NCBI GenBank assembly: GCA_018970605.1
Contig: JAGWWA010000006.1
Coordinates: 1-60,942 of the forward strand
Direction of reading: 5' to 3'
Source of the DNA: Planctomycetota bacterium
GTDB lineage: Bacteria > Planctomycetota > Planctomycetia > Pirellulales > UBA1268
Length of the DNA: 60,942 nt
Numbering within the stretch: the first letter of the stretch is position 1; each line of letters starts with the position of its first letter. Below, piece after piece: positions 1 to 60,942 of this stretch. Below the pieces are notes generated by a model that made no database searches, was not told the DNA's origin, and saw only the letters and a list, made by a program, of their open reading frames with translations. A program made the position numbers and the translations under genes.

Positions 1-54
1 GGCTCGATCGACGAGGTGCTCGAGCCTTCTTTCAACCGCCCGCCACAGGAGTGA
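1..54 (+). CDS. 3' end of an upstream gene (partial)
   Basis: Frame 1 reads open from the window edge for 17 codons (ending FNRPPQE) to a TGA at 52-54, just before the next gene. The third codon positions are G/C rich, as in the neighbouring genes. No family can be named from this fragment, and it may be only a chance open frame. Confidence 0.3.
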   Translation, partial: GSIDEVLEPSFNRPPQE

Positions 55-70
55 CAACGAGGTCTCCCGT

Positions 71-682
71 ATGGACAACCCGCAACGCCCACCAGACGAC
101 GACGCCCGTAGCCTCCAACGCCCTGACCAGCCGGGGCTGAAGCGGATCGCCCGCTTCAGCTCCCGGCGTGCGGTGGGCACCCCCTGCTGGAACCTCGAGA
201 TGCTGGAGTCGCCGCTCATGGACCGGGGGCTTGCCTACGCCGTAAGCGACGGGCCGCCGTCGGAACTCGGCGCCGCAGGAAATGGCTGCATTGAGTTCGA
301 CCTTCCGACCAGCAAGTACACAAACGCCGTCGGTCACCATCGGGTACGAATCCGGCTCACGGTCACCGACGGTCGGCTGTCGATCACCGCGCCGCACGTG
401 TACCCGGCCCATGGTCTCAGGCGAACGACCAACCCACCGCCGGATGCAGCCGGTAACCTGCGAATCCTCCGATTGGGCGACGAGGGGGTGACGAACCTCG
501 ACCTCATCATGGCGGCCGATGGCACGGTTTCCGCGAATCTGCTCATGGAGACTATTCTTCGACCATTCAACCGAAACGACGTGGTGCAGATAGCTGAGGA
601 GTTCGCTATCGGGGTCGATTATCTCGACTTCATCGTTCGCGCGGAACATCTGCTGCTTCCACCGCCCGGAGACCAATCATGA
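71..682 (+). CDS. Hypothetical protein, 203 aa
   Basis: I do not recognise this protein. It has no signal peptide or membrane segment. The first 35 residues are polar and charged. The rest alternates short hydrophobic strands and turns, ending in a helix-like stretch (around NDVVQIAEEFAIGVDYLDFIV). That shape is compatible with a small chaperone or YbjN-like fold, but this is only a guess. Its stop codon overlaps the start of the following nuclease remnant (ATGA at 679-682), an arrangement typical of translational coupling. This supports it as a genuine gene that once worked with the nuclease. Confidence 0.6.
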   Translation: MDNPQRPPDDDARSLQRPDQPGLKRIARFSSRRAVGTPCWNLEMLESPLMDRGLAYAVSDGPPSELGAAGNGCIEFDLPTSKYTNAVGHHRVRIRLTVTDGRLSITAPHVYPAHGLRRTTNPPPDAAGNLRILRLGDEGVTNLDLIMAADGTVSANLLMETILRPFNRNDVVQIAEEFAIGVDYLDFIVRAEHLLLPPPGDQS

Positions 683-1035
683 CGCGTCCGCGAGTGCTGT
701 TCGATCCACAGACGACGGTCCCGTGCGCGATCTCGAGGAGTGGCCTCGAGTTGTTTACCAACTGCCCCCGCTGCTTCTACTTCGACAAGCGCCTTGGCCA
801 ATCGCGACCTTCGAGACTGCCCTTCACCCTCAACATGGCGGTCTATTCACCGTCTCGCCGACGGCGTACTGGGTCTACGCCAACGGTGATGCGGCCGCAC
901 CCTGCTTCGATCAAACGTTGCGATTCCGGATGACGGTGATCCCCTACGAGGGATCGGATGACTGGGTGGAGTCGCACATCATGGCCGCTCGGGCGTGCCT
1001 CACGAAGGATGCGCCGCCGCCGAGCGAGAGCACCT
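679..1035 (+). pseudogene. PD-(D/E)XK nuclease-like gene with its centre deleted
   Basis: From 679 the first frame encodes the conserved N-terminus of a bacterial PD-(D/E)XK nuclease-like family: SRSGLELFTNCPRCFYFDKR, then a stretch ending FTLNMAV at 843. The adjoining frame, starting near 837, then encodes what looks like the C-terminal part of the same family, including YWVYANGD, FDQTLRFRMTVIPYEGSDDW and ARACLTKD, up to about 1035. The middle (about 100 residues in the family as I remember it, including the catalytic Asp and Glu/Lys) is missing, and the two halves are out of frame. The usual C-terminal Cys pair is also absent. I therefore call it a pseudogene made by an internal deletion. 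The family assignment is from recalled motifs. Confidence 0.6.
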
Positions 1036-1313
1036 CGTTGACCACAGACTCGAAAATCCTTGGAGAGACCGCTCCCGCATGCCGTAGCCGTGGTACCGGC
1101 ACTGGCCCTTCGACGCTCCCGAGCACCGGAAGGTGCCGTCGGTCTTGCCCTGCGAGCGCATGAGCGCGACGCGGATACCGCACACGAACACGCCGGCGAT
1201 CAGGCCACGCCGCTGTCGGGTCGTGCCGCGGAGCGGATGGCCTGCACCGTGATCGTGCTCAGCGGCCTGAGCCTGACCCGCATGGCGGTCCGCGAACTGC
1301 TCGGCACGGCCCG
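1036..1313. other. Decayed region without a convincing gene
   Basis: Overlapping open frames exist on both strands (plus 1060-1389, minus 1000-1191), but none has a recognisable domain or a good ribosome-binding site. The plus frame has GC-rich third positions after 1238, so a vanished gene is possible. The stretch follows the nuclease remnant and looks like the debris of a rearrangement. Confidence 0.4.
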
Positions 1314-1478
1314 TCAGATCGACGAGGCGATCGTCGCGGCCTCGGCGACTGGCTCAACCGCGACCGCGGGCGTCGTGACGTCGTCGTGAAACTCGGTCGG
1401 ATGATCCTCGGCCGCATGGCCGTAGAGATCCTGCATGCCGGCGACCGCCGCCAGATACTCGTTGAAGTGCGCGTCCAT
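1314..1478 (-). CDS. Small acidic hypothetical protein, 54 aa
   Basis: I do not recognise this protein. The ATG is read from 1478 downward and is preceded on the minus strand by GGAGG with about 8 nt spacing, a good ribosome-binding site. Third codon positions are almost all G or C, as in real genes here. The product is acidic with an Ala/Val-rich C-terminal half and no membrane segment. A longer frame reaches back to 1613, but its extra N-terminus looks non-coding. It overlaps a plus-strand open frame (to 1389), so only one of the two is likely to be real. Confidence 0.4.
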   Translation of the reverse strand: MDAHFNEYLAAVAGMQDLYGHAAEDHPTEFHDDVTTPAVAVEPVAEAATIASSI

Positions 1479-1687
1479 GATGAAACCCTCCGTGGTTGAA
1501 CATCCCTGACTGACAACCGTGACTGAGGAATAGTACGCACACCATTCACTCCGGTTCGGCACCTCGCAGACAGCCGATCCTTCCCAAACACCCAGAGCTT
1601 CCCCGGCCACCACGATCCCCCGTGAGACAACGCAACCCTGGCCCGCCCTTCGGTCGATGACATCGCCGTCATCGAGGTGATCGCGGC

Positions 1688-2062
1688 ATGAGCCACTTTC
1701 TTCACGTCCTCGCCCTGGCTGTGGCCGGCGCGGTCGGCACGCTGCTTCGCGCCGGCTGCACGACGCTGGCCGTCAAGATCTTTGGGCCATCATTTCCATG
1801 GGGAACGCTGGCCGCCAACGTGGTGGGGTCGTTCGCGTTTGGAGCGATCTACGCCCTGACTCGATCCCGCGCGATCACGCCGGAGCAGGAGACAGTGCTC
1901 CTCGTCGGCCTCCTCGGCGGGTTCACCAGTTACTCGAGCTTCGCCTTCCAGTCGGTCTCGCTGCTCGAGTCGGGCCGCGGAGCCGCAGCCCTCGCCTACA
2001 TGGCCGCGACCAACGCCCTGGGTCTCGCGGCCGTCTGGGCCGGCATCCGCTGCAGCCGCTGA
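1688..2062 (+). CDS. fluC: Fluoride ion exporter FluC (CrcB)
   Basis: FluC/CrcB proteins form dual-topology dimeric fluoride channels in the inner membrane. The 124 residues contain four hydrophobic segments and the family landmarks: the RAG turn near residue 21, FPWGTLAANVVGSF (about 36-49) and the pore motif GGFTSYSSFAFQ (about 77-88), with the phenylalanines and polar track expected of the pore. Length is normal. The start is supported by GAGGTG upstream. I looked for a fluoride riboswitch in 1480-1687 and saw none. It stands alone next to the decayed region. Confidence 0.93.
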   Translation: MSHFLHVLALAVAGAVGTLLRAGCTTLAVKIFGPSFPWGTLAANVVGSFAFGAIYALTRSRAITPEQETVLLVGLLGGFTSYSSFAFQSVSLLESGRGAAALAYMAATNALGLAAVWAGIRCSR

Positions 2063-2101
2063 TACTGGTTGTCTACGCTCCACACGCAGCCTGCTGCTCA
2101 A

Positions 2102-2126
2102 GCCCAACGCCGTGAGGCGTACGGGC
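2102..2126 (+). repeat. Dispersed hairpin repeat, GNRA-loop type
   Basis: The core is ACGCC-GTGA-GGCGT: a 5-bp stem closed by GTGA, which would be a GNRA tetraloop in RNA. It is preceded by AAGCCC and followed by GGGC, so the flanks can also pair. Other copies are at 17091-17194 and, on the minus strand, at 41281-41304. Another small hairpin (ACCGC-TTAC-GCGGT) lies at about 2167-2180; it reads as a GTAA loop on the minus strand. The 152-bp gap between fluC and the patatin gene holds nothing else visible. Confidence 0.6.
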
Positions 2127-2214
2127 GAACCGCCATCAGACGCCGCGCCCAACGTGGCTCAGCCGTACCGCTTACGCGGTGACGCTTCCTGACACCGTGA
2201 CCTGTGCCGCCGGA

Positions 2215-4311
2215 TCAGTCGCCCGTCCAGCGGCACTCGTATACGCTCCCCTGCCTTGGCATGATCACCGACCAGCCGATCAACCGGCCATAGGGATGGT
2301 CGATCGTGTATCGCGAGGTGAGCGGCTCGGCCATCGCATCCTGCCCGCGGGGATAGGTGACGAGCTGATAGCGGCGATACGGATGGTCGTCGGGAAAGAG
2401 AATCCAGACCGTCAGCAGATCGGCTCTGAACTGCATCACCAGCGGCAGTCGGCCCGCGGGAAGCGACTTGTATCGCACCACTGCCGCGAGTTCGAGCGAC
2501 ACCGGCTCACCCACCGGGGCGTCCGACAGATCGACGTGATACTCGTAATGAATCTCCTCTGAACCGTCGGCCGCCCGCTCCTTCACGCGGCGCACCTTCC
2601 CCGGAATGGAACCGTTCGGCTGGCGGTATTCGACGCCCTCCACCGGAAGGGCCGTCCGAAACACGATCCCCCTCTGACGGCGCGCCTCGTCGTTGAGGCG
2701 GATCACCGCGCGATCGCGGAAGCGAACCTGCCCGCCACGATCGGGCCGCAAACCGCCGCTCCAGGCCGTCCGCAGGTCGTTGATCCGGCTGTGCGAGAGA
2801 ATCTCGACTCCGGCGTAGTCGTCCACGGTCGGCTCGGTGGCGTCGGTGACTTCGAGCTTCCGCCAGCCGGCGACCGGGTCGCTCTCCACCAGGTCGAGCA
2901 CCAGGCGGATGTCGGGGTCGCCCTTGGCGATCGAGTCGATCACGCTCGTGAGCATTTCCGCGCGACGGTGAACCGCATAGAACCGCATCGGCAGGTAGAC
3001 GAACAGCAGCGCGCCAAGCGCGAGATAGAGGTAACTCGGCCAGTCCTTCCAGTCGAAGAGCGTGGCCCAGATCTTGCGATGGCTGGAGCGGCGGAGCAGC
3101 TCCGCCAGTCGCGCCGGCGAACTCGTGCCCGTCGTCCGGGCGGTGCCGTGGCTGGCATCCGGCGGCGGCGGAACCACCACCGAATGCCGACCTGGCAGGG
3201 GCTCCCAGGGAGGTCCGTCGTGGACCGGCCGCAGCGCCTTCGCGCCGATCCGGCGGTGAAAGCTGCGGGCCACCTCGAAGCCGTGCGCAACGAGGGCGTT
3301 GACCTCCAGGTCGTTGAACCGGTCGAGGTCAGTGCGGATGCCCGACACCTCCGCCTGCACCACGGGATGCACACCGTGAGGGTCTTCGTGGGCGTCCACG
3401 ACGTGCGTCACGGGCAAGAAGTGAAAGCCGTTCTGGTCGCCGAAGTTCTCCCGCTCCAGCTGCCAGACGCGGTCCCAGAGGATGTCGGTCGCACGGATCG
3501 ACTGGGCGATGAAGCCGAGCGGCGCGTTCCCGAGGATCTGAAACGGCTTGCCGGCGTCGCTGACGATCACCCGGTGATACGACCGGCCGCGATGGTCGGT
3601 GAGCCAGGCGAAGGCGCGGATGCCGAGGTTGTCATAGACGCCGCCGTCGGTGAACGACTCCGTCGGAAACTGCCCCTCGTGCACGCCGAGATCGGCCGCA
3701 GTGATCTCCACCGGCGGAAAGAACCCGGGGAACGCCGACGATGCGCTCACCACCTTGGCGATCGTCGCAGTCTGCCCGGCGACGTGGCGAAAGGGATCGG
3801 TCTCGCCCCGCTCGCGTTTCTGGATGTGCAGGCCATCGCGGTTGAACACCGCCATCACGCCGTCGCTCACGTTCGTGGCCAGCATGTGGAGCGCCGGCTG
3901 CTCCGGGAGCTCGAAGAGCCGCCGATCGCCGTAGAGAAACGTGCGGTAGTAGCCCTCGAGGAACGCGTTGGGGGTGAAGTTCGCGGCCGACCAGCCGGTG
4001 AGCTTCCCGAGGAGCCGGACGGGGAACAGCAGCGGCAGGCGACGGACGATCCGGTTGCGGACGTCGTGCTGCACGAAGCGGACGACCTCGCCGGCCGCCT
4101 CGGCGAACTCGGCGTCGGTGCCGGTGTAGCGATCCCAGTTGAGGACCAGGTGGGCGGCCAGGATGCTGCCTCCGGACACGGCCGCGATGTCGCCCACGAG
4201 GGGCAGCGCACCGCTGTCGCGGAGATAGCGGATCACGCCAAGGTGGTAGAGGGTGGCGCGGAATCCGCCGCCGGAGAGGGCGAGGCCAATGGTGGACATG
4301 TGAAGCGGCAC
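2215..4311 (-). CDS. Patatin-like phospholipase with membrane anchor
   Basis: A serine acyl-hydrolase of the patatin fold, likely acting on phospholipids or lipid esters. The N-terminus has the glycine-rich oxyanion motif SGGGFRA (about residues 13-19), the nucleophile in AAVSGGS (around 43-49) and the catalytic Asp in FTDGGVYDNLG (around 220). The catalytic part spans about 360 residues. After a Pro-rich linker comes one hydrophobic segment (YLYLALGALLFVYLPMRF, about 425-442), then about 250 residues that I do not recognise. At 698 aa it is much longer than a bare patatin. Residue 5 is a second Met immediately before the conserved start (MSTIGLAL), so translation may begin at 4299. It is read towards fluC, and pseudo-coding frames opposite it were ignored. 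Confidence 0.85.
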   Translation of the reverse strand: MPLHMSTIGLALSGGGFRATLYHLGVIRYLRDSGALPLVGDIAAVSGGSILAAHLVLNWDRYTGTDAEFAEAAGEVVRFVQHDVRNRIVRRLPLLFPVRLLGKLTGWSAANFTPNAFLEGYYRTFLYGDRRLFELPEQPALHMLATNVSDGVMAVFNRDGLHIQKRERGETDPFRHVAGQTATIAKVVSASSAFPGFFPPVEITAADLGVHEGQFPTESFTDGGVYDNLGIRAFAWLTDHRGRSYHRVIVSDAGKPFQILGNAPLGFIAQSIRATDILWDRVWQLERENFGDQNGFHFLPVTHVVDAHEDPHGVHPVVQAEVSGIRTDLDRFNDLEVNALVAHGFEVARSFHRRIGAKALRPVHDGPPWEPLPGRHSVVVPPPPDASHGTARTTGTSSPARLAELLRRSSHRKIWATLFDWKDWPSYLYLALGALLFVYLPMRFYAVHRRAEMLTSVIDSIAKGDPDIRLVLDLVESDPVAGWRKLEVTDATEPTVDDYAGVEILSHSRINDLRTAWSGGLRPDRGGQVRFRDRAVIRLNDEARRQRGIVFRTALPVEGVEYRQPNGSIPGKVRRVKERAADGSEEIHYEYHVDLSDAPVGEPVSLELAAVVRYKSLPAGRLPLVMQFRADLLTVWILFPDDHPYRRYQLVTYPRGQDAMAEPLTSRYTIDHPYGRLIGWSVIMPRQGSVYECRWTGD

Positions 4312-4436
4312 CGAGCGTGTCGAGGACGGTGGGCCAATCTACCCGCCACCACCCCGCGCCGGCGACTGTTGAAGCGGCCGGCGGCGCCGCGGCATACTGT
4401 CGCCCTTCGACCAGACACCCCGGAGCATGACCACCC

Positions 4437-4901
4437 ATGGGCCTTCTGAAGGAGTTTCGCGAGTTCGCGATGCGCGGCAACGTGATCGACCTCGCCGTCG
4501 GCGTGGTGATCGGTAGCGCCTTCGGCAAGATCATCAGTTCGCTCGTCGCCAACATCATCATGCCGCCGCTCAACCTGCTGACGAGCAAGTTCGGCGTGAA
4601 CTTCAACGACCTCGCCTGGCGGGTGCGCATGGAGTCGCCGAAACTGCTCGCCGACGGCACCGCCGAAATGAAGGACGGCAAGCCGCTGATGCTCATGCAG
4701 GACTATCCGATCCTCAACTACGGGCCGTTCATCCAGTCGGTGGTCGATTTTCTGCTCGTGGCCGCCGCGATCTTCCTCGTCGTCAAGGCGATCAACACGG
4801 CCAAGGCGAAGTTCGAGGCCCAGAAGGATGAGACCCCGGCCGCGCCTCCCGAGGACGTCGCGCTGCTCCGCGAGATCCGCGACGCCCTCGTGAAGAAGTA
4901 G
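4437..4901 (+). CDS. mscL: Large-conductance mechanosensitive channel MscL
   Basis: MscL opens under membrane tension and releases solutes during hypo-osmotic shock. The N-terminal helix and pore-lining TM1 are canonical (LKEFREFAMRGNVIDLAVGVVIGSAFGKIISSLV, read in pieces: residues 4-37), followed by a periplasmic loop of about 45 residues that is longer than usual. TM2 is at about 97-117, followed by a charged cytoplasmic helix. Length is 154 aa against about 130-150 in the family. It is divergent from the patatin gene (126 bp between starts) and 6 bp from uxaC, so these two may be cotranscribed. Confidence 0.95.
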   Translation: MGLLKEFREFAMRGNVIDLAVGVVIGSAFGKIISSLVANIIMPPLNLLTSKFGVNFNDLAWRVRMESPKLLADGTAEMKDGKPLMLMQDYPILNYGPFIQSVVDFLLVAAAIFLVVKAINTAKAKFEAQKDETPAAPPEDVALLREIRDALVKK

Positions 4902-4907
4902 GACGCC

Positions 4908-6317
4908 ATGGGATTCTGCGACGACGCCTTTCTGCTCTCCACGCCGGTGGCGGCCGACCTCTACCACCGCGTGGCGGCGACGCAGCCGATCGTCGACTAT
5001 CACTGCCACCTGAGCCCCAAGGACATCGCCGAGGACCGGCGGTTCGAGACCCTCCACGCCGCCTGGCTGGAGGGAGACCATTACAAGTGGCGGGCGATGC
5101 GGGCCGACGGGGTGAACGAGGAGCGCATCACCGGCTCCGCCACGCCGCGGGAAAAGTTTCAGGCCTGGGCGGAGACGGTGCCCCACACGCTGCGGAACCC
5201 GCTCTTTCACTGGGCCCACCTCGAACTCCGCCGCCACTTCGGGATCGACGACCTGCTCGACGGCACCACCGCCGAGAAGGTCTGGACGGAAGCCAACCGC
5301 CAGCTCACGACGGGCCCGCTCACGGCCCGTGGCATCCTCACGACCATGAACGTGGCGCTCGTCGGCACCACCGACGACCCCGTCGATCTGCTCGACTGGC
5401 ATGCGCGGATCGCCGCCTCGGGGTTCCCCGTGAAAGTGGTGCCCACCTTCCGCCCCGACGTGGCCGGCAAGGTGCATCAGCCCGAGAAGGTGAAGCCCTG
5501 GGCGAAGAAGCTCGCCGACGTCTCCGGGATCGGCACCGACACCCACGCAGGCCTGCTCGCGGCGCTCGATAAACGGCACGCCGACTTCGCCGCCGCCGGC
5601 TGCCGGGCGAGCGACCACGGCCTCGACGTGCTGTCGCCCGTCCACTGCACCGACGCCGAGGCCGCCTCGATCTGGCAGCGGACCATGGCCGGCACGCCCG
5701 CCACGCCCGACGAAGCCGACCGCTTCGCGACCTCGATCGTGCTCCACGTGGCCCGGCTCAACCACGCCCGGGGCTTCGTCACCCAGTTGCACCTCGGCGC
5801 CTTCCGCGACCCCAACCTGCTGCTCGCGAAGCGGCTCGGGGCCGACGCCGGCTGCGACACGATCGGCGACCTGCCACAGGGGCCGGGGCTCATCCGCCTT
5901 CTCGGCCGGCTCTCCGGCGAAAACACCCTCGGCCGCACGATCCTCTACAACATCAACCCCGCCGACAACGCGGTGTTCGCCGCGATGCCAGGCTCGTTCC
6001 AGGACGGCATCATCCCCGGCAAGATGCAGTGGGGCAGCGGCTGGTGGTTCATGGACCAGGAGCGGGGCATGCGCGACCAGATGAACATGCTCTCCGATCT
6101 CGGCCTGCTCGCACGATTCGTGGGCATGGTCACCGACTCGCGGTCATTCCTCTCCTATCCGCGGCACGAATACTTCCGACGGATCCTCTGCGACCTGCTC
6201 GGCAGCGACGTCGCCAGCGGCAGGCTCCCCGACCGCCGCGAGTGGCTCGATACCGTGGTCGCGGGCGTCTGCCACGGCAACGCCCGGGCGATGTTCATCG
6301 ATCCCGTCATCGCCTGA
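4908..6317 (+). CDS. uxaC: Glucuronate isomerase UxaC
   Basis: UxaC interconverts D-glucuronate with D-fructuronate and D-galacturonate with D-tagaturonate, the first step of uronate catabolism in the cytoplasm. The 469-residue length is normal. Hallmarks are the metal-binding VDYHCHLSPKDIAEDRRF region (about 28-45), the VVPTFRPD stretch (about 178-185), LNHARGFVTQLHLGAFRDPN (about 285-305) and the C-terminal SFLSYPRHEYFRRILC. It pairs functionally with the tagaturonate epimerase homologue at 58194-59456, although the two lie over 50 kb apart. Its 3' end overlaps the convergent glycosidase-like gene by 11 bp. Confidence 0.95.
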   Translation: MGFCDDAFLLSTPVAADLYHRVAATQPIVDYHCHLSPKDIAEDRRFETLHAAWLEGDHYKWRAMRADGVNEERITGSATPREKFQAWAETVPHTLRNPLFHWAHLELRRHFGIDDLLDGTTAEKVWTEANRQLTTGPLTARGILTTMNVALVGTTDDPVDLLDWHARIAASGFPVKVVPTFRPDVAGKVHQPEKVKPWAKKLADVSGIGTDTHAGLLAALDKRHADFAAAGCRASDHGLDVLSPVHCTDAEAASIWQRTMAGTPATPDEADRFATSIVLHVARLNHARGFVTQLHLGAFRDPNLLLAKRLGADAGCDTIGDLPQGPGLIRLLGRLSGENTLGRTILYNINPADNAVFAAMPGSFQDGIIPGKMQWGSGWWFMDQERGMRDQMNMLSDLGLLARFVGMVTDSRSFLSYPRHEYFRRILCDLLGSDVASGRLPDRREWLDTVVAGVCHGNARAMFIDPVIA

Positions 6318-7257
6318 GCCGACTTGCCGCGACGGGCTCGGTCGAGAACCGCACGCGAACATCGGGATGCGTGGTATAGAGCCGCAGCCGCTCGCCATCG
6401 TGGATGAGCGTGGCACTCGACCGCTTGGGATGCGCCGGATCGACGGGAAGCAGCGGGTTGCCGGCCCACTTCTCCCAACGGATGAGGTCGTCGCTCGCGG
6501 CGAGGCAGGTCTGCCACGTCTGCCGCGCAGGATCGGGGCTGGCGTGGTAGTAGGCATACCACCGGCCGTCGAACCGCACGATCTGGTCGATCGCGATCCC
6601 GTGGCGGTCATACGCCTCGGGGCCGCAGCCAAGCACCGGCTCGTCGCTGACGTTGGTGAACGTGCGGCAGTCCCGCGACGTGGCCAGCCACACGCCTTCG
6701 TCCCGCCGTTCGTAGAAGAGATGCCAGAGGCCGCGATCGACCCAGAGCGTGGGCGTGCCACGCGGGCCGTCTGGAATCGCGTCACCCGACGCGAGGCGGA
6801 TGTCGAGCGGGCCGCAAGGCCGCCACGAGACCAGGTCTCGCGACGCCAGCAGGTGGGCGATGTCGTGCTCGCCTTCGGCGACCATGCGAAACACGTCCTC
6901 GCCCGGACTACCAGTTCGCGCCACGCAGACGTCCTCCACCCAGCGGCCGGGCAGAAGCGGGCCGGTGGAACGCGTCCAGTTGAGGCCGTCGCCGCTCGTC
7001 GCATGGCCGAGCCGCCGCACCGGATCGCGGTCGGGATTCGAGCCCGTGTACCAGAGGTGCCAGCAGCCCCCGTGCCGCAGGATCCAGCCCCGCTCCCGCA
7101 GGTCGCGGTCCCAGGCATCGGCTCCGCCACCCGCGAACAGCGGCTCGGCCGACGGCGGCCCAAACGCGACGAGCTCTTTGGGCACCACCGGGCCCTCACC
7201 CCGCGCCGTTGCCGAGACCAGGGCGAGCAGGCAGACGATCGCGACGCACAGCTTCAT
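6307..7257 (-). CDS. Secreted glycosidase-like five-blade beta-propeller protein (GH43/GH32-like)
   Basis: The start at 7257 follows GGGGAG directly and opens a clear Sec signal peptide (MKLCVAIVCLLALVSATARG). The rest repeats the beta-propeller glycosidase pattern: short blades with aromatic ends such as WHLWYTGSNPD, GDGLNWTRSTGPLL, LVSWRPCGPL, GLWHLFYERRD and GRWYAYYHASPD. These are typical of GH43/GH32/GH130-type folds that bind or cleave plant or algal sugars in the periplasm. Length is 316 aa. I cannot assign catalytic residues with certainty, so it could be a non-catalytic relative. It converges with uxaC and diverges from the histidine kinase (60 bp between starts). Confidence 0.7.
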   Translation of the reverse strand: MKLCVAIVCLLALVSATARGEGPVVPKELVAFGPPSAEPLFAGGGADAWDRDLRERGWILRHGGCWHLWYTGSNPDRDPVRRLGHATSGDGLNWTRSTGPLLPGRWVEDVCVARTGSPGEDVFRMVAEGEHDIAHLLASRDLVSWRPCGPLDIRLASGDAIPDGPRGTPTLWVDRGLWHLFYERRDEGVWLATSRDCRTFTNVSDEPVLGCGPEAYDRHGIAIDQIVRFDGRWYAYYHASPDPARQTWQTCLAASDDLIRWEKWAGNPLLPVDPAHPKRSSATLIHDGERLRLYTTHPDVRVRFSTEPVAASRLRR

Positions 7258-7317
7258 CTCCCCATGATACGGCTGGCCGGCCGGTACGATGGATGGTGGC
7301 CCCCCGACTTCTGAGCC

Positions 7318-8721
7318 ATGTCGTCCATGCCGCTTCCGGGTCGCAACCTCTCCGCGCAGCTCGTCTGGCCCGTCGTGGGCCTGGTGCTGATCGCGGTGCT
7401 GGCCAACGTCGCCTTCGCCGCGTGGCTGGCGACGCGGAGCGCCGTCGTCGCCGCCCGGAGCGGCCGTGAACGGATCGTGGCCGCCCTCGATCGCTCGCGG
7501 ATCGCACTCGTGCCCGCCGTGCTCGATGCCCTCGGCGACCTCACCGGCAGCGACATGGTCGTGTGGGACGACGCAGCCGACGCGCCGGGGGCCGCCACCC
7601 TCACGCCGCAGCAGCTCGTCGAGGCGACATCCGCGCTGCGGACGGCGCGCGACGGTGATGTGATCGCGATCAGGGGCCAGCGGCACGCGGTCGCCATCGT
7701 CCGCGCATCGGGAGTCCGGCCGGAGCGGGCGTTCGTGCTCACGCCAGTGAAGAGCCTCGCGGCGACAACCTGGGCGGCGGCCTGGCCGGTACTCGCCGTG
7801 GCCGCCACGACGCTCGCAGTCCTCGTGCCGCTGGGGCTGGCCACCACCGGCCGGATCGCCCGACGGATCGGGGCGATTGAACGACGGGTGGAACGGATCT
7901 CGCAGGGCGAGTTCGGGGTCGCGGCCGCCGAGGCCGGCGACGATGAGGTGGGCCGCCTCGCCGCGGGCGTGGAGCGGATGAGCGGCGAACTGGAGTCGCT
8001 TCGAGCGCGGCTCGTCGCCGGCGAGCGGCAGCGGCTGCTCGGCCAGCTCGCCGCGGGATTCGCCCACGAACTCCGCAATGCGATCACCGGTGCACGGCTC
8101 GCGATCGACCTCCACCGCCGCCGCTGCCCCGGAGTTGATCCGAACCGCCGACCTGACGACAGTCTTGCCGTCGCCTGCCGGCAACTCGACATCGTCGAGG
8201 AGGAGGTCCGCGGCCTGCTCGCCCTCGGCAAGCCGCCGGCCACAGAACCGGCAGCCTGCGACGTCGATGCCCTCGTGGCCGAGGTCTGCGAGCTCGTGGG
8301 GCCACGGGCTGCCCATGCCGGTGTCGAACTCGCGGCGTACCCGGCCTGCGGAGCGACCCTCACGGGCCGTCGCGAGGCGCTGCGGGCGGCGCTTGTGAAC
8401 CTCGCCCTCAACGCGATCGATGCCGCCGGCAGTGGCGGCCACGTGACCGTCGCCGCCGCAGCCGGTGACCGCGGCGTGACGTTCACGGTGGAAGACGATG
8501 GGCCGGGACCGCCACCCGAACTCGGCACGGCCCTTGCCGAGCCGTTCGTGACGGGCAAGCAGGAGGGTGTGGGCCTCGGACTGGCGGTCGCCCGAGCCGT
8601 CGCGGAGCAGCATGGCGGCACGCTCGCCTGGCGGCGGGCCGGCGGCCTCACGCGATTCACGATCGCGCTGCCCGCGGCAACGATCGTCACATCCCCGGAA
8701 GCCGTGGAACCCCGGGCATGA
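7318..8721 (+). CDS. Membrane sensor histidine kinase
   Basis: A 467-residue NtrB/ZraS-type kinase. TM1 is at about 16-36, followed by an extracytoplasmic sensor segment of about 115 residues, TM2 at 152-175, a HAMP linker at 176-228, then the phospho-acceptor helix LLGQLAAGFAHELRNAI with the conserved His at 250. The ATPase domain follows: N box NLALNAIDAA, G1 box DDGPGPPPE, G2 region GVGLGLAVARAVAEQHGG. All core motifs look intact. Its stop overlaps the start of the regulator gene by 4 bp (ATGA at 8718-8721), so the two proteins form an operon and almost certainly a phosphorelay pair. Confidence 0.92.
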   Translation: MSSMPLPGRNLSAQLVWPVVGLVLIAVLANVAFAAWLATRSAVVAARSGRERIVAALDRSRIALVPAVLDALGDLTGSDMVVWDDAADAPGAATLTPQQLVEATSALRTARDGDVIAIRGQRHAVAIVRASGVRPERAFVLTPVKSLAATTWAAAWPVLAVAATTLAVLVPLGLATTGRIARRIGAIERRVERISQGEFGVAAAEAGDDEVGRLAAGVERMSGELESLRARLVAGERQRLLGQLAAGFAHELRNAITGARLAIDLHRRRCPGVDPNRRPDDSLAVACRQLDIVEEEVRGLLALGKPPATEPAACDVDALVAEVCELVGPRAAHAGVELAAYPACGATLTGRREALRAALVNLALNAIDAAGSGGHVTVAAAAGDRGVTFTVEDDGPGPPPELGTALAEPFVTGKQEGVGLGLAVARAVAEQHGGTLAWRRAGGLTRFTIALPAATIVTSPEAVEPRA

Positions 8722-10088
8722 GCCGCATCCTGGTCGTCGACGACGAGCCGGCCATCGGCTGGAGCCTGCGGGAGATCCTCGCCGACGAAGGGCATGCGGT
8801 CGACGTGGCGGCGAACGTCGCCGAGGCGCTCGCCGCCGCATCCCGTGCCCGCCCCGACGCGATCCTGCTCGACGTCCGCCTCCCCGGTCGCGACGGCATC
8901 GAGGCGATCCCCGATCTGCGGGAGACGTCCGCCGCTCCGATCGTGGTGATGACGGCGTTCGGCGACCTCGACACCGCCGTCCGCGCCGTTCGCGCCGGCG
9001 CCTTCGACTATCTCGTCAAGCCGTTCGATCTCGAACACGTTTCGGCAGTGGTCGCCCGCGCGCTCGCGGATCGCACCAACGGAGACTCGTCCACCGAACC
9101 CGAACCCCTGCCGCACACACTCCTCGGCTCTTCCACCGCGATGCAGGAGGTCTATAAACGGATCGCGGCCGCGGCGGCGGACGACCGGCCGCTTCTGATC
9201 ACGGGCCCCGAGGGCAGCGGCAAGGATCTGGCGGCCCGCTCCGTGCATGCCCACGGCCTCAGACCGGGCGGGCCGTTCGTCTCCACCAGCCTCGCGGCCC
9301 TCGCGCCCAGCGCGATCGGTGGTGAGCTTTTCGGAAGCAGCGATGCTGTGGGGCTCCTCGAACTCGCTGCCGGCGGCACGCTCCTGGTCGAGGCGATCGA
9401 GGCGGCTCCCCCAGAGGTGCAGGCGCAACTCGCCAACGTGTTCGCGACGGGCAAACGCTTCCGCGGAGACGCCGCGCACCCGCTCGACACCCGACTGATC
9501 GTGGCCAGCAGGCTCACACCCGAGTCGCTTGTCCTGGATCGCGAACTGGCGGCGATCCTCGGACCGACCGTGATCTCGATGCCGCCACTCGCCGACCGCC
9601 GCGACGACATCGAGCCGCTTGCCAGGTCGTTTCTCGCCCGCCATGCCGCGGCCACGCAGGCGGCTGTCGTGCCACCGCTGTCACCCGAGTTTGTCGCGGC
9701 GATTCAAGGCCGCGACTGGCCGGAGAACGTGCGCGATCTGCGGGCGGCCGTCGTGCACGCCGCCGTGGTCGCCCGCGGCGCCATCCTGCGGGCAGAGCAT
9801 CTGCCGTCGATCGAGGCGACCGCCGGCCGGGCAGGGGCCGGACCACTCGACGCCGCCGGCTGCCACGTCGATGACGCGATCAAAGCCTGGGCCGCGGCGG
9901 CCCGCGCCGCCTTCGGCCGGCTTCCCGAGCCCGACCTCCACAACCGCGCCCTCCGGCTCGTCGAGGCCACGCTTCTCCGCGAGGCGCTCGCCCACACCGG
10001 TGGCAATCGCACCGCCGCCGCCAAGCTCCTGGGCCTCGACCGGGCAACGCTGCGAACCAAGCTCCGCCAGCTCGGCCTCGACGACTGA
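8718..10088 (+). CDS. NtrC-type response regulator with degenerate AAA+ domain
   Basis: The protein has the three-part NtrC layout: receiver (1-118; acidic pair D8/D9, phospho-acceptor D52, K101), AAA+ domain (about 133-370) and a C-terminal Fis-type helix-turn-helix (about 425-453, NRTAAAKLLGLDRATLRTKL). The ATPase domain is odd. Walker A is present as GPEGSGKD (163-170). The segment after GELFG (202-206) runs straight into LLELAAGGTL with no GAFTGA loop, the element that contacts sigma-54. Walker B reads GTLLVEAI (220-227), without the Asp-Glu pair. It therefore probably does not activate sigma-54 promoters by ATP hydrolysis and may act as a plain DNA-binding regulator (inference). It is coupled to the kinase upstream. 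Confidence 0.88.
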   Translation: MSRILVVDDEPAIGWSLREILADEGHAVDVAANVAEALAAASRARPDAILLDVRLPGRDGIEAIPDLRETSAAPIVVMTAFGDLDTAVRAVRAGAFDYLVKPFDLEHVSAVVARALADRTNGDSSTEPEPLPHTLLGSSTAMQEVYKRIAAAAADDRPLLITGPEGSGKDLAARSVHAHGLRPGGPFVSTSLAALAPSAIGGELFGSSDAVGLLELAAGGTLLVEAIEAAPPEVQAQLANVFATGKRFRGDAAHPLDTRLIVASRLTPESLVLDRELAAILGPTVISMPPLADRRDDIEPLARSFLARHAAATQAAVVPPLSPEFVAAIQGRDWPENVRDLRAAVVHAAVVARGAILRAEHLPSIEATAGRAGAGPLDAAGCHVDDAIKAWAAAARAAFGRLPEPDLHNRALRLVEATLLREALAHTGGNRTAAAKLLGLDRATLRTKLRQLGLDD

Positions 10089-10202
10089 CGCGACCTCCAC
10101 CATCAGGAAGCCCAACCAGGAAGCACGACGAGAAAGCCCAAGCGCGCCAGCGGCGAAGACGCGTGGTCGCGGTCTGCGAGGCCCTGGTTGGAAGCCGGGC
10201 GT

Positions 10203-10276
10203 GATCCCCTCGCTGGCGCTCGGGGCTTTCAGGGGAAACGCTCCGCCAGGAAGCCCCGAGCGCCAGCGAGGGGATC
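10203..10276. repeat. Perfect 26-bp inverted repeat (dispersed repeat, CGAGCGCCAGCGAG type)
   Basis: Arms at 10203-10228 and 10251-10276 are exact reverse complements, separated by 22 nt. Each arm contains AAGCCCCGAGCGCCAGCGAG plus GGGATC. The same unit recurs at 17748-17841, in a degenerate form at 41128-41152, and in part as the tandem array at 33321. A related half-copy (AAGCCCAAGCGCGCCAGCGG) begins near 10134. In RNA this would be a very strong hairpin and could end transcription of the kinase/regulator operon, although no T-run follows. The 336-bp gap 10089-10424 holds only these repeats and the upstream region of the next gene. Confidence 0.75.
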
Positions 10277-10424
10277 CGGGCCTGAGCCACGATCGGACCG
10301 CGATCTGCCCGCGGCCTCCCCAGCTGGTGAAAACTTCACCAGCCATGACGAATGATTGACCGCGCCGCCGGGGCCGGGCCGCCGATAGCATGCGGAGGCC
10401 AACCCGCCGTCAGCCGTCGCCGCC

Positions 10425-11504
10425 ATGCGCCGCACCAATCTCGCCACCACCGACTTCCGCGGCTTCACACTCGTGGAGCTGTTGGTCGTGATCGCGATCA
10501 TCGCCACGCTCATCGGCCTGCTTCTGCCGGCGGTGCAGTCGGCACGGGAATCGGCACAGCGGACGGCGTGTGCCAACAAACTCCGCCAACTCCCCATCGC
10601 GTTTCACAACTTTGAAACCGCCAGGCGGATGCTCCCTCCGCTGAAGCGGCTCTTTTCCGGCGCGATCACCTCCTGCGAGCCAAAGATGGCGCACCGGAGC
10701 TGGGCCCCGGACGTGCTCCCCTACGTTGAAGAGGCGGCACTGATGGCGACCTACGACCTCTCGCGGAACTGGTGGGAGAACCAGGACGGCTCCGCACCGA
10801 GCGGCGGCTCCGCAGGCGTGCTCGACGACGGCGCCACCGGCAATCGCGCGCTCGTCCGAACCATCCTTCCGGTGCTGCAGTGCCCCTCGTCGCCGTTTCC
10901 CACCCGGATCCAGGACAAGATCGAGAACCCGCGGAAGACCGGCGCGTGCGGAGACTACTTCGTGGTGGCTGGTACGGGCACGAACTTCAACGCGTTGGCC
11001 GGCCTGCCCGCCGGCACCGTGACGGCGGGACCGGGACCGACGGAAGCCTGGACCAACTGCGGAGCCACGGCCGCGCGTCCGCGGTGCACCATGGGCAAAA
11101 TCTCCGACGGCCTCTCGAAAACGATCCTGCTCGCCGAGAGCGCGGGCCGCGAGGACGTGTGGCGGGAACGCACGCGATCTCAGGCCAACGCCGATCAGGC
11201 CGCGGGCGCCGCCTGTGCGCGGGCCCAGGGTGGCGCCTGGGCCACGAACGACAACTCCTACGGCTTCGGAGAGAAAGCCTCCGCGTGGTGCACGTCGGGC
11301 CCGACCGCAGGGCCGATCCCAACGACGCTCATGAGGGTCAATGGCTCCAACGAAAACGGCTGGCTCGTGTATGGCTTTCACACCGCCGGGGCGAACATGG
11401 CCATGGCGGACGGGTCGGTGCGGCTGGTGTCGGAAGACACGTCGGTGCTGATTCTCGGCCAGCTCGCGACCCGGGCCGGCGGCGAGGTGGTTTCGCTCGA
11501 CTGA
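10425..11504 (+). CDS. DUF1559 protein with type IV prepilin-like N-terminus
   Basis: A 359-residue member of the family greatly expanded in planctomycetes. The N-terminus carries a prepilin cleavage/methylation motif ([25 protein letters not shown], about residues 10-34) in which processing after Gly exposes Phe. One membrane helix follows, then [20 protein letters not shown]. The C-terminal hallmark is present: a His-containing stretch, then [24 protein letters not shown]. The proteins are presumed to form surface or pseudopilus-like structures, but their role is not established. It is monocistronic in appearance, flanked by the inverted repeat upstream and the YidB-like gene downstream. 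Confidence 0.92.
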
Positions 11505-11603
11505 CGCCGGCTGCTTTTCCCGGGCGAAGGACGGCCTTAGACTGCCGGTGCAGCGTCGGCGTTGCCGGCGATCGATCGATTCTCCAGCGATGAAAAGGTC
11601 ACC

Positions 11604-12041
11604 ATGGACATTCTCGGCGAGATCCTGAAGCAGGTCATCGAAGGCGCGGCGCAGCAGCAAGCGCAGCAGCAGCGGCAGCCCCAGCCCCAACCGCGGCAGC
11701 AGCCACAGCAGCCCCCTCAGGGCATGCCGTCGCCGAATGATCTCGGCGACATCCTCTCGCAGATCTTCGGCGGCGGGTCGGCGCAGAAGCTGCCCGAGGT
11801 CGTCAAGCAGTTCGAGGAGAAGGGCATGCGGGATCAGGTCGACTCGTGGGTTCGCACCGGACCCAACAAGCCGGTCGATCGTCGGCAGATCGAGGAGACC
11901 TTCGGCCAGCAGGAGCTTGACCGGTATGCCCGCTCCAAGGGCATCGACCGCGACCAACTCGCCGAGGTGCTCGCCAAGTACATTCCGCGGATCATCGACG
12001 AGCTGACGCCGAGCGGCCAGCTTCCGGCCCGTCGCGGATGA
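11604..12041 (+). CDS. YidB-like (DUF937) protein
   Basis: The start at 11604 follows AAAGGTCACC; an in-frame ATG at 11562 is less likely. The 145-residue product begins with a short amphipathic helix (MDILGEILKQVIEGAA), then a Gln/Pro-rich low-complexity stretch (about residues 18-45). It ends with the DUF937/YidB core: LPEVVKQFEEKGMRDQVDSW, the hallmark TGPNKPV, and a C-terminal helix ending DELTPSGQLP. Family members are small cytoplasmic proteins of uncertain role. The Q/P-rich insertion is a local peculiarity. Confidence 0.85.
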   Translation: MDILGEILKQVIEGAAQQQAQQQRQPQPQPRQQPQQPPQGMPSPNDLGDILSQIFGGGSAQKLPEVVKQFEEKGMRDQVDSWVRTGPNKPVDRRQIEETFGQQELDRYARSKGIDRDQLAEVLAKYIPRIIDELTPSGQLPARRG

Positions 12042-12141
12042 TTCCGGTGGCCCGCGCCGCCCCGCACGAGGGCGGCGCGGGGCCTCCCCGGGCTGGAGGT
12101 ATACTCGGGCCTCGCGTTCTTTCAGGAGACGCGACCCGCCC

Positions 12142-13290
12142 ATGAAAACGCCCGTCGTCACGACCGTCGCCGTCCTGCTGACGTGCCTCACCTGCGGCCC
12201 GGGGGTCGCCATCGACTGGTCCGGCGTCGAACTCGCCTGGCAGAACGACCCGCGGCCGGTGGCCGACGCCCCGCTGCCCGTCGAACTCCCGCCGTCGCGA
12301 CGAACCGGCCGTCGGGCCCAGCGTCGAGTCATCCGTCGCAGCGACATCGATGCGGCTGCCGTTGAAACGCGGCCGATGACACCGCCGCCGGTGATCGACA
12401 TGGTCGAAGGACCATCGCTCGCCAGCCCTTCGTTGGCCCTGGAATCCCAGCCCGTGCTGCCTGCAGTCCCTCCTCCGCGGGCGGTCGAGCATGCTGATCA
12501 GGCGTATGGAGCCCATCCGCGGCAGCGGTACAACCTCTTCCTGCCCGAAGGCTGCAGCGGAGGCGGACTGCCGCTGGTGATGTGGATCCCGGGACGAGAC
12601 TGGAGGCCGGGCAGCAACGCCGACTGCCCGGTCACGTGGCTGGTCGAACAGGGCTTCGCCGTCGCCAGCGTGGACTATCGGCCGAACGACAGTGCCGTCT
12701 TTCCGGCGCAGCTCGACGATTGCCGGGCCGCGCTCGCGGCCATCCGCGCCGACGCCGAGACCTGGGGTATCGACGACACGCGGATCTGTGTGGCCGGGCA
12801 GGGGGGCGGCGGTCACCTCGCGGCCCTCCTCGCCTTCGCCGCACCCGATCCGCAGCCGATTCGCGAAGCGTCGGCCGACGGCGTCGAGGCGGCGACCGAT
12901 GTCGCGGCGGTCGCGATGTTCGACGCACCGACCCACCTGCCCTCGCTCGGCGGCAGCCACGATCGCGCAGGCTCCGCGGCAAGCCGGCTCGTGGGCGGCC
13001 CGCTGCCCGAGTTTCGCGAGGCGGCCCAGCGGGCGAGCCCGCTGGTGCATGTCTCAGCCCAGGCTCCTCCCACGCTGATCGTGCACGCCGGCCGCGGTGA
13101 CGGCGTCGCCCTCGACCAGGGAGACCGACTCGACGCGGCGCTCCGCAGCGCGGGCGTCGCGAGCACCCTGGTGATTCTCGACGCGGCAGCAGGCGATCTC
13201 GCGCCGCGACGGGGCAGCCCCGCCGCCGGTGCGCTCGTCGAGTTTCTCGACCGCGCCGTCGGCACGGCCGACGTCCGACGCGAGGACTGA
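12142..13290 (+). CDS. Secreted esterase-fold protein lacking the catalytic serine
   Basis: The signal peptide (about residues 1-24) is followed by about 100 variable residues and then an alpha/beta-hydrolase resembling BD-FAE/carboxylesterases: PLVMWIPGRDW (145-154), a strand GFAVASVDYR (171-180), AVFPAQLDDCRAALAAIRA (185-203) and ICVAGQGGGGHLAALL. In active relatives the oxyanion motif is HGGGW and the elbow is GxSxG. Here the first reads PGRDW and the second GQGGG (219-223), with glycine at the nucleophile position 221. I see no C-terminal GHGF-type histidine motif. It is probably a binding protein or pseudoenzyme exported to the periplasm (inference). Confidence 0.75.
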   Translation: MKTPVVTTVAVLLTCLTCGPGVAIDWSGVELAWQNDPRPVADAPLPVELPPSRRTGRRAQRRVIRRSDIDAAAVETRPMTPPPVIDMVEGPSLASPSLALESQPVLPAVPPPRAVEHADQAYGAHPRQRYNLFLPEGCSGGGLPLVMWIPGRDWRPGSNADCPVTWLVEQGFAVASVDYRPNDSAVFPAQLDDCRAALAAIRADAETWGIDDTRICVAGQGGGGHLAALLAFAAPDPQPIREASADGVEAATDVAAVAMFDAPTHLPSLGGSHDRAGSAASRLVGGPLPEFREAAQRASPLVHVSAQAPPTLIVHAGRGDGVALDQGDRLDAALRSAGVASTLVILDAAAGDLAPRRGSPAAGALVEFLDRAVGTADVRRED

Positions 13291-13495
13291 CCGCCGCGGC
13301 CTCCGTGGCCGGCATCGCCGTTGCGATCGGCACGAGCCGTGCGGTGTGCCTCGCCCGTCAGGCTTGTGCAGTTGTCGCCGACCGCCGCCGATACCTTTCG
13401 CTGTGCCGGTCGTCTCCGGCATCGCCGCCGCGGTCGCAAGCCCGCCTCGTCATCGGCGTCGTACCGTCCACCACCTTCGCCTTCCACACCAGCCC

Positions 13496-14368
<873 letters not shown>

Positions 14369-14385
14369 TCGTCGACACTCTCCCC

Positions 14386-14898
14386 ATGGACCTCGCCCGC
14401 CACATCCGCCCGATTCCCGACTTCCCGAAGCCGGGCATCCTGTTCCGCGACATCACGCCGCTGCTTGCCGATGCAGGAGCGTTTGCGGCGGCCATCCGGG
14501 CGCTGGCCGAACCGTGGCGGACCGCCGGCGTGATGGCGATCGCCGCGGTCGAAGCCCGCGGCTTCCTGTTCGCCGGTCCCTTGGCCCTGGAACTCGGCGT
14601 GGGCGTGATCCCGGTGCGGAAACCGGGCAAACTCCCCGCCGACACGATCGCCCACGAATACGACCTCGAATACGGCCGCGATCGCCTGGAGATGCACAAG
14701 GGCGTGCTTCCCGCCGGCGGTCGCGTGCTCGTGGTCGACGACGTGCTCGCCACCGGCGGGACGGCGGCGGCGTGCATGAAGCTCATCGAGGCGGCGGGCG
14801 GCCACGTCGTGGGGGCGTCGTTCCTCGTCGAGATCGCGCCACTCGGTGGCCGCGAGCGGCTCGCGCCGCACCGCATCGAGAGCGTGATCGTCTACTGA
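14386..14898 (+). CDS. apt: Adenine phosphoribosyltransferase
   Basis: Apt makes AMP from adenine and PRPP in purine salvage. The 170 residues match the family throughout: IRPIPDFPKPGILFRDITPLLAD (about 7-29), AAVEARGFLFAGPLA (about 53-67), the VIPVRKPGKLP flap, and the PRPP-binding motif VLVVDDVLATGGTAAA (about 112-127). Length is normal. It is 17 bp downstream of the sigma factor gene and its stop is 1 bp from the mnmA start, so the three genes may be cotranscribed. Confidence 0.95.
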   Translation: MDLARHIRPIPDFPKPGILFRDITPLLADAGAFAAAIRALAEPWRTAGVMAIAAVEARGFLFAGPLALELGVGVIPVRKPGKLPADTIAHEYDLEYGRDRLEMHKGVLPAGGRVLVVDDVLATGGTAAACMKLIEAAGGHVVGASFLVEIAPLGGRERLAPHRIESVIVY

Positions 14899-14899
14899 C

Positions 14900-16009
14900 A
14901 TGCCGTCCCGCGTCGTGGTGGCGATGTCGGGGGGCGTCGATTCGAGCGTCGCCGCCGCTCTGCTCGTCGAGCAGGGATACGACTGCGTCGGTGTGTTCAT
15001 GCGGCATGCCGCGCCGGTGCTGCCGCCGGCGGATCCTGCCGACCCGCTGGCGATCGTGTCACCGCGACCGGGGCATCAGGGCTGCTGCAGCCCGTCCGAC
15101 GCCCTCGATGCCCGCCGGGTGGCCGACCGGCTCGGCATTCCGCTCTATGCCCTCGACCTCTCGATCGAGTTCGAGCGGATCATCGACGCCTTCGCCGCCG
15201 ACTACGGCGGTGGGCGAACGCCGAACCCCTGCGTTCGCTGCAATTCCTGGATCAAGTTCGGCCGGCTCTTCGACCATGCCGACGCGGTCGGCGCCGCGCA
15301 TGTGGCCACCGGCCACTACGCCCGACTCGAGCAGGATCTCCAGGGCCCCGTGCTCCGCCGCGGCCTCGAGGCCGCCCGCGATCAGTCGTATGTGCTCTTC
15401 GACATCCGCCCAAACCGGCTGCGGCGCATGATGCTCCCCGTCGGCGGCATGGCGAAGGCCGACGTCCGGGCCCGGGCCGCAGCGCTCGGCCTCGTCACGG
15501 CCGACAAGCCCGACAGCCAGGAGATCTGCTTCGTGGCCCCGGGCGAGCACGCCCGACTCGTCGCGCACCGGCTCGGCGGCTCGCGGGCGGGCGAGATCGT
15601 CGATTCGGGAGGTCGCGTCCTCGGCCGTCACCACGGGATCGAGCACTTCACCGTCGGCCAGCGGCAGGGCTTGGGCATCGCCGTGGGCACGCCGCTCCAC
15701 GTGATCCGCATCGAGCCCGAGACGTGCCGCGTGGTCGTCGGACCCAGGAGCGAGGTACCCGAGACACGCCTCGTCGCCGGCGAAGCGACCTGGATCGACG
15801 CGCCGCCGACGGAAGCCTTCGAGTGCCTCGTGCAGTGCCGCGCCCAACGCACGGCCGCCCCGGCCGTCGTCACGCCCCTGTCGGCAGATCGCTTCACGGC
15901 GGAGTTCGTTGGCGGCCCCGAACGATCCCCGGGACCAATCTCTCCGGGCCAGCCGGCGGTCTGCTACACCGGGGACCGCCTCCTCGGCGGCGGCTGGATC
16001 GAGGGGTGA
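14900..16009 (+). CDS. mnmA: tRNA-specific 2-thiouridylase MnmA
   Basis: MnmA uses ATP and a sulfur relay to thiolate U34 of Lys, Glu and Gln tRNAs. The PP-loop is VAMSGGVDSSVAA (about residues 7-19). The catalytic cysteines lie in RTPNPCVRCN (about residue 112) and SQEICFV (about residue 210), with GHYARLE between them. The C-terminal beta-barrel regions include HFTVGQRQGLGIA. Length is 369 aa. Its sulfur donor could be the cysteine desulfurase encoded at 23315-24535 (inference). It follows apt directly. Downstream, at about 16020-16050, a short AT-containing imperfect palindrome (AAAACGGCCGATTTT) may act as a terminator. Confidence 0.95.
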   Translation: MPSRVVVAMSGGVDSSVAAALLVEQGYDCVGVFMRHAAPVLPPADPADPLAIVSPRPGHQGCCSPSDALDARRVADRLGIPLYALDLSIEFERIIDAFAADYGGGRTPNPCVRCNSWIKFGRLFDHADAVGAAHVATGHYARLEQDLQGPVLRRGLEAARDQSYVLFDIRPNRLRRMMLPVGGMAKADVRARAAALGLVTADKPDSQEICFVAPGEHARLVAHRLGGSRAGEIVDSGGRVLGRHHGIEHFTVGQRQGLGIAVGTPLHVIRIEPETCRVVVGPRSEVPETRLVAGEATWIDAPPTEAFECLVQCRAQRTAAPAVVTPLSADRFTAEFVGGPERSPGPISPGQPAVCYTGDRLLGGGWIEG

Positions 16010-16133
16010 GACGGCCTTCGGACCCCAAAACGGCCGATTTTGCCGGGGACGAACCGCGAACTAGGCTTGAGGCGGCGAGGTCGGAAGCCGATCTGCCACC
16101 CAACCGTCAGCCGCCCAGTCAGGAGTCGTCCGC

Positions 16134-17102
16134 GTGAATCCCCGCCCCGCCGGTCTGCCGCCCGAGTTGCTCGTCGGCGCGTCGATCATCATCGGCCTCG
16201 CCGTGCTGACGATGCTGCTGCTCGTCTTCAACTACGGCCAGCTCTGGTTCCAGGCCTACTGGTCGAAGGCGCGAGTGACGTTCATGGAGCTGCTCGGCAT
16301 GAGCCTCCGGAAGGTCAACGCCCGCACGATCGTTCAGGCGAGGATCATGGCGACCCAGGCCGGACTCGGCCCCGACATCACGCCACGACGGCTCGAGGCC
16401 CACTACCTCGCCGGCGGCGACGTGCCCCGCGTGATCCGCGCCCTGATCGCAGCGCAGCGGGCCGACCTCGATCTCGATTTCGACCGGGCCTGTGCGATCG
16501 ACATCGCCGGCCGCGACGTGCTCGACGCGGTGCAGACCAGCGTCAATCCCAAGGTGATCGACTGCCCCGACATCGCCAGCGGCAAATCGACCCTCTCGGC
16601 CGTCGCCAAGAACGGCGTCGAACTCAAGATCAAGGCCCGCGTCACCGTCCGGACGAACCTTCAGCAGCTCATCGGGGGCGCGACCGAGGAGACGATCATC
16701 GCCCGCGTCGGAGAAGGAATCATCACCTCGATCGGTTCGTCCGACAGCCACTTCGAGGTGATGGAGCATCCCGACACGATCTCCAAGGCGGTGCTCCAGC
16801 GGGGACTCGACGCCCAGACGGCATTTCAGATCGTGTCGATCGACATCGCCGACATCGAAGTGGGGGAGAACATCGGCGCGCGGCTGCAGGCCGACCAGGC
16901 CGAGGCCGACACCCGAGTCGCCCGCGCCCGTGCCGAGGAGCGGCGGAGCGTGGCGATCGCCCGCGAGCAGGAGATGAAGGCCGCCACGGCCGAAAACCGG
17001 GCCCGCGTGCTTCAGGCGGAGGCACTGGTGCCCAAGAGCATCGGCGAAGCCTTCCGTGCCGGCCGCATGACAAACGCCGGCCCAGCACGCCCAACGGCGT
17101 GA
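16134..17102 (+). CDS. floA: Flotillin-like membrane-scaffold protein FloA
   Basis: FloA-type SPFH proteins organise functional membrane microdomains. The GTG start at 16134 is preceded by CAGGAG. An N-terminal membrane segment lies at about 11-33 ([21 protein letters not shown]). The SPFH core follows ([52 protein letters not shown]), with the C-terminal coiled coil [20 protein letters not shown]. Length is 322 aa, typical of the family. The last codons and the TGA are contributed by a copy of a dispersed hairpin repeat (CCCAACGGCGTGAGCC), so the tail RPTA is probably repeat-derived. Confidence 0.93.
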
Positions 17103-17194
17103 GCCCCGGAGAATCTGCCCCGTCCAGGATCCCTACGGCGTGAGCCGTGGATCTCGCCCGGGTTCAGGAAGCCCAACGGCGTGAGCCGTGGGGA
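17091..17194 (+). repeat. Cluster of three GNRA-loop hairpin repeats
   Basis: Three direct copies of CTACGGCGTGAGCC or CCAACGGCGTGAGCC lie at 17091-17105, 17132-17148 and 17173-17189, spaced about 41 bp. The last two fold as ACGGC-GTGA-GCCGT; the first keeps only GGC-GTGA-GCC. The third has the full head CAGGAAGCCC and tail GGGGAT. Relative to the copy at 2102 the stem bases are swapped (ACGGC/GCCGT against ACGCC/GGCGT) while pairing is kept, which points to a conserved hairpin. The first copy encodes the end of floA. The remaining 200 bp before the next gene show nothing else I can name. Confidence 0.7.
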
Positions 17195-17395
17195 TCTCCC
17201 GTTCGCTCCAGACGGTCCAGATTGCCACCGACTCCCGGTCTCGGCCCGCTTATTCCGTGCAGATGGGGAAATCGGCCAAACCCTGACGGCCGTTCCTGCC
17301 GATGAAGGAAAGGAAGCGCGGCTGACCGTCAGGATGACGATCGAGCGAGAGCCCGAAAGCCGCCTTCGCGATGCCCACGGCAAGGGAGAATGCCC

Positions 17396-17641
17396 ATGGC
17401 GATGCGACAGTTGCGGGTCTATACCGAGCCCGACCTGAAGGTGCGGGATTTCGCGGCGGTCGAGGAGTGCGGCGATCCGGGTGTACGGGTCTCGCTCGGC
17501 GAGATCCTGCCGCTGCTGGCCGACGCTGTCGCCAGCAATCGCACTTGGCTCACCGATTTCGCCGACGACGAGATCACGATCTCGTCGGATCTGCACGACG
17601 TGCTCCAGGCCTACCGGCATTTCCGTCGCCCCGGCGCCTGA
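17396..17641 (+). CDS. Small conserved-looking hypothetical protein, 81 aa
   Basis: Three in-frame ATGs occur (17390, 17396, 17402). The GGGAGA just upstream gives the best spacing to the second, so that start is used. The product is a soluble acidic protein with a strand-helix pattern (MRQLRVYTEPDLKVRDFAAV, then VSLGEILPLLADAVASNRTW and DEITISSDLHDVLQAYRHF). It has no membrane segment or metal motif. I do not recognise a family. Third codon positions are strongly G/C and the frame has a clean stop, which supports it as real. It lies between two repeat clusters and converges with gyrB. Confidence 0.65.
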   Translation: MAMRQLRVYTEPDLKVRDFAAVEECGDPGVRVSLGEILPLLADAVASNRTWLTDFADDEITISSDLHDVLQAYRHFRRPGA

Positions 17642-17747
17642 GCGACCCGGGCTCCTGCGGGCTGCGAGGAGCCACGCCGGTAGCGCAGGTTTCAGCCTGG
17701 TGGCAGCCGGGCCGCGCACTACGAGGAACGACCGTCACCCCGCCAGG

Positions 17748-17841
17748 AAGCCCCGAGCGGGAGCGAGGGGAGTGAGGGTGGCGGCGGAAGGCGACCGGTA
17801 CTGATCAACGAAGCCCATCCCCTCGCTGGCGCTCGGGGCTT
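17748..17841. repeat. Divergent inverted pair of the dispersed repeat
   Basis: Copies at 17748-17771 (AAGCCCCGAGCGGGAGCGAG, then GGGA) and at 17818-17841, in the opposite orientation, match the 10203-10276 element, with two changed bases in the first. The loop is 46 nt. It lies in the 268-bp gap between the stop of the small gene (17641) and the stop of gyrB (17910, opposite strand), so it could serve as a bidirectional terminator (inference). Confidence 0.65.
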
Positions 17842-17909
17842 GCTGAACGAGATCCGTCTTTGCGAATCGCATGGCGTTCACCGCCACCTAACCACGCGTG
17901 TGACCCGTA

Positions 17910-20782
<2,873 letters not shown>

Positions 20783-20790
20783 GGGTTCGG

Positions 20791-21912
20791 TCAGTCCGCG
20801 GCCAGCGGCATGATCACGTAGCCGTAGCCGTCCTCGGTCGAGCAGACGCAGGCACTCTGGGCGTCGGTCAGTTCCACCGTCACGGCGGCACCGGGATCGA
20901 GCACCCGGAGAAAGTCCGACATGAACCGTGGGTCGAGCTTGATCTTCACCGTGGCGCCGGCATGGTCGATCGGCAGTTCCACCCGGCTCTCCCCGCTCTC
21001 AGCCGACCGGCCGGTGAGCACGAGTTGCCCGGGCTCGAACGAGAAATCGACCCCCTTCGACTGTTCACTGGTGACGATCGCCGCCTGACGGACCGCAGCG
21101 AGGAGCGGTCCGACGACCAGGTGCACCCGCATGGCGTCGGGACGATCCGGGAACACGTCTCGCCACCTGGGGAACCGGCCCTCGACGAGTCGCGCCGAAA
21201 TCGTCGTCCCGCCAGTCTTCACGAGAATCTCGCTGCCACGTACGGCAAGCTGCACCGGCTGATCCGCCGCACCGAGGCAGCGCTCGACAAGCTGCATGGC
21301 CCGGGCCGGCACGATCGGCTGTGCTTCCCCGATGCCACCGTCACGGCTCTCCCCAGGACCCTGCATCCTCGCCAGCCGTCGTCCGTCGGTGCCGACGGCG
21401 ATGACGGCCGCTGGTGTCATCTCGACGAGCACGCCGCCAAGGGCGTAGCGGCTCGATTCGTTGTCGGTGGCGAACACCGTCCGCCGCACCAGTTCGCGGA
21501 CCAGAGGTGTCGCCAGTTCGATGCAACCGCCGTCCGGGAATGTCGCGACCGCCGGGAACTCCAGTGGATCCTCCGCCGGCAGACGAAACTCGCTTCGAGG
21601 TGCCTTGACGAGGGCTGCGGTGCCGTCGGAGTGGATGTCGAACACGGTGCCGGCAGGGCTCTCACGGACGATCGCCGCCAGCCGTCCGCTCGGGAGAAGC
21701 ACGGCTCCCGGGGCGACCGTTTCCACGCCCTCGAGGTCGATCCGGATGCCCACCTCGAGGTCGGTGGCCATGAGCACGACCCCGTCGCGAGTCGCCTCGA
21801 CTTTGACGTTCGTGAGCACGGGCTTGGGCGAACGGGATGGCACGACCGCCGAGGCACTCTGGAGGGCGGCGAGCAACGACTCCTTGGGGCAGCGAATCTT
21901 CATCGTCGGCAC
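20791..21912 (-). CDS. dnaN: DNA polymerase III subunit beta (sliding clamp)
   Basis: The 373-residue clamp has the expected three repeated domains. Typical sequences are the N-terminal IRCPKESLLAALQSASAVVPSRSPKPVLTNVKVEA, ATDLEVGIRIDLEGVE, and the C-terminal KIKLDPRFMSDFLRVLD with the end stretch GYGYVIMPLAAD close to the canonical YVIMPM(R/A)L. The family normally ends in MPL/MPM plus one to three residues, which is seen here. It heads dnaN-dciA-gyrB. A possible -10 (TACAGT on the minus strand, 21954-21959) lies 42 bp before the start, with no convincing -35. Confidence 0.95.
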   Translation of the reverse strand: MPTMKIRCPKESLLAALQSASAVVPSRSPKPVLTNVKVEATRDGVVLMATDLEVGIRIDLEGVETVAPGAVLLPSGRLAAIVRESPAGTVFDIHSDGTAALVKAPRSEFRLPAEDPLEFPAVATFPDGGCIELATPLVRELVRRTVFATDNESSRYALGGVLVEMTPAAVIAVGTDGRRLARMQGPGESRDGGIGEAQPIVPARAMQLVERCLGAADQPVQLAVRGSEILVKTGGTTISARLVEGRFPRWRDVFPDRPDAMRVHLVVGPLLAAVRQAAIVTSEQSKGVDFSFEPGQLVLTGRSAESGESRVELPIDHAGATVKIKLDPRFMSDFLRVLDPGAAVTVELTDAQSACVCSTEDGYGYVIMPLAAD

Positions 21913-22412
21913 GGGTCCTTGGGGCCGGTCGGAGGCGTTCCGAGAGGCCCCTTACTGTACCCGAAAAATCATGCTTCGGAACTGGTCTCGATGCCTCCCG
22001 GGCGATACGAACATGCCCGGCCAGCTAGCCTGTTTTCTGTGTTTTTTCATGATGAAGAACAGAAGTCGGCAGAAGGAAATAGGCACCAGTAAGAGCGGCA
22101 CCCGCGATCCTCGACAGAGGTTGGTTCGAGAAACCCATCCGTCGTCGGGATGACCCATGGAAAACAGGATCATGCGGCCCGCAACAGATCCTTTTCCGGA
22201 GTGCACAACTCGTCGAGTGCATGTCGAGACGATGTCGGAAGACCGCCGGAGACACGATCAGTCGAGTGTCGCTGATCGGACGAATGGGCTGCTGGATGGC
22301 GTGAGGTTGGAGATGTGCCCGAGTCGTCTCCCGGTCGTCGGGATCGTCGACTCAGCGATCGTCGCGGATGCGTGCGCCAACCGACATCGTGCCGACATCG
22401 GGATGGCGGGGC
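21913..22412. other. 500-bp gap between dnaA-like gene and dnaN
   Basis: No gene is seen. The part 21960-22170 is richer in A/T than its surroundings and includes a run of six T's. CCTGTTTTC (22029-22037) recurs inverted as GAAAACAGG (22160-22168). A local AACAG/CTGTT pairing is also possible. In many bacteria the origin lies beside dnaA, so I searched both strands for TTATCCACA and saw no exact copy and no cluster of near matches. The gap may hold the dnaN promoter and possibly a non-canonical origin; neither is proven. Confidence 0.4.
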
Positions 22413-23249
22413 TCATCCGCTCCCGCGCCGCCGCGGTTGGGCGGTATGGGTCAGCAGCAGTTCCACGTCTGCGGCGAAGGCGGCGTCCGAGGTCATCCGC
22501 AGTTCGACGGTGCGGACGCCCCGCATCACGGTGGTATGGTCGCGTCCGCCAAACGCCACCCCGATCGAGTCGAAACTGCTGCCGGTGAGGTGTCGAGCGA
22601 GATACATTGCCAGATTGCGCGCCTGCACCACGCCGCGCGACCTCCCTTCCCCCGACAGAGCCGCCGCGGGCAGGCCATGACGGCGGGCGGCAGTGTGGAT
22701 GATCCGGTTCATCGACCATGCGGTTCGTCCGCCCGTTGCAGCCTCCTTGGGCCTGGTGGGGACATGGACGATCAGGCCTGCCGACAGTCGCGACTGCAAG
22801 GCTGGGTCGAGTCCGCCGGAAGCGTGCGCCAGTCCGACCGTGGCACAGATCGAGATTCCCCGGCGGGCGAGTTCATCGAGAAACACGGCCGCGGCCTGCT
22901 GCCGTTCGCCACTGCCGACCAGATCGATGCGATCGACGATGACGAGGCCGGCCGAACCGTCGTCGCGGAGGCTGCCGAGGCCGCCCTTGTCCAGGCCGCG
23001 GCCGAGTTCCGGTCCGGCATGCCGCTGCACCCTCTTCGTCTCCCCGCACAAGCCCTCGAGATCATCGAGCAGGCCTGAAAGAACGGCCTCGGAGACCAGG
23101 GTCACAACCGCCGGACCCACGATCGTCGAGGCCTCATTCGGCCCCGTGGCCGGCTGGGCAAGCAGCGAAAATGCCTCGCGGAGCAGCCTTGCCCATGGTG
23201 GGAAGGTCGTGCGGTCGTGCGGCCAACGGTCGCGTTGGGAAGCCGGCAT
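22413..23249 (-). CDS. Reduced DnaA-like initiator without a P-loop
   Basis: A 278-residue protein with a clear DnaA domain IV: VVQARNLAMYLARHLTGSSF (208-227) and the DnaA-box-recognition signature FGGRDHTTVMRGVRTVE (233-249). Before it lies a shrunken AAA+ region. A Walker-B-like strand (GLVIVDRIDL, 101-110) and an arginine-finger-like box VII (LQSRLSAGLIV, 151-161) are kept. No GxxGxGKT P-loop is visible, and the lid/sensor-II part between box VII and domain IV is missing. Domains I and II are also absent; an in-frame stop 12 bp upstream excludes a longer start. AGGGG precedes the ATG. Its position ahead of dnaN-dciA-gyrB is the standard dnaA place. It is either this organism's initiator or a DNA-binding paralogue. 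Confidence 0.8.
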   Translation of the reverse strand: MPASQRDRWPHDRTTFPPWARLLREAFSLLAQPATGPNEASTIVGPAVVTLVSEAVLSGLLDDLEGLCGETKRVQRHAGPELGRGLDKGGLGSLRDDGSAGLVIVDRIDLVGSGERQQAAAVFLDELARRGISICATVGLAHASGGLDPALQSRLSAGLIVHVPTRPKEAATGGRTAWSMNRIIHTAARRHGLPAAALSGEGRSRGVVQARNLAMYLARHLTGSSFDSIGVAFGGRDHTTVMRGVRTVELRMTSDAAFAADVELLLTHTAQPRRRGSG

Positions 23250-23314
23250 CGATACCCCTGCGTCACCCGGAGCCCATTCGGCGGCATCCGTGCCACGCTC
23301 ATCCCTGCGGCAGG

Positions 23315-24535
23315 CTATCCGGCGCCCGACGCAGCGTGAAGCCCCGCCTCCGCAATCCCGCGAAACACGCGATCGAGTCGATGGACGGCTTCCGTGATGT
23401 CGGTCTCCGTCGTCGAGGGGCCGACGCTTGCGCGGATCGCGGACTGCGCCACCCAGCCTGGCAGGTCGAGCGCGAGGATGGCCGGCGACGGATCGCTCGA
23501 CCCACTCGCGCAGGCCGTGCCGGTCGCCAGGGCGATGCCCGCGAGGTCGCAGGCCATCATGAACGCCTGCCGGTCGCAGCCCCGCACTGCCATGGTGGCG
23601 ATGTGGGGCGCACGGTCGGCACCGTGTCCGACCACCATCGCGTCGAGCCCGTGGCGGCCGGCTGCGGCCACGAACTGGTTCTCGAACCGGTCGCGGAGGT
23701 TCGCCGTCCGGAGCCGCATCTCATCGCGTGCAGCGGCGGCGAGGTGCAGTGCCACGGCGAATCCCACGGCGAGCGGCACCGCTTCCGTGCCGCCCCGCAG
23801 CCCGAGTTCCTGCGGCCCGGGGGTGAGCGGCATCACGTCGACACCGCCGCGAACGAGCAGGCCGCCGATGCCGCGGGGGCCGCCGAACTTGTGCGGCGCC
23901 AACGCCAGGGTCGTCAGCGGTAGGGTGGCGAACGAGAGGGCGTCCCACGCGGCCGCCTGCGTGGCGTCGGCATGGACGAACAGCCGTTCTCCGACGCCGG
24001 TCTCGGCGAGCGGGACGGGCGATTCGCGGATGCCGGTCTGGCCGCAGACGAGCGTCGTCGAAAGGAGCACGCGGCCCGGCGTCGAGGCGGCCAGGATGGC
24101 TGCGGCGCCAGACGCGGAGCCGTCTGCCGCCAGTGGCAGGCGACGTACCTCCCAGCCGCGGGCCGCGAGATCCGCGGCTGCCGCGATCACGCTGCCGTGG
24201 TCGCGAGGCGAGATGCCGACCGTGCCTGGATGAGGTCCCGCGGTTCCTAGCATCCCGAGGCGGTTTGCCTCGGTCGCCCCACTGGTGAAGATCAGCCGGT
24301 CGCGTGAGCCGCCTGCGGACCGGCCGCCGAGCAGAGCGACGAGGCGTTCACGGGCATCCTCCAGGATGGCCCGGGCGCGGCGGCCCGCCGCATGAGGGCT
24401 CGAGGGATTCGCGAAGGCGTCGGCCGACGCACGACGCATCGCCTCGTCGATCCTGGGGTCGAGCGGCGTCGTGGCCGCGTGGTCGAGGTAGATCAACTGC
24501 CGGGTGTCCCCGGTGGGCGAACGGGCGGCGTCCAT
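23315..24535 (-). CDS. Cysteine desulfurase (NifS/IscS family)
   Basis: A PLP enzyme that removes sulfur from cysteine for Fe-S clusters and tRNA thiolation. The frame is open further upstream, but the family begins at LIYLDHAATTPLDP, giving the start at 24535 and 406 aa. Key features are the NPSSPHAAGRRAR stretch (43-55), the PLP-contacting His in SPRDHGSV (H113), the PLP lysine in LAPHKFGGPRG (K216) and the persulfide-forming cysteine in ATGTACASGSSDPS (C342). It lies 26 bp after the aminotransferase and 65 bp before the dnaA-like gene, so it is probably in one transcript with both. A natural partner is MnmA (14900-16009). Confidence 0.92.
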   Translation of the reverse strand: MDAARSPTGDTRQLIYLDHAATTPLDPRIDEAMRRASADAFANPSSPHAAGRRARAILEDARERLVALLGGRSAGGSRDRLIFTSGATEANRLGMLGTAGPHPGTVGISPRDHGSVIAAAADLAARGWEVRRLPLAADGSASGAAAILAASTPGRVLLSTTLVCGQTGIRESPVPLAETGVGERLFVHADATQAAAWDALSFATLPLTTLALAPHKFGGPRGIGGLLVRGGVDVMPLTPGPQELGLRGGTEAVPLAVGFAVALHLAAAARDEMRLRTANLRDRFENQFVAAAGRHGLDAMVVGHGADRAPHIATMAVRGCDRQAFMMACDLAGIALATGTACASGSSDPSPAILALDLPGWVAQSAIRASVGPSTTETDITEAVHRLDRVFRGIAEAGLHAASGAG

Positions 24536-24561
24536 GGCGCGTGCGACCCCGTGGGCCTTGA

Positions 24562-25764
24562 TCAGCCGTTGTCGAGGAACGCCGCGATACGATCGAGGCC
24601 CGCTGCCAGTTTCTCTTCGGAGGCCGCGAACGACATCCGCACGAAGCCTTCGGCGCCGAAGGCGCTGCCGGCCACGAGGGCGACGTGGTGCTTCTCCAGG
24701 AGCGTCTCGCACCATTGCATGCTCGTGCCGATGCCTCGCGTCGCCATCCGCTTCAGGGGTTCGCGGATGTCGAAGAAGGCGTAAAAGGCGCCGCCGATCT
24801 CCGGGATCCGCACACCCGGCATGGCCAGGAGCCGCTTCGCCACCAGGTCGCGCCGCTTCTGGAATGCCTGGAGCATCTCGCCGACGCACTCCTGCGGGCC
24901 GGTGAGGGCCGCGATCGCCGCGTGCTGGCTGACGCTGCAGGGATTGCTCGTTTCCTGGCTCTGGAGGTTGCCGATCGCCTTGGAGAGCGGCTCTGGCGCG
25001 ATCGTCCAGCCGATCCGCCAGCCGGTCATGGAGTAGGTCTTGCTCACGCCGGCCACCACGACCGTGCGGTCGGACAGACCGGGACGCAGCGTGGGGAAGG
25101 AAACGCTCGGCCGTCCGTCGTAGACGAGTTGGTCGTAGATCTCGTCGGCGACCACGGCGAGATCCCGCTCGATCGCGACGTCGGCCAGGCCGCCGAGTTC
25201 GGCGGCCGAATAGACCACGCCCGTGGGGTTGCTCGGGGAGCAGAGCAGGAGCATCCGCGTCCGGGGCGTGAGGGCGGCCCGCAGGGCGTCGGGGTGGAGC
25301 TTGAAGTCGTCCTCGATCCGCGTCTCGAGCAGGATCGGCTTCGCCCCGGCGAGTTTGATGAGTTCCGCGTAGCTCACCCAGTAGGGCGTGGGAACGATCA
25401 CCTCGTCTCCCTCGTCGAGCACCGCCGTGAAGACGTTGTGGAGGGCGTGCTTGGCGCCATTGGACACCACGACCTGGGCCGGCGTGATCGCGAGACCCGT
25501 GCGACGGCCGTAGTCGTCGGCCACGGCCTTTTTGAGCTGGGGGATGCCGGCCGCGGGGGTGTATTTCGTCTTCCCGGCACGGATCGCCTCCTCGGCGGCC
25601 CGGCAGATGTGGGGGGGCGTGGGGAAGTCGGGCTCGCCCACCGAGAGGTCGATGACATCGATTCCGGAGGAGGTCATCGCGGAGGCACGGGCGGCCATCG
25701 CCAGCGTGGCGGACGGCTCGAGGGCCCGCATGCGGCGGGCGGTGGTGAGGCTCTTCGACTCCAT
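24562..25764 (-). CDS. Class I aspartate aminotransferase
   Basis: A fold-type I PLP transaminase of the AspB/aspartate aminotransferase I-gamma type, interconverting aspartate and oxaloacetate. The start at 25764 begins the conserved N-terminus (ALEPSATLAMAARA, then IDVIDLSVGEPDFPTPPHI). Other landmarks are TKYTPAAGIPQLKKAVADDY, SNPTGVVYS, VADEIYDQLVYDG, and the PLP lysine in VAGVSKTYSMTGWRIGW (about residue 236), with the substrate-binding Arg near the C-terminus in EGFVRMSFA. Length is 400 aa. It heads the minus-strand run that continues with the cysteine desulfurase, and it is divergent from the inositol-phosphate synthase gene (149 bp between starts). Confidence 0.92.
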   Translation of the reverse strand: MESKSLTTARRMRALEPSATLAMAARASAMTSSGIDVIDLSVGEPDFPTPPHICRAAEEAIRAGKTKYTPAAGIPQLKKAVADDYGRRTGLAITPAQVVVSNGAKHALHNVFTAVLDEGDEVIVPTPYWVSYAELIKLAGAKPILLETRIEDDFKLHPDALRAALTPRTRMLLLCSPSNPTGVVYSAAELGGLADVAIERDLAVVADEIYDQLVYDGRPSVSFPTLRPGLSDRTVVVAGVSKTYSMTGWRIGWTIAPEPLSKAIGNLQSQETSNPCSVSQHAAIAALTGPQECVGEMLQAFQKRRDLVAKRLLAMPGVRIPEIGGAFYAFFDIREPLKRMATRGIGTSMQWCETLLEKHHVALVAGSAFGAEGFVRMSFAASEEKLAAGLDRIAAFLDNG

Positions 25765-25912
25765 GCGGCGCAGACTCTCCGCTACGGGTTCATCGGGAGG
25801 GTGAGTGACGCCGCGGAGGAACCCGCCATCGCCGCGGTCGCTTGACGCCCTGCAGAGGGCATCGAATGATACCACCCGTTCAACCGTTTCCCAGTCGCCG
25901 GAGCCCTCGCGT

Positions 25913-27133
25913 ATGGCCAAGCGCCGTGTCGGAGTATGGCTCGTCGGAGCCAAGGGAGGCGTCGCCACCACGATGATGACCGGCCTGGCGGCGCTTCGCG
26001 GTGGGGCGATCGATCCCGTCGGCCTGATCACCGAGACCGATCCCTTCGCGAGGCTCGGTCTCGTGGGGTTCGGTGAACTCGTGGTCGGCGGCCACGACAT
26101 CCGCTCCGGCCGGCTTGGCGACGAGGCGCGGCGGATGTGGAGCGAGAGCCGCGCGATCACGCCAGAGTTGATCGACGGCGCCGCCGGGTTCTTCGCCGAG
26201 GTCGAGCCGCGGCTGCGGCCGGGAACGCTCGTCGCCTCGGGCGACCGCATCCGCAGCCTCGCCGATCCCGAGGCCGCGGCCGTGGTGGAGTCGCCGCGGG
26301 CGGCCGTCGAGCGGATCGGCCGCGACCTCGCGGAGTTCGTGGCCGCCGAACGGCTCGAGCACCTCGTGGTCGTGAACGTGGCATCGACCGAGCCCCCGCC
26401 GTCCCTGCCGATTCCGCTCACCTTCGCCGAGGTCGAACCGCTGCTCGATGATCCGGCCCGTTGCCCGCTGCCCTCGAGCAGCCTCTATTTCCTGGCCGCG
26501 GCAGCCGCCGGGGCGAGCTACATCAACTTCACACCCTCGACCGGCGCGACGCCCGCCTGCCTGCAGCAGCTGGCCCTCGAGCGGGGCGTCGCCCATGCCG
26601 GCTGCGACGGCAAGACCGGGGAGACGCTGCTCAAGAGCGTGCTGGCCCCGATGTTCGCCGCCCGCAACCTCCAGGTGATGAGCTGGGTGGGCCACAACAT
26701 CTTCGGCAACATGGACGGCAAGGTCCTCGACGACCCTCGGAACAAGGCGGCGAAGGTGAGGAGCAAGGACCACCTCCTGGCCGCGATCCTCGGCTACCCT
26801 CCGCAGACGCACGTGTCGATCGAATACATCGAGAGCCTCGGTGACTGGAAGACCGCCTGGGATCACGTTCACTTTCGCGGGTTCCTGGGCACGCCGATGA
26901 CGCTCCAGTTCACCTGGCAGGGATGCGATTCGATCCTCGCGGCTCCGCTCGTGCTCGATCTCGTGCGGCTGGTGGAGCGGGCCCACCGCGGCGGTGAACG
27001 CGGGCCGCTCGACTGGCTCGCCTGCTTCTTCAAGAGCCCCATCGGCGTGGCGGAGCAATCGTTCGCCGCACAGGTGTCGATGCTGATGAACTGGGCGTCG
27101 CGAACGCTCGCCGACGACCGCGCTGGGGTGTGA
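25913..27133 (+). CDS. Inositol-3-phosphate synthase
   Basis: This NAD-dependent enzyme cyclises glucose-6-phosphate to inositol-3-phosphate. The chosen ATG (25913) directly precedes the Rossmann motif VGVWLVGAKGGVATT (residues 5-19), although the frame is open from 25805. Family landmarks are VVVNVASTEPP, AGASYINFTPSTG (about 200-213), GCDGKTGETLLKSVLAPMF (about 225-243), VGHNIFGNMDGKVLDDP and the C-terminal FFKSPIG. Length is 406 aa, as in short bacterial members. Inositol phosphate could feed phosphatidylinositol or di-myo-inositol-type compounds; nothing nearby tells which. Confidence 0.9.
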   Translation: MAKRRVGVWLVGAKGGVATTMMTGLAALRGGAIDPVGLITETDPFARLGLVGFGELVVGGHDIRSGRLGDEARRMWSESRAITPELIDGAAGFFAEVEPRLRPGTLVASGDRIRSLADPEAAAVVESPRAAVERIGRDLAEFVAAERLEHLVVVNVASTEPPPSLPIPLTFAEVEPLLDDPARCPLPSSSLYFLAAAAAGASYINFTPSTGATPACLQQLALERGVAHAGCDGKTGETLLKSVLAPMFAARNLQVMSWVGHNIFGNMDGKVLDDPRNKAAKVRSKDHLLAAILGYPPQTHVSIEYIESLGDWKTAWDHVHFRGFLGTPMTLQFTWQGCDSILAAPLVLDLVRLVERAHRGGERGPLDWLACFFKSPIGVAEQSFAAQVSMLMNWASRTLADDRAGV

Positions 27134-27261
27134 CGACGAGGTCGCCGGTGGTGTCGACCACGATCCGCGCGGCGCCGGATGCGGTGACCGACGGGAAAAA
27201 GTCGGGATTTTTTCCAGAATTTCTCTTGACAGTTTTCCCCATCATCATCCACAACTCTCTA

Positions 27262-27307
27262 TCGATGCGTGGTCGATGGTGAGCAATCACCTTCGACACC
27301 GCATCGA
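27262..27307 (+). promoter_or_regulatory. Long leader hairpin with GCAA tetraloop
   Basis: Arms 27262-27282 and 27287-27307 pair over 21 positions with three mismatches, closed by GCAA (27283-27286), a GNRA tetraloop. It lies in the gap between the inositol-phosphate synthase stop and the lysine-rich microprotein, 85 bp before that start. Upstream, at 27190-27260, the sequence is unusually A/T-rich. It includes TTGACA (27226-27231), which could be a -35 box, but no good -10 follows at 17 bp. Most likely a structured 5' leader or small RNA; it could also be a terminator for the upstream gene, though no T-run follows. Confidence 0.5.
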
Positions 27308-27391
27308 ATCGTCGTCCGCTCCCCTCCCAGAGCATCCGGGGGAGTGGATGTGAGAACCATGCATGGGTGCTCGTGGTAAGGAGCCATTTCC

Positions 27392-27454
27392 ATGGCGAAG
27401 AAGAAGAAGAAGGCTGCCAAGAAGGTCGCCAAGAAGAAGAAGGGCCACGGCTGA
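27392..27454 (+). CDS. Lysine-rich 20-residue microprotein
   Basis: A very short frame with an excellent ribosome-binding site: AAGGAG, 9 nt, then ATG at 27392. It encodes 20 residues, of which 11 are Lys and 4 Ala (MAKKKKKAAKK at the start, GHG at the end), before TGA. The composition resembles the basic tails of histone H1-like proteins or of ribosomal proteins, so binding to DNA or RNA is the obvious guess. Homopurine AAG repeats could in principle be a chance frame. The strong ribosome-binding site, the hairpin leader upstream and the strong hairpin downstream argue that it is translated. Confidence 0.55.
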   Translation: MAKKKKKAAKKVAKKKKGHG

Positions 27455-27653
27455 ATCTGACGTCGGGGATTCGCTCCGGGGTGCGCTTCGGCGTTCACTT
27501 CGGGGAGTCGCTCCGGCGCAGATTTGATGCCGGGACCCCACCTGGGGTCCGGTGGGTCGCCTCGTGCGGCCTGCGTCCCTTCGCTCTGGCCTCTCGCATT
27601 CGGGGGTTCGCCTCCAGGTGCGGTTGACCAGGGCGTCCACGCTCAGACGAGAA

Positions 27654-27689
27654 AGGCCGGCCCGGGCCCTTGGGCGCCCGGGCCGGCCT
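27654..27689 (+). terminator. Strong GC hairpin after the microprotein
   Basis: A 13-bp perfect inverted repeat (AGGCCGGCCCGGG and its complement) with a 10-nt loop. The flanks CAGACGA and TCGTTCTG extend the pairing imperfectly. A smaller hairpin (GGACCCCA-CC-TGGGGTCC) lies upstream at 27533-27550. There is no T-run, but intrinsic terminators in such GC-rich genomes often lack one. It separates the microprotein from the methyltransferase gene that starts 29 bp later. Confidence 0.5.
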
Positions 27690-27718
27690 GATTCGTTCTG
27701 GTGGTACGATTTCGGGCC

Positions 27719-28843
27719 ATGCCCGCCCCAAACCCGCCCGTGTCCTCTCCGCCGCCGTCCGTTCGGGGGGGCTTCATTCTCTGCCCGTGCCACCCCGGGG
27801 CCGAGGCTGCCCTGGCCGCGAGACAGGCCGAGCTGCTGCCGGCGTTTTCGCGGGGTGTCTGGCGGCGGGGTGTGGTGACGTTCCGGATCGGGCCGGAGGG
27901 GTTCGACCCGCCCGATGAGTTCGCGCCCGACCTGATCTTCGCCCACACCGTCGTGCGGTCGCTCGGTCAGGTGTCGGGAGGTTCAGTCGCCGAGCTCGCC
28001 GTCAAGGTTCGTGCGCTCGTGGGGGCGGTGTCGTGGGATGCGATCCACGTCTGGAAGCGAGAGCAGCGGATCGACATGGCGGCCGCCGACGCCCGTGCCG
28101 CCGTCGCGGCGGCGTGTGGCATCACGCTGCCCGACGACCAGGTGGCGCAGCCGGGCGATCTCGTGCTCGACTGCATGCTCGACTCCGCCGACCGCTGGTG
28201 GGTTGGGTGGCACCGCGCGGGGACTCCAGCGAGCCGCTGGCCCGGAGGCGGTTATCCAGGCCAGCTTCCGGAGGGGAAGGTGTCGCGGGCCTGGTTGAAG
28301 CTCGATGAGGCGCTCGCGTCGTTCGGCGTTGACCTGCGCCGCGGCCAGCGGGCGATCGAACTCGGTGCCGCGCCCGGCGGAGCCTGCCAGCGACTCCTGG
28401 AGGCGGGCCTCGACGTCGTGGGTGTGGATGCAGCGGTCGTGGATGCTTCCGTCGCCGCGCATCCGCGATTCGAACAGTGGCGGATGCGGGCCCGCGAGGT
28501 CCCACTGCGGCGGATGAAGGGCTGCGACTGGCTGCTCACCGACATGAACATCGATCCCGCGAGCACCATGGGAGCTCTGGAGCGGGTTCTGGGCGGCGGC
28601 GTGCGGCCCGCGGGCGTGATCGCCACCCTCAAGCTCCCCGATTGGTCGCGGGCTGCCGATCTCCCCGGTTGGCTCGACGCCTTTCGGGCCTGGGGCTACG
28701 AGCCGCGGGTCCGCCAGCTGTCCACGGGCGGCCGCGAGGTCTGCGTGGTCGCCACCACCCGGCCGGCCGGCCGGGTCACGCCCGCTACCGGCCGGGTCAC
28801 GCCCGCGAGTCGTCGCCGCGCCACTCGTCGCCCGGAGGCGTGA
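27719..28843 (+). CDS. RlmM-like rRNA 2'-O-methyltransferase
   Basis: A SAM-dependent methyltransferase resembling RlmM/FtsJ-type 2'-O-ribose methylases. The N-terminal 150 residues look like a THUMP-type RNA-binding part. The catalytic domain contains the phrase KVSRAWLKLDEAL, the SAM motif AIELGAAPGGACQRLLEAGLDVVGVDAA and LLTDMNIDP, followed by IATLKLPDW containing the catalytic Lys expected of a K-D-K-E set. The frame opens at 27701, but the ATG at 27719 is preferred. Length is 374 aa. The C-terminus (GRVTPATGRVTPAS, then Arg-rich) is encoded by two copies of a 21-bp repeat and overlaps the end of birA by 47 bp on the other strand. Confidence 0.8.
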   Translation: MPAPNPPVSSPPPSVRGGFILCPCHPGAEAALAARQAELLPAFSRGVWRRGVVTFRIGPEGFDPPDEFAPDLIFAHTVVRSLGQVSGGSVAELAVKVRALVGAVSWDAIHVWKREQRIDMAAADARAAVAAACGITLPDDQVAQPGDLVLDCMLDSADRWWVGWHRAGTPASRWPGGGYPGQLPEGKVSRAWLKLDEALASFGVDLRRGQRAIELGAAPGGACQRLLEAGLDVVGVDAAVVDASVAAHPRFEQWRMRAREVPLRRMKGCDWLLTDMNIDPASTMGALERVLGGGVRPAGVIATLKLPDWSRAADLPGWLDAFRAWGYEPRVRQLSTGGREVCVVATTRPAGRVTPATGRVTPASRRRATRRPEA

Positions 28844-29612
28844 GGCTTCCCGAGCGGACGACGGTTCGCCCGGTTTCGGTCTCGATGATGAGACCGCCGC
28901 CGTCGTCGATGCCCCGGCAGACGCCCGCGTGGATCGTGTCGCCGACGAACACGCGCACCGTGCTGCCGGTGAGGCTGCAGAGCGGCCGGTAGCGGCGCGA
29001 GAGCGTGCGGGGCTCGACCGCCAGCCGGCCAAGCAGCTCGAGCAGCCGCGGCACGAGCGCCGCGAGCAATCGTTGCCGGGGCATGGTCCGTCCGGTGACG
29101 TCCGGCAGTGTGACCACCCGCGACCGAAGCGGCTCCGGTGCATCCTCGCCACGGCCTGACGTGTTGACGCCCACGCCGAACACGACTCTGCCGGCGGCGA
29201 CGCTCTCGACCAGGATGCCGGCGAGCTTCCTGCCGGCCACCTCGACGTCGTTCGGCCAGCGGACGCGCGCCTCCACCGCGGGCTCGAGATCGCGGATGGT
29301 CTCGGCGAGGGCCACGCCGCAGGCGAGCGACCATGTCGGCTTCACACCGCCACCCCCGACGACACCATCGACGACGAGGCTCACGGCGAGCGATCCGGGC
29401 GGCTGCCACCAGACGGCGCCGCGGCGGCCGCGGCCGTCGGTCTGACGGCCGGCGATCACCACCGCGGGCAGTCGCGAGTGCGGGTCGGCGGCGATGTCGC
29501 GGGCCCGATCCATCGTGGAGGGGGCCTCGGCGACCACCTCAGCCGTGGCCAGTCCGGCTGCAGCCCGGAGCCATGCCTCCTCGATCGGATCGGCGGTGGG
29601 TGCAGGGTTCAT
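28797..29612 (-). CDS. birA: Biotin--[acetyl-CoA-carboxylase] ligase
   Basis: BirA activates biotin with ATP and attaches it to the carboxyl carrier protein. The 271-residue frame from the ATG at 29612 has the catalytic GRQTDGRGRRGAVWW motif (residues 51-65), VRWPNDVEVAGRKLAGILVE (about 113-132) and FGVGVNTSGRG, followed by the small C-terminal SH3-like domain (LTGSTVRVFVGDTIHAGVCRGIDDGGGLIIET). There is no N-terminal helix-turn-helix, so this is a class I ligase and not a repressor. It converges with the methyltransferase gene and overlaps its 3' end. Confidence 0.9.
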   Translation of the reverse strand: MNPAPTADPIEEAWLRAAAGLATAEVVAEAPSTMDRARDIAADPHSRLPAVVIAGRQTDGRGRRGAVWWQPPGSLAVSLVVDGVVGGGGVKPTWSLACGVALAETIRDLEPAVEARVRWPNDVEVAGRKLAGILVESVAAGRVVFGVGVNTSGRGEDAPEPLRSRVVTLPDVTGRTMPRQRLLAALVPRLLELLGRLAVEPRTLSRRYRPLCSLTGSTVRVFVGDTIHAGVCRGIDDGGGLIIETETGRTVVRSGSLTPPGDEWRGDDSRA

Positions 29613-29803
29613 CGGCAAGGTGGGGTGGCTCCGCAGGCCACGGAGTCTAGACGGCAAGGGGTGCCTGGGCACCCCTGTGGCCGGGGGTGCGGACTTGATT
29701 CCCTCGTTGGCTGCGCGGTACCCCCCGCGGCCTTCTTTTTTCGATGGGTCGATTCCTCCCGAGCCGCCGGCACCGCCGGCAGCGGGCGTGGAGCATGCAC
29801 GGC

Positions 29804-30985
29804 ATGAAATCGCTGCCAGCGCTTGCGATCGCGATCGTCCTGCTCGCTGCAGGATCGCAGGTCGCTGCGCAGACGGCCTACCTGCCACCGCCCGCGTCGT
29901 CGTCGCTCGACCGCATCGCCCAGGCCCCGGTCTCGCCGCCGCCACCGACATGGGATGCGTACGGACCGCAATCCGCCCAAGTCTTTCCCACGCCGGGGCC
30001 CTCGTCATCCACATGGGCGCCGTCGGCGATCGGCGGCCAGCCTGGCTACCCGGGCTACTCGACGGCGGCACCGTCGCTGGTGCCGCCCCAGGCTCCGCCC
30101 CAGCAGGCGTCGCTGTTTCCCGCCGGCTATCCGTCGCAGAGCCAGACGTTCCAGCAGACGATGCACGTCTTTCAGGGTGTCCGCGGCAGCTGGGCCTACC
30201 TGATGGGCGATGGCAACGATCTCAACGTCGGCGTCAACGAACTCGACACGACGGCCACGTTCGCGCTGCCGTTCTTCCACAACTCGCCCGTCAACCTCAA
30301 CCACGCGCCGCTCTTGATCACGCCCGGCTTCGGACTCCAGCTCTGGGACGGCCCGGAGACGACCTCGACGCAGCTCGCCGACCTGCCGCCGAACACCTAC
30401 GACGCCTTCATCGACACCGCCTGGAACCCGAAGTTCACGCCGCTGTTCGGCGCCGAGCTCGGTATTCGCGTCGGCATCTACACCAACTGGGACGTGCTCG
30501 TCTGGCAGAGCTGGCGCATCATGGGCCGGGCCATTGGCACGCTGCAGATGACGCCCACCTGGCAGGCGAAGGCCGGCATCATCTACCTCGACCGTAATCA
30601 GGTGAAGCTGCTGCCCGCCATCGGCGCCACCTGGACCCCGAACGACCGGTCGCGGTACGACATCTTCTTTCCCGCCCCGCGGGCCTCGTGGAAGATCGCG
30701 GGCACGCAGAAGCACGCCTGGTGGCTCTACACCTCGGGCGAGTATGGCGGCGGCGCCTGGACCTTTCGCCGCAGCACGTCGAACTACAACATGATCACGC
30801 CCTTCGACTACAACGACATCCGCATCGCCCTGGGCACGGAGTTCGTGCCGCTGACGCAGACGGGACTCGCGGGCAACTTCGAGGTGGGCTACGTCTTCTA
30901 CCGTCAGCTGTTCTATGTCGACGGGCCGCCACAGATCGTCGATCTGCCCGACACGATCATGTTCCGACTGGGGCTGGCGTATTAG
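29804..30985 (+). CDS. Outer-membrane beta-barrel-like protein (DUF6268-type), first copy
   Basis: The start at 29804 opens a Sec signal peptide (MKSLPALAIAIVLLAAGSQVAAQ). About 110 residues rich in Pro/Ser/Gln follow. The rest alternates aromatic, amphipathic strands of barrel type (for example GRAIGTLQMTPTWQAKAGIIYLD, GEYGGGAWTFRRSTSNYN), ending in Tyr (FRLGLAY), as outer-membrane barrels usually do. Length is 393 aa. The next gene is a paralogue with the same phrases (IYLDR, LLPA, WTPNDRSR/WTPADDKR, FP-PR--W-I). Its role is unknown; surface display or small-molecule passage is likely. Confidence 0.75.
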   Translation: MKSLPALAIAIVLLAAGSQVAAQTAYLPPPASSSLDRIAQAPVSPPPPTWDAYGPQSAQVFPTPGPSSSTWAPSAIGGQPGYPGYSTAAPSLVPPQAPPQQASLFPAGYPSQSQTFQQTMHVFQGVRGSWAYLMGDGNDLNVGVNELDTTATFALPFFHNSPVNLNHAPLLITPGFGLQLWDGPETTSTQLADLPPNTYDAFIDTAWNPKFTPLFGAELGIRVGIYTNWDVLVWQSWRIMGRAIGTLQMTPTWQAKAGIIYLDRNQVKLLPAIGATWTPNDRSRYDIFFPAPRASWKIAGTQKHAWWLYTSGEYGGGAWTFRRSTSNYNMITPFDYNDIRIALGTEFVPLTQTGLAGNFEVGYVFYRQLFYVDGPPQIVDLPDTIMFRLGLAY

Positions 30986-31031
30986 GTGGATTCGAATCAC
31001 TCCCGGGGCGGTCGGGAGCACGGCATGGTGG

Positions 31032-32075
31032 GTGCTGTGTCGCAGGCTGTTCGTCGTTCTCGGGCTTGCGTCGGCGTGGGCGGCTGGTGCCGAAGAGCCT
31101 CGGCCGGTGCCCGAGGTCGATGTCGTGAAACCCCTGCCCCCGGTGGATCAGGGGTTCTTCGAGAAGATCCGCCTGGCCGCGCTCGGGGACCCGCAGGACC
31201 TCACCGAGCCACTCCTGCCCGATGACGTGGCGCCGCCAGGCCAGCCGCGGCAGGAGTTCGAGCCGCCGGCTGGCCGCAAGCTGCCCCCCGGGGCGAAGCC
31301 CGGCATGCTCCAGCAGGCGCTTTACCAGGTGACGGAACTGCCGAAGCTCGGCTCCGGCGGGCTGGGCCTGACGACGCTGGAGAAGACGATCACGCTCGGG
31401 ATGCCCGCGCCGACGGTCGAGTCGCCGCTGCTGGTCACCGCCGGATTCGCCGGCACGCTCACCGACATCCCCGCCGGCGCCGACATCCCGGGCGAACTGT
31501 TCGACGGGTACGTCCAGGCCCGCTGGATGCGGAAGGTCGGCACGCGGTTTGGCGTCGATCTGGCCGTTTCGCCGGGCTGGTACAGCGACTTCCACAATGA
31601 TTCGTCGCAGGCCCTGCGGATCACCGGCCACGGCTTCGGCGCGTGGGAGGCCGGCGAGGATCTGCGGGTCGTCGCCGGTCTCATCTACCTCGACCGCTAC
31701 GACGTCGATTTCCTGCCTGCCGGCGGCCTCCTCTGGACGCCGGCCGACGACAAGCGGTTCGAACTCATCTTTCCGCGGCCGCGGCTCGCCTGGCGGATCA
31801 GCGAGCGGCCCCGGGCGAGCCACTGGCTCTATCTGGCTGCCGAGTTCGGCGGCAACCAGTGGGCGATGCAATCGAACACTGGTCAGGACCAGATCATCGT
31901 GATCCGCGACTACCGGCTCCTCGCCGGCTGGGAACGGCGGCCGGCCGGCCTCGGTCTGTCGTGGCGACTGGAGGGGGGCTGGGTGACCGGCCGGAGCGTG
32001 GAATACTACCTCTCCGAACAGCCCTGGTTGAACCCTTCCGACACGTTCCTCGTGCGTGCCGGCGTGTGGTACTGA
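31032..32075 (+). CDS. Outer-membrane beta-barrel-like protein (DUF6268-type), second copy
   Basis: The frame overlaps the first copy if extended, so I take the GTG at 31032, which gives a signal peptide (LCRRLFVVLGLASAWAAGAEE) and 347 aa. The C-terminal 250 residues parallel the first copy: VVAGLIYLDRYDVDFLPAGGLLWTP, RFELIFPRPRLAWRISERP, LYLAAEFGGNQWAM, closing with VRAGVWY. The N-terminal third is acidic and Pro-rich and differs. The start codon is uncertain and there is no strong ribosome-binding site. Only 46 bp separate it from the first copy, so the pair is probably cotranscribed. Confidence 0.72.
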   Translation: MLCRRLFVVLGLASAWAAGAEEPRPVPEVDVVKPLPPVDQGFFEKIRLAALGDPQDLTEPLLPDDVAPPGQPRQEFEPPAGRKLPPGAKPGMLQQALYQVTELPKLGSGGLGLTTLEKTITLGMPAPTVESPLLVTAGFAGTLTDIPAGADIPGELFDGYVQARWMRKVGTRFGVDLAVSPGWYSDFHNDSSQALRITGHGFGAWEAGEDLRVVAGLIYLDRYDVDFLPAGGLLWTPADDKRFELIFPRPRLAWRISERPRASHWLYLAAEFGGNQWAMQSNTGQDQIIVIRDYRLLAGWERRPAGLGLSWRLEGGWVTGRSVEYYLSEQPWLNPSDTFLVRAGVWY

Positions 32076-32219
32076 CGCGGCCCCGATGCCAGTGCTCCGC
32101 GGCCCTTGAATGGGGGGCCGAAGGGGCGGTCGCCGGCCGGGTACTTGCCGAGGCCGTCGCGCCGTGCGACCGTTAAGGGGTTGTCGGGTTTCCGGAACCG
32201 CATCCGACGTCGTTGGACC

Positions 32220-33506
32220 ATGCATTCAACCGCGAACATCACCGAGGCTTCCAGCGGTGTGGCCGTTCCGCGACCACTCTGGCCGAGGCTGCTGGCCGGC
32301 GGGGCGATGTCGGAGGTGCGTTTTTGGCTGACGCACGCGGCGTTCTGGGCGGCCGTGTTCGGCGTGCTGATGACGGTGATTCATGTGTTCAAGCCCGCCA
32401 TCGTCGATCCGGTGGGCTTTGTGCTCGAGCGGGTGGTGCTGTGCTTCGTCGCGACTGCGGCGATGCGGTGGCTGTCGAGGCAGGAGCCGCTCCTCGTCCG
32501 GCTGGGCGTTTCGAAGATCGGCGTCATGGCCGGTGGCGCCATCCTCTCGGCCGTCCTGATCACGCTGGTGCTGTTCGTGATCGACCGCAGCACGGGCCGT
32601 TCACCGCTGGGGCCGGCGCGGCTCGAGCTCGTCGCGCGGCTGGCGATCAACCTGGCGCTGCTGGCCAACTGGTGTGCCCTCTACTTCGGCTACCAGTTGA
32701 TCCAGGAGCGCAACTCGACCGAGTTTCGGGCCATGCAGGCGGAATCGCTCGCGCTCCGCAACGAACTCCAGCACCTCCAAGGACAGATCAGCCCGCACTT
32801 CCTCTTCAATGCGCTCAACACCGTGATGGCCAGCCGAGACGATCCCGAGGCGATCGACACGGTGACGCAGGCGCTGGCCAACTACCTGCGGTTTCTGCTG
32901 CGGCCGGCGGCCACGCTCGAGCCGCTGTCGCGGGAACTCGACGCCCTCGAGGAGTACCTCACGGTGCAGGGGGTGCGGTTCGGCGACGGCCTGGTGACGC
33001 GGATCGATTGCGATCTCGACGTGCGGGGTGTGGCGGTGCCGCCGGTGATGGTGCAGCCGCTGGTGGAGAATGCCATCAAGTACGGCGGCCAGACGTCGCC
33101 ACGGCCGATCCGCGTCGACGTGGCGGCGCGCCGCGAGGGCGATGGGCTGGTGGTGGAGGTCGCCAACACCGGCGCGTGGGTGGCGCCCGGCGGCCGGCAG
33201 GCCACCGGCACGGGCCTGCATTCACTCCAGCGTCGCCTGCGGCTGCTCGTCGGGCCCACCGCCACCGTCAGTCACAGGGAGGACGACGGCTGGGTCAGGG
33301 TGCGGATTCGTGTTCCGATTCAGGAAGCCCCGATTCAGGAAGCCCCGAGTCAAGAAGCCCCGAGTCAGGAAGCCCCGAGTCAAGAAGCCCCGAGTCAGGA
33401 AGCCCCGAGTCAGGAAGCCCCGAGTCAGGAAGCCCCGAGTCAGGAAGCCCCGAGTCAGGAAGCCCCGGTTGCGGTCGCGGGGGATGTTTACGAGGACCAT
33501 CGATGA
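32220..33506 (+). CDS. LytS-type sensor histidine kinase with QEAPS-repeat tail
   Basis: From the ATG at 32220 the protein is 428 aa. Four membrane segments lie at about 34-56, 66-82, 100-121 and 138-158, followed by the His_kinase domain with HLQGQISPHFLFNALNTVMAS (phospho-acceptor H193) and the ATPase boxes VMVQPLVENAIKYG and GTGLHSLQRRL. The kinase core ends at RVRIRVP. After it come ten tandem QEAP units (QEAPS or QEAPI) and a short end, encoded by the 15-bp DNA array at 33321-33470. The start of the response regulator overlaps its stop by 4 bp, so they are a coupled two-component system. The tail length may vary between strains. Confidence 0.9.
   Translation: MHSTANITEASSGVAVPRPLWPRLLAGGAMSEVRFWLTHAAFWAAVFGVLMTVIHVFKPAIVDPVGFVLERVVLCFVATAAMRWLSRQEPLLVRLGVSKIGVMAGGAILSAVLITLVLFVIDRSTGRSPLGPARLELVARLAINLALLANWCALYFGYQLIQERNSTEFRAMQAESLALRNELQHLQGQISPHFLFNALNTVMASRDDPEAIDTVTQALANYLRFLLRPAATLEPLSRELDALEEYLTVQGVRFGDGLVTRIDCDLDVRGVAVPPVMVQPLVENAIKYGGQTSPRPIRVDVAARREGDGLVVEVANTGAWVAPGGRQATGTGLHSLQRRLRLLVGPTATVSHREDDGWVRVRIRVPIQEAPIQEAPSQEAPSQEAPSQEAPSQEAPSQEAPSQEAPSQEAPSQEAPVAVAGDVYEDHR
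33321..33470 (+). repeat. Ten-copy 15-bp tandem array inside the kinase gene
   Basis: Ten units of CAGGAAGCCCCGAGT run head to tail without breaks. Units 3 and 5 have CAAG in place of CAGG, unit 1 ends in ATT, and the last is degenerate at its end. As 15 is a multiple of 3, each unit adds the same five residues and copy-number changes stay in frame. The first 14 nt are identical to the 5' part of the dispersed intergenic repeat copies at 10247-10260 and 17744-17757. Confidence 0.95.
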
Positions 33507-34267
33507 TCACGGCACTGCTGGTGGACGATGAACCGAAGGCGATCGACAGGCTTTCGTCGCTGCTCGAATCATTTTCGCTGATCGAGATCATCGGCACCGC
33601 CCACGATGTCGGCGATGCCGAGCGGTTTCTGACGGGCCGTTCTCCGGACGTGGTGTTTCTCGACATCAACATGCCCGGACGGCTGGGCTTCGAACTCGTC
33701 TCCAGCATCCCGCCGTCCGCCCGGATCGTGTTCGTGACCGCCCACGAGGATCGTGCCCTCGACGCCTTTCGGGCGGGAGCCACGGACTACCTGCTCAAGC
33801 CCGTTGACCGCGACCGTCTTGCGATCACCATCGAGCGACTCGAGACGCAGCTGGCGAGCGGCCGTCCCGTGGCCATGGACCATGGCGGCGCTGCCGACGA
33901 AGACGCCGGCGACGCCTCCAACGACACCGCCGACACGGTGACCTTCTCGCTCGCGGGTGGCCGGGGGTTCGAGACGGTGGCCTACAGCGACATCGTCTGG
34001 GTCGAGGCCGTGAGGAACTACACGCGGGTGCAGTCCCGCGACCGCCGGCCGCGGATCATCCGCCGCACCATGGCGGAATGGGAGGCGATCCTGCCCGCCG
34101 CGGCCTTCGGCCGGGTCAGCCGGTCGCTCATCGTGCAGCTTGCCGCGATCCGTTCGATGCAGTGGCAGTCTCGCGACCAGACGCTCGTGTTCTTCGTCGG
34201 CGCGACCGAATCACTGCCGATCGGCCGCGCCGCCACCTCGCGGCTGAAGGAGCTGCTGGCGACCTGA
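33503..34267 (+). CDS. LytTR-family response regulator
   Basis: The 254-residue protein has a receiver domain (acidic D8/D9, phospho-acceptor D54 in VVFLDINMPG, the Thr of FVTAHED, and LLKPVD) and an acidic linker. A C-terminal LytTR DNA-binding domain follows: YSDIVWVEAVRNYTRVQSRD, RTMAEWEAILPAAAFGRVSRSLIVQL, then SLPIGRAATSRLKELL. It is translated with the kinase through an ATGA overlap. Targets cannot be inferred. Adjacent candidates are the two outer-membrane genes upstream. Confidence 0.92.
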   Translation: MITALLVDDEPKAIDRLSSLLESFSLIEIIGTAHDVGDAERFLTGRSPDVVFLDINMPGRLGFELVSSIPPSARIVFVTAHEDRALDAFRAGATDYLLKPVDRDRLAITIERLETQLASGRPVAMDHGGAADEDAGDASNDTADTVTFSLAGGRGFETVAYSDIVWVEAVRNYTRVQSRDRRPRIIRRTMAEWEAILPAAAFGRVSRSLIVQLAAIRSMQWQSRDQTLVFFVGATESLPIGRAATSRLKELLAT

Positions 34268-34277
34268 GCCGGGCGGG

Positions 34278-34769
34278 CTACCCGCAGGTCTCACAGCGGC
34301 CCTTGAGCAGCACCTCGGTCACGGAGTGGATGCGCGAGGCCCGCGAACCCCGCGGGGCGGAGCCATGGGTGCGCCGCCGGGGCTTCGGGGTGATGGCCAC
34401 CCGTACGTCATCGAGGCAGGAGATCTCGCCGCACGTGGTGCAGAGGAAATGCGGATGGTCCTCGCCCGCCGTGCCATGTCCGCCGGGTCGCCGCAGCTCG
34501 AACCGCCAGACGTGGTCTCCGAGTTCGACTCGAGTGACGAGCTTCTTCTCGGTGAGTTCGGTGAGGTTGCGGTAGATCGTGGCCCGGTCGAACCCGAGGT
34601 TTGCAAGCGCCTCCGACACTTCGGCGTGCGTGCGCGGCCCCATGGCCGATCCGAGATGATCCAGCACTGCCAGGCGGGCTGCCGTGCACCGCAGGCCGGC
34701 GTCGCGGACGCGGGCCTTCACGGTCTCGATGCGCATCATCTCCATGCGGCTTCCGTCGCGGCGACTCAT
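34278..34769 (-). CDS. Fur-family metal/peroxide regulator
   Basis: A winged-helix repressor of the Fur/PerR/Zur group. The DNA-binding half contains RCTAARLAVLDHLGSA, HAEVSEALANLGFDRATIYRNLTELTEKKLV (about 48-78). The dimerisation half has HPHFLCTTCGEISCLDD (the first CxxC site and metal-binding His) and ends with the second pair CETCG. Length is 163 aa, a little longer than usual, with an unusual Arg-rich stretch (PKPRRRTHGSAPRGSRASR) between the Cys pairs. Nearby Mets at residues 9, 11 and 12 are possible starts. It is divergent from nrdJ. Confidence 0.88.
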   Translation of the reverse strand: MSRRDGSRMEMMRIETVKARVRDAGLRCTAARLAVLDHLGSAMGPRTHAEVSEALANLGFDRATIYRNLTELTEKKLVTRVELGDHVWRFELRRPGGHGTAGEDHPHFLCTTCGEISCLDDVRVAITPKPRRRTHGSAPRGSRASRIHSVTEVLLKGRCETCG

Positions 34770-35198
34770 GATGCGAGTTTACACCGCCGCCCGCGGACCG
34801 CCGTTTCGGAAACCCCCCTTCAGGGGACATGGTGACGGCGGCTTCCGATGGCCGGCAACCTTTCCGGAAGGCCCTTTTTTGGCCCGTCTGACATCCGTCC
34901 GAAAAGTCGCTTGACTCACGGGACACCGCCGCTACATTCACGCCCCGGCCCACAGGAAGGGGTCGCCGGACCGGCTACCACAATATCTTGCGATAGCATG
35001 CAGATGGACCTGCTTTTTCCGATCGCTCGAGGCCCGGCAGTTTCGCGGGCCGAATGACTCAGGATCGAACCCTTCGGGGGCCGATGACGGATTGTGGAAT
35101 GACTATACGGAAGTATACTTATTGCCGGTGTTCGTGAGCGGACCGTTCCAAGAGCCCTGATTTCCACCCAATTCCCCCAACCGCCCAGGAGTCCCACC
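34770..35198 (+). promoter_or_regulatory. Upstream region of nrdJ with sigma-70-like promoter and palindromes
   Basis: TTGACT (34911-34916), 16 bp, then TACATT (34933-34938) make a reasonable sigma-70 promoter. That would give a 5' leader of about 250 nt. CACAATATCTTG (34979-34990) resembles half of an NrdR box. AAGTATACTT (35110-35119) is a perfect palindrome, overlapped by TATAC-GGAA-GTATA (35103-35116). AGGAG at 35184 is the ribosome-binding site of nrdJ. No cobalamin riboswitch elements were recognised. The operator assignments are guesses from symmetry. Confidence 0.4.
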
Positions 35199-38246
<3,048 letters not shown>

Positions 38247-38553
38247 GGCGAGCCTGTGGCCTTCAGGGCCGGATGGCTTTCTCCGAACTGCGACTGCCAC
38301 GGCGATGAGGTGGCGGTCGTGCGGGTTGGAGGGGTTGTCCGGCCGGCGGGGAAACGCTGAATCGCGGCTTGGGTGGGTGTCGAAATCACGCTTACGATAT
38401 TCGACCCGCTGCCGCATTCCGTCGGAGGTGCCAACCCCATAGCGGTGACCCGAATCCCCTGAGGCCCCGGGCGACTCGCTCGCAGCCACGATTCGCGTCA
38501 GTCTCGCAGTGCTCTACCCCGTTCGCAGGCGGCTGGCGGGTTCGATCCACGAG

Positions 38554-38582
38554 GGGCCGGGATGGCGTTGCCATCCCGGCCC
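38554..38582 (+). terminator. 13-bp perfect hairpin after nrdJ
   Basis: GGGCCGGGATGGC and its exact complement flank a GTT loop. It lies in the 480-bp gap between nrdJ and the SHD1 gene, about 310 bp after the nrdJ stop, so it may end that transcript or sit in the leader of the next gene. The remainder of 38247-38726 shows no gene. A GGTTCGATCC stretch near 38550 recalls a tRNA T-arm, but no cloverleaf can be built. Confidence 0.4.
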
Positions 38583-38726
38583 TGATCGTTTCCGGGGTGC
38601 GGTCCCGCGATTGCCGCGGGGAGCGGCCCGGCGACGGTGTGCCGCCGTGCACATCGGTTGATCCCCGGGGCAGGGGGATTAGCATACGGAGGGAACGAGG
38701 CCGTCTCTCCTCTGCGAGGTGAATCC

Positions 38727-39818
38727 GTGCGCCGCTGCCTGCATGCCTTTCTGGTCGGGGTCCTCACGCTGTCGATGTCCATGAATGCCGCGCGGGCCTG
38801 CTGGTACCTGCGGCATGGCTGCCATGCCAGGCATCATGTCGTCGTCTGCCCGCCCGTTGTTCAGGCGATTCCCGTGGGTGTCGCCGGTCCGGCGGTCGCC
38901 TGCTGCGGGGAGTGTGGCGGCGATGCGGGGGGCGAATGGCAGGTCGTGGCGGACGTCACGGTTGGTGAGTTGTTGGAGGGTGTTGCGCCGTCGTGCGACT
39001 GTGGCGGCGGATTCGTCGCGCTCGAGTCGGAAACGGCGGTCGAGATCCACGATGGGGTGACGTCGGTCGTCGGCCCGGCGGTTGAGCACCTGGCTGCCAG
39101 CGAGCATCCTGTGGCCGATGGTCATGAGGTCGCGGAGTCGATCGCTGTGCCACAGCCGACGCTTGCTGAACCCGTGGCAGAGAAGCCCGCCCCGGTGTCT
39201 TCCGTAGTCCCGGATCTCAAGCCGGCCGAGGACGTGCGGCAGGCGGTGGCCCTTGGCGAGCCCGAAAAGCAGGCTGAGGTGGTGCTGCCCGCCGAACCGC
39301 CTGTGGACAAGGCCGCGGCGAGCCCCACGTCGCAGCAGCAGGCTCCGCCGGTGGTGGTCGAACCGAACATCTTCGAAGAGGTCGATCAGGCGGCCCATGA
39401 GCCCGCGGCGAGCGACGGGACTGGGGGCGAGGCGAATGCCTCCGAGGAGACCTCGAACGTCGGGCCTGTATCGGGCGAGCCTGTGTCCGAAGACGCACCA
39501 CCTGCCGATCCACCTGGCGAGACGCCCGCTGAGTCGCCTGCCCCAGCGGAGGCATCCGCCGTCGATCCGCTGGCTGCCGTCCGCGGCTTCGCACGCGAGC
39601 CGGCCCGCCGGTGGATCGACCGCAGCGGGGACTATGCCCTTGTGGGCACGCTCCGCGCCGTCCGTGGTGACGGTACCTGCGTGCTCGAGGCCGCCGGGCG
39701 AACCATCGAGGTGCCGCTCGAGGCGCTGAGCGACTTCGACCGAACGTACGCGACCGCTGCCGCGGAGCGACTGTCGGCGGGTTCAGAGCCGGACTCGGGC
39801 GACACTGCCGGGCTTTGA
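38727..39818 (+). CDS. Secreted acidic protein with C-terminal SHD1 domain
   Basis: The GTG at 38727 follows GAGGT and opens a signal peptide (RRCLHAFLVGVLTLSMSMNAARA). A Cys/His-rich segment follows (CWYLRHGCHARHHVVVCPP, then CCGECGG and CDCGGG), then about 200 residues of Pro/Glu/Ala-rich, probably disordered sequence. The final 60 residues match the SHD1 (SLA1 homology 1-like) domain common in planctomycetes: RRWIDRSGDYALVGTLRAV, then a strand ending VPLEALSDFDRTY. The 363-residue product is likely extracytoplasmic. Function is unknown; the Cys/His cluster may bind metal or form disulfides. Confidence 0.75.
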   Translation: MRRCLHAFLVGVLTLSMSMNAARACWYLRHGCHARHHVVVCPPVVQAIPVGVAGPAVACCGECGGDAGGEWQVVADVTVGELLEGVAPSCDCGGGFVALESETAVEIHDGVTSVVGPAVEHLAASEHPVADGHEVAESIAVPQPTLAEPVAEKPAPVSSVVPDLKPAEDVRQAVALGEPEKQAEVVLPAEPPVDKAAASPTSQQQAPPVVVEPNIFEEVDQAAHEPAASDGTGGEANASEETSNVGPVSGEPVSEDAPPADPPGETPAESPAPAEASAVDPLAAVRGFAREPARRWIDRSGDYALVGTLRAVRGDGTCVLEAAGRTIEVPLEALSDFDRTYATAAAERLSAGSEPDSGDTAGL

Positions 39819-39833
39819 CCCGTCGATCCCTCG

Positions 39834-41039
39834 TCAGGCCTCGTCGAGGACGGCCACGGTCTCGAAGGCTTTGCCCTCCAGCATCTCCAGCGATGCGCCG
39901 CCGCCGGTGGAGACGTGGCTCACCCGGTCGGCGTAGCCGAGCTGCTCGACGGCTGCCGCCGAGTCGCCGCCGCCGATGATCGTCACGGCGCCCTTGGCCG
40001 TCGCCTCGGCCACCGCGTCCGCGACGGCCTTCGTGCCCACGTCGAACGGCGGCATCTCGAACACGCCCATCGGCCCGTTCCAGACCACCGTGCCGGCGGA
40101 GCGGATGATGTCGGCGTATGTTCGGGCCGTCTCGGGGCCGATATCGAGGCCCTCGAAGCCGTCGGGGATCTGGCCCGCCTTCACCACCTGCTTGGTGGCG
40201 GCGGCGGAGAAGTCATCGGCGCAGTGCGTGTCGACTGGCAGGACGAGCTTTCCAGCACCGGCGGCGATCAGCGACTTCGCGAGTTCGACCTTGTCGGGCT
40301 CGACGAGCGACTTGCCCGTCCTGCCTCCCTGGGCGAGCGAGAACGTGTAGGCCATCGCCCCGCCGATCAGCACGTGATCGCAGATCGACAGCAGGTTCGT
40401 GATCACCGCGATCTTGTCCGACACCTTCTTGCCGCCGAGGATTGCGACGAAGGGCCGCTTCGGTTGTGCGATCGCATCGGCGAGGTACTGAATCTCCTTG
40501 TCGACGAGGAAGCCGACCACTGCCGGCTTGCCCAGGGACTTCATGGCCACGGGCACTGCGTGCATGCTCGCCTCGGTGCGATGGCAGGTGCCAAAGGCGT
40601 CGTTGACGTAGGCGTCGGCCAGGGTCGCGAGGCCGTTCACGTAGGCCGAGTCGTCGCCCTTCTTCTCTCCCTTGTTGAAGCGGACGTTCTCGAGCACGAG
40701 CACGCCCCCGGCCGGCAGTGCCTTGGCCTTGGCGTGCGCGTCCGAGCCGCCGGTGTCGGTGGCGAGGGCTACGGGCCTTCCAAGCAGCTCGCCAAGCCGT
40801 TTGGCCACGGGGGCGAGCGAGAACTCCGCCTCGAAGCCCTTGCCTGCCGGGCGGCCGAGGTGCGACATCAGCACGGCCTTGCCTCCACGGTCAATGATCG
40901 ACTTGATCGTCGGCAACGCCATCCGAATCCGTCGGTCGTCGGTGATCGCGCCCGAGTCGTCCTGCGGCACGTTGAAGTCGACGCGAACGAGGATCGTCTT
41001 GCCGGCGGGGTCGAGGGCAGCGACGGACTTCTTGGCCAT
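39834..41039 (-). CDS. pgk: Phosphoglycerate kinase
   Basis: Pgk transfers phosphate between 1,3-bisphosphoglycerate and ADP in glycolysis. The start at 41039 gives 401 aa of canonical sequence: [13 protein letters not shown] (residues 15-27), [86 protein letters not shown] and the nucleotide-binding [13 protein letters not shown] plus [14 protein letters not shown]. Upstream on the minus strand lie a hairpin (41208-41235) and a dispersed repeat (41281-41304). Confidence 0.97.
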
Positions 41040-41127
41040 GGTGGAAAGGCTCCTGCGGGGGCTGGGAACGGACGAATCGCGGAGCGGTATTCGACACCGT
41101 GGCCCGCTGATCCGCAAGGCGGCGGGC

Positions 41128-41304
41128 TCTCGCTGGCGCGCCGCTCGGGGCTGTCCGTGCCATTGCGCCGGACGTTCGCTCCGGGCATCCCGCCCGTCGC
41201 TCATTCGCGGCGCACAGGGTATTGACTGTGTGCCGTGTCGCATCCCTTCACGCTGGATGAGGCGCACGGTGGCGGTTCACCCCACGCCTCACGGCGTTGG
41301 GCTT
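41128..41304. repeat. Repeat remnants and hairpin between pgk and the sulfatase gene
   Basis: Three items share this 300-bp gap. 41128-41152 is a degenerate copy of the CTCGCTGGCGCTCGGGGCT repeat with extra bases. 41208-41235 is a hairpin (CGGCGCACAG and CTGTGTGCCG, one mismatch, 8-nt loop). 41281-41304 is a minus-strand copy of the GNRA-loop repeat, identical in stem and loop to the one at 2107-2120. They lie upstream of pgk and downstream of the sulfatase gene, both read leftward. Confidence 0.5.
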
Positions 41305-41341
41305 GGACGAACGGTTCCGCACGGCTCGCCGTGGACTGGTA

Positions 41342-42727
41342 TCACTCACCCCGAGGCCGGTCGCGGGACGGGTCAGCGTCGGGGTTGGGCGTCGGCAGTT
41401 GGCCGCCGACGTCGGCCAGCCAGGCGTCGAGCCGTCGCCGCAGGTCGGCTGCTTTCTCGGGTCGCTTCGCAGCGAGGTCGTCGGCTTCACCGGGGTCGGT
41501 CGCGAGGTCGTAGAGTTCGTCGCGGCCGTCCTCGTAGAAGTGGACGAGCCGCCAGTTCCCCGCGCGGATCGCCGAATGGGGCGTGGCGCCGCCCGGATGA
41601 TAGTGAGGGTAGTGCCAGGCGATCGTCTCGCGGTCGAGCGTGCCGCCGCGGAGCACGGTCGCGAGGCTCCGGCCGTCGAGGGGCTGATCGCCTTGCGTCC
41701 CGGCGCCGGTGAGATCGAGGATCGTTGCCGGAATGTCGGGCGTGATCACCGGCACATCGCTCGTGCTGCCCGGGGCGGTGACACCGGGCCATGAGACGAT
41801 GAACGGCACGCGGACGCCCCCCTCGTAGGCCGACCCCTTTCCCGCGCGGAGCGGCCGCATGTCGGTGATCGAGGCCTGGCCGCCGTTGTCGCTCGTGAAG
41901 AAGATCGCGGTGCGGTCGCGGATGCCGAGTCGCTCGAGGGTTTCGAGGATTCGTCCCGTGGCGTTATCGATGCTCTCGACCATCGCCGCGTAGGCGGCAA
42001 GTCGCGGAGGAATGCCCGGCCGCTTGGCGGCATACCTCGCCGCCGTCTCCGGCTTCGCCTGGATCGGCGTGTGGACGCCATGGTGCGGAAGATAGAGAAA
42101 AAAAGGTTGGTCGCGATGGACCTCGATGAAGGCCACCGCCTCGTCGGCCTCGCGGTCCGTGAGGTATTCCCCCTCGGGGCCGTCCGGCAGCGTGGGAATC
42201 CGGTAGGGAGAGAAGTAGCTCGGAGGCTGACCCTTGGAGGTGCCGCCGCGGTTCACATCGAATCCCTGATGCTCGGGATCGTGCTCGTTGCCGCCAAGGT
42301 GCCACTTGCCGATCGACGCGGTGGCGTAGCCCCGGGCCTTGAGCCGCTCCGCGACCGTCACCGCCTCGAGCGGCAGGTGTTGGGTCCAGTCCGGGGGCCG
42401 CAGCTTCGAATGTGGCCGTGCGTGCCCCGTGATCCAGTCGGTGAGGTGCAGCCTGGCCGGATACTGGCCGGTCATCATCGCCGCCCGGGTCGGCGAGCAG
42501 ACGGTGCAGGCGGAATACGCCGTCGTGAACCGCATGCCCGAGGCGGCCAGCCGGTCGATCTGCGGTGTCTCGTAGAAGTCACTCCCCTGACAGGACAGGT
42601 CCTTCCAGCCCATGTCGTCGACGAGCACGACGATCACGTTTGGGCCGATGTCAGCCGCCCCCGTCTCGAGGGTCGTGGCCGCGAGGAGGAGTCCCACGAT
42701 CGCCAGCGGTCGAAGCACACTGGACAC
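41342..42727 (-). CDS. Secreted sulfatase, single domain
   Basis: A type I sulfatase of the alkaline-phosphatase superfamily, predicted to cut sulfate esters from polysaccharides in the periplasm. No ATG fits well. The GTG at 42727 (or 42718) gives a signal peptide (VLRPLAIVGLLLAATTLETGA). The metal site VVLVDDMGWKDL is followed by the formylglycine signature CSPTRAAMMTGQYPAR, IGKWHLGG, FFTSDNGG and, near the end, the YDLATDPGEADDLA motif. About 461 aa. It is read away from the large sulfatase genes. No formylglycine-generating enzyme is visible in the window. Confidence 0.9.
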   Translation of the reverse strand: MSSVLRPLAIVGLLLAATTLETGAADIGPNVIVVLVDDMGWKDLSCQGSDFYETPQIDRLAASGMRFTTAYSACTVCSPTRAAMMTGQYPARLHLTDWITGHARPHSKLRPPDWTQHLPLEAVTVAERLKARGYATASIGKWHLGGNEHDPEHQGFDVNRGGTSKGQPPSYFSPYRIPTLPDGPEGEYLTDREADEAVAFIEVHRDQPFFLYLPHHGVHTPIQAKPETAARYAAKRPGIPPRLAAYAAMVESIDNATGRILETLERLGIRDRTAIFFTSDNGGQASITDMRPLRAGKGSAYEGGVRVPFIVSWPGVTAPGSTSDVPVITPDIPATILDLTGAGTQGDQPLDGRSLATVLRGGTLDRETIAWHYPHYHPGGATPHSAIRAGNWRLVHFYEDGRDELYDLATDPGEADDLAAKRPEKAADLRRRLDAWLADVGGQLPTPNPDADPSRDRPRGE

Positions 42728-42874
42728 GGGATTTGTCGGCGGTTCACGCCGCACCTGAAGGCGGCGGGCTTGTGCACACGAATGCACCGAAACCAATTGT
42801 GACCAGTCGTCAGTTGCCCGCATACTGTCTCAATCTCGCCTCGGGACGGGTCGCCGACAAGGCTGCCAATCGCG

Positions 42875-45679
42875 GTGAGGCGCATGGGGTCCACGATCAT
42901 GGAAATCGGAAGATGGATTGCGGCGGCGGTCGCAGTCCTCGTCACGGGTGGCACGGTGGCCGCGGCCGGCGGCGATCCGCCGGCCCGTCCCAACGTGGTC
43001 TTGATCGTGGCCGACGATCAGCACTGGCACGATTACGGCTTCATGGGCCACGAGCACCTGCGGACGCCGAACCTCGACCGACTGGCCCGGGAGAGCCTCG
43101 TGTTTCCTCGGGGCTACGTGACGAGCAGCCTCTGCTGCCCGAGCCTGGCGTCGATCATCACGGGCCGTTATCCGCACGAGCACCGGATCGTCGGCAACGA
43201 TCCGCCTGACACGCCGGGCAGCCCCCGGCAGAGCCCGCAGGGCGTCAAGGCGTTCCTTGCCGGCCGCGAACGGATGAACCGTCACCTCGACGAGTGGCCC
43301 ACGCTGCCACGGCTGCTCGCCGCCGCCGGCTACAAAAGCCTCCAGACAGGCAAGTGGTGGCAGGGAGACTTTTCCCGCGGCGGCTTCGACGAGGGAATGA
43401 CGACGGGTCAGCGGCACGGCGACGAGGGGCTCGCCATCGGCCGCGGCACCATGCAGCCGATCTTTGATTTCGTGGGACGGTGCCGCGACGCAGGAACGCC
43501 GTTCTTCGTCTGGTATGCGCCCATGCTGCCCCACGATCCCCATGATCCACCCCAGGAGCTCGTCGATCATTACGCGTCAAAGACCGACAGCGTGCACGTC
43601 GCGCGATACTGGGGCAATGTCGAGCGGTTCGACCGCACCGTCGGCGACCTGCTCGACCACCTCGACCGCGAGGGTCTCTCCCGCGACACGCTCGTGGTCT
43701 ACGTGACCGACAACGGCTGGATTCAGGATCGCGAATCGAAGCGGTTCGCACCGCGGTCGAAGCTGTCGCCGTATGACGGCGGCCTGCGGACGCCGATCAT
43801 GTTTCGCCGGCCGGGCACGATTGCTCCCCACCAGAGCCAGGCCCTCGCCAGCGCCATCGACATCGTGCCGACGGTGCTCGCGGCCTGCGGGATCGAACCG
43901 CCGGCCGGACTGCCGGGCGTGAACGTGCTCGACGAGGCGACGGCAGCGGCCCGCACCCAGGTGTTTGGCGAGTGTTACACGCATACGATCGTCGATCTCG
44001 ACGATCCCGCGGCGAGCCTGCTGTGGCGGTGGACGGTGCACGACCGCTGGAAGCTGATCGTGCCGGCGCCGCCGGCTCCCGGACGGCATTTTCCCGCGTG
44101 GCAGGGGCGACACATCGACGAGGCGTCGCGGGCAAGCTTCGAACGGGGCGAGCCGGAACTGTTCGATGTCGTCGCCGATCCGGACGAGCGCATGGACGTC
44201 GCGGGCGAGCACCCCGACATCGTGTCGCGGCTGCGGGCCGATCTCGACCGCTGGTGGGATCCGGGCGTGCCGAAGCCCGAGCCGGTGTCGACGTCGGCCC
44301 TGCCACGGAAACCGAACCTGCTCGTGTTCCTGGCCGATGACCTCGGTGCCCGGGATCTTGGCTGTGCGGGGAGCACCTTCTACCGCACGCCTGCGATCGA
44401 CGCCCTCGCCGCCGGCGGGATGATGTTCACGCAGGCCTACGCCGCCGCACCCGTCTGCTCACCCACCCGGGCGGCGCTGATGACGGGAAAGTTTCCGGCT
44501 CGCGTCGGGATCACGAACTACATCGGCGGGGAGCGGCGCGGAGCATTGCTCCAGGCCGATTACCGTCGGGCACTGCCCGCCGACGAGACCACGGTCGCAA
44601 AGCGGCTCAAGGCGGCGGGGTACGCCACCGGGGTGTTTGGCAAGTGGCATCTCGGGCCACCGGAAGACGTGCCGTCGCACGGCTTCGAGTGCCGCGGCTC
44701 GATCGACGTCAAGCCGGCGCAGGGTCCCGACGACGATCCACACCACGCCCGCGCGATCGCCCGTCAGGTGACGGCGTTCATCGCGGCCAACCGTGGGAAA
44801 CCCTTTTTCTGCTACGTGCCGCTGCACTCCGTGCACGTTCCGCTGCAGTCCACCGCCGATCTCGTCGCCGGGGCGCGGCGTCGCGCCGCGGCGCGACCGC
44901 CCGCGGATCTTCGGGAGGTTCCCGAGGGCGACCGTACGGCACGCGCGGTGCAGGATCATCCCGTCTATGCGGCCATGATCGATGAGATGGACGAGGCGGT
45001 TTCGACCGTGCTCGCAGCCCTCGAGGAGCAGGATCTCATCGAGGACACGCTCGTCGTGTTCACCAGCGACAATGGCGGCCTCTCGACGGCCGAGGGGTCT
45101 CCGACGTCGAACCTGCCGCTCCGTGCGGGCAAGGGCTATCTCTACGAGGGGGGCATCCGCGTGCCACTCCTCGTCCGCTGGCCCGGCACCGTGACGCCGG
45201 GATCACGCTGTGCCGTGCCGGTGACCACGCTCGACCTCGCTGCGACGCTCGTCGATCTCGGCGGCTGCCCGCCTCCGGCCGGCGAGATGCTCGACGGCAC
45301 GAGTCTGCGGCCGCTCTTGTCGGGAACCGGAGCCATTCCCGCCCGCGACCTCGTCTGGCACTACCCGCACTATTCCAACCAGGGGGGGCGGCCCGCGGCG
45401 GCGCTGCTCGCCGGCGACTCTCCGGATGGCCGGCGCGACAAGCTCGTCGAGTCCTTCGAGGGCGGTCGTGTGGAGCTCTTCGACCTCGCTGCCGACGATG
45501 GGGAGCAGCGGGATCTCGCCGCTGAGCGGCCGGAGCGCGCCGCCGAACTGCGGTCTCGACTCGAGGCTTGGCGAAAGCAGGTTGGCGCCGCCATGCCCAC
45601 GCCCAATCCCGCTCCGGTGGATCCCTTCGGCCCCGACGGCCTGCCGTCAAAGCGGAAACCAGCAGCGACAGGCGGGTAG
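42875..45679 (+). CDS. Two-sulfatase fusion protein, 934 aa
   Basis: One frame encodes a signal peptide and two full sulfatase domains. Domain 1 (about 38-460): VVLIVADDQHWHDYG, signature SSLCCPSLASIITGRYP (formylglycine Cys at 87), YVTDNGW and a tail ending VAGEHPDIVSRLRADL. The usual Arg of CxPxR is Leu91 here. Domain 2 (about 485-910) starts directly as KPNLLVFLADDLGARDLG without a second signal peptide. It has the full CSPTRAALMTGKFP (C528), FGKWHLGP and FTSDNGG. The linker is a short Pro/Ser/Thr stretch. The start could be GTG 42875, ATG 42884 or ATG 42899; the last leaves the best signal peptide (MEIGRWIAAAVAVLV). Confidence 0.9.
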   Translation: MRRMGSTIMEIGRWIAAAVAVLVTGGTVAAAGGDPPARPNVVLIVADDQHWHDYGFMGHEHLRTPNLDRLARESLVFPRGYVTSSLCCPSLASIITGRYPHEHRIVGNDPPDTPGSPRQSPQGVKAFLAGRERMNRHLDEWPTLPRLLAAAGYKSLQTGKWWQGDFSRGGFDEGMTTGQRHGDEGLAIGRGTMQPIFDFVGRCRDAGTPFFVWYAPMLPHDPHDPPQELVDHYASKTDSVHVARYWGNVERFDRTVGDLLDHLDREGLSRDTLVVYVTDNGWIQDRESKRFAPRSKLSPYDGGLRTPIMFRRPGTIAPHQSQALASAIDIVPTVLAACGIEPPAGLPGVNVLDEATAAARTQVFGECYTHTIVDLDDPAASLLWRWTVHDRWKLIVPAPPAPGRHFPAWQGRHIDEASRASFERGEPELFDVVADPDERMDVAGEHPDIVSRLRADLDRWWDPGVPKPEPVSTSALPRKPNLLVFLADDLGARDLGCAGSTFYRTPAIDALAAGGMMFTQAYAAAPVCSPTRAALMTGKFPARVGITNYIGGERRGALLQADYRRALPADETTVAKRLKAAGYATGVFGKWHLGPPEDVPSHGFECRGSIDVKPAQGPDDDPHHARAIARQVTAFIAANRGKPFFCYVPLHSVHVPLQSTADLVAGARRRAAARPPADLREVPEGDRTARAVQDHPVYAAMIDEMDEAVSTVLAALEEQDLIEDTLVVFTSDNGGLSTAEGSPTSNLPLRAGKGYLYEGGIRVPLLVRWPGTVTPGSRCAVPVTTLDLAATLVDLGGCPPPAGEMLDGTSLRPLLSGTGAIPARDLVWHYPHYSNQGGRPAAALLAGDSPDGRRDKLVESFEGGRVELFDLAADDGEQRDLAAERPERAAELRSRLEAWRKQVGAAMPTPNPAPVDPFGPDGLPSKRKPAATGG

Positions 45680-45717
45680 ACTGGTGGCCGCAACCAGGTC
45701 GACGAGGAGGCATGTCG

Positions 45718-47007
45718 ATGCAGCGATCGAGTGGACGGGCGGTGGGTATGGGACTGTTGATGGCGACGACGGTTACGGCCGTCGCCGACAACTGGCCCAC
45801 CTGGCGCGGGCCTGCGCTCGATGGCGCGGCAGCGGGCGGCGGCTACGTGTCCGAGTGGGGACCGGAGAAGCACGTCCTCTGGCGGGTGATGCTGCCGGGA
45901 ATCGGCGCCAGCACGCCGGCGGTCTGGGGCGAGCGGCTCGTGGTCACCTGCACGATCGACGACAAGGACGCCGTGATCTGCCTCGATCGCGCCGGCAAGG
46001 AGGTGTGGCGAAAGACGCTTGGCGAGGCCCGCGCCGGCAAGCATAAGAAGGCGACGGGCGCGAACTCGTCGCCCGTCACCGACGGCGAACTGGTGTGGGT
46101 CTACTTCAAGAGCGGTGAACTCGCCTGCCTCGACCTGGCGAAGGGTGCGGAACGGTGGCGGACGAACCTCCAGCGACGCTTCGGCGAAGACACGCTCTGG
46201 TGGGATCTCGGCACCTCCCCCGTGCTCACGACAAACGCCGTCGTCATCGCCGTGATGCAGACCGGGCCCTCGTATCTCGCCGCCTTCGATCGCGAGACGG
46301 GCGACCTGCTGTGGAAGCACGACCGCGACGTGCCGGCGCCCGAGGAAGCGGCCCAGAGCTATTCGACGCCGCTCGTCACTGCCGGCGACCCCGCCAAGGG
46401 TGAGCCTGCCGAGGTGCTCTTCGTGCTCGGCGCCGATCACGTCACGGCCCACGATGCGGCGAACGGCAGGGAACTCTGGCGGGTCGGCGGGCTCAATCCC
46501 GAGGCCAACGGGTTCTTCCGTTCGATCGCCTCGCCGGTGCTTGCCGGCGACCTCGTGATCGCGCCGTACGCCCGCGGCGGCACGATCACGGCGATCCGTC
46601 GCGGCGGATCGGGCGATGTCTCGACCAGCCACGTGGCCTGGGTCCGCAAGGACGTCGGCTCCGACGTGCCGACGCCCGCGTTCAAGGACGGCCGGATCGT
46701 CGTCTGCGGTGACAAGGGAGTCGTCGAGGGGATCGACGCCGCCACGGGCAGGACGATCTGGCGGAAGCAACTTCCCAAGAACCGCAGCGCCTACAGCGCG
46801 TCGCCGGTGGTCGTGGATGGCCGCGTGGTCGTGGTCCGCGAAGACGGCACGGCAAGCGTGTTGGGCTGGCCGGACGACCCCGGGCAAGGTCCCGAGATCG
46901 TCGGCGGCGGCAGTCTCGAGGAGATGACCGTGGCGACTCCCGTCTGCGTGGACGGGAGGATCTTCCTGCGGACGCACGAGTCCCTGTGGTGCATCGGAGA
47001 CAAGTGA
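45718..47007 (+). CDS. Secreted PQQ-type beta-propeller protein
   Basis: The ATG at 45718 has GAGGAGG at ideal spacing; an ATG at 45712 is too close. A signal peptide is followed by eight-bladed WD/PQQ-like repeats recognisable from phrases such as WPTWRGPALDG, LDRAGKEVWRKTLGEA, LDLAKGAERWRTNL, FDRETGDLLWKHDRD, HDAANGRELWRVGG and IDAATGRTIWRKQLP. This is the BamB/outer-membrane-dehydrogenase-like propeller that planctomycetes encode in many copies. It lacks obvious cofactor-binding residues, so a scaffold or binding role is more likely than dehydrogenase activity (inference). Its stop overlaps the start of the ThuA gene by one base. Confidence 0.85.
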   Translation: MQRSSGRAVGMGLLMATTVTAVADNWPTWRGPALDGAAAGGGYVSEWGPEKHVLWRVMLPGIGASTPAVWGERLVVTCTIDDKDAVICLDRAGKEVWRKTLGEARAGKHKKATGANSSPVTDGELVWVYFKSGELACLDLAKGAERWRTNLQRRFGEDTLWWDLGTSPVLTTNAVVIAVMQTGPSYLAAFDRETGDLLWKHDRDVPAPEEAAQSYSTPLVTAGDPAKGEPAEVLFVLGADHVTAHDAANGRELWRVGGLNPEANGFFRSIASPVLAGDLVIAPYARGGTITAIRRGGSGDVSTSHVAWVRKDVGSDVPTPAFKDGRIVVCGDKGVVEGIDAATGRTIWRKQLPKNRSAYSASPVVVDGRVVVVREDGTASVLGWPDDPGQGPEIVGGGSLEEMTVATPVCVDGRIFLRTHESLWCIGDK

Positions 47008-48155
47008 TGCGTGGATCGCGTTGGGTGGTGGCGGCGAGCTGGTTGGTGGTCGTGGCGGCGTTTGGCGATGCGGCGGCTCGCGCCGAGAACGAAAAACCGT
47101 CGCGGTTGCTGGTGGTGAGCGTCACCACCGGATTCCGGCACGCGTCGATCGGCACGGCGGAGCCCGTGCTCGAGGAGCTCGGCCGCTCGACGGGCCTCTT
47201 TCACTGCGATTTTCTGCGGATGCCGCCGGGTCGGGCGCCACAGCCCAAGGCCCCGAAGCGCGGCAAGGACGTGTCGGACGACGACTGGAAGAAGCAAGAA
47301 GCCGCATTCCGGGCTGAGCAGGAGGCGTTTCGCCGCGACGACCAGGCCTGGCAGGCAGGCCTGTCGAAGGAGTTTGCGAAGGTCTTTTCCGCGGAATCGC
47401 TTCGCGACTTCGACGGCGTGATCTTCCTGAGCACGACGGGTGAGCTGCCGGTGCCCGACCTTGCGGCGTTCCTGGATTGGATCAAGTCGGGCAAGGCGTT
47501 CATCGGGTTCCACGCCGCCACCGACACGTTCAAGAGTTCCGACGCGTACTGCGAGATGATCGGTGGTCACTTTGCCGGACATCCGTGGGTCTCCGGCGGC
47601 GAACACGCCTTCGTGGTGCACGAGCCCGGTCACCGCGTGGCGGCGATGTTTCCGGAGCGGTTCCGCTGGCGGGACGAGATCTACCAGTACGACATGCGCT
47701 ACAAGCCGGAGAACCTCCGCGTGCTCGTGAGCCTCGACATGCAGGGGAGCAGCCCCAAGGAGCCGTGGCACGTGCCGGTGTCGTGGGTCCGCGATTACGG
47801 GAAAGGCCGCGTGTTCTCGACGAACTTCGGCCACAACGACGCGACCTGGAAGGAACCGATGTTCCAGAAGCACATGGTCGAGGGGATCGCCTGGGCGCTC
47901 GGCCGCTTCGACGCGGCGGCGGCGCCGAATCCCGACGTGCAGGCGGCCGAGTATCTGCGGAGCGTGATCGCGGCGGCCGCGGCCGCCGCTGGCACGGACG
48001 CCGACGCCCTGCGGGGGAAGGCCGACGCGAAGATCGCCAACGACGCCTCCTGGGCGACCGGCCTGCGGCCCATGCTCCTCGAACTGCGGGGCATGAAGCC
48101 GGAGGATCGGGCGGCGGCCTACGCACGGGTGGTCACCGAGGTTGAGAAGCCGTAG
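47007..48155 (+). CDS. Secreted ThuA-domain protein with charged insertion
   Basis: Its start ATG shares a base with the upstream stop (TGATG). A signal peptide (about 1-27) leads into a ThuA-like domain of the class I glutamine-amidotransferase fold: LLVVSVTTGFRHASI, FDGVIFLSTTGELPVPDLAAF, GKAFIGFHAATDTFKSSDAYCEMIGGHFAGHP, and GRVFSTNFGHNDATWKEP. Between the first strands a highly charged helix of about 45 residues (centred on DWKKQEAAFRAEQEAFRRDDQAW) is inserted; this is unusual for the family. ThuA proteins in planctomycetes occur with carbohydrate genes, but their activity is not settled. Length is 382 aa. Confidence 0.82.
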   Translation: MRGSRWVVAASWLVVVAAFGDAAARAENEKPSRLLVVSVTTGFRHASIGTAEPVLEELGRSTGLFHCDFLRMPPGRAPQPKAPKRGKDVSDDDWKKQEAAFRAEQEAFRRDDQAWQAGLSKEFAKVFSAESLRDFDGVIFLSTTGELPVPDLAAFLDWIKSGKAFIGFHAATDTFKSSDAYCEMIGGHFAGHPWVSGGEHAFVVHEPGHRVAAMFPERFRWRDEIYQYDMRYKPENLRVLVSLDMQGSSPKEPWHVPVSWVRDYGKGRVFSTNFGHNDATWKEPMFQKHMVEGIAWALGRFDAAAAPNPDVQAAEYLRSVIAAAAAAAGTDADALRGKADAKIANDASWATGLRPMLLELRGMKPEDRAAAYARVVTEVEKP

Positions 48156-48206
48156 CCGGACGGACTGCGGTATCGAGCCCGGACCGGACCACCGGAAGGA
48201 GCATGC

Positions 48207-51200
48207 ATGCGAGGCCTGTCTTCAGCCGCCATGGCCGGCCTCGTCGCCGCGGCGGTGGTGGTGTCCGCGGAGGCGGTGGTGTCCGCGGAGGCGGGGGTGC
48301 GCCCGGCGACGGCCTCCCCGCCCAACGTGGTCGTGATCCTGGCCGACGACCTCGGCTTCTCAGACCTCGGCTGCCAGGGGGGCGAGATCGACACGCCGAA
48401 CCTCGACCGGCTCGCCGCTGGCGGACTTCGCTACACGCAGGCCTCGAACACCGCCCGCTGCTGGCCCACGCGGGCGGCACTCTTGACGGGCTACTACGCG
48501 CAGGCCATCCGCCGCGATGCGCTGCCCGGGGGCGATGGCGGCGTGAAGTTCACGCGGCCCGCCTGGGCCCGGCTTCTTCCCTCCCTGCTCGCGGCCGCCG
48601 GCTACCGCAGCTACCACTCGGGAAAATGGCACGTCGATGGTGATCCACTGGCCCAGGGCTTTCATCGGTCACTCGACATCGGCACCGTCGGGCAGAGCAA
48701 CTACTTCGATCCCGCGGGTGCGACGGGCACGTCACCGGCGAGCCGAGCGGACGACTTCTATGCCACGACGGCGATCGGCGACCATGCCGTCGCCTGCCTT
48801 GCCGAGCATGCGCGGGATCACTCAGGAACACCCTTCTTCCAGTATGTCGCGTTCACCGCGCCCCACTTCCCGCTCCACGCTCCGTCCGATCTGGTGGCGA
48901 AGTATCGCGACCGGTATCGCGCCGGCTGGGATGACCTGCGGCGCGCCCGCGTGGCGCGGCTGAAGGATCTCGGCATCGTCACGACACCGCCGGCCGCGAT
49001 CGAACGGGAGGTCGGCCCCCCTTATTCGTTCCCCGACGCCATCAAGGCGCTCGGCCCCGGCGAGATCGATCGGCCCCTGCCGTGGGAGACGCTCACACCC
49101 GAGCAGCGGGAGTTTCAGGCCGCGAAGATGGCGATCCATGCGGCGATGGTCGAGGGGATGGATCGCGAGGTCGGCCGGATCGTCGCCCAGCTCGAGGCGA
49201 TGCGGGCGATCGACGACACGCTGATCCTGTTCCTCAGCGACAACGGCGCCTCGGCCGAGATCATGGTCCGCGGAGAGGGGCACGATCCGGCGGCGCCACC
49301 GGGCTCGCGGAAGACGTTTCTGTGCCTCGGGCCGGGCTGGTCGAGCTGCTGCAACGCCCCGTTTCGGCGGCACAAGACCTGGGTTCACGAGGGAGGCATC
49401 GCCACGCCGTGGATCGTCCACTGGCCCCGTGGGATTTCAGGGCGGGGAGAGCTCCGCACACAGCCCGTTCACGCCGTCGATCTCGTGCCCACCATGTTGG
49501 ATCTCGCGGGCCTGGGATTCCCGAACGAACTCGACGGCAACTCGGTGCCGCCGCCGCATGGCCGCAGTTTTGCGGGCTCGCTCGCGGATGCCTCGGCACC
49601 GCCGGCCCACGACGCCCTCTGGTGGTGCCACGAAGGCAATCGCGCGGTTCGCGTGGGCGACATGAAGCTCGTGGCGACGAAGCAGGGGTCATGGGAACTC
49701 TACGATCTTGCAGCCGACCGCTGCGAGACGCGCAACCTCGCGGCGTCCGAGCCGGGAACGGTCGCGGCGCTCGAGGCCCAATGGAAACGGATCGCCGACG
49801 AGTGCCGCGATCGTTCGACGCTTGACGCTGCGGCGACGCCCAAGGCGGCCGCATCGGCTCGGTCTCGACGGCCGAACATCATCTACGTGATGACCGACGA
49901 CCAGGGCTACGGTGACATCGCCGCTCACGGCAATCCGGTGATCAAGACGCCGAATCTCGACCGGCTTCATCGGGAGAGCGTGCGGCTCACCGAGTTTCAT
50001 GCAAGCCCCACGTGCGCACCGACGCGGGCGGCCCTGCTCACCGGGCGTCATGAGTTCCATTCGGGCGTCACGCATACGATTCTCGAGCGGGAGCGGCTGG
50101 CGCTCTCCGCCACCACGCTGCCCCAGGTGCTGAAACCCGCCGGCTACACCACCGGCATCTTCGGGAAGTGGCACCTCGGCGACGAAGACGACCACCAGCC
50201 CGGCCGTCGCGGCTTCGACCGCTCGTTCATCCACGGCGCGGGGGGCATCGGCCAGACGTATCCCGGCAGCTGCGGCGACGTCGAGGGCAACAGGTACGTC
50301 GATCCCGTGATCCGCAGCGACGGGGTGTTCGTGGCGACGAAGGGGTACTGCACCGATGTGTTCTTCGACGAGGCGATCGCCTGGATGCGCGGCTGCAGGA
50401 AGAACGAAACACCGTTCTTCTGCATGATCACGCCCAACGCCCCGCACGCGCCGCTCGACTGTCCGGAGGGCTCGGATGCGGTGTACCTCGATCTGCTCGA
50501 GAGGGAGGGCGCGGGCGACCCGAAGCAGCGGGCCCAGATCGCGAAGTTCTACGGCATGATCGAGAACATCGACACGAACGTCGGCCGGCTCCTCGCCGAA
50601 CTCGACCGGCTCGGGATGGCCGAGGAGACGCTCGTGGTGTTCACGACCGACAACGGCACGGCCACCGGTGCGAGCGTCTCCAACGCCGGGATGCGCGGGG
50701 CGAAGGGCACCGTCTGGCGGGGAGGCACGCGGGTGCCGTCGTTCTGGCGGTGGAAGGGATCGCTGCCCGAGGGCGTCGATGTGCCGGTGGTGACCGCCCA
50801 CCTCGACGTGCTGCCGACGCTCTGCGAGATCGCCGGCGCCGAGATTCCGCCAGAGGTCGCGGCGAAGCTCGAGGGCCGCAGCCTCGTGCCACTGCTCCGA
50901 GACGCGACCGCCGTGTGGCCCGACCGGCCGCTCGTGACGCACCAGGGCCGCTGGAAGCGGGGGCACGCGGCGGCGAGCCAGTTCGACAACGTCCGCGTTC
51001 GCGAAGGTCGCTGGAGCCTCGTCAACGTCGCCAACCGACCCGATGGCTGGGAACTCTACGACGTGGCCGCCGACCCCGGCGAATCGCAGGACGTGGCCCA
51101 TGGCAACCGGGACGTGGTCCGCCGCCTCACCGAGTTCTATGACCGGTGGTGGGCGGGCGTGCAGGGCGATCTGGTCAACGAAGACGTGGACGGTCCTGCC

Positions 51201-52229
51201 GAGAACCCATTCAAGGTGGCGTATCGTCGCCAGCAGGAATCGACCTCCGCGAAGAATCCCCCGGCCGGGAAACCAGCAGGCAAGAAGTCAGCAGGCAAGA
51301 AGCCTGCGGGCAGGAATCAGAATGCGGCAGGGAAGCAGGAAACCCCGGCGGAGCAGTTTCCGCCCCCGACGTTTGCCGATGTGGCCTACGGCCCGCATCC
51401 GAAGCAGGTGATGCACGTCTGGCTCGCCGCTGATGCCACCCCCGCACGTCCTGCGCCGCTCGTCTTCTTCATCCATGGCGGAGGCTGGCGGAAGGGAAAC
51501 CGGTATGCCAAGCTCGGCGAGGTGCTGCCGGCGATGCTCGAGAAGGGCGTCTCTGTCGTCTCGATTGAATACCGGTTCATCGAGGAGGCCATGGCCGAAG
51601 GCATTCACCCGCCCGTGAAGGCGCCGCTGACGGATGCGGCGAGAGCCTTGCAGACGGTGCGGTCGCGAGCTGCCGACTGGCACGTCGATTCCGGGCGGAT
51701 CGCCGCCTGCGGGAGTTCGGCCGGGGCATGCTCGAGCCTCTGGCTTGCGTTCCACGACGACATGGCCGATCCGGCGAGCGCCGACCCGGTGGCCCGCGAA
51801 TCGACGCGGCTCATGGCGGCGGCGGTGATCGGCGCCCAGACGTCGCTCGATCCGGACCAGATGCGCGAGTGGACGCCGAACAGCACCTACGGCGGCCACG
51901 CCTTCGGGATCATCGGAGGCCGGGAAGGGGTCACCGACGCGTTTGCCGAGTTCCTCGCGGCCCGCGATAGGCTTCTTCCCGAGATCGCGACGTATTCGCC
52001 CTACGCGCTGGTCTCGGCCGATGATCCGCCCGTCTATCTCGTCTATGCGTCGGCGCCCGATCTGGGCAAGCCAGCGAAGGACCCGACACACTCGGCCAAC
52101 TTCGGCGCGAAGCTCAAGGAGCGGCTCGACGCGGTCGGCGTGGACTGTGAACTGGCCTATCCGGAGGCCAAAACCAGGCACATCACCGTGAAGGAGTATC
52201 TCTGCGATGTCCTCGTGCCGCGTGACTGA
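48207..52229 (+). CDS. Two sulfatases fused to an alpha/beta-hydrolase, 1340 aa
   Basis: One uninterrupted frame with three enzymes. A signal peptide (its end is duplicated as AEAVVSAEAVVSAEAG) precedes sulfatase 1 (about 38-520; VVILADDLGFSDLG, signature ARCWPTRAALLTGYY with C85, FLSDNGAS). Sulfatase 2 (about 550-1000) has IIYVMTDDQGYGDIA, CAPTRAALLTGRHEF with C603, FGKWHLGDE and FTTDNGTA. A Lys/Ala/Gly/Pro-rich linker (about 1015-1050) leads to an esterase domain: HGGGWRKG near 1090, GSSAGACSS with nucleophile S1171, and a likely late histidine in the ETKRHITV-like end (AKTRHITV). All three active sites look intact. The product is likely a periplasmic or surface deacylating sulfatase (inference). 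Confidence 0.9.
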   Translation: MRGLSSAAMAGLVAAAVVVSAEAVVSAEAGVRPATASPPNVVVILADDLGFSDLGCQGGEIDTPNLDRLAAGGLRYTQASNTARCWPTRAALLTGYYAQAIRRDALPGGDGGVKFTRPAWARLLPSLLAAAGYRSYHSGKWHVDGDPLAQGFHRSLDIGTVGQSNYFDPAGATGTSPASRADDFYATTAIGDHAVACLAEHARDHSGTPFFQYVAFTAPHFPLHAPSDLVAKYRDRYRAGWDDLRRARVARLKDLGIVTTPPAAIEREVGPPYSFPDAIKALGPGEIDRPLPWETLTPEQREFQAAKMAIHAAMVEGMDREVGRIVAQLEAMRAIDDTLILFLSDNGASAEIMVRGEGHDPAAPPGSRKTFLCLGPGWSSCCNAPFRRHKTWVHEGGIATPWIVHWPRGISGRGELRTQPVHAVDLVPTMLDLAGLGFPNELDGNSVPPPHGRSFAGSLADASAPPAHDALWWCHEGNRAVRVGDMKLVATKQGSWELYDLAADRCETRNLAASEPGTVAALEAQWKRIADECRDRSTLDAAATPKAAASARSRRPNIIYVMTDDQGYGDIAAHGNPVIKTPNLDRLHRESVRLTEFHASPTCAPTRAALLTGRHEFHSGVTHTILERERLALSATTLPQVLKPAGYTTGIFGKWHLGDEDDHQPGRRGFDRSFIHGAGGIGQTYPGSCGDVEGNRYVDPVIRSDGVFVATKGYCTDVFFDEAIAWMRGCRKNETPFFCMITPNAPHAPLDCPEGSDAVYLDLLEREGAGDPKQRAQIAKFYGMIENIDTNVGRLLAELDRLGMAEETLVVFTTDNGTATGASVSNAGMRGAKGTVWRGGTRVPSFWRWKGSLPEGVDVPVVTAHLDVLPTLCEIAGAEIPPEVAAKLEGRSLVPLLRDATAVWPDRPLVTHQGRWKRGHAAASQFDNVRVREGRWSLVNVANRPDGWELYDVAADPGESQDVAHGNRDVVRRLTEFYDRWWAGVQGDLVNEDVDGPAENPFKVAYRRQQESTSAKNPPAGKPAGKKSAGKKPAGRNQNAAGKQETPAEQFPPPTFADVAYGPHPKQVMHVWLAADATPARPAPLVFFIHGGGWRKGNRYAKLGEVLPAMLEKGVSVVSIEYRFIEEAMAEGIHPPVKAPLTDAARALQTVRSRAADWHVDSGRIAACGSSAGACSSLWLAFHDDMADPASADPVARESTRLMAAAVIGAQTSLDPDQMREWTPNSTYGGHAFGIIGGREGVTDAFAEFLAARDRLLPEIATYSPYALVSADDPPVYLVYASAPDLGKPAKDPTHSANFGAKLKERLDAVGVDCELAYPEAKTRHITVKEYLCDVLVPRD

Positions 52230-52372
52230 CGAGGTCTCGTCGGGCGTCGCAGGATTCTGCCGGGCGCATGAAGGTCTTCATATCCGCGAACCGCGACCCA
52301 GCTCGTCCCGGACGGGCATTCATGAATGAGTGCTTCCGAAGAGGATCGTTGGATCAGGTGGAGGAGGTGATG

Positions 52373-55297
52373 ATGCGAGTGGGTTTGATCCTTGCCGTGC
52401 TGGCACTCGGCGTGGCGGTCCCGGTGCGGTTCCAGTCGGCTGCCACCGCCGCCGACACGAATCCGCCGACGCGTCGGCCGAACATCGTCGTCTTTCTCTG
52501 CGACGACCTCGGCAGCGGCGACCTTTCCTGCCTGGGCTCGCGGGATATCAAGACCCCCGAGATCGATGCCCTGTTTGCCCGCGGCACGAGGCTCTCCCGG
52601 CACTGGGCGGGCAGTGCGGTGTGTGCCCCGAGCCGCTGTGTGCTGCTCACGGGCAGGCATCCCGGCCATGCCGTCGTCCGCTCGAATCGCGAAGCGAAGC
52701 CGGAGGGGCAGGCGTCTATGCCGGCCGGCACGGCGACACTCGCGTCGCTCCTGCGGGATGCGGGTTATGCGACGGGCTGCTTCGGCAAGTGGGGCTTGGG
52801 CGCTCCGGGGAGCACGTCGGAGCCGCTGGCCTGCGGATTCGAGAGGTTCTTCGGCTACAACTGCCAGCGCGAGGCCCACGGCTACTATCCGCAGCAGCTC
52901 TGGAGCGACCGCGAGCGGATTGCCATCGACAACCCGCCGGTGCCCCGGGGCGGGACGGTTTCGGCCGACCCACCCCCCACCGACGCCGCCTTCGCGAGCT
53001 TCTCGGGAACGACCTACTCGGCCGACCTGATCGCCGAGCAGCACCTGGCGTTCGTGCGGGCCAATGCCGCGAGGCCGTTCTTTCTGTACGTCCCCACGAC
53101 AGTCCCGCACCTGGCGCTCCAGGTGCCCGACGACGAGCCGTCGCTCGCGGGCTACCGCGACCACTTCGGCGACGAGCAGCCGTATCTCGGGGGCCGGGGC
53201 TACGTCCCATGCCGCCGGCCGCTGGCCACCTATGCGGCGATGATCACGCGGCTGGATCGCGAGGTGGGCCGGATCATGAAACTCCTCGATGAGTTGAACC
53301 TTGCCGATGACACGATCGTCGTGTTCTCGAGCGACAACGGGGCCACGATTCCGGGAACTGGCGGCCTCGATACGCAGCGACTCGCGAGCAACGGCACGCT
53401 TCGCGACTGGAAGGGTTCGCCCTACGAGGGCGGCCTCAGGGTGCCGACGGTCGCCGTCTGGCCCGGCCGAATCGCCGCCGGCCGCGTGGTCGATTCGCCA
53501 ACCGGTTTCGAGGACTGGCTGCCGACGCTTCTCGACCTCGCGGGCCTTGCCGAGCGGATACCGGCGGGTGTTGACGGCATGAGTCTCGCCGAGGTGCTTC
53601 GCGGACAGGCTGAGCCGCCGAAGGAGCGGATGCTCTACCGCGAACTCACCGAGGGCCGGTGGCAGGCGGCGGTGGAAGGCGCGTGGAAGGCGATCCGCCG
53701 GGCTGCGGGTCCGAAGAAGCCCGCCGAGCCGGGGCCCATCGAACTCTACGATCTGGCGGCGGATCCGTCGGAGACGAAGAACGTCTCAGGGCGAAACCCC
53801 GCGGTGGCCGAACGGATGCGGGCGATCCTCGACCGCGAGCACGTGCCGCACCCAGACTGGCCCCTCCCGTTCGCCGACGCCGCCGGCGATCCGCGGGCAC
53901 CTCGTGCCGCGGCCCGCCCGCCGAACGTCGTGGTCGTGTTCATCGACGACCTGGGCTACGGCGACATCGGGCCATACGGCGCCACGAAACAGAAGACTCC
54001 GCACCTCGACCGGATGGCCCGCGAGGGCATGAAGCTCACGAGTTTCTACGCCGCGCCGGTCTGCTCGGTCTCGCGGGCTCAACTGCTCACCGGCTGTTAT
54101 GGAGTGCGGGTCTCGGTGCCGGGCGTGTTCTTTCCGGCTGGAAAGAATGGCCTGAACCCCGCGGAGGTCACGGTCGCCGAGCGGCTCAAAACCCTCGGAT
54201 ATGCGACCGCCTGCTTCGGCAAGTGGCACCTCGGGGACCAGCCCGAGTTCCTTCCCTGCCGCCAGGGTTTCGACAGCTATCTCGGGATCCCGTACTCCAA
54301 CGACATGCAGAAGACGTCTGCGGAAACCGGTGAGAAGGTGGTGCCGCTCGTCCGCGACGATCGTGTCGTCGAACTGCTCACCCATGAGATGCAGGGCACG
54401 ATCGTGGAGCGGTGCACCAACGAGGCCGTGGCCTTCATCCGCGAATGCGAGACGAAGCCCTTTCTGCTCTACGTTCCCCACACGGCGGTGCATGTGCCGC
54501 TCGCGCCAGGCGAGCGATTTCGTGGACACAGTGGCAATGGCCGGTTCGGTGACTGGGTCGAGGAGGTCGACTGGAGCATGGGCAGGATTCTCGACACGCT
54601 GCGGGAGGAGGGGCTCGATGACGACACGCTCGTGATCTTCACAAGCGACAACGGCCCCTGGGCGGTGATGGGCAACGATGGCGGCTCGGCCGGTCCGCTG
54701 CGGGGCGCGAAGGCCAGCACCTGGGAAGGGGGCGTCCGGGTGCCGACGATCGCCTGGTGGCCGGGACGGGTGCCGGCTGGCAGCACGTGCGACGCGTTTG
54801 CGGGCACGATCGATCTCCTGCCGACGTTTGTTCGCCTCGCCGGCGGCGAGGTGAACGACGGGCCCGCGATCGACGGCCGTGACATCTCGGGCCTGCTCAT
54901 GGGGACGAGCCACGAACCGGCCCGCGAGGCCCACTACTACTTCAAGGGGACGGCGCTCCAGGCGGTTCGCGATGGCCGCTGGAAGCTCGCCATCGCGCCG
55001 CAGCCGAGTGGTGCTGCCGCCGGGAGCGCCGCCGTCGAGGCCTCAGTGGTACAGCCGCGGCTCTACGATCTCCAAGCCGACATCGGCGAGACGACCGACG
55101 TCTCGACGAAGCATCCCGACGTCGTCGTCCGCCTCCGCCTGCTGGCTGAGCGGATGGCCGCCGAACTCTGCGGCCCGCAGGCTCCGGGCCGTCGCCCGGC
55201 GGGAACCGTCGCGGAGCCACGGTATCTCTACCCGGTCGTCGAGGAGCCGGCGGCTTCAACGCCGACGAAACGACGGATGAAAAAGCCTGCGGCCTGA
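52373..55297 (+). CDS. Two-sulfatase fusion protein, 974 aa
   Basis: The frame is open from 52268, but GAGGAGG (52361-52367) points to the ATG at 52373, giving a signal peptide (MRVGLILAVLALGVAVPV). Sulfatase 1 (about 35-500): IVVFLCDDLGSGDLSCLG, CAPSRCVLLTGRHPG (C84), FGKWGLGAPG, FSSDNGAT. A short linker (ADAAGDPRAPRAAARPP) leads to sulfatase 2 (about 525-950): VVVFIDDLGYGDIG, CSVSRAQLLTGCYG (C564; Val replaces the usual Pro), FGKWHLGDQ, FTSDNGPW. There is no second signal peptide. The end is Arg/Lys-rich. Confidence 0.9.
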   Translation: MRVGLILAVLALGVAVPVRFQSAATAADTNPPTRRPNIVVFLCDDLGSGDLSCLGSRDIKTPEIDALFARGTRLSRHWAGSAVCAPSRCVLLTGRHPGHAVVRSNREAKPEGQASMPAGTATLASLLRDAGYATGCFGKWGLGAPGSTSEPLACGFERFFGYNCQREAHGYYPQQLWSDRERIAIDNPPVPRGGTVSADPPPTDAAFASFSGTTYSADLIAEQHLAFVRANAARPFFLYVPTTVPHLALQVPDDEPSLAGYRDHFGDEQPYLGGRGYVPCRRPLATYAAMITRLDREVGRIMKLLDELNLADDTIVVFSSDNGATIPGTGGLDTQRLASNGTLRDWKGSPYEGGLRVPTVAVWPGRIAAGRVVDSPTGFEDWLPTLLDLAGLAERIPAGVDGMSLAEVLRGQAEPPKERMLYRELTEGRWQAAVEGAWKAIRRAAGPKKPAEPGPIELYDLAADPSETKNVSGRNPAVAERMRAILDREHVPHPDWPLPFADAAGDPRAPRAAARPPNVVVVFIDDLGYGDIGPYGATKQKTPHLDRMAREGMKLTSFYAAPVCSVSRAQLLTGCYGVRVSVPGVFFPAGKNGLNPAEVTVAERLKTLGYATACFGKWHLGDQPEFLPCRQGFDSYLGIPYSNDMQKTSAETGEKVVPLVRDDRVVELLTHEMQGTIVERCTNEAVAFIRECETKPFLLYVPHTAVHVPLAPGERFRGHSGNGRFGDWVEEVDWSMGRILDTLREEGLDDDTLVIFTSDNGPWAVMGNDGGSAGPLRGAKASTWEGGVRVPTIAWWPGRVPAGSTCDAFAGTIDLLPTFVRLAGGEVNDGPAIDGRDISGLLMGTSHEPAREAHYYFKGTALQAVRDGRWKLAIAPQPSGAAAGSAAVEASVVQPRLYDLQADIGETTDVSTKHPDVVVRLRLLAERMAAELCGPQAPGRRPAGTVAEPRYLYPVVEEPAASTPTKRRMKKPAA

Positions 55298-55377
55298 CCC
55301 ACGGTACGCCGATCAGCGGGTATTCTTGCGGCGCTGGTCTGCGTGGACCAGCATCAGAATCTGAGGAGGGGGGCACC

Positions 55378-55623
55378 ATGGCGACGAAGCACGATCCTCG
55401 GCAGGCTGGTGACGGCACGGCCGCGAGCCCGGTGGGCCTGGCCCTGTTTTGGGTCTACGTGGCGCTCTACGGCGGCTTCATGGCGCTGGTGCTCGTGCGG
55501 CCCGACCTCCTCTCGCTGCGGCCGTTCGGCGGCGTGAACCTCGCGATCGTCTACGGCATGGGGCTGATCGCGGCCGCGTTCGCGCTGGCGGTCGCCTACA
55601 TGATCCTTCGGTCGGGACGTTGA
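55378..55623 (+). CDS. DUF485 membrane protein (YjcH-like)
   Basis: An 81-residue inner-membrane protein with two transmembrane helices (about 19-40 and 54-76) separated by a short loop. This is the DUF485 pattern found directly before ActP-type symporters (YjcH in E. coli). GAGGAGGG lies 5-12 nt upstream of the ATG. The 15-bp gap to the symporter gene supports an operon. DUF485 proteins are presumed accessory to the transporter; no activity is known. Confidence 0.88.
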   Translation: MATKHDPRQAGDGTAASPVGLALFWVYVALYGGFMALVLVRPDLLSLRPFGGVNLAIVYGMGLIAAAFALAVAYMILRSGR

Positions 55624-55638
55624 GGGAGTCGCCGTCGC

Positions 55639-57393
55639 ATGATCCACCAGACCTCGTTCGTCGCCGTCGCCATCTTCGCCGCCTTCGTGCTCGGGGTGCT
55701 CGGACTCTCGTTCTGGCTGGGCCGCAAGGGGCAGTCGGCCAGCGGCTACTACGCCGCCCACGGCCAGATCCACTGGTTCGTCAACGGGATCGCCTTCGCC
55801 GGCGACTATCTGTCGGCCGCGTCGTTTCTCGGCATCTGCGGGATGATCGCCTTCTCGGGCTACGACGGATTCCTCTACTCGATCGGCTTCCTCGCCGGCT
55901 GGATCGTGGCGCTGTTCGTGATCGCCGAGCCGATCAAGGCCCTCGGCACGTTCACGTTCGCCGACGCCCTCGACAGCCGGTTCAACAGCCGCGGCATCAA
56001 GCTCGCCGTCGCCATTTCGACGCTGGTGGTGAGCATCTTCTACCTGATCCCGCAGATGGTCGGCGCCGGTTCGCTCATCAAGCCGCTCCTCGGCCTGCCG
56101 CACGAGGCGGGGGTGATCCTGGTGGGCGTGACGGTGACGCTCATCGTCGTCACGGCGGGCATGGTGTCGACCACCTGGGTGCAGTTCATCAAGGGGTCGC
56201 TGCTCGTCTTCTTCTGCGGCGTGCTCACGGCGCTGATTCTCGGCCGAGGCCTGACGGTGAATGCCGGTCGCCCCGGCGAGGAGAACCTCGCCCCGCAGGT
56301 GAAGACGGTGAAGCCCGACGGCACGGTGCTCGTGGACGGCACGCCGCAGTCGAAGGACCACGATCTGCGACCGGTGGGCACGATCCTCCGGCTGCCCGAG
56401 CGATTCGGCGACGCGCGGACGACCGGCCCGCTCGGGCCACTGGCCTACCTCTCGGCACTCGAGGACTCGACGATCGTCACCTGGTCCGGCAGGAAACATG
56501 CCGACGCCGACGGTTCGCACACCACCTACTCCCCCGTCGAGAAGCGGGGCTCCGACCTGCTCAAGCCCGGTGGATACTTCAAGGGGCTCACGACCGGAAA
56601 ACTCGCCGACAGGCTCGACTTTGCGAGCCTGATGCTCGCGCTGTTCTGCGGCACCGCCTCGCTGCCGCACATCCTGATCCGCTACTACACCGTCAAGGAC
56701 GCCGCCGCGGCCAGGAAGAGCACGGTCGTGGGCATCGCCGCGATCGGCGTGTTCTACGTGCTCACGCTGTTCCTCGGCCTCGGCGCCATGACCTCGGGCG
56801 CCCTCGATCCCACCGACACCAACATGGCGGCGCCGCTCCTGGCGAAGAGCTTCAGCGACACGCTCTTCGCCGTGATTTCGGCAATCGCGTTCACGACCGT
56901 CCTCGGCACCGTCAGCGGCTTGATCATGGCCGGCAGCGGAGCGGTGGCTCACGATCTGGTGGAGAACGTCTTCGGCGTGCGGATGAACGACCACGAGAAG
57001 ATCCGCGTCGGCAAGCTGGCGGCCGTCGGTCTCGGCATCGTGGCGATGGTGCTCGGGATCCTGTTTCGCAACTTCAACGTGAGCTTTCTCGTGGGCTGGG
57101 CCTTCAACATCGCGGCCAGCGCGAACCTGCCGGCCCTCGTCATGCTGCTCTTCTGGCCGCGGACGACGCGGCAGGGGATCATCGCGGCCGTCACGGTGGG
57201 TATGCTGTCGTCGCTGGCATGGATCCTCCTGTCGGCCGACACCTTCGAAAAGGTCTACGGATTGTCGCGGGACACGGCGCTTACCCCGTTCAGCCAGCCG
57301 GGTCTGGTGACGATCCCGCTGGGCTTTCTCGTCCTGGTCGTGGTCTCGCTGCTCACCCCGCCGGCCACCGCGTCCTCCACCTCCCGACGGTAG
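55639..57393 (+). CDS. ActP-like sodium:solute symporter (SSS family)
   Basis: A cation/acetate-type symporter of the sodium:solute symporter family, 584 aa with about 13 membrane helices. Typical stretches are ASGYYAAHGQIHWFVNGIAFAGDYLSAASFLGI (residues 33-66, read in pieces), GTFTFADALDSRFNS, and LALFCGTASLPHILIRYYTVKDAAAARKS (about 333-361). An extracytoplasmic or loop insertion of about 100 residues (about 212-315, Asp/Gly/Lys-rich) is present, as in several ActP relatives. The substrate is probably a short carboxylate; lactate, acetate or pyruvate from sugar breakdown is plausible. It forms an operon with the DUF485 gene. Confidence 0.9.
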   Translation: MIHQTSFVAVAIFAAFVLGVLGLSFWLGRKGQSASGYYAAHGQIHWFVNGIAFAGDYLSAASFLGICGMIAFSGYDGFLYSIGFLAGWIVALFVIAEPIKALGTFTFADALDSRFNSRGIKLAVAISTLVVSIFYLIPQMVGAGSLIKPLLGLPHEAGVILVGVTVTLIVVTAGMVSTTWVQFIKGSLLVFFCGVLTALILGRGLTVNAGRPGEENLAPQVKTVKPDGTVLVDGTPQSKDHDLRPVGTILRLPERFGDARTTGPLGPLAYLSALEDSTIVTWSGRKHADADGSHTTYSPVEKRGSDLLKPGGYFKGLTTGKLADRLDFASLMLALFCGTASLPHILIRYYTVKDAAAARKSTVVGIAAIGVFYVLTLFLGLGAMTSGALDPTDTNMAAPLLAKSFSDTLFAVISAIAFTTVLGTVSGLIMAGSGAVAHDLVENVFGVRMNDHEKIRVGKLAAVGLGIVAMVLGILFRNFNVSFLVGWAFNIAASANLPALVMLLFWPRTTRQGIIAAVTVGMLSSLAWILLSADTFEKVYGLSRDTALTPFSQPGLVTIPLGFLVLVVVSLLTPPATASSTSRR

Positions 57394-57399
57394 CCCCCG

Positions 57400-57948
57400 A
57401 TGCCCCGCAAGAAGCCCGCCCCGCCGCGCCGCGAGGTGATCGCCTGCACCGCCGCCCACCTGCCGGCGATCCAGGCGATCTACAACGACGCCATCCTCAA
57501 CACGACCTCGCTGTACGAATACGCCCCGCGGACCGACGAGGTGATGCGCGAATGGTTTGCGGACCGCGAACGGTCGGGCATACCGGTGCTGGGCATCGAG
57601 TGGGAGCCGGGCGTCCTCGCCGGCTTTGCCACCTGGGGCCCGTTCCGGCCGCGGGCGGCCTACAAGTATTCGATCGAGCACTCGGTCTACGTGGACGAGC
57701 GGTATCGTGGCGAAGGGGTCGGGCGTCAGCTCCTCCAGGCACTGATCGTCGCCGCGAAAAAGCGAGACATCCACATGATCATCGCCGGCATCGATGCCAC
57801 GAACGTGGCGAGCGTGGCTCTGCACAGCTCGCTCGGCTTCCGCTGCTGTGGCACGGTCCGCGAAGCCGGCTTCAAGTTCGGCCGCTGGCTCGACCTCGAG
57901 TTCTGGCAGCTGATCCTGGCGACGCCGGCGAATCCCACGGACGGGTGA
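57400..57948 (+). CDS. GNAT-family N-acetyltransferase (Pat/Bar-like)
   Basis: A 182-residue GNAT enzyme closest in pattern to phosphinothricin acetyltransferase-like proteins: LPAIQAIYNDAILNTTSLYEY (about 21-41), AGFATWGPFRPRAAYKYSIEHSVYVD, the acetyl-CoA-binding RYRGEGVGRQLLQALI (about 100-115), GIDATNVASVALHSSLGF and WLDLEFWQ. The natural substrate may be an amino-acid analogue; the family name does not prove herbicide resistance. It starts 6 bp after the symporter stop, so it is likely in the same transcript. A strong hairpin follows. Confidence 0.88.
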   Translation: MPRKKPAPPRREVIACTAAHLPAIQAIYNDAILNTTSLYEYAPRTDEVMREWFADRERSGIPVLGIEWEPGVLAGFATWGPFRPRAAYKYSIEHSVYVDERYRGEGVGRQLLQALIVAAKKRDIHMIIAGIDATNVASVALHSSLGFRCCGTVREAGFKFGRWLDLEFWQLILATPANPTDG

Positions 57949-58004
57949 CACCGGCTCGTGCGCGTGCCTCCGACAGGCTGCTCCTCGACTGCTCGAGGGC
58001 CAGG

Positions 58005-58077
58005 CTGCGGGATCGGGGCGAGGTCGGCGAGCGTCGGCTATCCGGCCGTTGGCGAGCCGACTCGCCCCGTCCCGCAG
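58005..58077 (+). terminator. 22-bp hairpin between the acetyltransferase and uxaE genes
   Basis: Arms 58005-58028 (CTGCGGGATCGGGGCGAGG plus TCGGC) and 58056-58077 pair over 22 bp with two single-base bulges, around a 27-nt loop. It occupies the 245-bp gap that otherwise shows no gene. It begins 57 bp after the GNAT stop and ends 116 bp before uxaE, fitting a terminator for the symporter operon. It has no T-run. Confidence 0.5.
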
Positions 58078-58193
58078 CCGGGTCTGGCCGTTTGGGATCG
58101 ACTGCACGGCATGCTGGCGTTCGCAGAAAACGTGAGTCGATTCCGTTGCGCAGGACGGTATCACGCGCGCGTCGGCCGCGGTATCCTCTCCGC

Positions 58194-59456
58194 ATGCTCA
58201 CACTTCCACGATTCACCTTCGGCGTTGGTGACCGGTTCGCGCACCAGGCCGAGGCCCAGCTGGCCGCGTTCGAACGGCTCGCCGCCGACGGCGTCGTCGT
58301 GTCGCCGGTCTGGAACAAGTCGAACCGCGAACACACCTTCATCGGCAGTGAGCCTGCGAGCGTGCGGGCGGCGGCGATCGCCGCCGTCGCGGCTCGGAAG
58401 TGGCCGCATCCGTGGTTCGTCGATGCCGACCACATCCGCCTCGAGACGGTCGACCGATTCCTCGAATCGAGCGACTTTTTCACCATCGACGTTGCCGACT
58501 CGATCGGCAAGCCGGCGAGTGAGGCCGACGTCGCCGCGTTCCTCGCCAAACACCCGGAGCTCACCGCCCCGCTCGCGATTCCGGGCATCGCCGCCCCGGT
58601 GCCGCTCTCGACGGAGGCGTCCGCCACCGTGGCCCGCAGCTACCTGCTCGCCTGCCGCGAGGCCGGCGAGATCTTTCGCCACATCCGTTCGAAGCGTGGC
58701 GACGGTGTGGCCATCGAGGTGAGCATGGATGAGACCGATGCGGCGCAGACGCCGCCGGAACTCCTCGTGATCCTCGCGTTGCTGGCCGACGAGGGTGTGC
58801 CGTTGCAGACGATCGCGCCCAAGTTCACCGGCCGCTTCAACAAGGGCGTGGACTACGTCGGCGATCTCGCCGGATTCGAGAAGGAGTTTTCCGACGACGT
58901 GGCGGTGCTGGCCTACGCCGCCAACCGGTACGGCCTGCCCACAAACCTCAAGCTCTCCGTGCACAGCGGGAGCGACAAGTTTTCGCTCTACCCGATCATC
59001 CGCCGGGTCGTGGAGCAGACCGGTGCAGGGCTGCATCTCAAGACCGCGGGCACGACCTGGCTGGAGGAGATGATCGGTCTGGCGGAGGCTGGCGGCGACG
59101 GCCTTGCGCTCGCCAAGGAGATCTATGCCTATGCGTACGATCACGTTGACGAGTTCTGCGCGCCCTACGCCACGGTGATCGACATCGATCGGGCGAAGCT
59201 GCCCCCGCCGGCCGAGGTCGCTTCGTGGAGCGGCCCGCAGCTGGCGGCTGCCCTGCGGCACGTGCCCGCGAATCCGGCGTTCAATCCGCATATGCGGCAG
59301 CTGGTGCACGTGTCGTTCAAGGTGGCGGCCAAGCAGGGAAAGCGATACACCGACCTGCTGGTGGCCAACCGCGACGTCGTGGCAAAGCAGGTGACCGAAA
59401 ACATCTACGACCGCCATCTGAAGCCGTTGTTCGTGGCGGCGAGGAAGACGGCGTGA
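58194..59456 (+). CDS. uxaE: Tagaturonate epimerase (UxaE family)
   Basis: UxaE epimerises D-tagaturonate to D-fructuronate, joining galacturonate breakdown to the glucuronate route. The 420-residue length is typical. Family landmarks are VWNKSNREHTFIGSEPASVRAAA (about 40-61), the metal-site region WFVDADHIRLETVDRF (about 73-88), FTIDVADSIGKPA, IEVSMDETDAAQTPPEL, APKFTGRFNKGVDYVGD and LSVHSGSDKFSLYP (about 259-272). The ATG was chosen at the family start; the frame extends much further upstream only as GC-rich noise. Its substrate could come from UxaC (4908-6317). The next gene overlaps its stop. Confidence 0.85.
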   Translation: MLTLPRFTFGVGDRFAHQAEAQLAAFERLAADGVVVSPVWNKSNREHTFIGSEPASVRAAAIAAVAARKWPHPWFVDADHIRLETVDRFLESSDFFTIDVADSIGKPASEADVAAFLAKHPELTAPLAIPGIAAPVPLSTEASATVARSYLLACREAGEIFRHIRSKRGDGVAIEVSMDETDAAQTPPELLVILALLADEGVPLQTIAPKFTGRFNKGVDYVGDLAGFEKEFSDDVAVLAYAANRYGLPTNLKLSVHSGSDKFSLYPIIRRVVEQTGAGLHLKTAGTTWLEEMIGLAEAGGDGLALAKEIYAYAYDHVDEFCAPYATVIDIDRAKLPPPAEVASWSGPQLAAALRHVPANPAFNPHMRQLVHVSFKVAAKQGKRYTDLLVANRDVVAKQVTENIYDRHLKPLFVAARKTA

Positions 59457-60268
59457 AGTCGGCGATCACGGTCTGCCTGGTGCCGGAGGCCGTGCGCGGG
59501 CCGTTCGTGTTGCACGACGGCCTGGAGTCGGGCTGTCGCGTCGCCGCCGAGCAAGGCTTCGACGGTATCGAGATCTTCCCCGCCGGGCCGGACGAGGTGG
59601 CGGCGGCGGTCGTGCGGCCGCTGCTCGCGACCCATGGCCTTGCGCTCGCCGCCATCGGCACGGGGGCGGGCTGGGTGAAGCACGGCCTTTGTCTCTGCCA
59701 TGCCGATGGCGACGTGCGGCGCCGGGCGCGGGCATTCATCGCTTCGATCATCGATGTGGCGGGTGAGCTCGGGGCTCCGGCCATCATCGGGTCGATGCAG
59801 GGCCGAACGAGCGGCGACGTTTCCCGGGAGGCGGCCCTTGCGATGCTGGCCGATGCCCTCGGCGAACTCGCAGCCCACGCCGCCCGCCACGGGCAGCCGC
59901 TCCTCTACGAGCCGCTCAACCGCTACGAGAGCGACCTTTTCAATCGGCAGGTGGAGGCGGCCGCGTTCGTCGAGGCCAACGGCCTCGATGCGGTACGAAT
60001 CCTCTGCGATCTGTTTCACATGAACATCGAGGAGGAGAACCTCGCCGGGGCGCTCGTGGCCTGCGGGCCGCGGGTGGGCCACGTTCACTGGGCCGACTCC
60101 AACCGCCGCGCCATGGGGTTTGGGCACACCGATCCCGGACCCGTCGTGGCGGCCCTGCGGGCAATCCGGTATCAAGGCTGGCTGTCGGCCGAGGTTTTCC
60201 CGTGGCCATCGCCGGCGGAAGCCGCGGCCCGCACGATCGCGAGCCTCCGGCGGCACCTCACGGCCTGA
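59453..60268 (+). CDS. TIM-barrel sugar isomerase/epimerase (hydroxypyruvate isomerase-like)
   Basis: The GTG at 59453 overlaps the uxaE stop (GTGA), giving 271 aa. The fold is the xylose-isomerase-like TIM barrel (AP endonuclease 2 superfamily): CRVAAEQGFDGIEIFPAG (about 26-43), IGTGAGWVKHG, GAPAIIGSMQGRTS, PLLYEPLNRYESDLFNR (about 144-160) with the metal-binding Glu, LCDLFHMNIEEENL (about 185-198) with Asp and His, VGHVHWADSNRR and LSAEVFPWP. All four typical metal ligands seem present. It probably isomerises or epimerises a keto-sugar or acid in the pathway. The exact substrate is open. Confidence 0.85.
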   Translation: MKSAITVCLVPEAVRGPFVLHDGLESGCRVAAEQGFDGIEIFPAGPDEVAAAVVRPLLATHGLALAAIGTGAGWVKHGLCLCHADGDVRRRARAFIASIIDVAGELGAPAIIGSMQGRTSGDVSREAALAMLADALGELAAHAARHGQPLLYEPLNRYESDLFNRQVEAAAFVEANGLDAVRILCDLFHMNIEEENLAGALVACGPRVGHVHWADSNRRAMGFGHTDPGPVVAALRAIRYQGWLSAEVFPWPSPAEAAARTIASLRRHLTA

Positions 60269-60286
60269 CACAGAGGAGATGCGTCG

Positions 60287-60739
60287 ATGCTCAACGGCCC
60301 ACTGCTTCACCCCGACATCCTTCGCGTGCTCGCCCGGTCGGGCCACCACTCGAAGGTGCTGATCGCCGATGGCAACTACCCCGCCCTCAACAAGCGGGGC
60401 CCGCGGGCGGAGCTCGTCTCGCTCCAGCTCGTGCCCGGCGTGCCGACGGTGGCGCAGGTCTTCGCGGCCGTGCTCGCCGCCGTGCAGATCGACGAGGTGT
60501 TCACGATGGGGGTCGATCGGGCCGACTCCTATGCCGCCGCGACGCCCGGGGACCCGCCGGCCTGGACCGACTACCGACGGATCCTCGCCGCGGCCAAGTC
60601 GCCCTGCGAGCTCGCCCCGATCGTGAAATGGGATTTTTACGCGGCTGTCGCCTCGGACGATCACGTGCTCACCATCCAGACGGCCGACACCCAGCCGTGG
60701 GCCAATCTGCTGCTCTCCGTCGGCTGCCGCACGTTTTGA
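60287..60739 (+). CDS. RbsD/FucU-family sugar mutarotase
   Basis: A 150-residue member of the RbsD/FucU fold, which catalyses anomer or pyranose-furanose interconversion. The catalytic His is in VLARSGHHSKVLIADGNYP (about 15-33), with the conserved Asp in the same stretch. The C-terminal KWDFYAAVASDDHVLTIQTAD resembles FucU more than RbsD. GAGGAG precedes the start. It lies 18 bp after the TIM-barrel gene and 16 bp before the aldo/keto reductase, so all four genes form an operon. L-fucose is a likely substrate (inference). Confidence 0.85.
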   Translation: MLNGPLLHPDILRVLARSGHHSKVLIADGNYPALNKRGPRAELVSLQLVPGVPTVAQVFAAVLAAVQIDEVFTMGVDRADSYAAATPGDPPAWTDYRRILAAAKSPCELAPIVKWDFYAAVASDDHVLTIQTADTQPWANLLLSVGCRTF

Positions 60740-60755
60740 ATCGCGGGATGTCACC

Positions 60756-60942
60756 ATGATCACCACCAGATCCCTCGGCCACACGGGCCTGCAGGTGCCG
60801 ATCCTGTCCTTCGGAGCGAGTTCGCTCGGCCAGGAGTTTCGTTCGGTCACGCTCGACGAGGCGCTCGGCAGCGTGAAGGCCGCGCTCGACTGCGGCTTGA
60901 ACCTGATCGACACGAGCCCCTTTTATGGCCGCGGCATGAGCG
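60756..60942 (+). CDS. Aldo/keto reductase, 5' part (partial)
   Basis: The first 62 codons are in the window, and the gene continues past the edge. The N-terminus is typical for NAD(P)H-dependent aldo/keto reductases: RSLGHTGLQVPILSFGASSL (about 5-24) and a helix followed by NLIDTSPFYGRG (about 49-60), in which the conserved Asp and the catalytic Tyr are visible. In sugar operons such enzymes are often L-fucose or L-galactose dehydrogenases. As the fourth gene after FucU, this would be the first oxidation step of a deoxysugar (inference). Confidence 0.8.
   Translation, partial: MITTRSLGHTGLQVPILSFGASSLGQEFRSVTLDEALGSVKAALDCGLNLIDTSPFYGRGMS

Follow-up and report, generated by a model that had tools for sequence, protein, structure and literature searches.

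A short, P-loop-less DnaA paralogue in the dnaA position of a planctomycete genome and its possible role beside a complete DnaA

Hda, a DnaA-related regulator, has an AAA+ part and is not known to have a domain IV, and in eukaryotic origin complexes ATPase-dead subunits occur that can still shape assembly. The protomers of Escherichia coli DnaA are described as joining head to tail, with Arg285 contacting the ATP of the next protomer, and the end protomers bound at R1 and R4 as having their nucleotide at the outer edge and working with ADP (PMC5742627). Roles of Arg399 and T435 of the same protein are given in that source. Three Gram-negative DnaAs are reported to have opened DNA in vitro without ATP and not without the arginine finger, which was also said to stabilize the AAA+ fold in cis (PMC8287927); conservation of the finger therefore need not mean a contact in trans. 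For Acidaminococcus fermentans, two dnaA genes have been described side by side in an rpmH-dnaA-dnaA-dnaN cluster (PMC4403523).

The locus investigated here lies in a window, the whole stretch of 60,942 nucleotides that was analyzed, from a draft assembly of 2.86 Mb in 164 contigs with a completeness of 75.8%. Open reading frames and Pfam matches agreed with the initial annotation, which had placed a dnaA-like gene ahead of dnaN-dciA-gyrB in the standard dnaA position. All genes of the block lie on the minus strand, in the order class-V aminotransferase, short dnaA, dnaN, dciA, gyrB:

23315..24550, minus strand: class-V aminotransferase, of the cysteine-desulfurase type by our reading, upstream end approximate (PF00266, 5.1e-33)
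22413..23249, minus strand: short P-loop-less DnaA paralogue, 278 aa (ORF; Pfam Bac_DnaA_C only; ortholog clade)
20791..21912, minus strand: dnaN, beta clamp (ORF; Pfam)
20432..20782, minus strand: dciA (PF05258, 3.3e-12)
17910..20390, minus strand: gyrB (ORF; Pfam)

The gene order around the short dnaA was conserved in the family and in the order. In genus g5 (L041, L054) the block is inverted relative to the window, with the short dnaA and its aminotransferase neighbor directed away from dnaN. In genome G065 the whole block from the aminotransferase gene through short dnaA, dnaN and dciA to gyrB was present twice, on two contigs (L048, L049), which represents either a strain mixture or a duplication.

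The short dnaA starts with an ATG and encodes 278 residues including a clean domain IV, both as first annotated. Three parts were located on it:

22506..22709, minus strand: domain IV, the DnaA-box-binding helix-turn-helix, residues 181-248, with FGGRDHTTV (Pfam, PDB matches, model)
22776..22793, minus strand: arginine-finger box SRLSAG, residues 153-158, with R154 (invariant R154 and G158; alignment column)
22926..22952, minus strand: Walker-B-like strand, residues 100-108, one acid left (alignment; structure model)

Pfam assigned residues 181-248 to the DnaA C-terminal domain PF08299 (6.6e-21, 74.6 bits against a cut-off of 31.5). The DnaA ATPase domain PF00308 (Bac_DnaA) had no match in the protein at E up to 10, and the sole other Pfam match listed (0.17) was at chance level; a P-loop-less relative from genus g7 scored 23.0 with PF00308, at a cut-off of 23. 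The PDB matches of the window protein were DnaA chains over domain IV, with 1j1v first (9.6e-12). In the alignment from this search, with numbering counted by hand, R203 corresponds to E. coli Arg399 and the HTT of GGRDHTTV to His434-Thr435-Thr436.

The absence of a P-loop and of a sensor-II lid had been noticed from the sequence and was confirmed: the strict Walker A motif GxxxxGK[TS] was not found in the window protein, and the lid and sensor II of the long DnaA of the same genome aligned to gaps, including the sensor II arginine that occurs in 47/47 long rows. The two AAA+ elements thought to be kept were also recovered. The structure model contained the Walker-B-like strand at residues 100-108, in which D106 is kept and the second acid is changed to R, leaving one of two acids, and R154 of the arginine-finger box shared a column with the box VII arginine of the long copies and of generic DnaAs. 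R154 and G158 were found to be invariant. Domain I and room for domains I-II were absent from the protein. The NCBIfam model TIGR00362 gave 80.5 bits, below its cut-off of 343.9, and no Hda model was among the seven NCBIfam models that matched at E up to 1. The structure model, with a mean pLDDT of 74.8, was good for domain IV only (92-98 across most of it), and the AAA+ remnant was poorly predicted. Its top Foldseek matches were DnaA chains, the overall superposition being poor save for domain IV, where 1j1v reached a TM score of 0.94 by target length.

An overlooked N-terminus had been excluded in the initial annotation by an in-frame stop just upstream. The nearest such stop is actually 158 codons away; the frame is open for 157 codons further upstream of the ATG, in a stretch that overlaps the neighboring gene and that, among the codons looked for, contains no ATG, GTG or TTG and four CTG only. 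The exclusion nevertheless stands. In several relatives, G035, G036 and G049 among them, the frame opens directly behind the stop of the aminotransferase gene, and an overlooked N-terminus was rejected on this ground. The short gene is genuine and not a chance frame, as copies without a strict P-loop were scored in 26 family genomes. The loss of a P-loop segment during assembly, named as an alternative in the initial annotation, is unlikely: the segment is missing from the same place in independent genomes as well.

A search of the genome with the DnaA ATPase family gave one match, on another contig. This open reading frame of 567 residues has GPSGVGKT, VLVIDD, a lid with sensor II and domain IV, and its residues 229-539 aligned with the DnaA chain 8btg (1.1e-55). 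The sole sign of a domain I was a weak DnaA_N match below the cut-off. TIGR00362 gave 304.7 bits for this long copy, also below 343.9, and the NCBIfam Hda model matched it below cut-off. The C-terminal-domain search of the genome returned these two DnaA genes and no third.

The second DnaA with an intact P-loop that the initial annotation had suggested looking for was thus found, and the window gene is a paralogue. Initiation without any DnaA with an ATP site, as had been considered, is not supported, given this full-length protein in the same genome, and 23 family genomes with a visible dnaN locus have no short copy beside dnaN. The expectation that the protein would need a partner was supported: a short copy occurs in 34 family genomes, and by our count 31 of them also have a second DnaA C-domain, the exceptions being G036, G049 and G010, which are 51, 88 and 72% complete. 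The tetranucleotide correlation of the long-DnaA contig with the window was 0.988, and that of six window pieces with the rest 0.983-0.990; the relatives G051, G046 and G050 scored as high, so that this measure alone is not decisive. The AAA+ part of the long DnaA was 93-94% identical to its counterparts in G035 and G051, the nearest genomes to the window by gyrB and dnaN. Contamination as the source of this contig is unlikely given its tetranucleotide make-up and the kinship of its DnaA, which together support, short of proof, that it comes from the same organism. The window gene is almost certainly an origin-side short DnaA paralogue, with a complete DnaA encoded separately. The surprise of a P-loop-less initiator in the dnaA position is explained by this second protein.

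By our own count, a DnaA C-domain was present in 69/72 family genomes and two or more in 34/72. Two or more were found in 234/251 order genomes outside the window's family, counting genomes of at least 85% completeness, and in 89/118 genomes of a phylum sample, in which the same-paralogue identity of the pairs was checked up to class level only. Three family genomes (G037, G003, G021) and two of the phylum sample (G350, G352) had no DnaA C-domain match and are probably incomplete assemblies. A quick tree was calculated from 115 DnaA rows, one sequence being present twice; it included 29 of the 47 long rows and 15 further loci with long, generic or short rows. Short copies from the family, the order and the class grouped with L212 in a clade of SH-aLRT 98, apart from the clade of the long copies (SH-aLRT 99). 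L212 fell among the short copies of the order, with support of 85-88 at the nearest forks. Several short rows were long-branched; the exact forks are unsure and the supports to be taken with care. By this tree the short/long split is at least as old as the class.

The 97-row alignment left out eight items: the G034 short copy, on account of Ns, and seven pieces without the domain IV pattern, which include the short copy of G039, copy L116 from the order and the first piece of G062. Shorter rows gave way to longer ones of the same genome and type, and for this reason the alignment does not contain a fragment from G038 (L043, 4611-5222), a second, long-type DnaA of 204 residues in a genome with no short copy beside dnaN. 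Domain IV of the family's long copies reads GRRSHST in 47/47 aligned rows and that of the short copies mostly GRDHTT; the two proteins may differ in the boxes they favor.

The state of the P-loop was compared in order and family. The best-scoring 30 order-level loci had a P-loop in 30/30 cases, and in 29/30 dnaN or the aminotransferase gene was no farther than about 3 kb away. Because these had been picked by score, 20 further order loci with frames under 400 residues were taken from below the top scorers. Here a strict P-loop was present in 17/20, the box VII arginine in 19/20, and dnaN or the aminotransferase gene in 14/20; the arginine was lacking in one short copy, L334. The P-loop was changed outside the family in L339 (G152), where it is lost (CPKGDGRI), and in L327 (G181), where K is changed to R (GPPGNGRS); in L336 it reads APFGYGKS. 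The distance from P-loop to domain IV was about 243-272 residues in the order copies measured, a lid-length stretch.

Within the family, 57 of the 72 genomes were judgeable at the dnaN locus or by the short gene, fifteen not being judged at the dnaN locus. Eight had a short copy with a P-loop, 26 a short copy without the strict motif and 23 no short copy beside dnaN. The P-loop keepers were G033, with the lid-length stretch, and genera g2 and g5, without the lid. Short copies lacking the strict motif occurred in genera g1, g7, g11 and g12; the 26 include G034, unreadable at the P-loop (Ns), G062 and G063, with a broken and a truncated copy, respectively, and G071, with GK in GRSEWGKV, the one row among 25 P-loop-less rows to have the Walker A lysine. 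The box VII arginine was present in 24/24 readable P-loop-less rows, 8/8 family P-loop rows and 17/17 order rows. Absence beside dnaN was found in two genomes of g3, one of g4, four each of g6 and g8, five of g10, six of g1 and one of g2, and 22 of these 23 genomes had a single C-domain (G038 has two). In 8 loci that lack the gene and have the aminotransferase frame next to dnaN, the end of that frame was 471-603 bp from dnaN. In tblastn searches of 25 loci without a short copy no remnant was found, and in two of them the short copy merely lay on another contig.

On a gyrB and dnaN tree of 58 rows, 56 of them with a state and with G010 and G012 left out by the program, the three states needed 10 changes, and strongly supported branches forced at least 3 changes each to "no P-loop" and to "no gene". 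These counts do not tell loss from gain; P-loop loss is taken as the direction because the P-loop is present in most order-level copies. The alignments show that the short paralogue of this family has lost Walker A, the lid and a large part of Walker B and has kept domain IV and the finger box. What remains is an origin-side DnaA paralogue that has eroded step by step, one patch, the finger box, being spared. In the literature searched, most subscription journals being outside it, we recognized no P-loop-less DnaA, no two DnaAs in planctomycetes and no such erosion, which is no proof of absence.

Selection on the short gene was estimated from pairs of relatives. Between the window and G035, where synonymous change is near saturation (dS 1.05 and 1.67), dN/dS of the short copy was 0.31 for the AAA+ remnant and 0.09 for domain IV, and that of the long copy 0.07 and 0.03, respectively, with 0.05 for dnaN. 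The closer pair G035-G051 gave 0.34 (remnant) and 0.12 (domain IV), and the looser pair G050-G043 0.40 and 0.35. In all 16 pairs dN/dS was below 1, with 0.03-0.35 for domain IV; the remnant gave 0.25-0.57 in P-loop-less g1 pairs with readable ends, with G034-G047 (0.12) as the exception. These ratios indicate that the short gene is constrained but relaxed. Conservation was counted in 23 P-loop-less rows. Two genomes were left out of this count, G062 (L301), whose short copy is broken by a TAG, and G063 (L281), where it is truncated to 164 residues. Conservation of at least 90% was reached by six of 122 AAA+ columns (D, L, S, R, L, G); four of them are the finger-box residues S, R, L and G, and the first L lies six columns ahead of the box. 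In domain IV, 12/69 columns reached this level. The median pairwise identity was 0.27 for the remnant and 0.48 for domain IV.

These figures bear on the possibility that the paralogue is on its way out, in a stage before loss, with the long DnaA carrying initiation and the short one weakly selected and of little role. The clean absence of the gene beside dnaN in 23/57 judged genomes, with no remnant, would fit this, as would the broken and truncated copies in G062 and G063 and the remnant ratios of the g1 pairs. It is set against dN/dS below 1 in 16/16 pairs, low values in domain IV, a finger box kept across the P-loop-less copies and the long persistence of the gene in several genera, and we consider it possible but unlikely.

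The region ahead of dnaN was examined for origin features:

21913..22412, no strand assigned: intergenic stretch ahead of dnaN, presumed origin (GC-skew sign change; intergenic also left where the short gene is gone)
22201..22209, minus strand: GTTGTGCAC, DnaA-box-like, with a TTRYGCAC-like core kept in five relatives, a candidate by sequence (position computed by us)
21953-21967, minus strand: TTTTCGGGTACAGTA, about 50 bp ahead of dnaN, with a GGGTACAGTA core

The GGGTACAGTA core or a close form was present ahead of dnaN in 25/57 loci, and the 15-mer TTTTCGGGTACAGTA, with up to 2 mismatches, occurred once in its own genome; it is probably the dnaN promoter. The GC skew changed sign at about 22-24 kb of the window, with 8/8 bins negative as far as 24 kb, where the last one stood at -0.001, and 10/12 positive beyond, although the genes on both sides of the flip lie on the same strand. 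In the complete chromosome of G138, 20 samples of 12 kb gave positive skew in 7/10 up to 2.1 Mb and negative skew in 9/10 beyond; its short dnaA is at position 1 and its long dnaA at 2.69 Mb, nearer the other turning point. In G033 the sign flips at the short-dnaA locus, with 9/9 samples to the left negative and 3/5 to the right positive. A minus-to-plus skew across the dnaN start was found in 11/14 family loci with a short copy and 8/17 without; such local figures weigh less than the long samples because the downstream genes are co-oriented. By our own count the short copy stood at the record start in 17/20 single-contig chromosomes of other families, with the long copy elsewhere. As records may be rotated to the annotated dnaA, which PMC13241502 describes for those of its strains, this position is no independent evidence of an origin.

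No canonical DnaA box was found in the presumed origin stretch of the window. TTWTNCACA occurred 0 times in the window against 0.24 expected, and TTATCCACA with up to 2 mismatches 49 times against 39 expected (7/100 shuffles gave as many), with no cluster at the origin stretch. Ahead of dnaN, TTWTNCACA was enriched in the order, with 8 against 0.27 expected in 15 loci, and the family had 5 against 1.17 in 56 loci; there was none at the G138 locus. TTNTCCACA was present in 3/6 family loci with a P-loop copy and 2/50 other family loci (Fisher 0.0066), in an exploratory test of one of several patterns tried.

The place beside dnaN and at the GC-skew change could suggest that the short protein acts as the main initiator, independently of ATP, and opening of DNA in vitro without ATP is reported for some Gram-negative DnaAs (PMC8287927). 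However, a complete DnaA is encoded in the same genome, and a long-type C-domain match is still present in the 23 family genomes that have no short copy next to dnaN, which makes this highly improbable. The short protein might also be a DNA-binding regulator that competes with the long DnaA at the origin and dnaN region, or caps its filament on the wrong side, and so lowers initiation or transcription. An intact domain IV without the ATPase would suit such a protein, and the gene adjoins dnaN and its probable promoter. A pure competitor would need no arginine-finger box, yet nothing else in the AAA+ remnant is kept as well as this box, and this role seems to us rather improbable.

We propose, at a probability of roughly 0.45, that the short protein is an eroded origin-side paralogue which acts as an ATP-less end subunit and offers its arginine finger to the long ATP-DnaA. 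The mechanism taken by itself, a DNA-bound end subunit lending its finger, we put forward tentatively, with the odds somewhat against it. The short protein would sit on origin DNA as the end subunit of a DnaA oligomer and, binding no ATP, would be joinable on one face only. Its arginine finger would reach the ATP of the neighboring long DnaA, and this contact would fix the start and direction of the ATP-DnaA filament, the empty nucleotide face staying at the outer edge. A DNA-bound subunit with an arginine finger and no ATP site would fit a place like those of the R1- and R4-bound protomers in E. coli. The subunit would be helpful but dispensable, which would explain why several lineages lack the gene. 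Counting against an end subunit are the absence of the gene beside dnaN in 23/57 genomes and its faster evolution than the long copy, which fit a relic too, as well as the absence of a canonical DnaA box from the window's origin region and L334 without the arginine. A regulator or a relic would fit much of the same evidence.

More broadly, the origins of the order might be served by a two-part initiator, composed of a distant ATP-loaded long DnaA and an origin-side short DnaA with an expendable ATPase, the short part having been stripped repeatedly in this family to a DNA reader with an arginine finger. It would be a counterpart of the eukaryotic ATPase-dead origin subunits, with the filament direction set by a subunit joinable on one side. 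We offer this generalization as a speculation that is unlikely to hold in full.

Here the textbook dnaA position holds a gene for something other than the complete ATP-driven initiator, so that annotation by position misleads. The natural series from complete to ATP-less to absent, beside an intact second DnaA, makes it testable which parts of DnaA are needed in an end subunit and how far ATP binding is required of every subunit in a bacterial initiation complex.

With canonical DnaA (8btg, 1l8q, 1j1v) the window protein shares domain IV with the FGGRDHTTV helix, the box VII arginine and the place beside dnaN; it differs in having no domain I, Walker A, lid or sensor II and a reduced Walker B. 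The short origin-side DnaAs of order and class belong to the same clade, have the same neighbors and likewise have no room for domains I-II. Unlike the window protein, they mostly keep the P-loop (30/30 top-scoring, 17/20 further loci) and the lid-length stretch. Hda is comparable in the idea of a DnaA-related regulator, but the window protein is its reverse, with domain IV and without a complete AAA+ part, and matched no NCBIfam Hda model. The small PRK06030 proteins with a DnaA C-domain (NCBIfam NF004686-8) resemble it in having a DnaA-type domain IV without a complete AAA+ part; their models scored 20.6, 20.0 and 16.7 bits with it, far below the cut-offs of 136, 148 and 181. Acidaminococcus fermentans has two dnaA genes per genome as well, and here the complete one lies on another contig. 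To the ATPase-dead subunits of eukaryotic origin complexes the short DnaA may be likened by analogy only.
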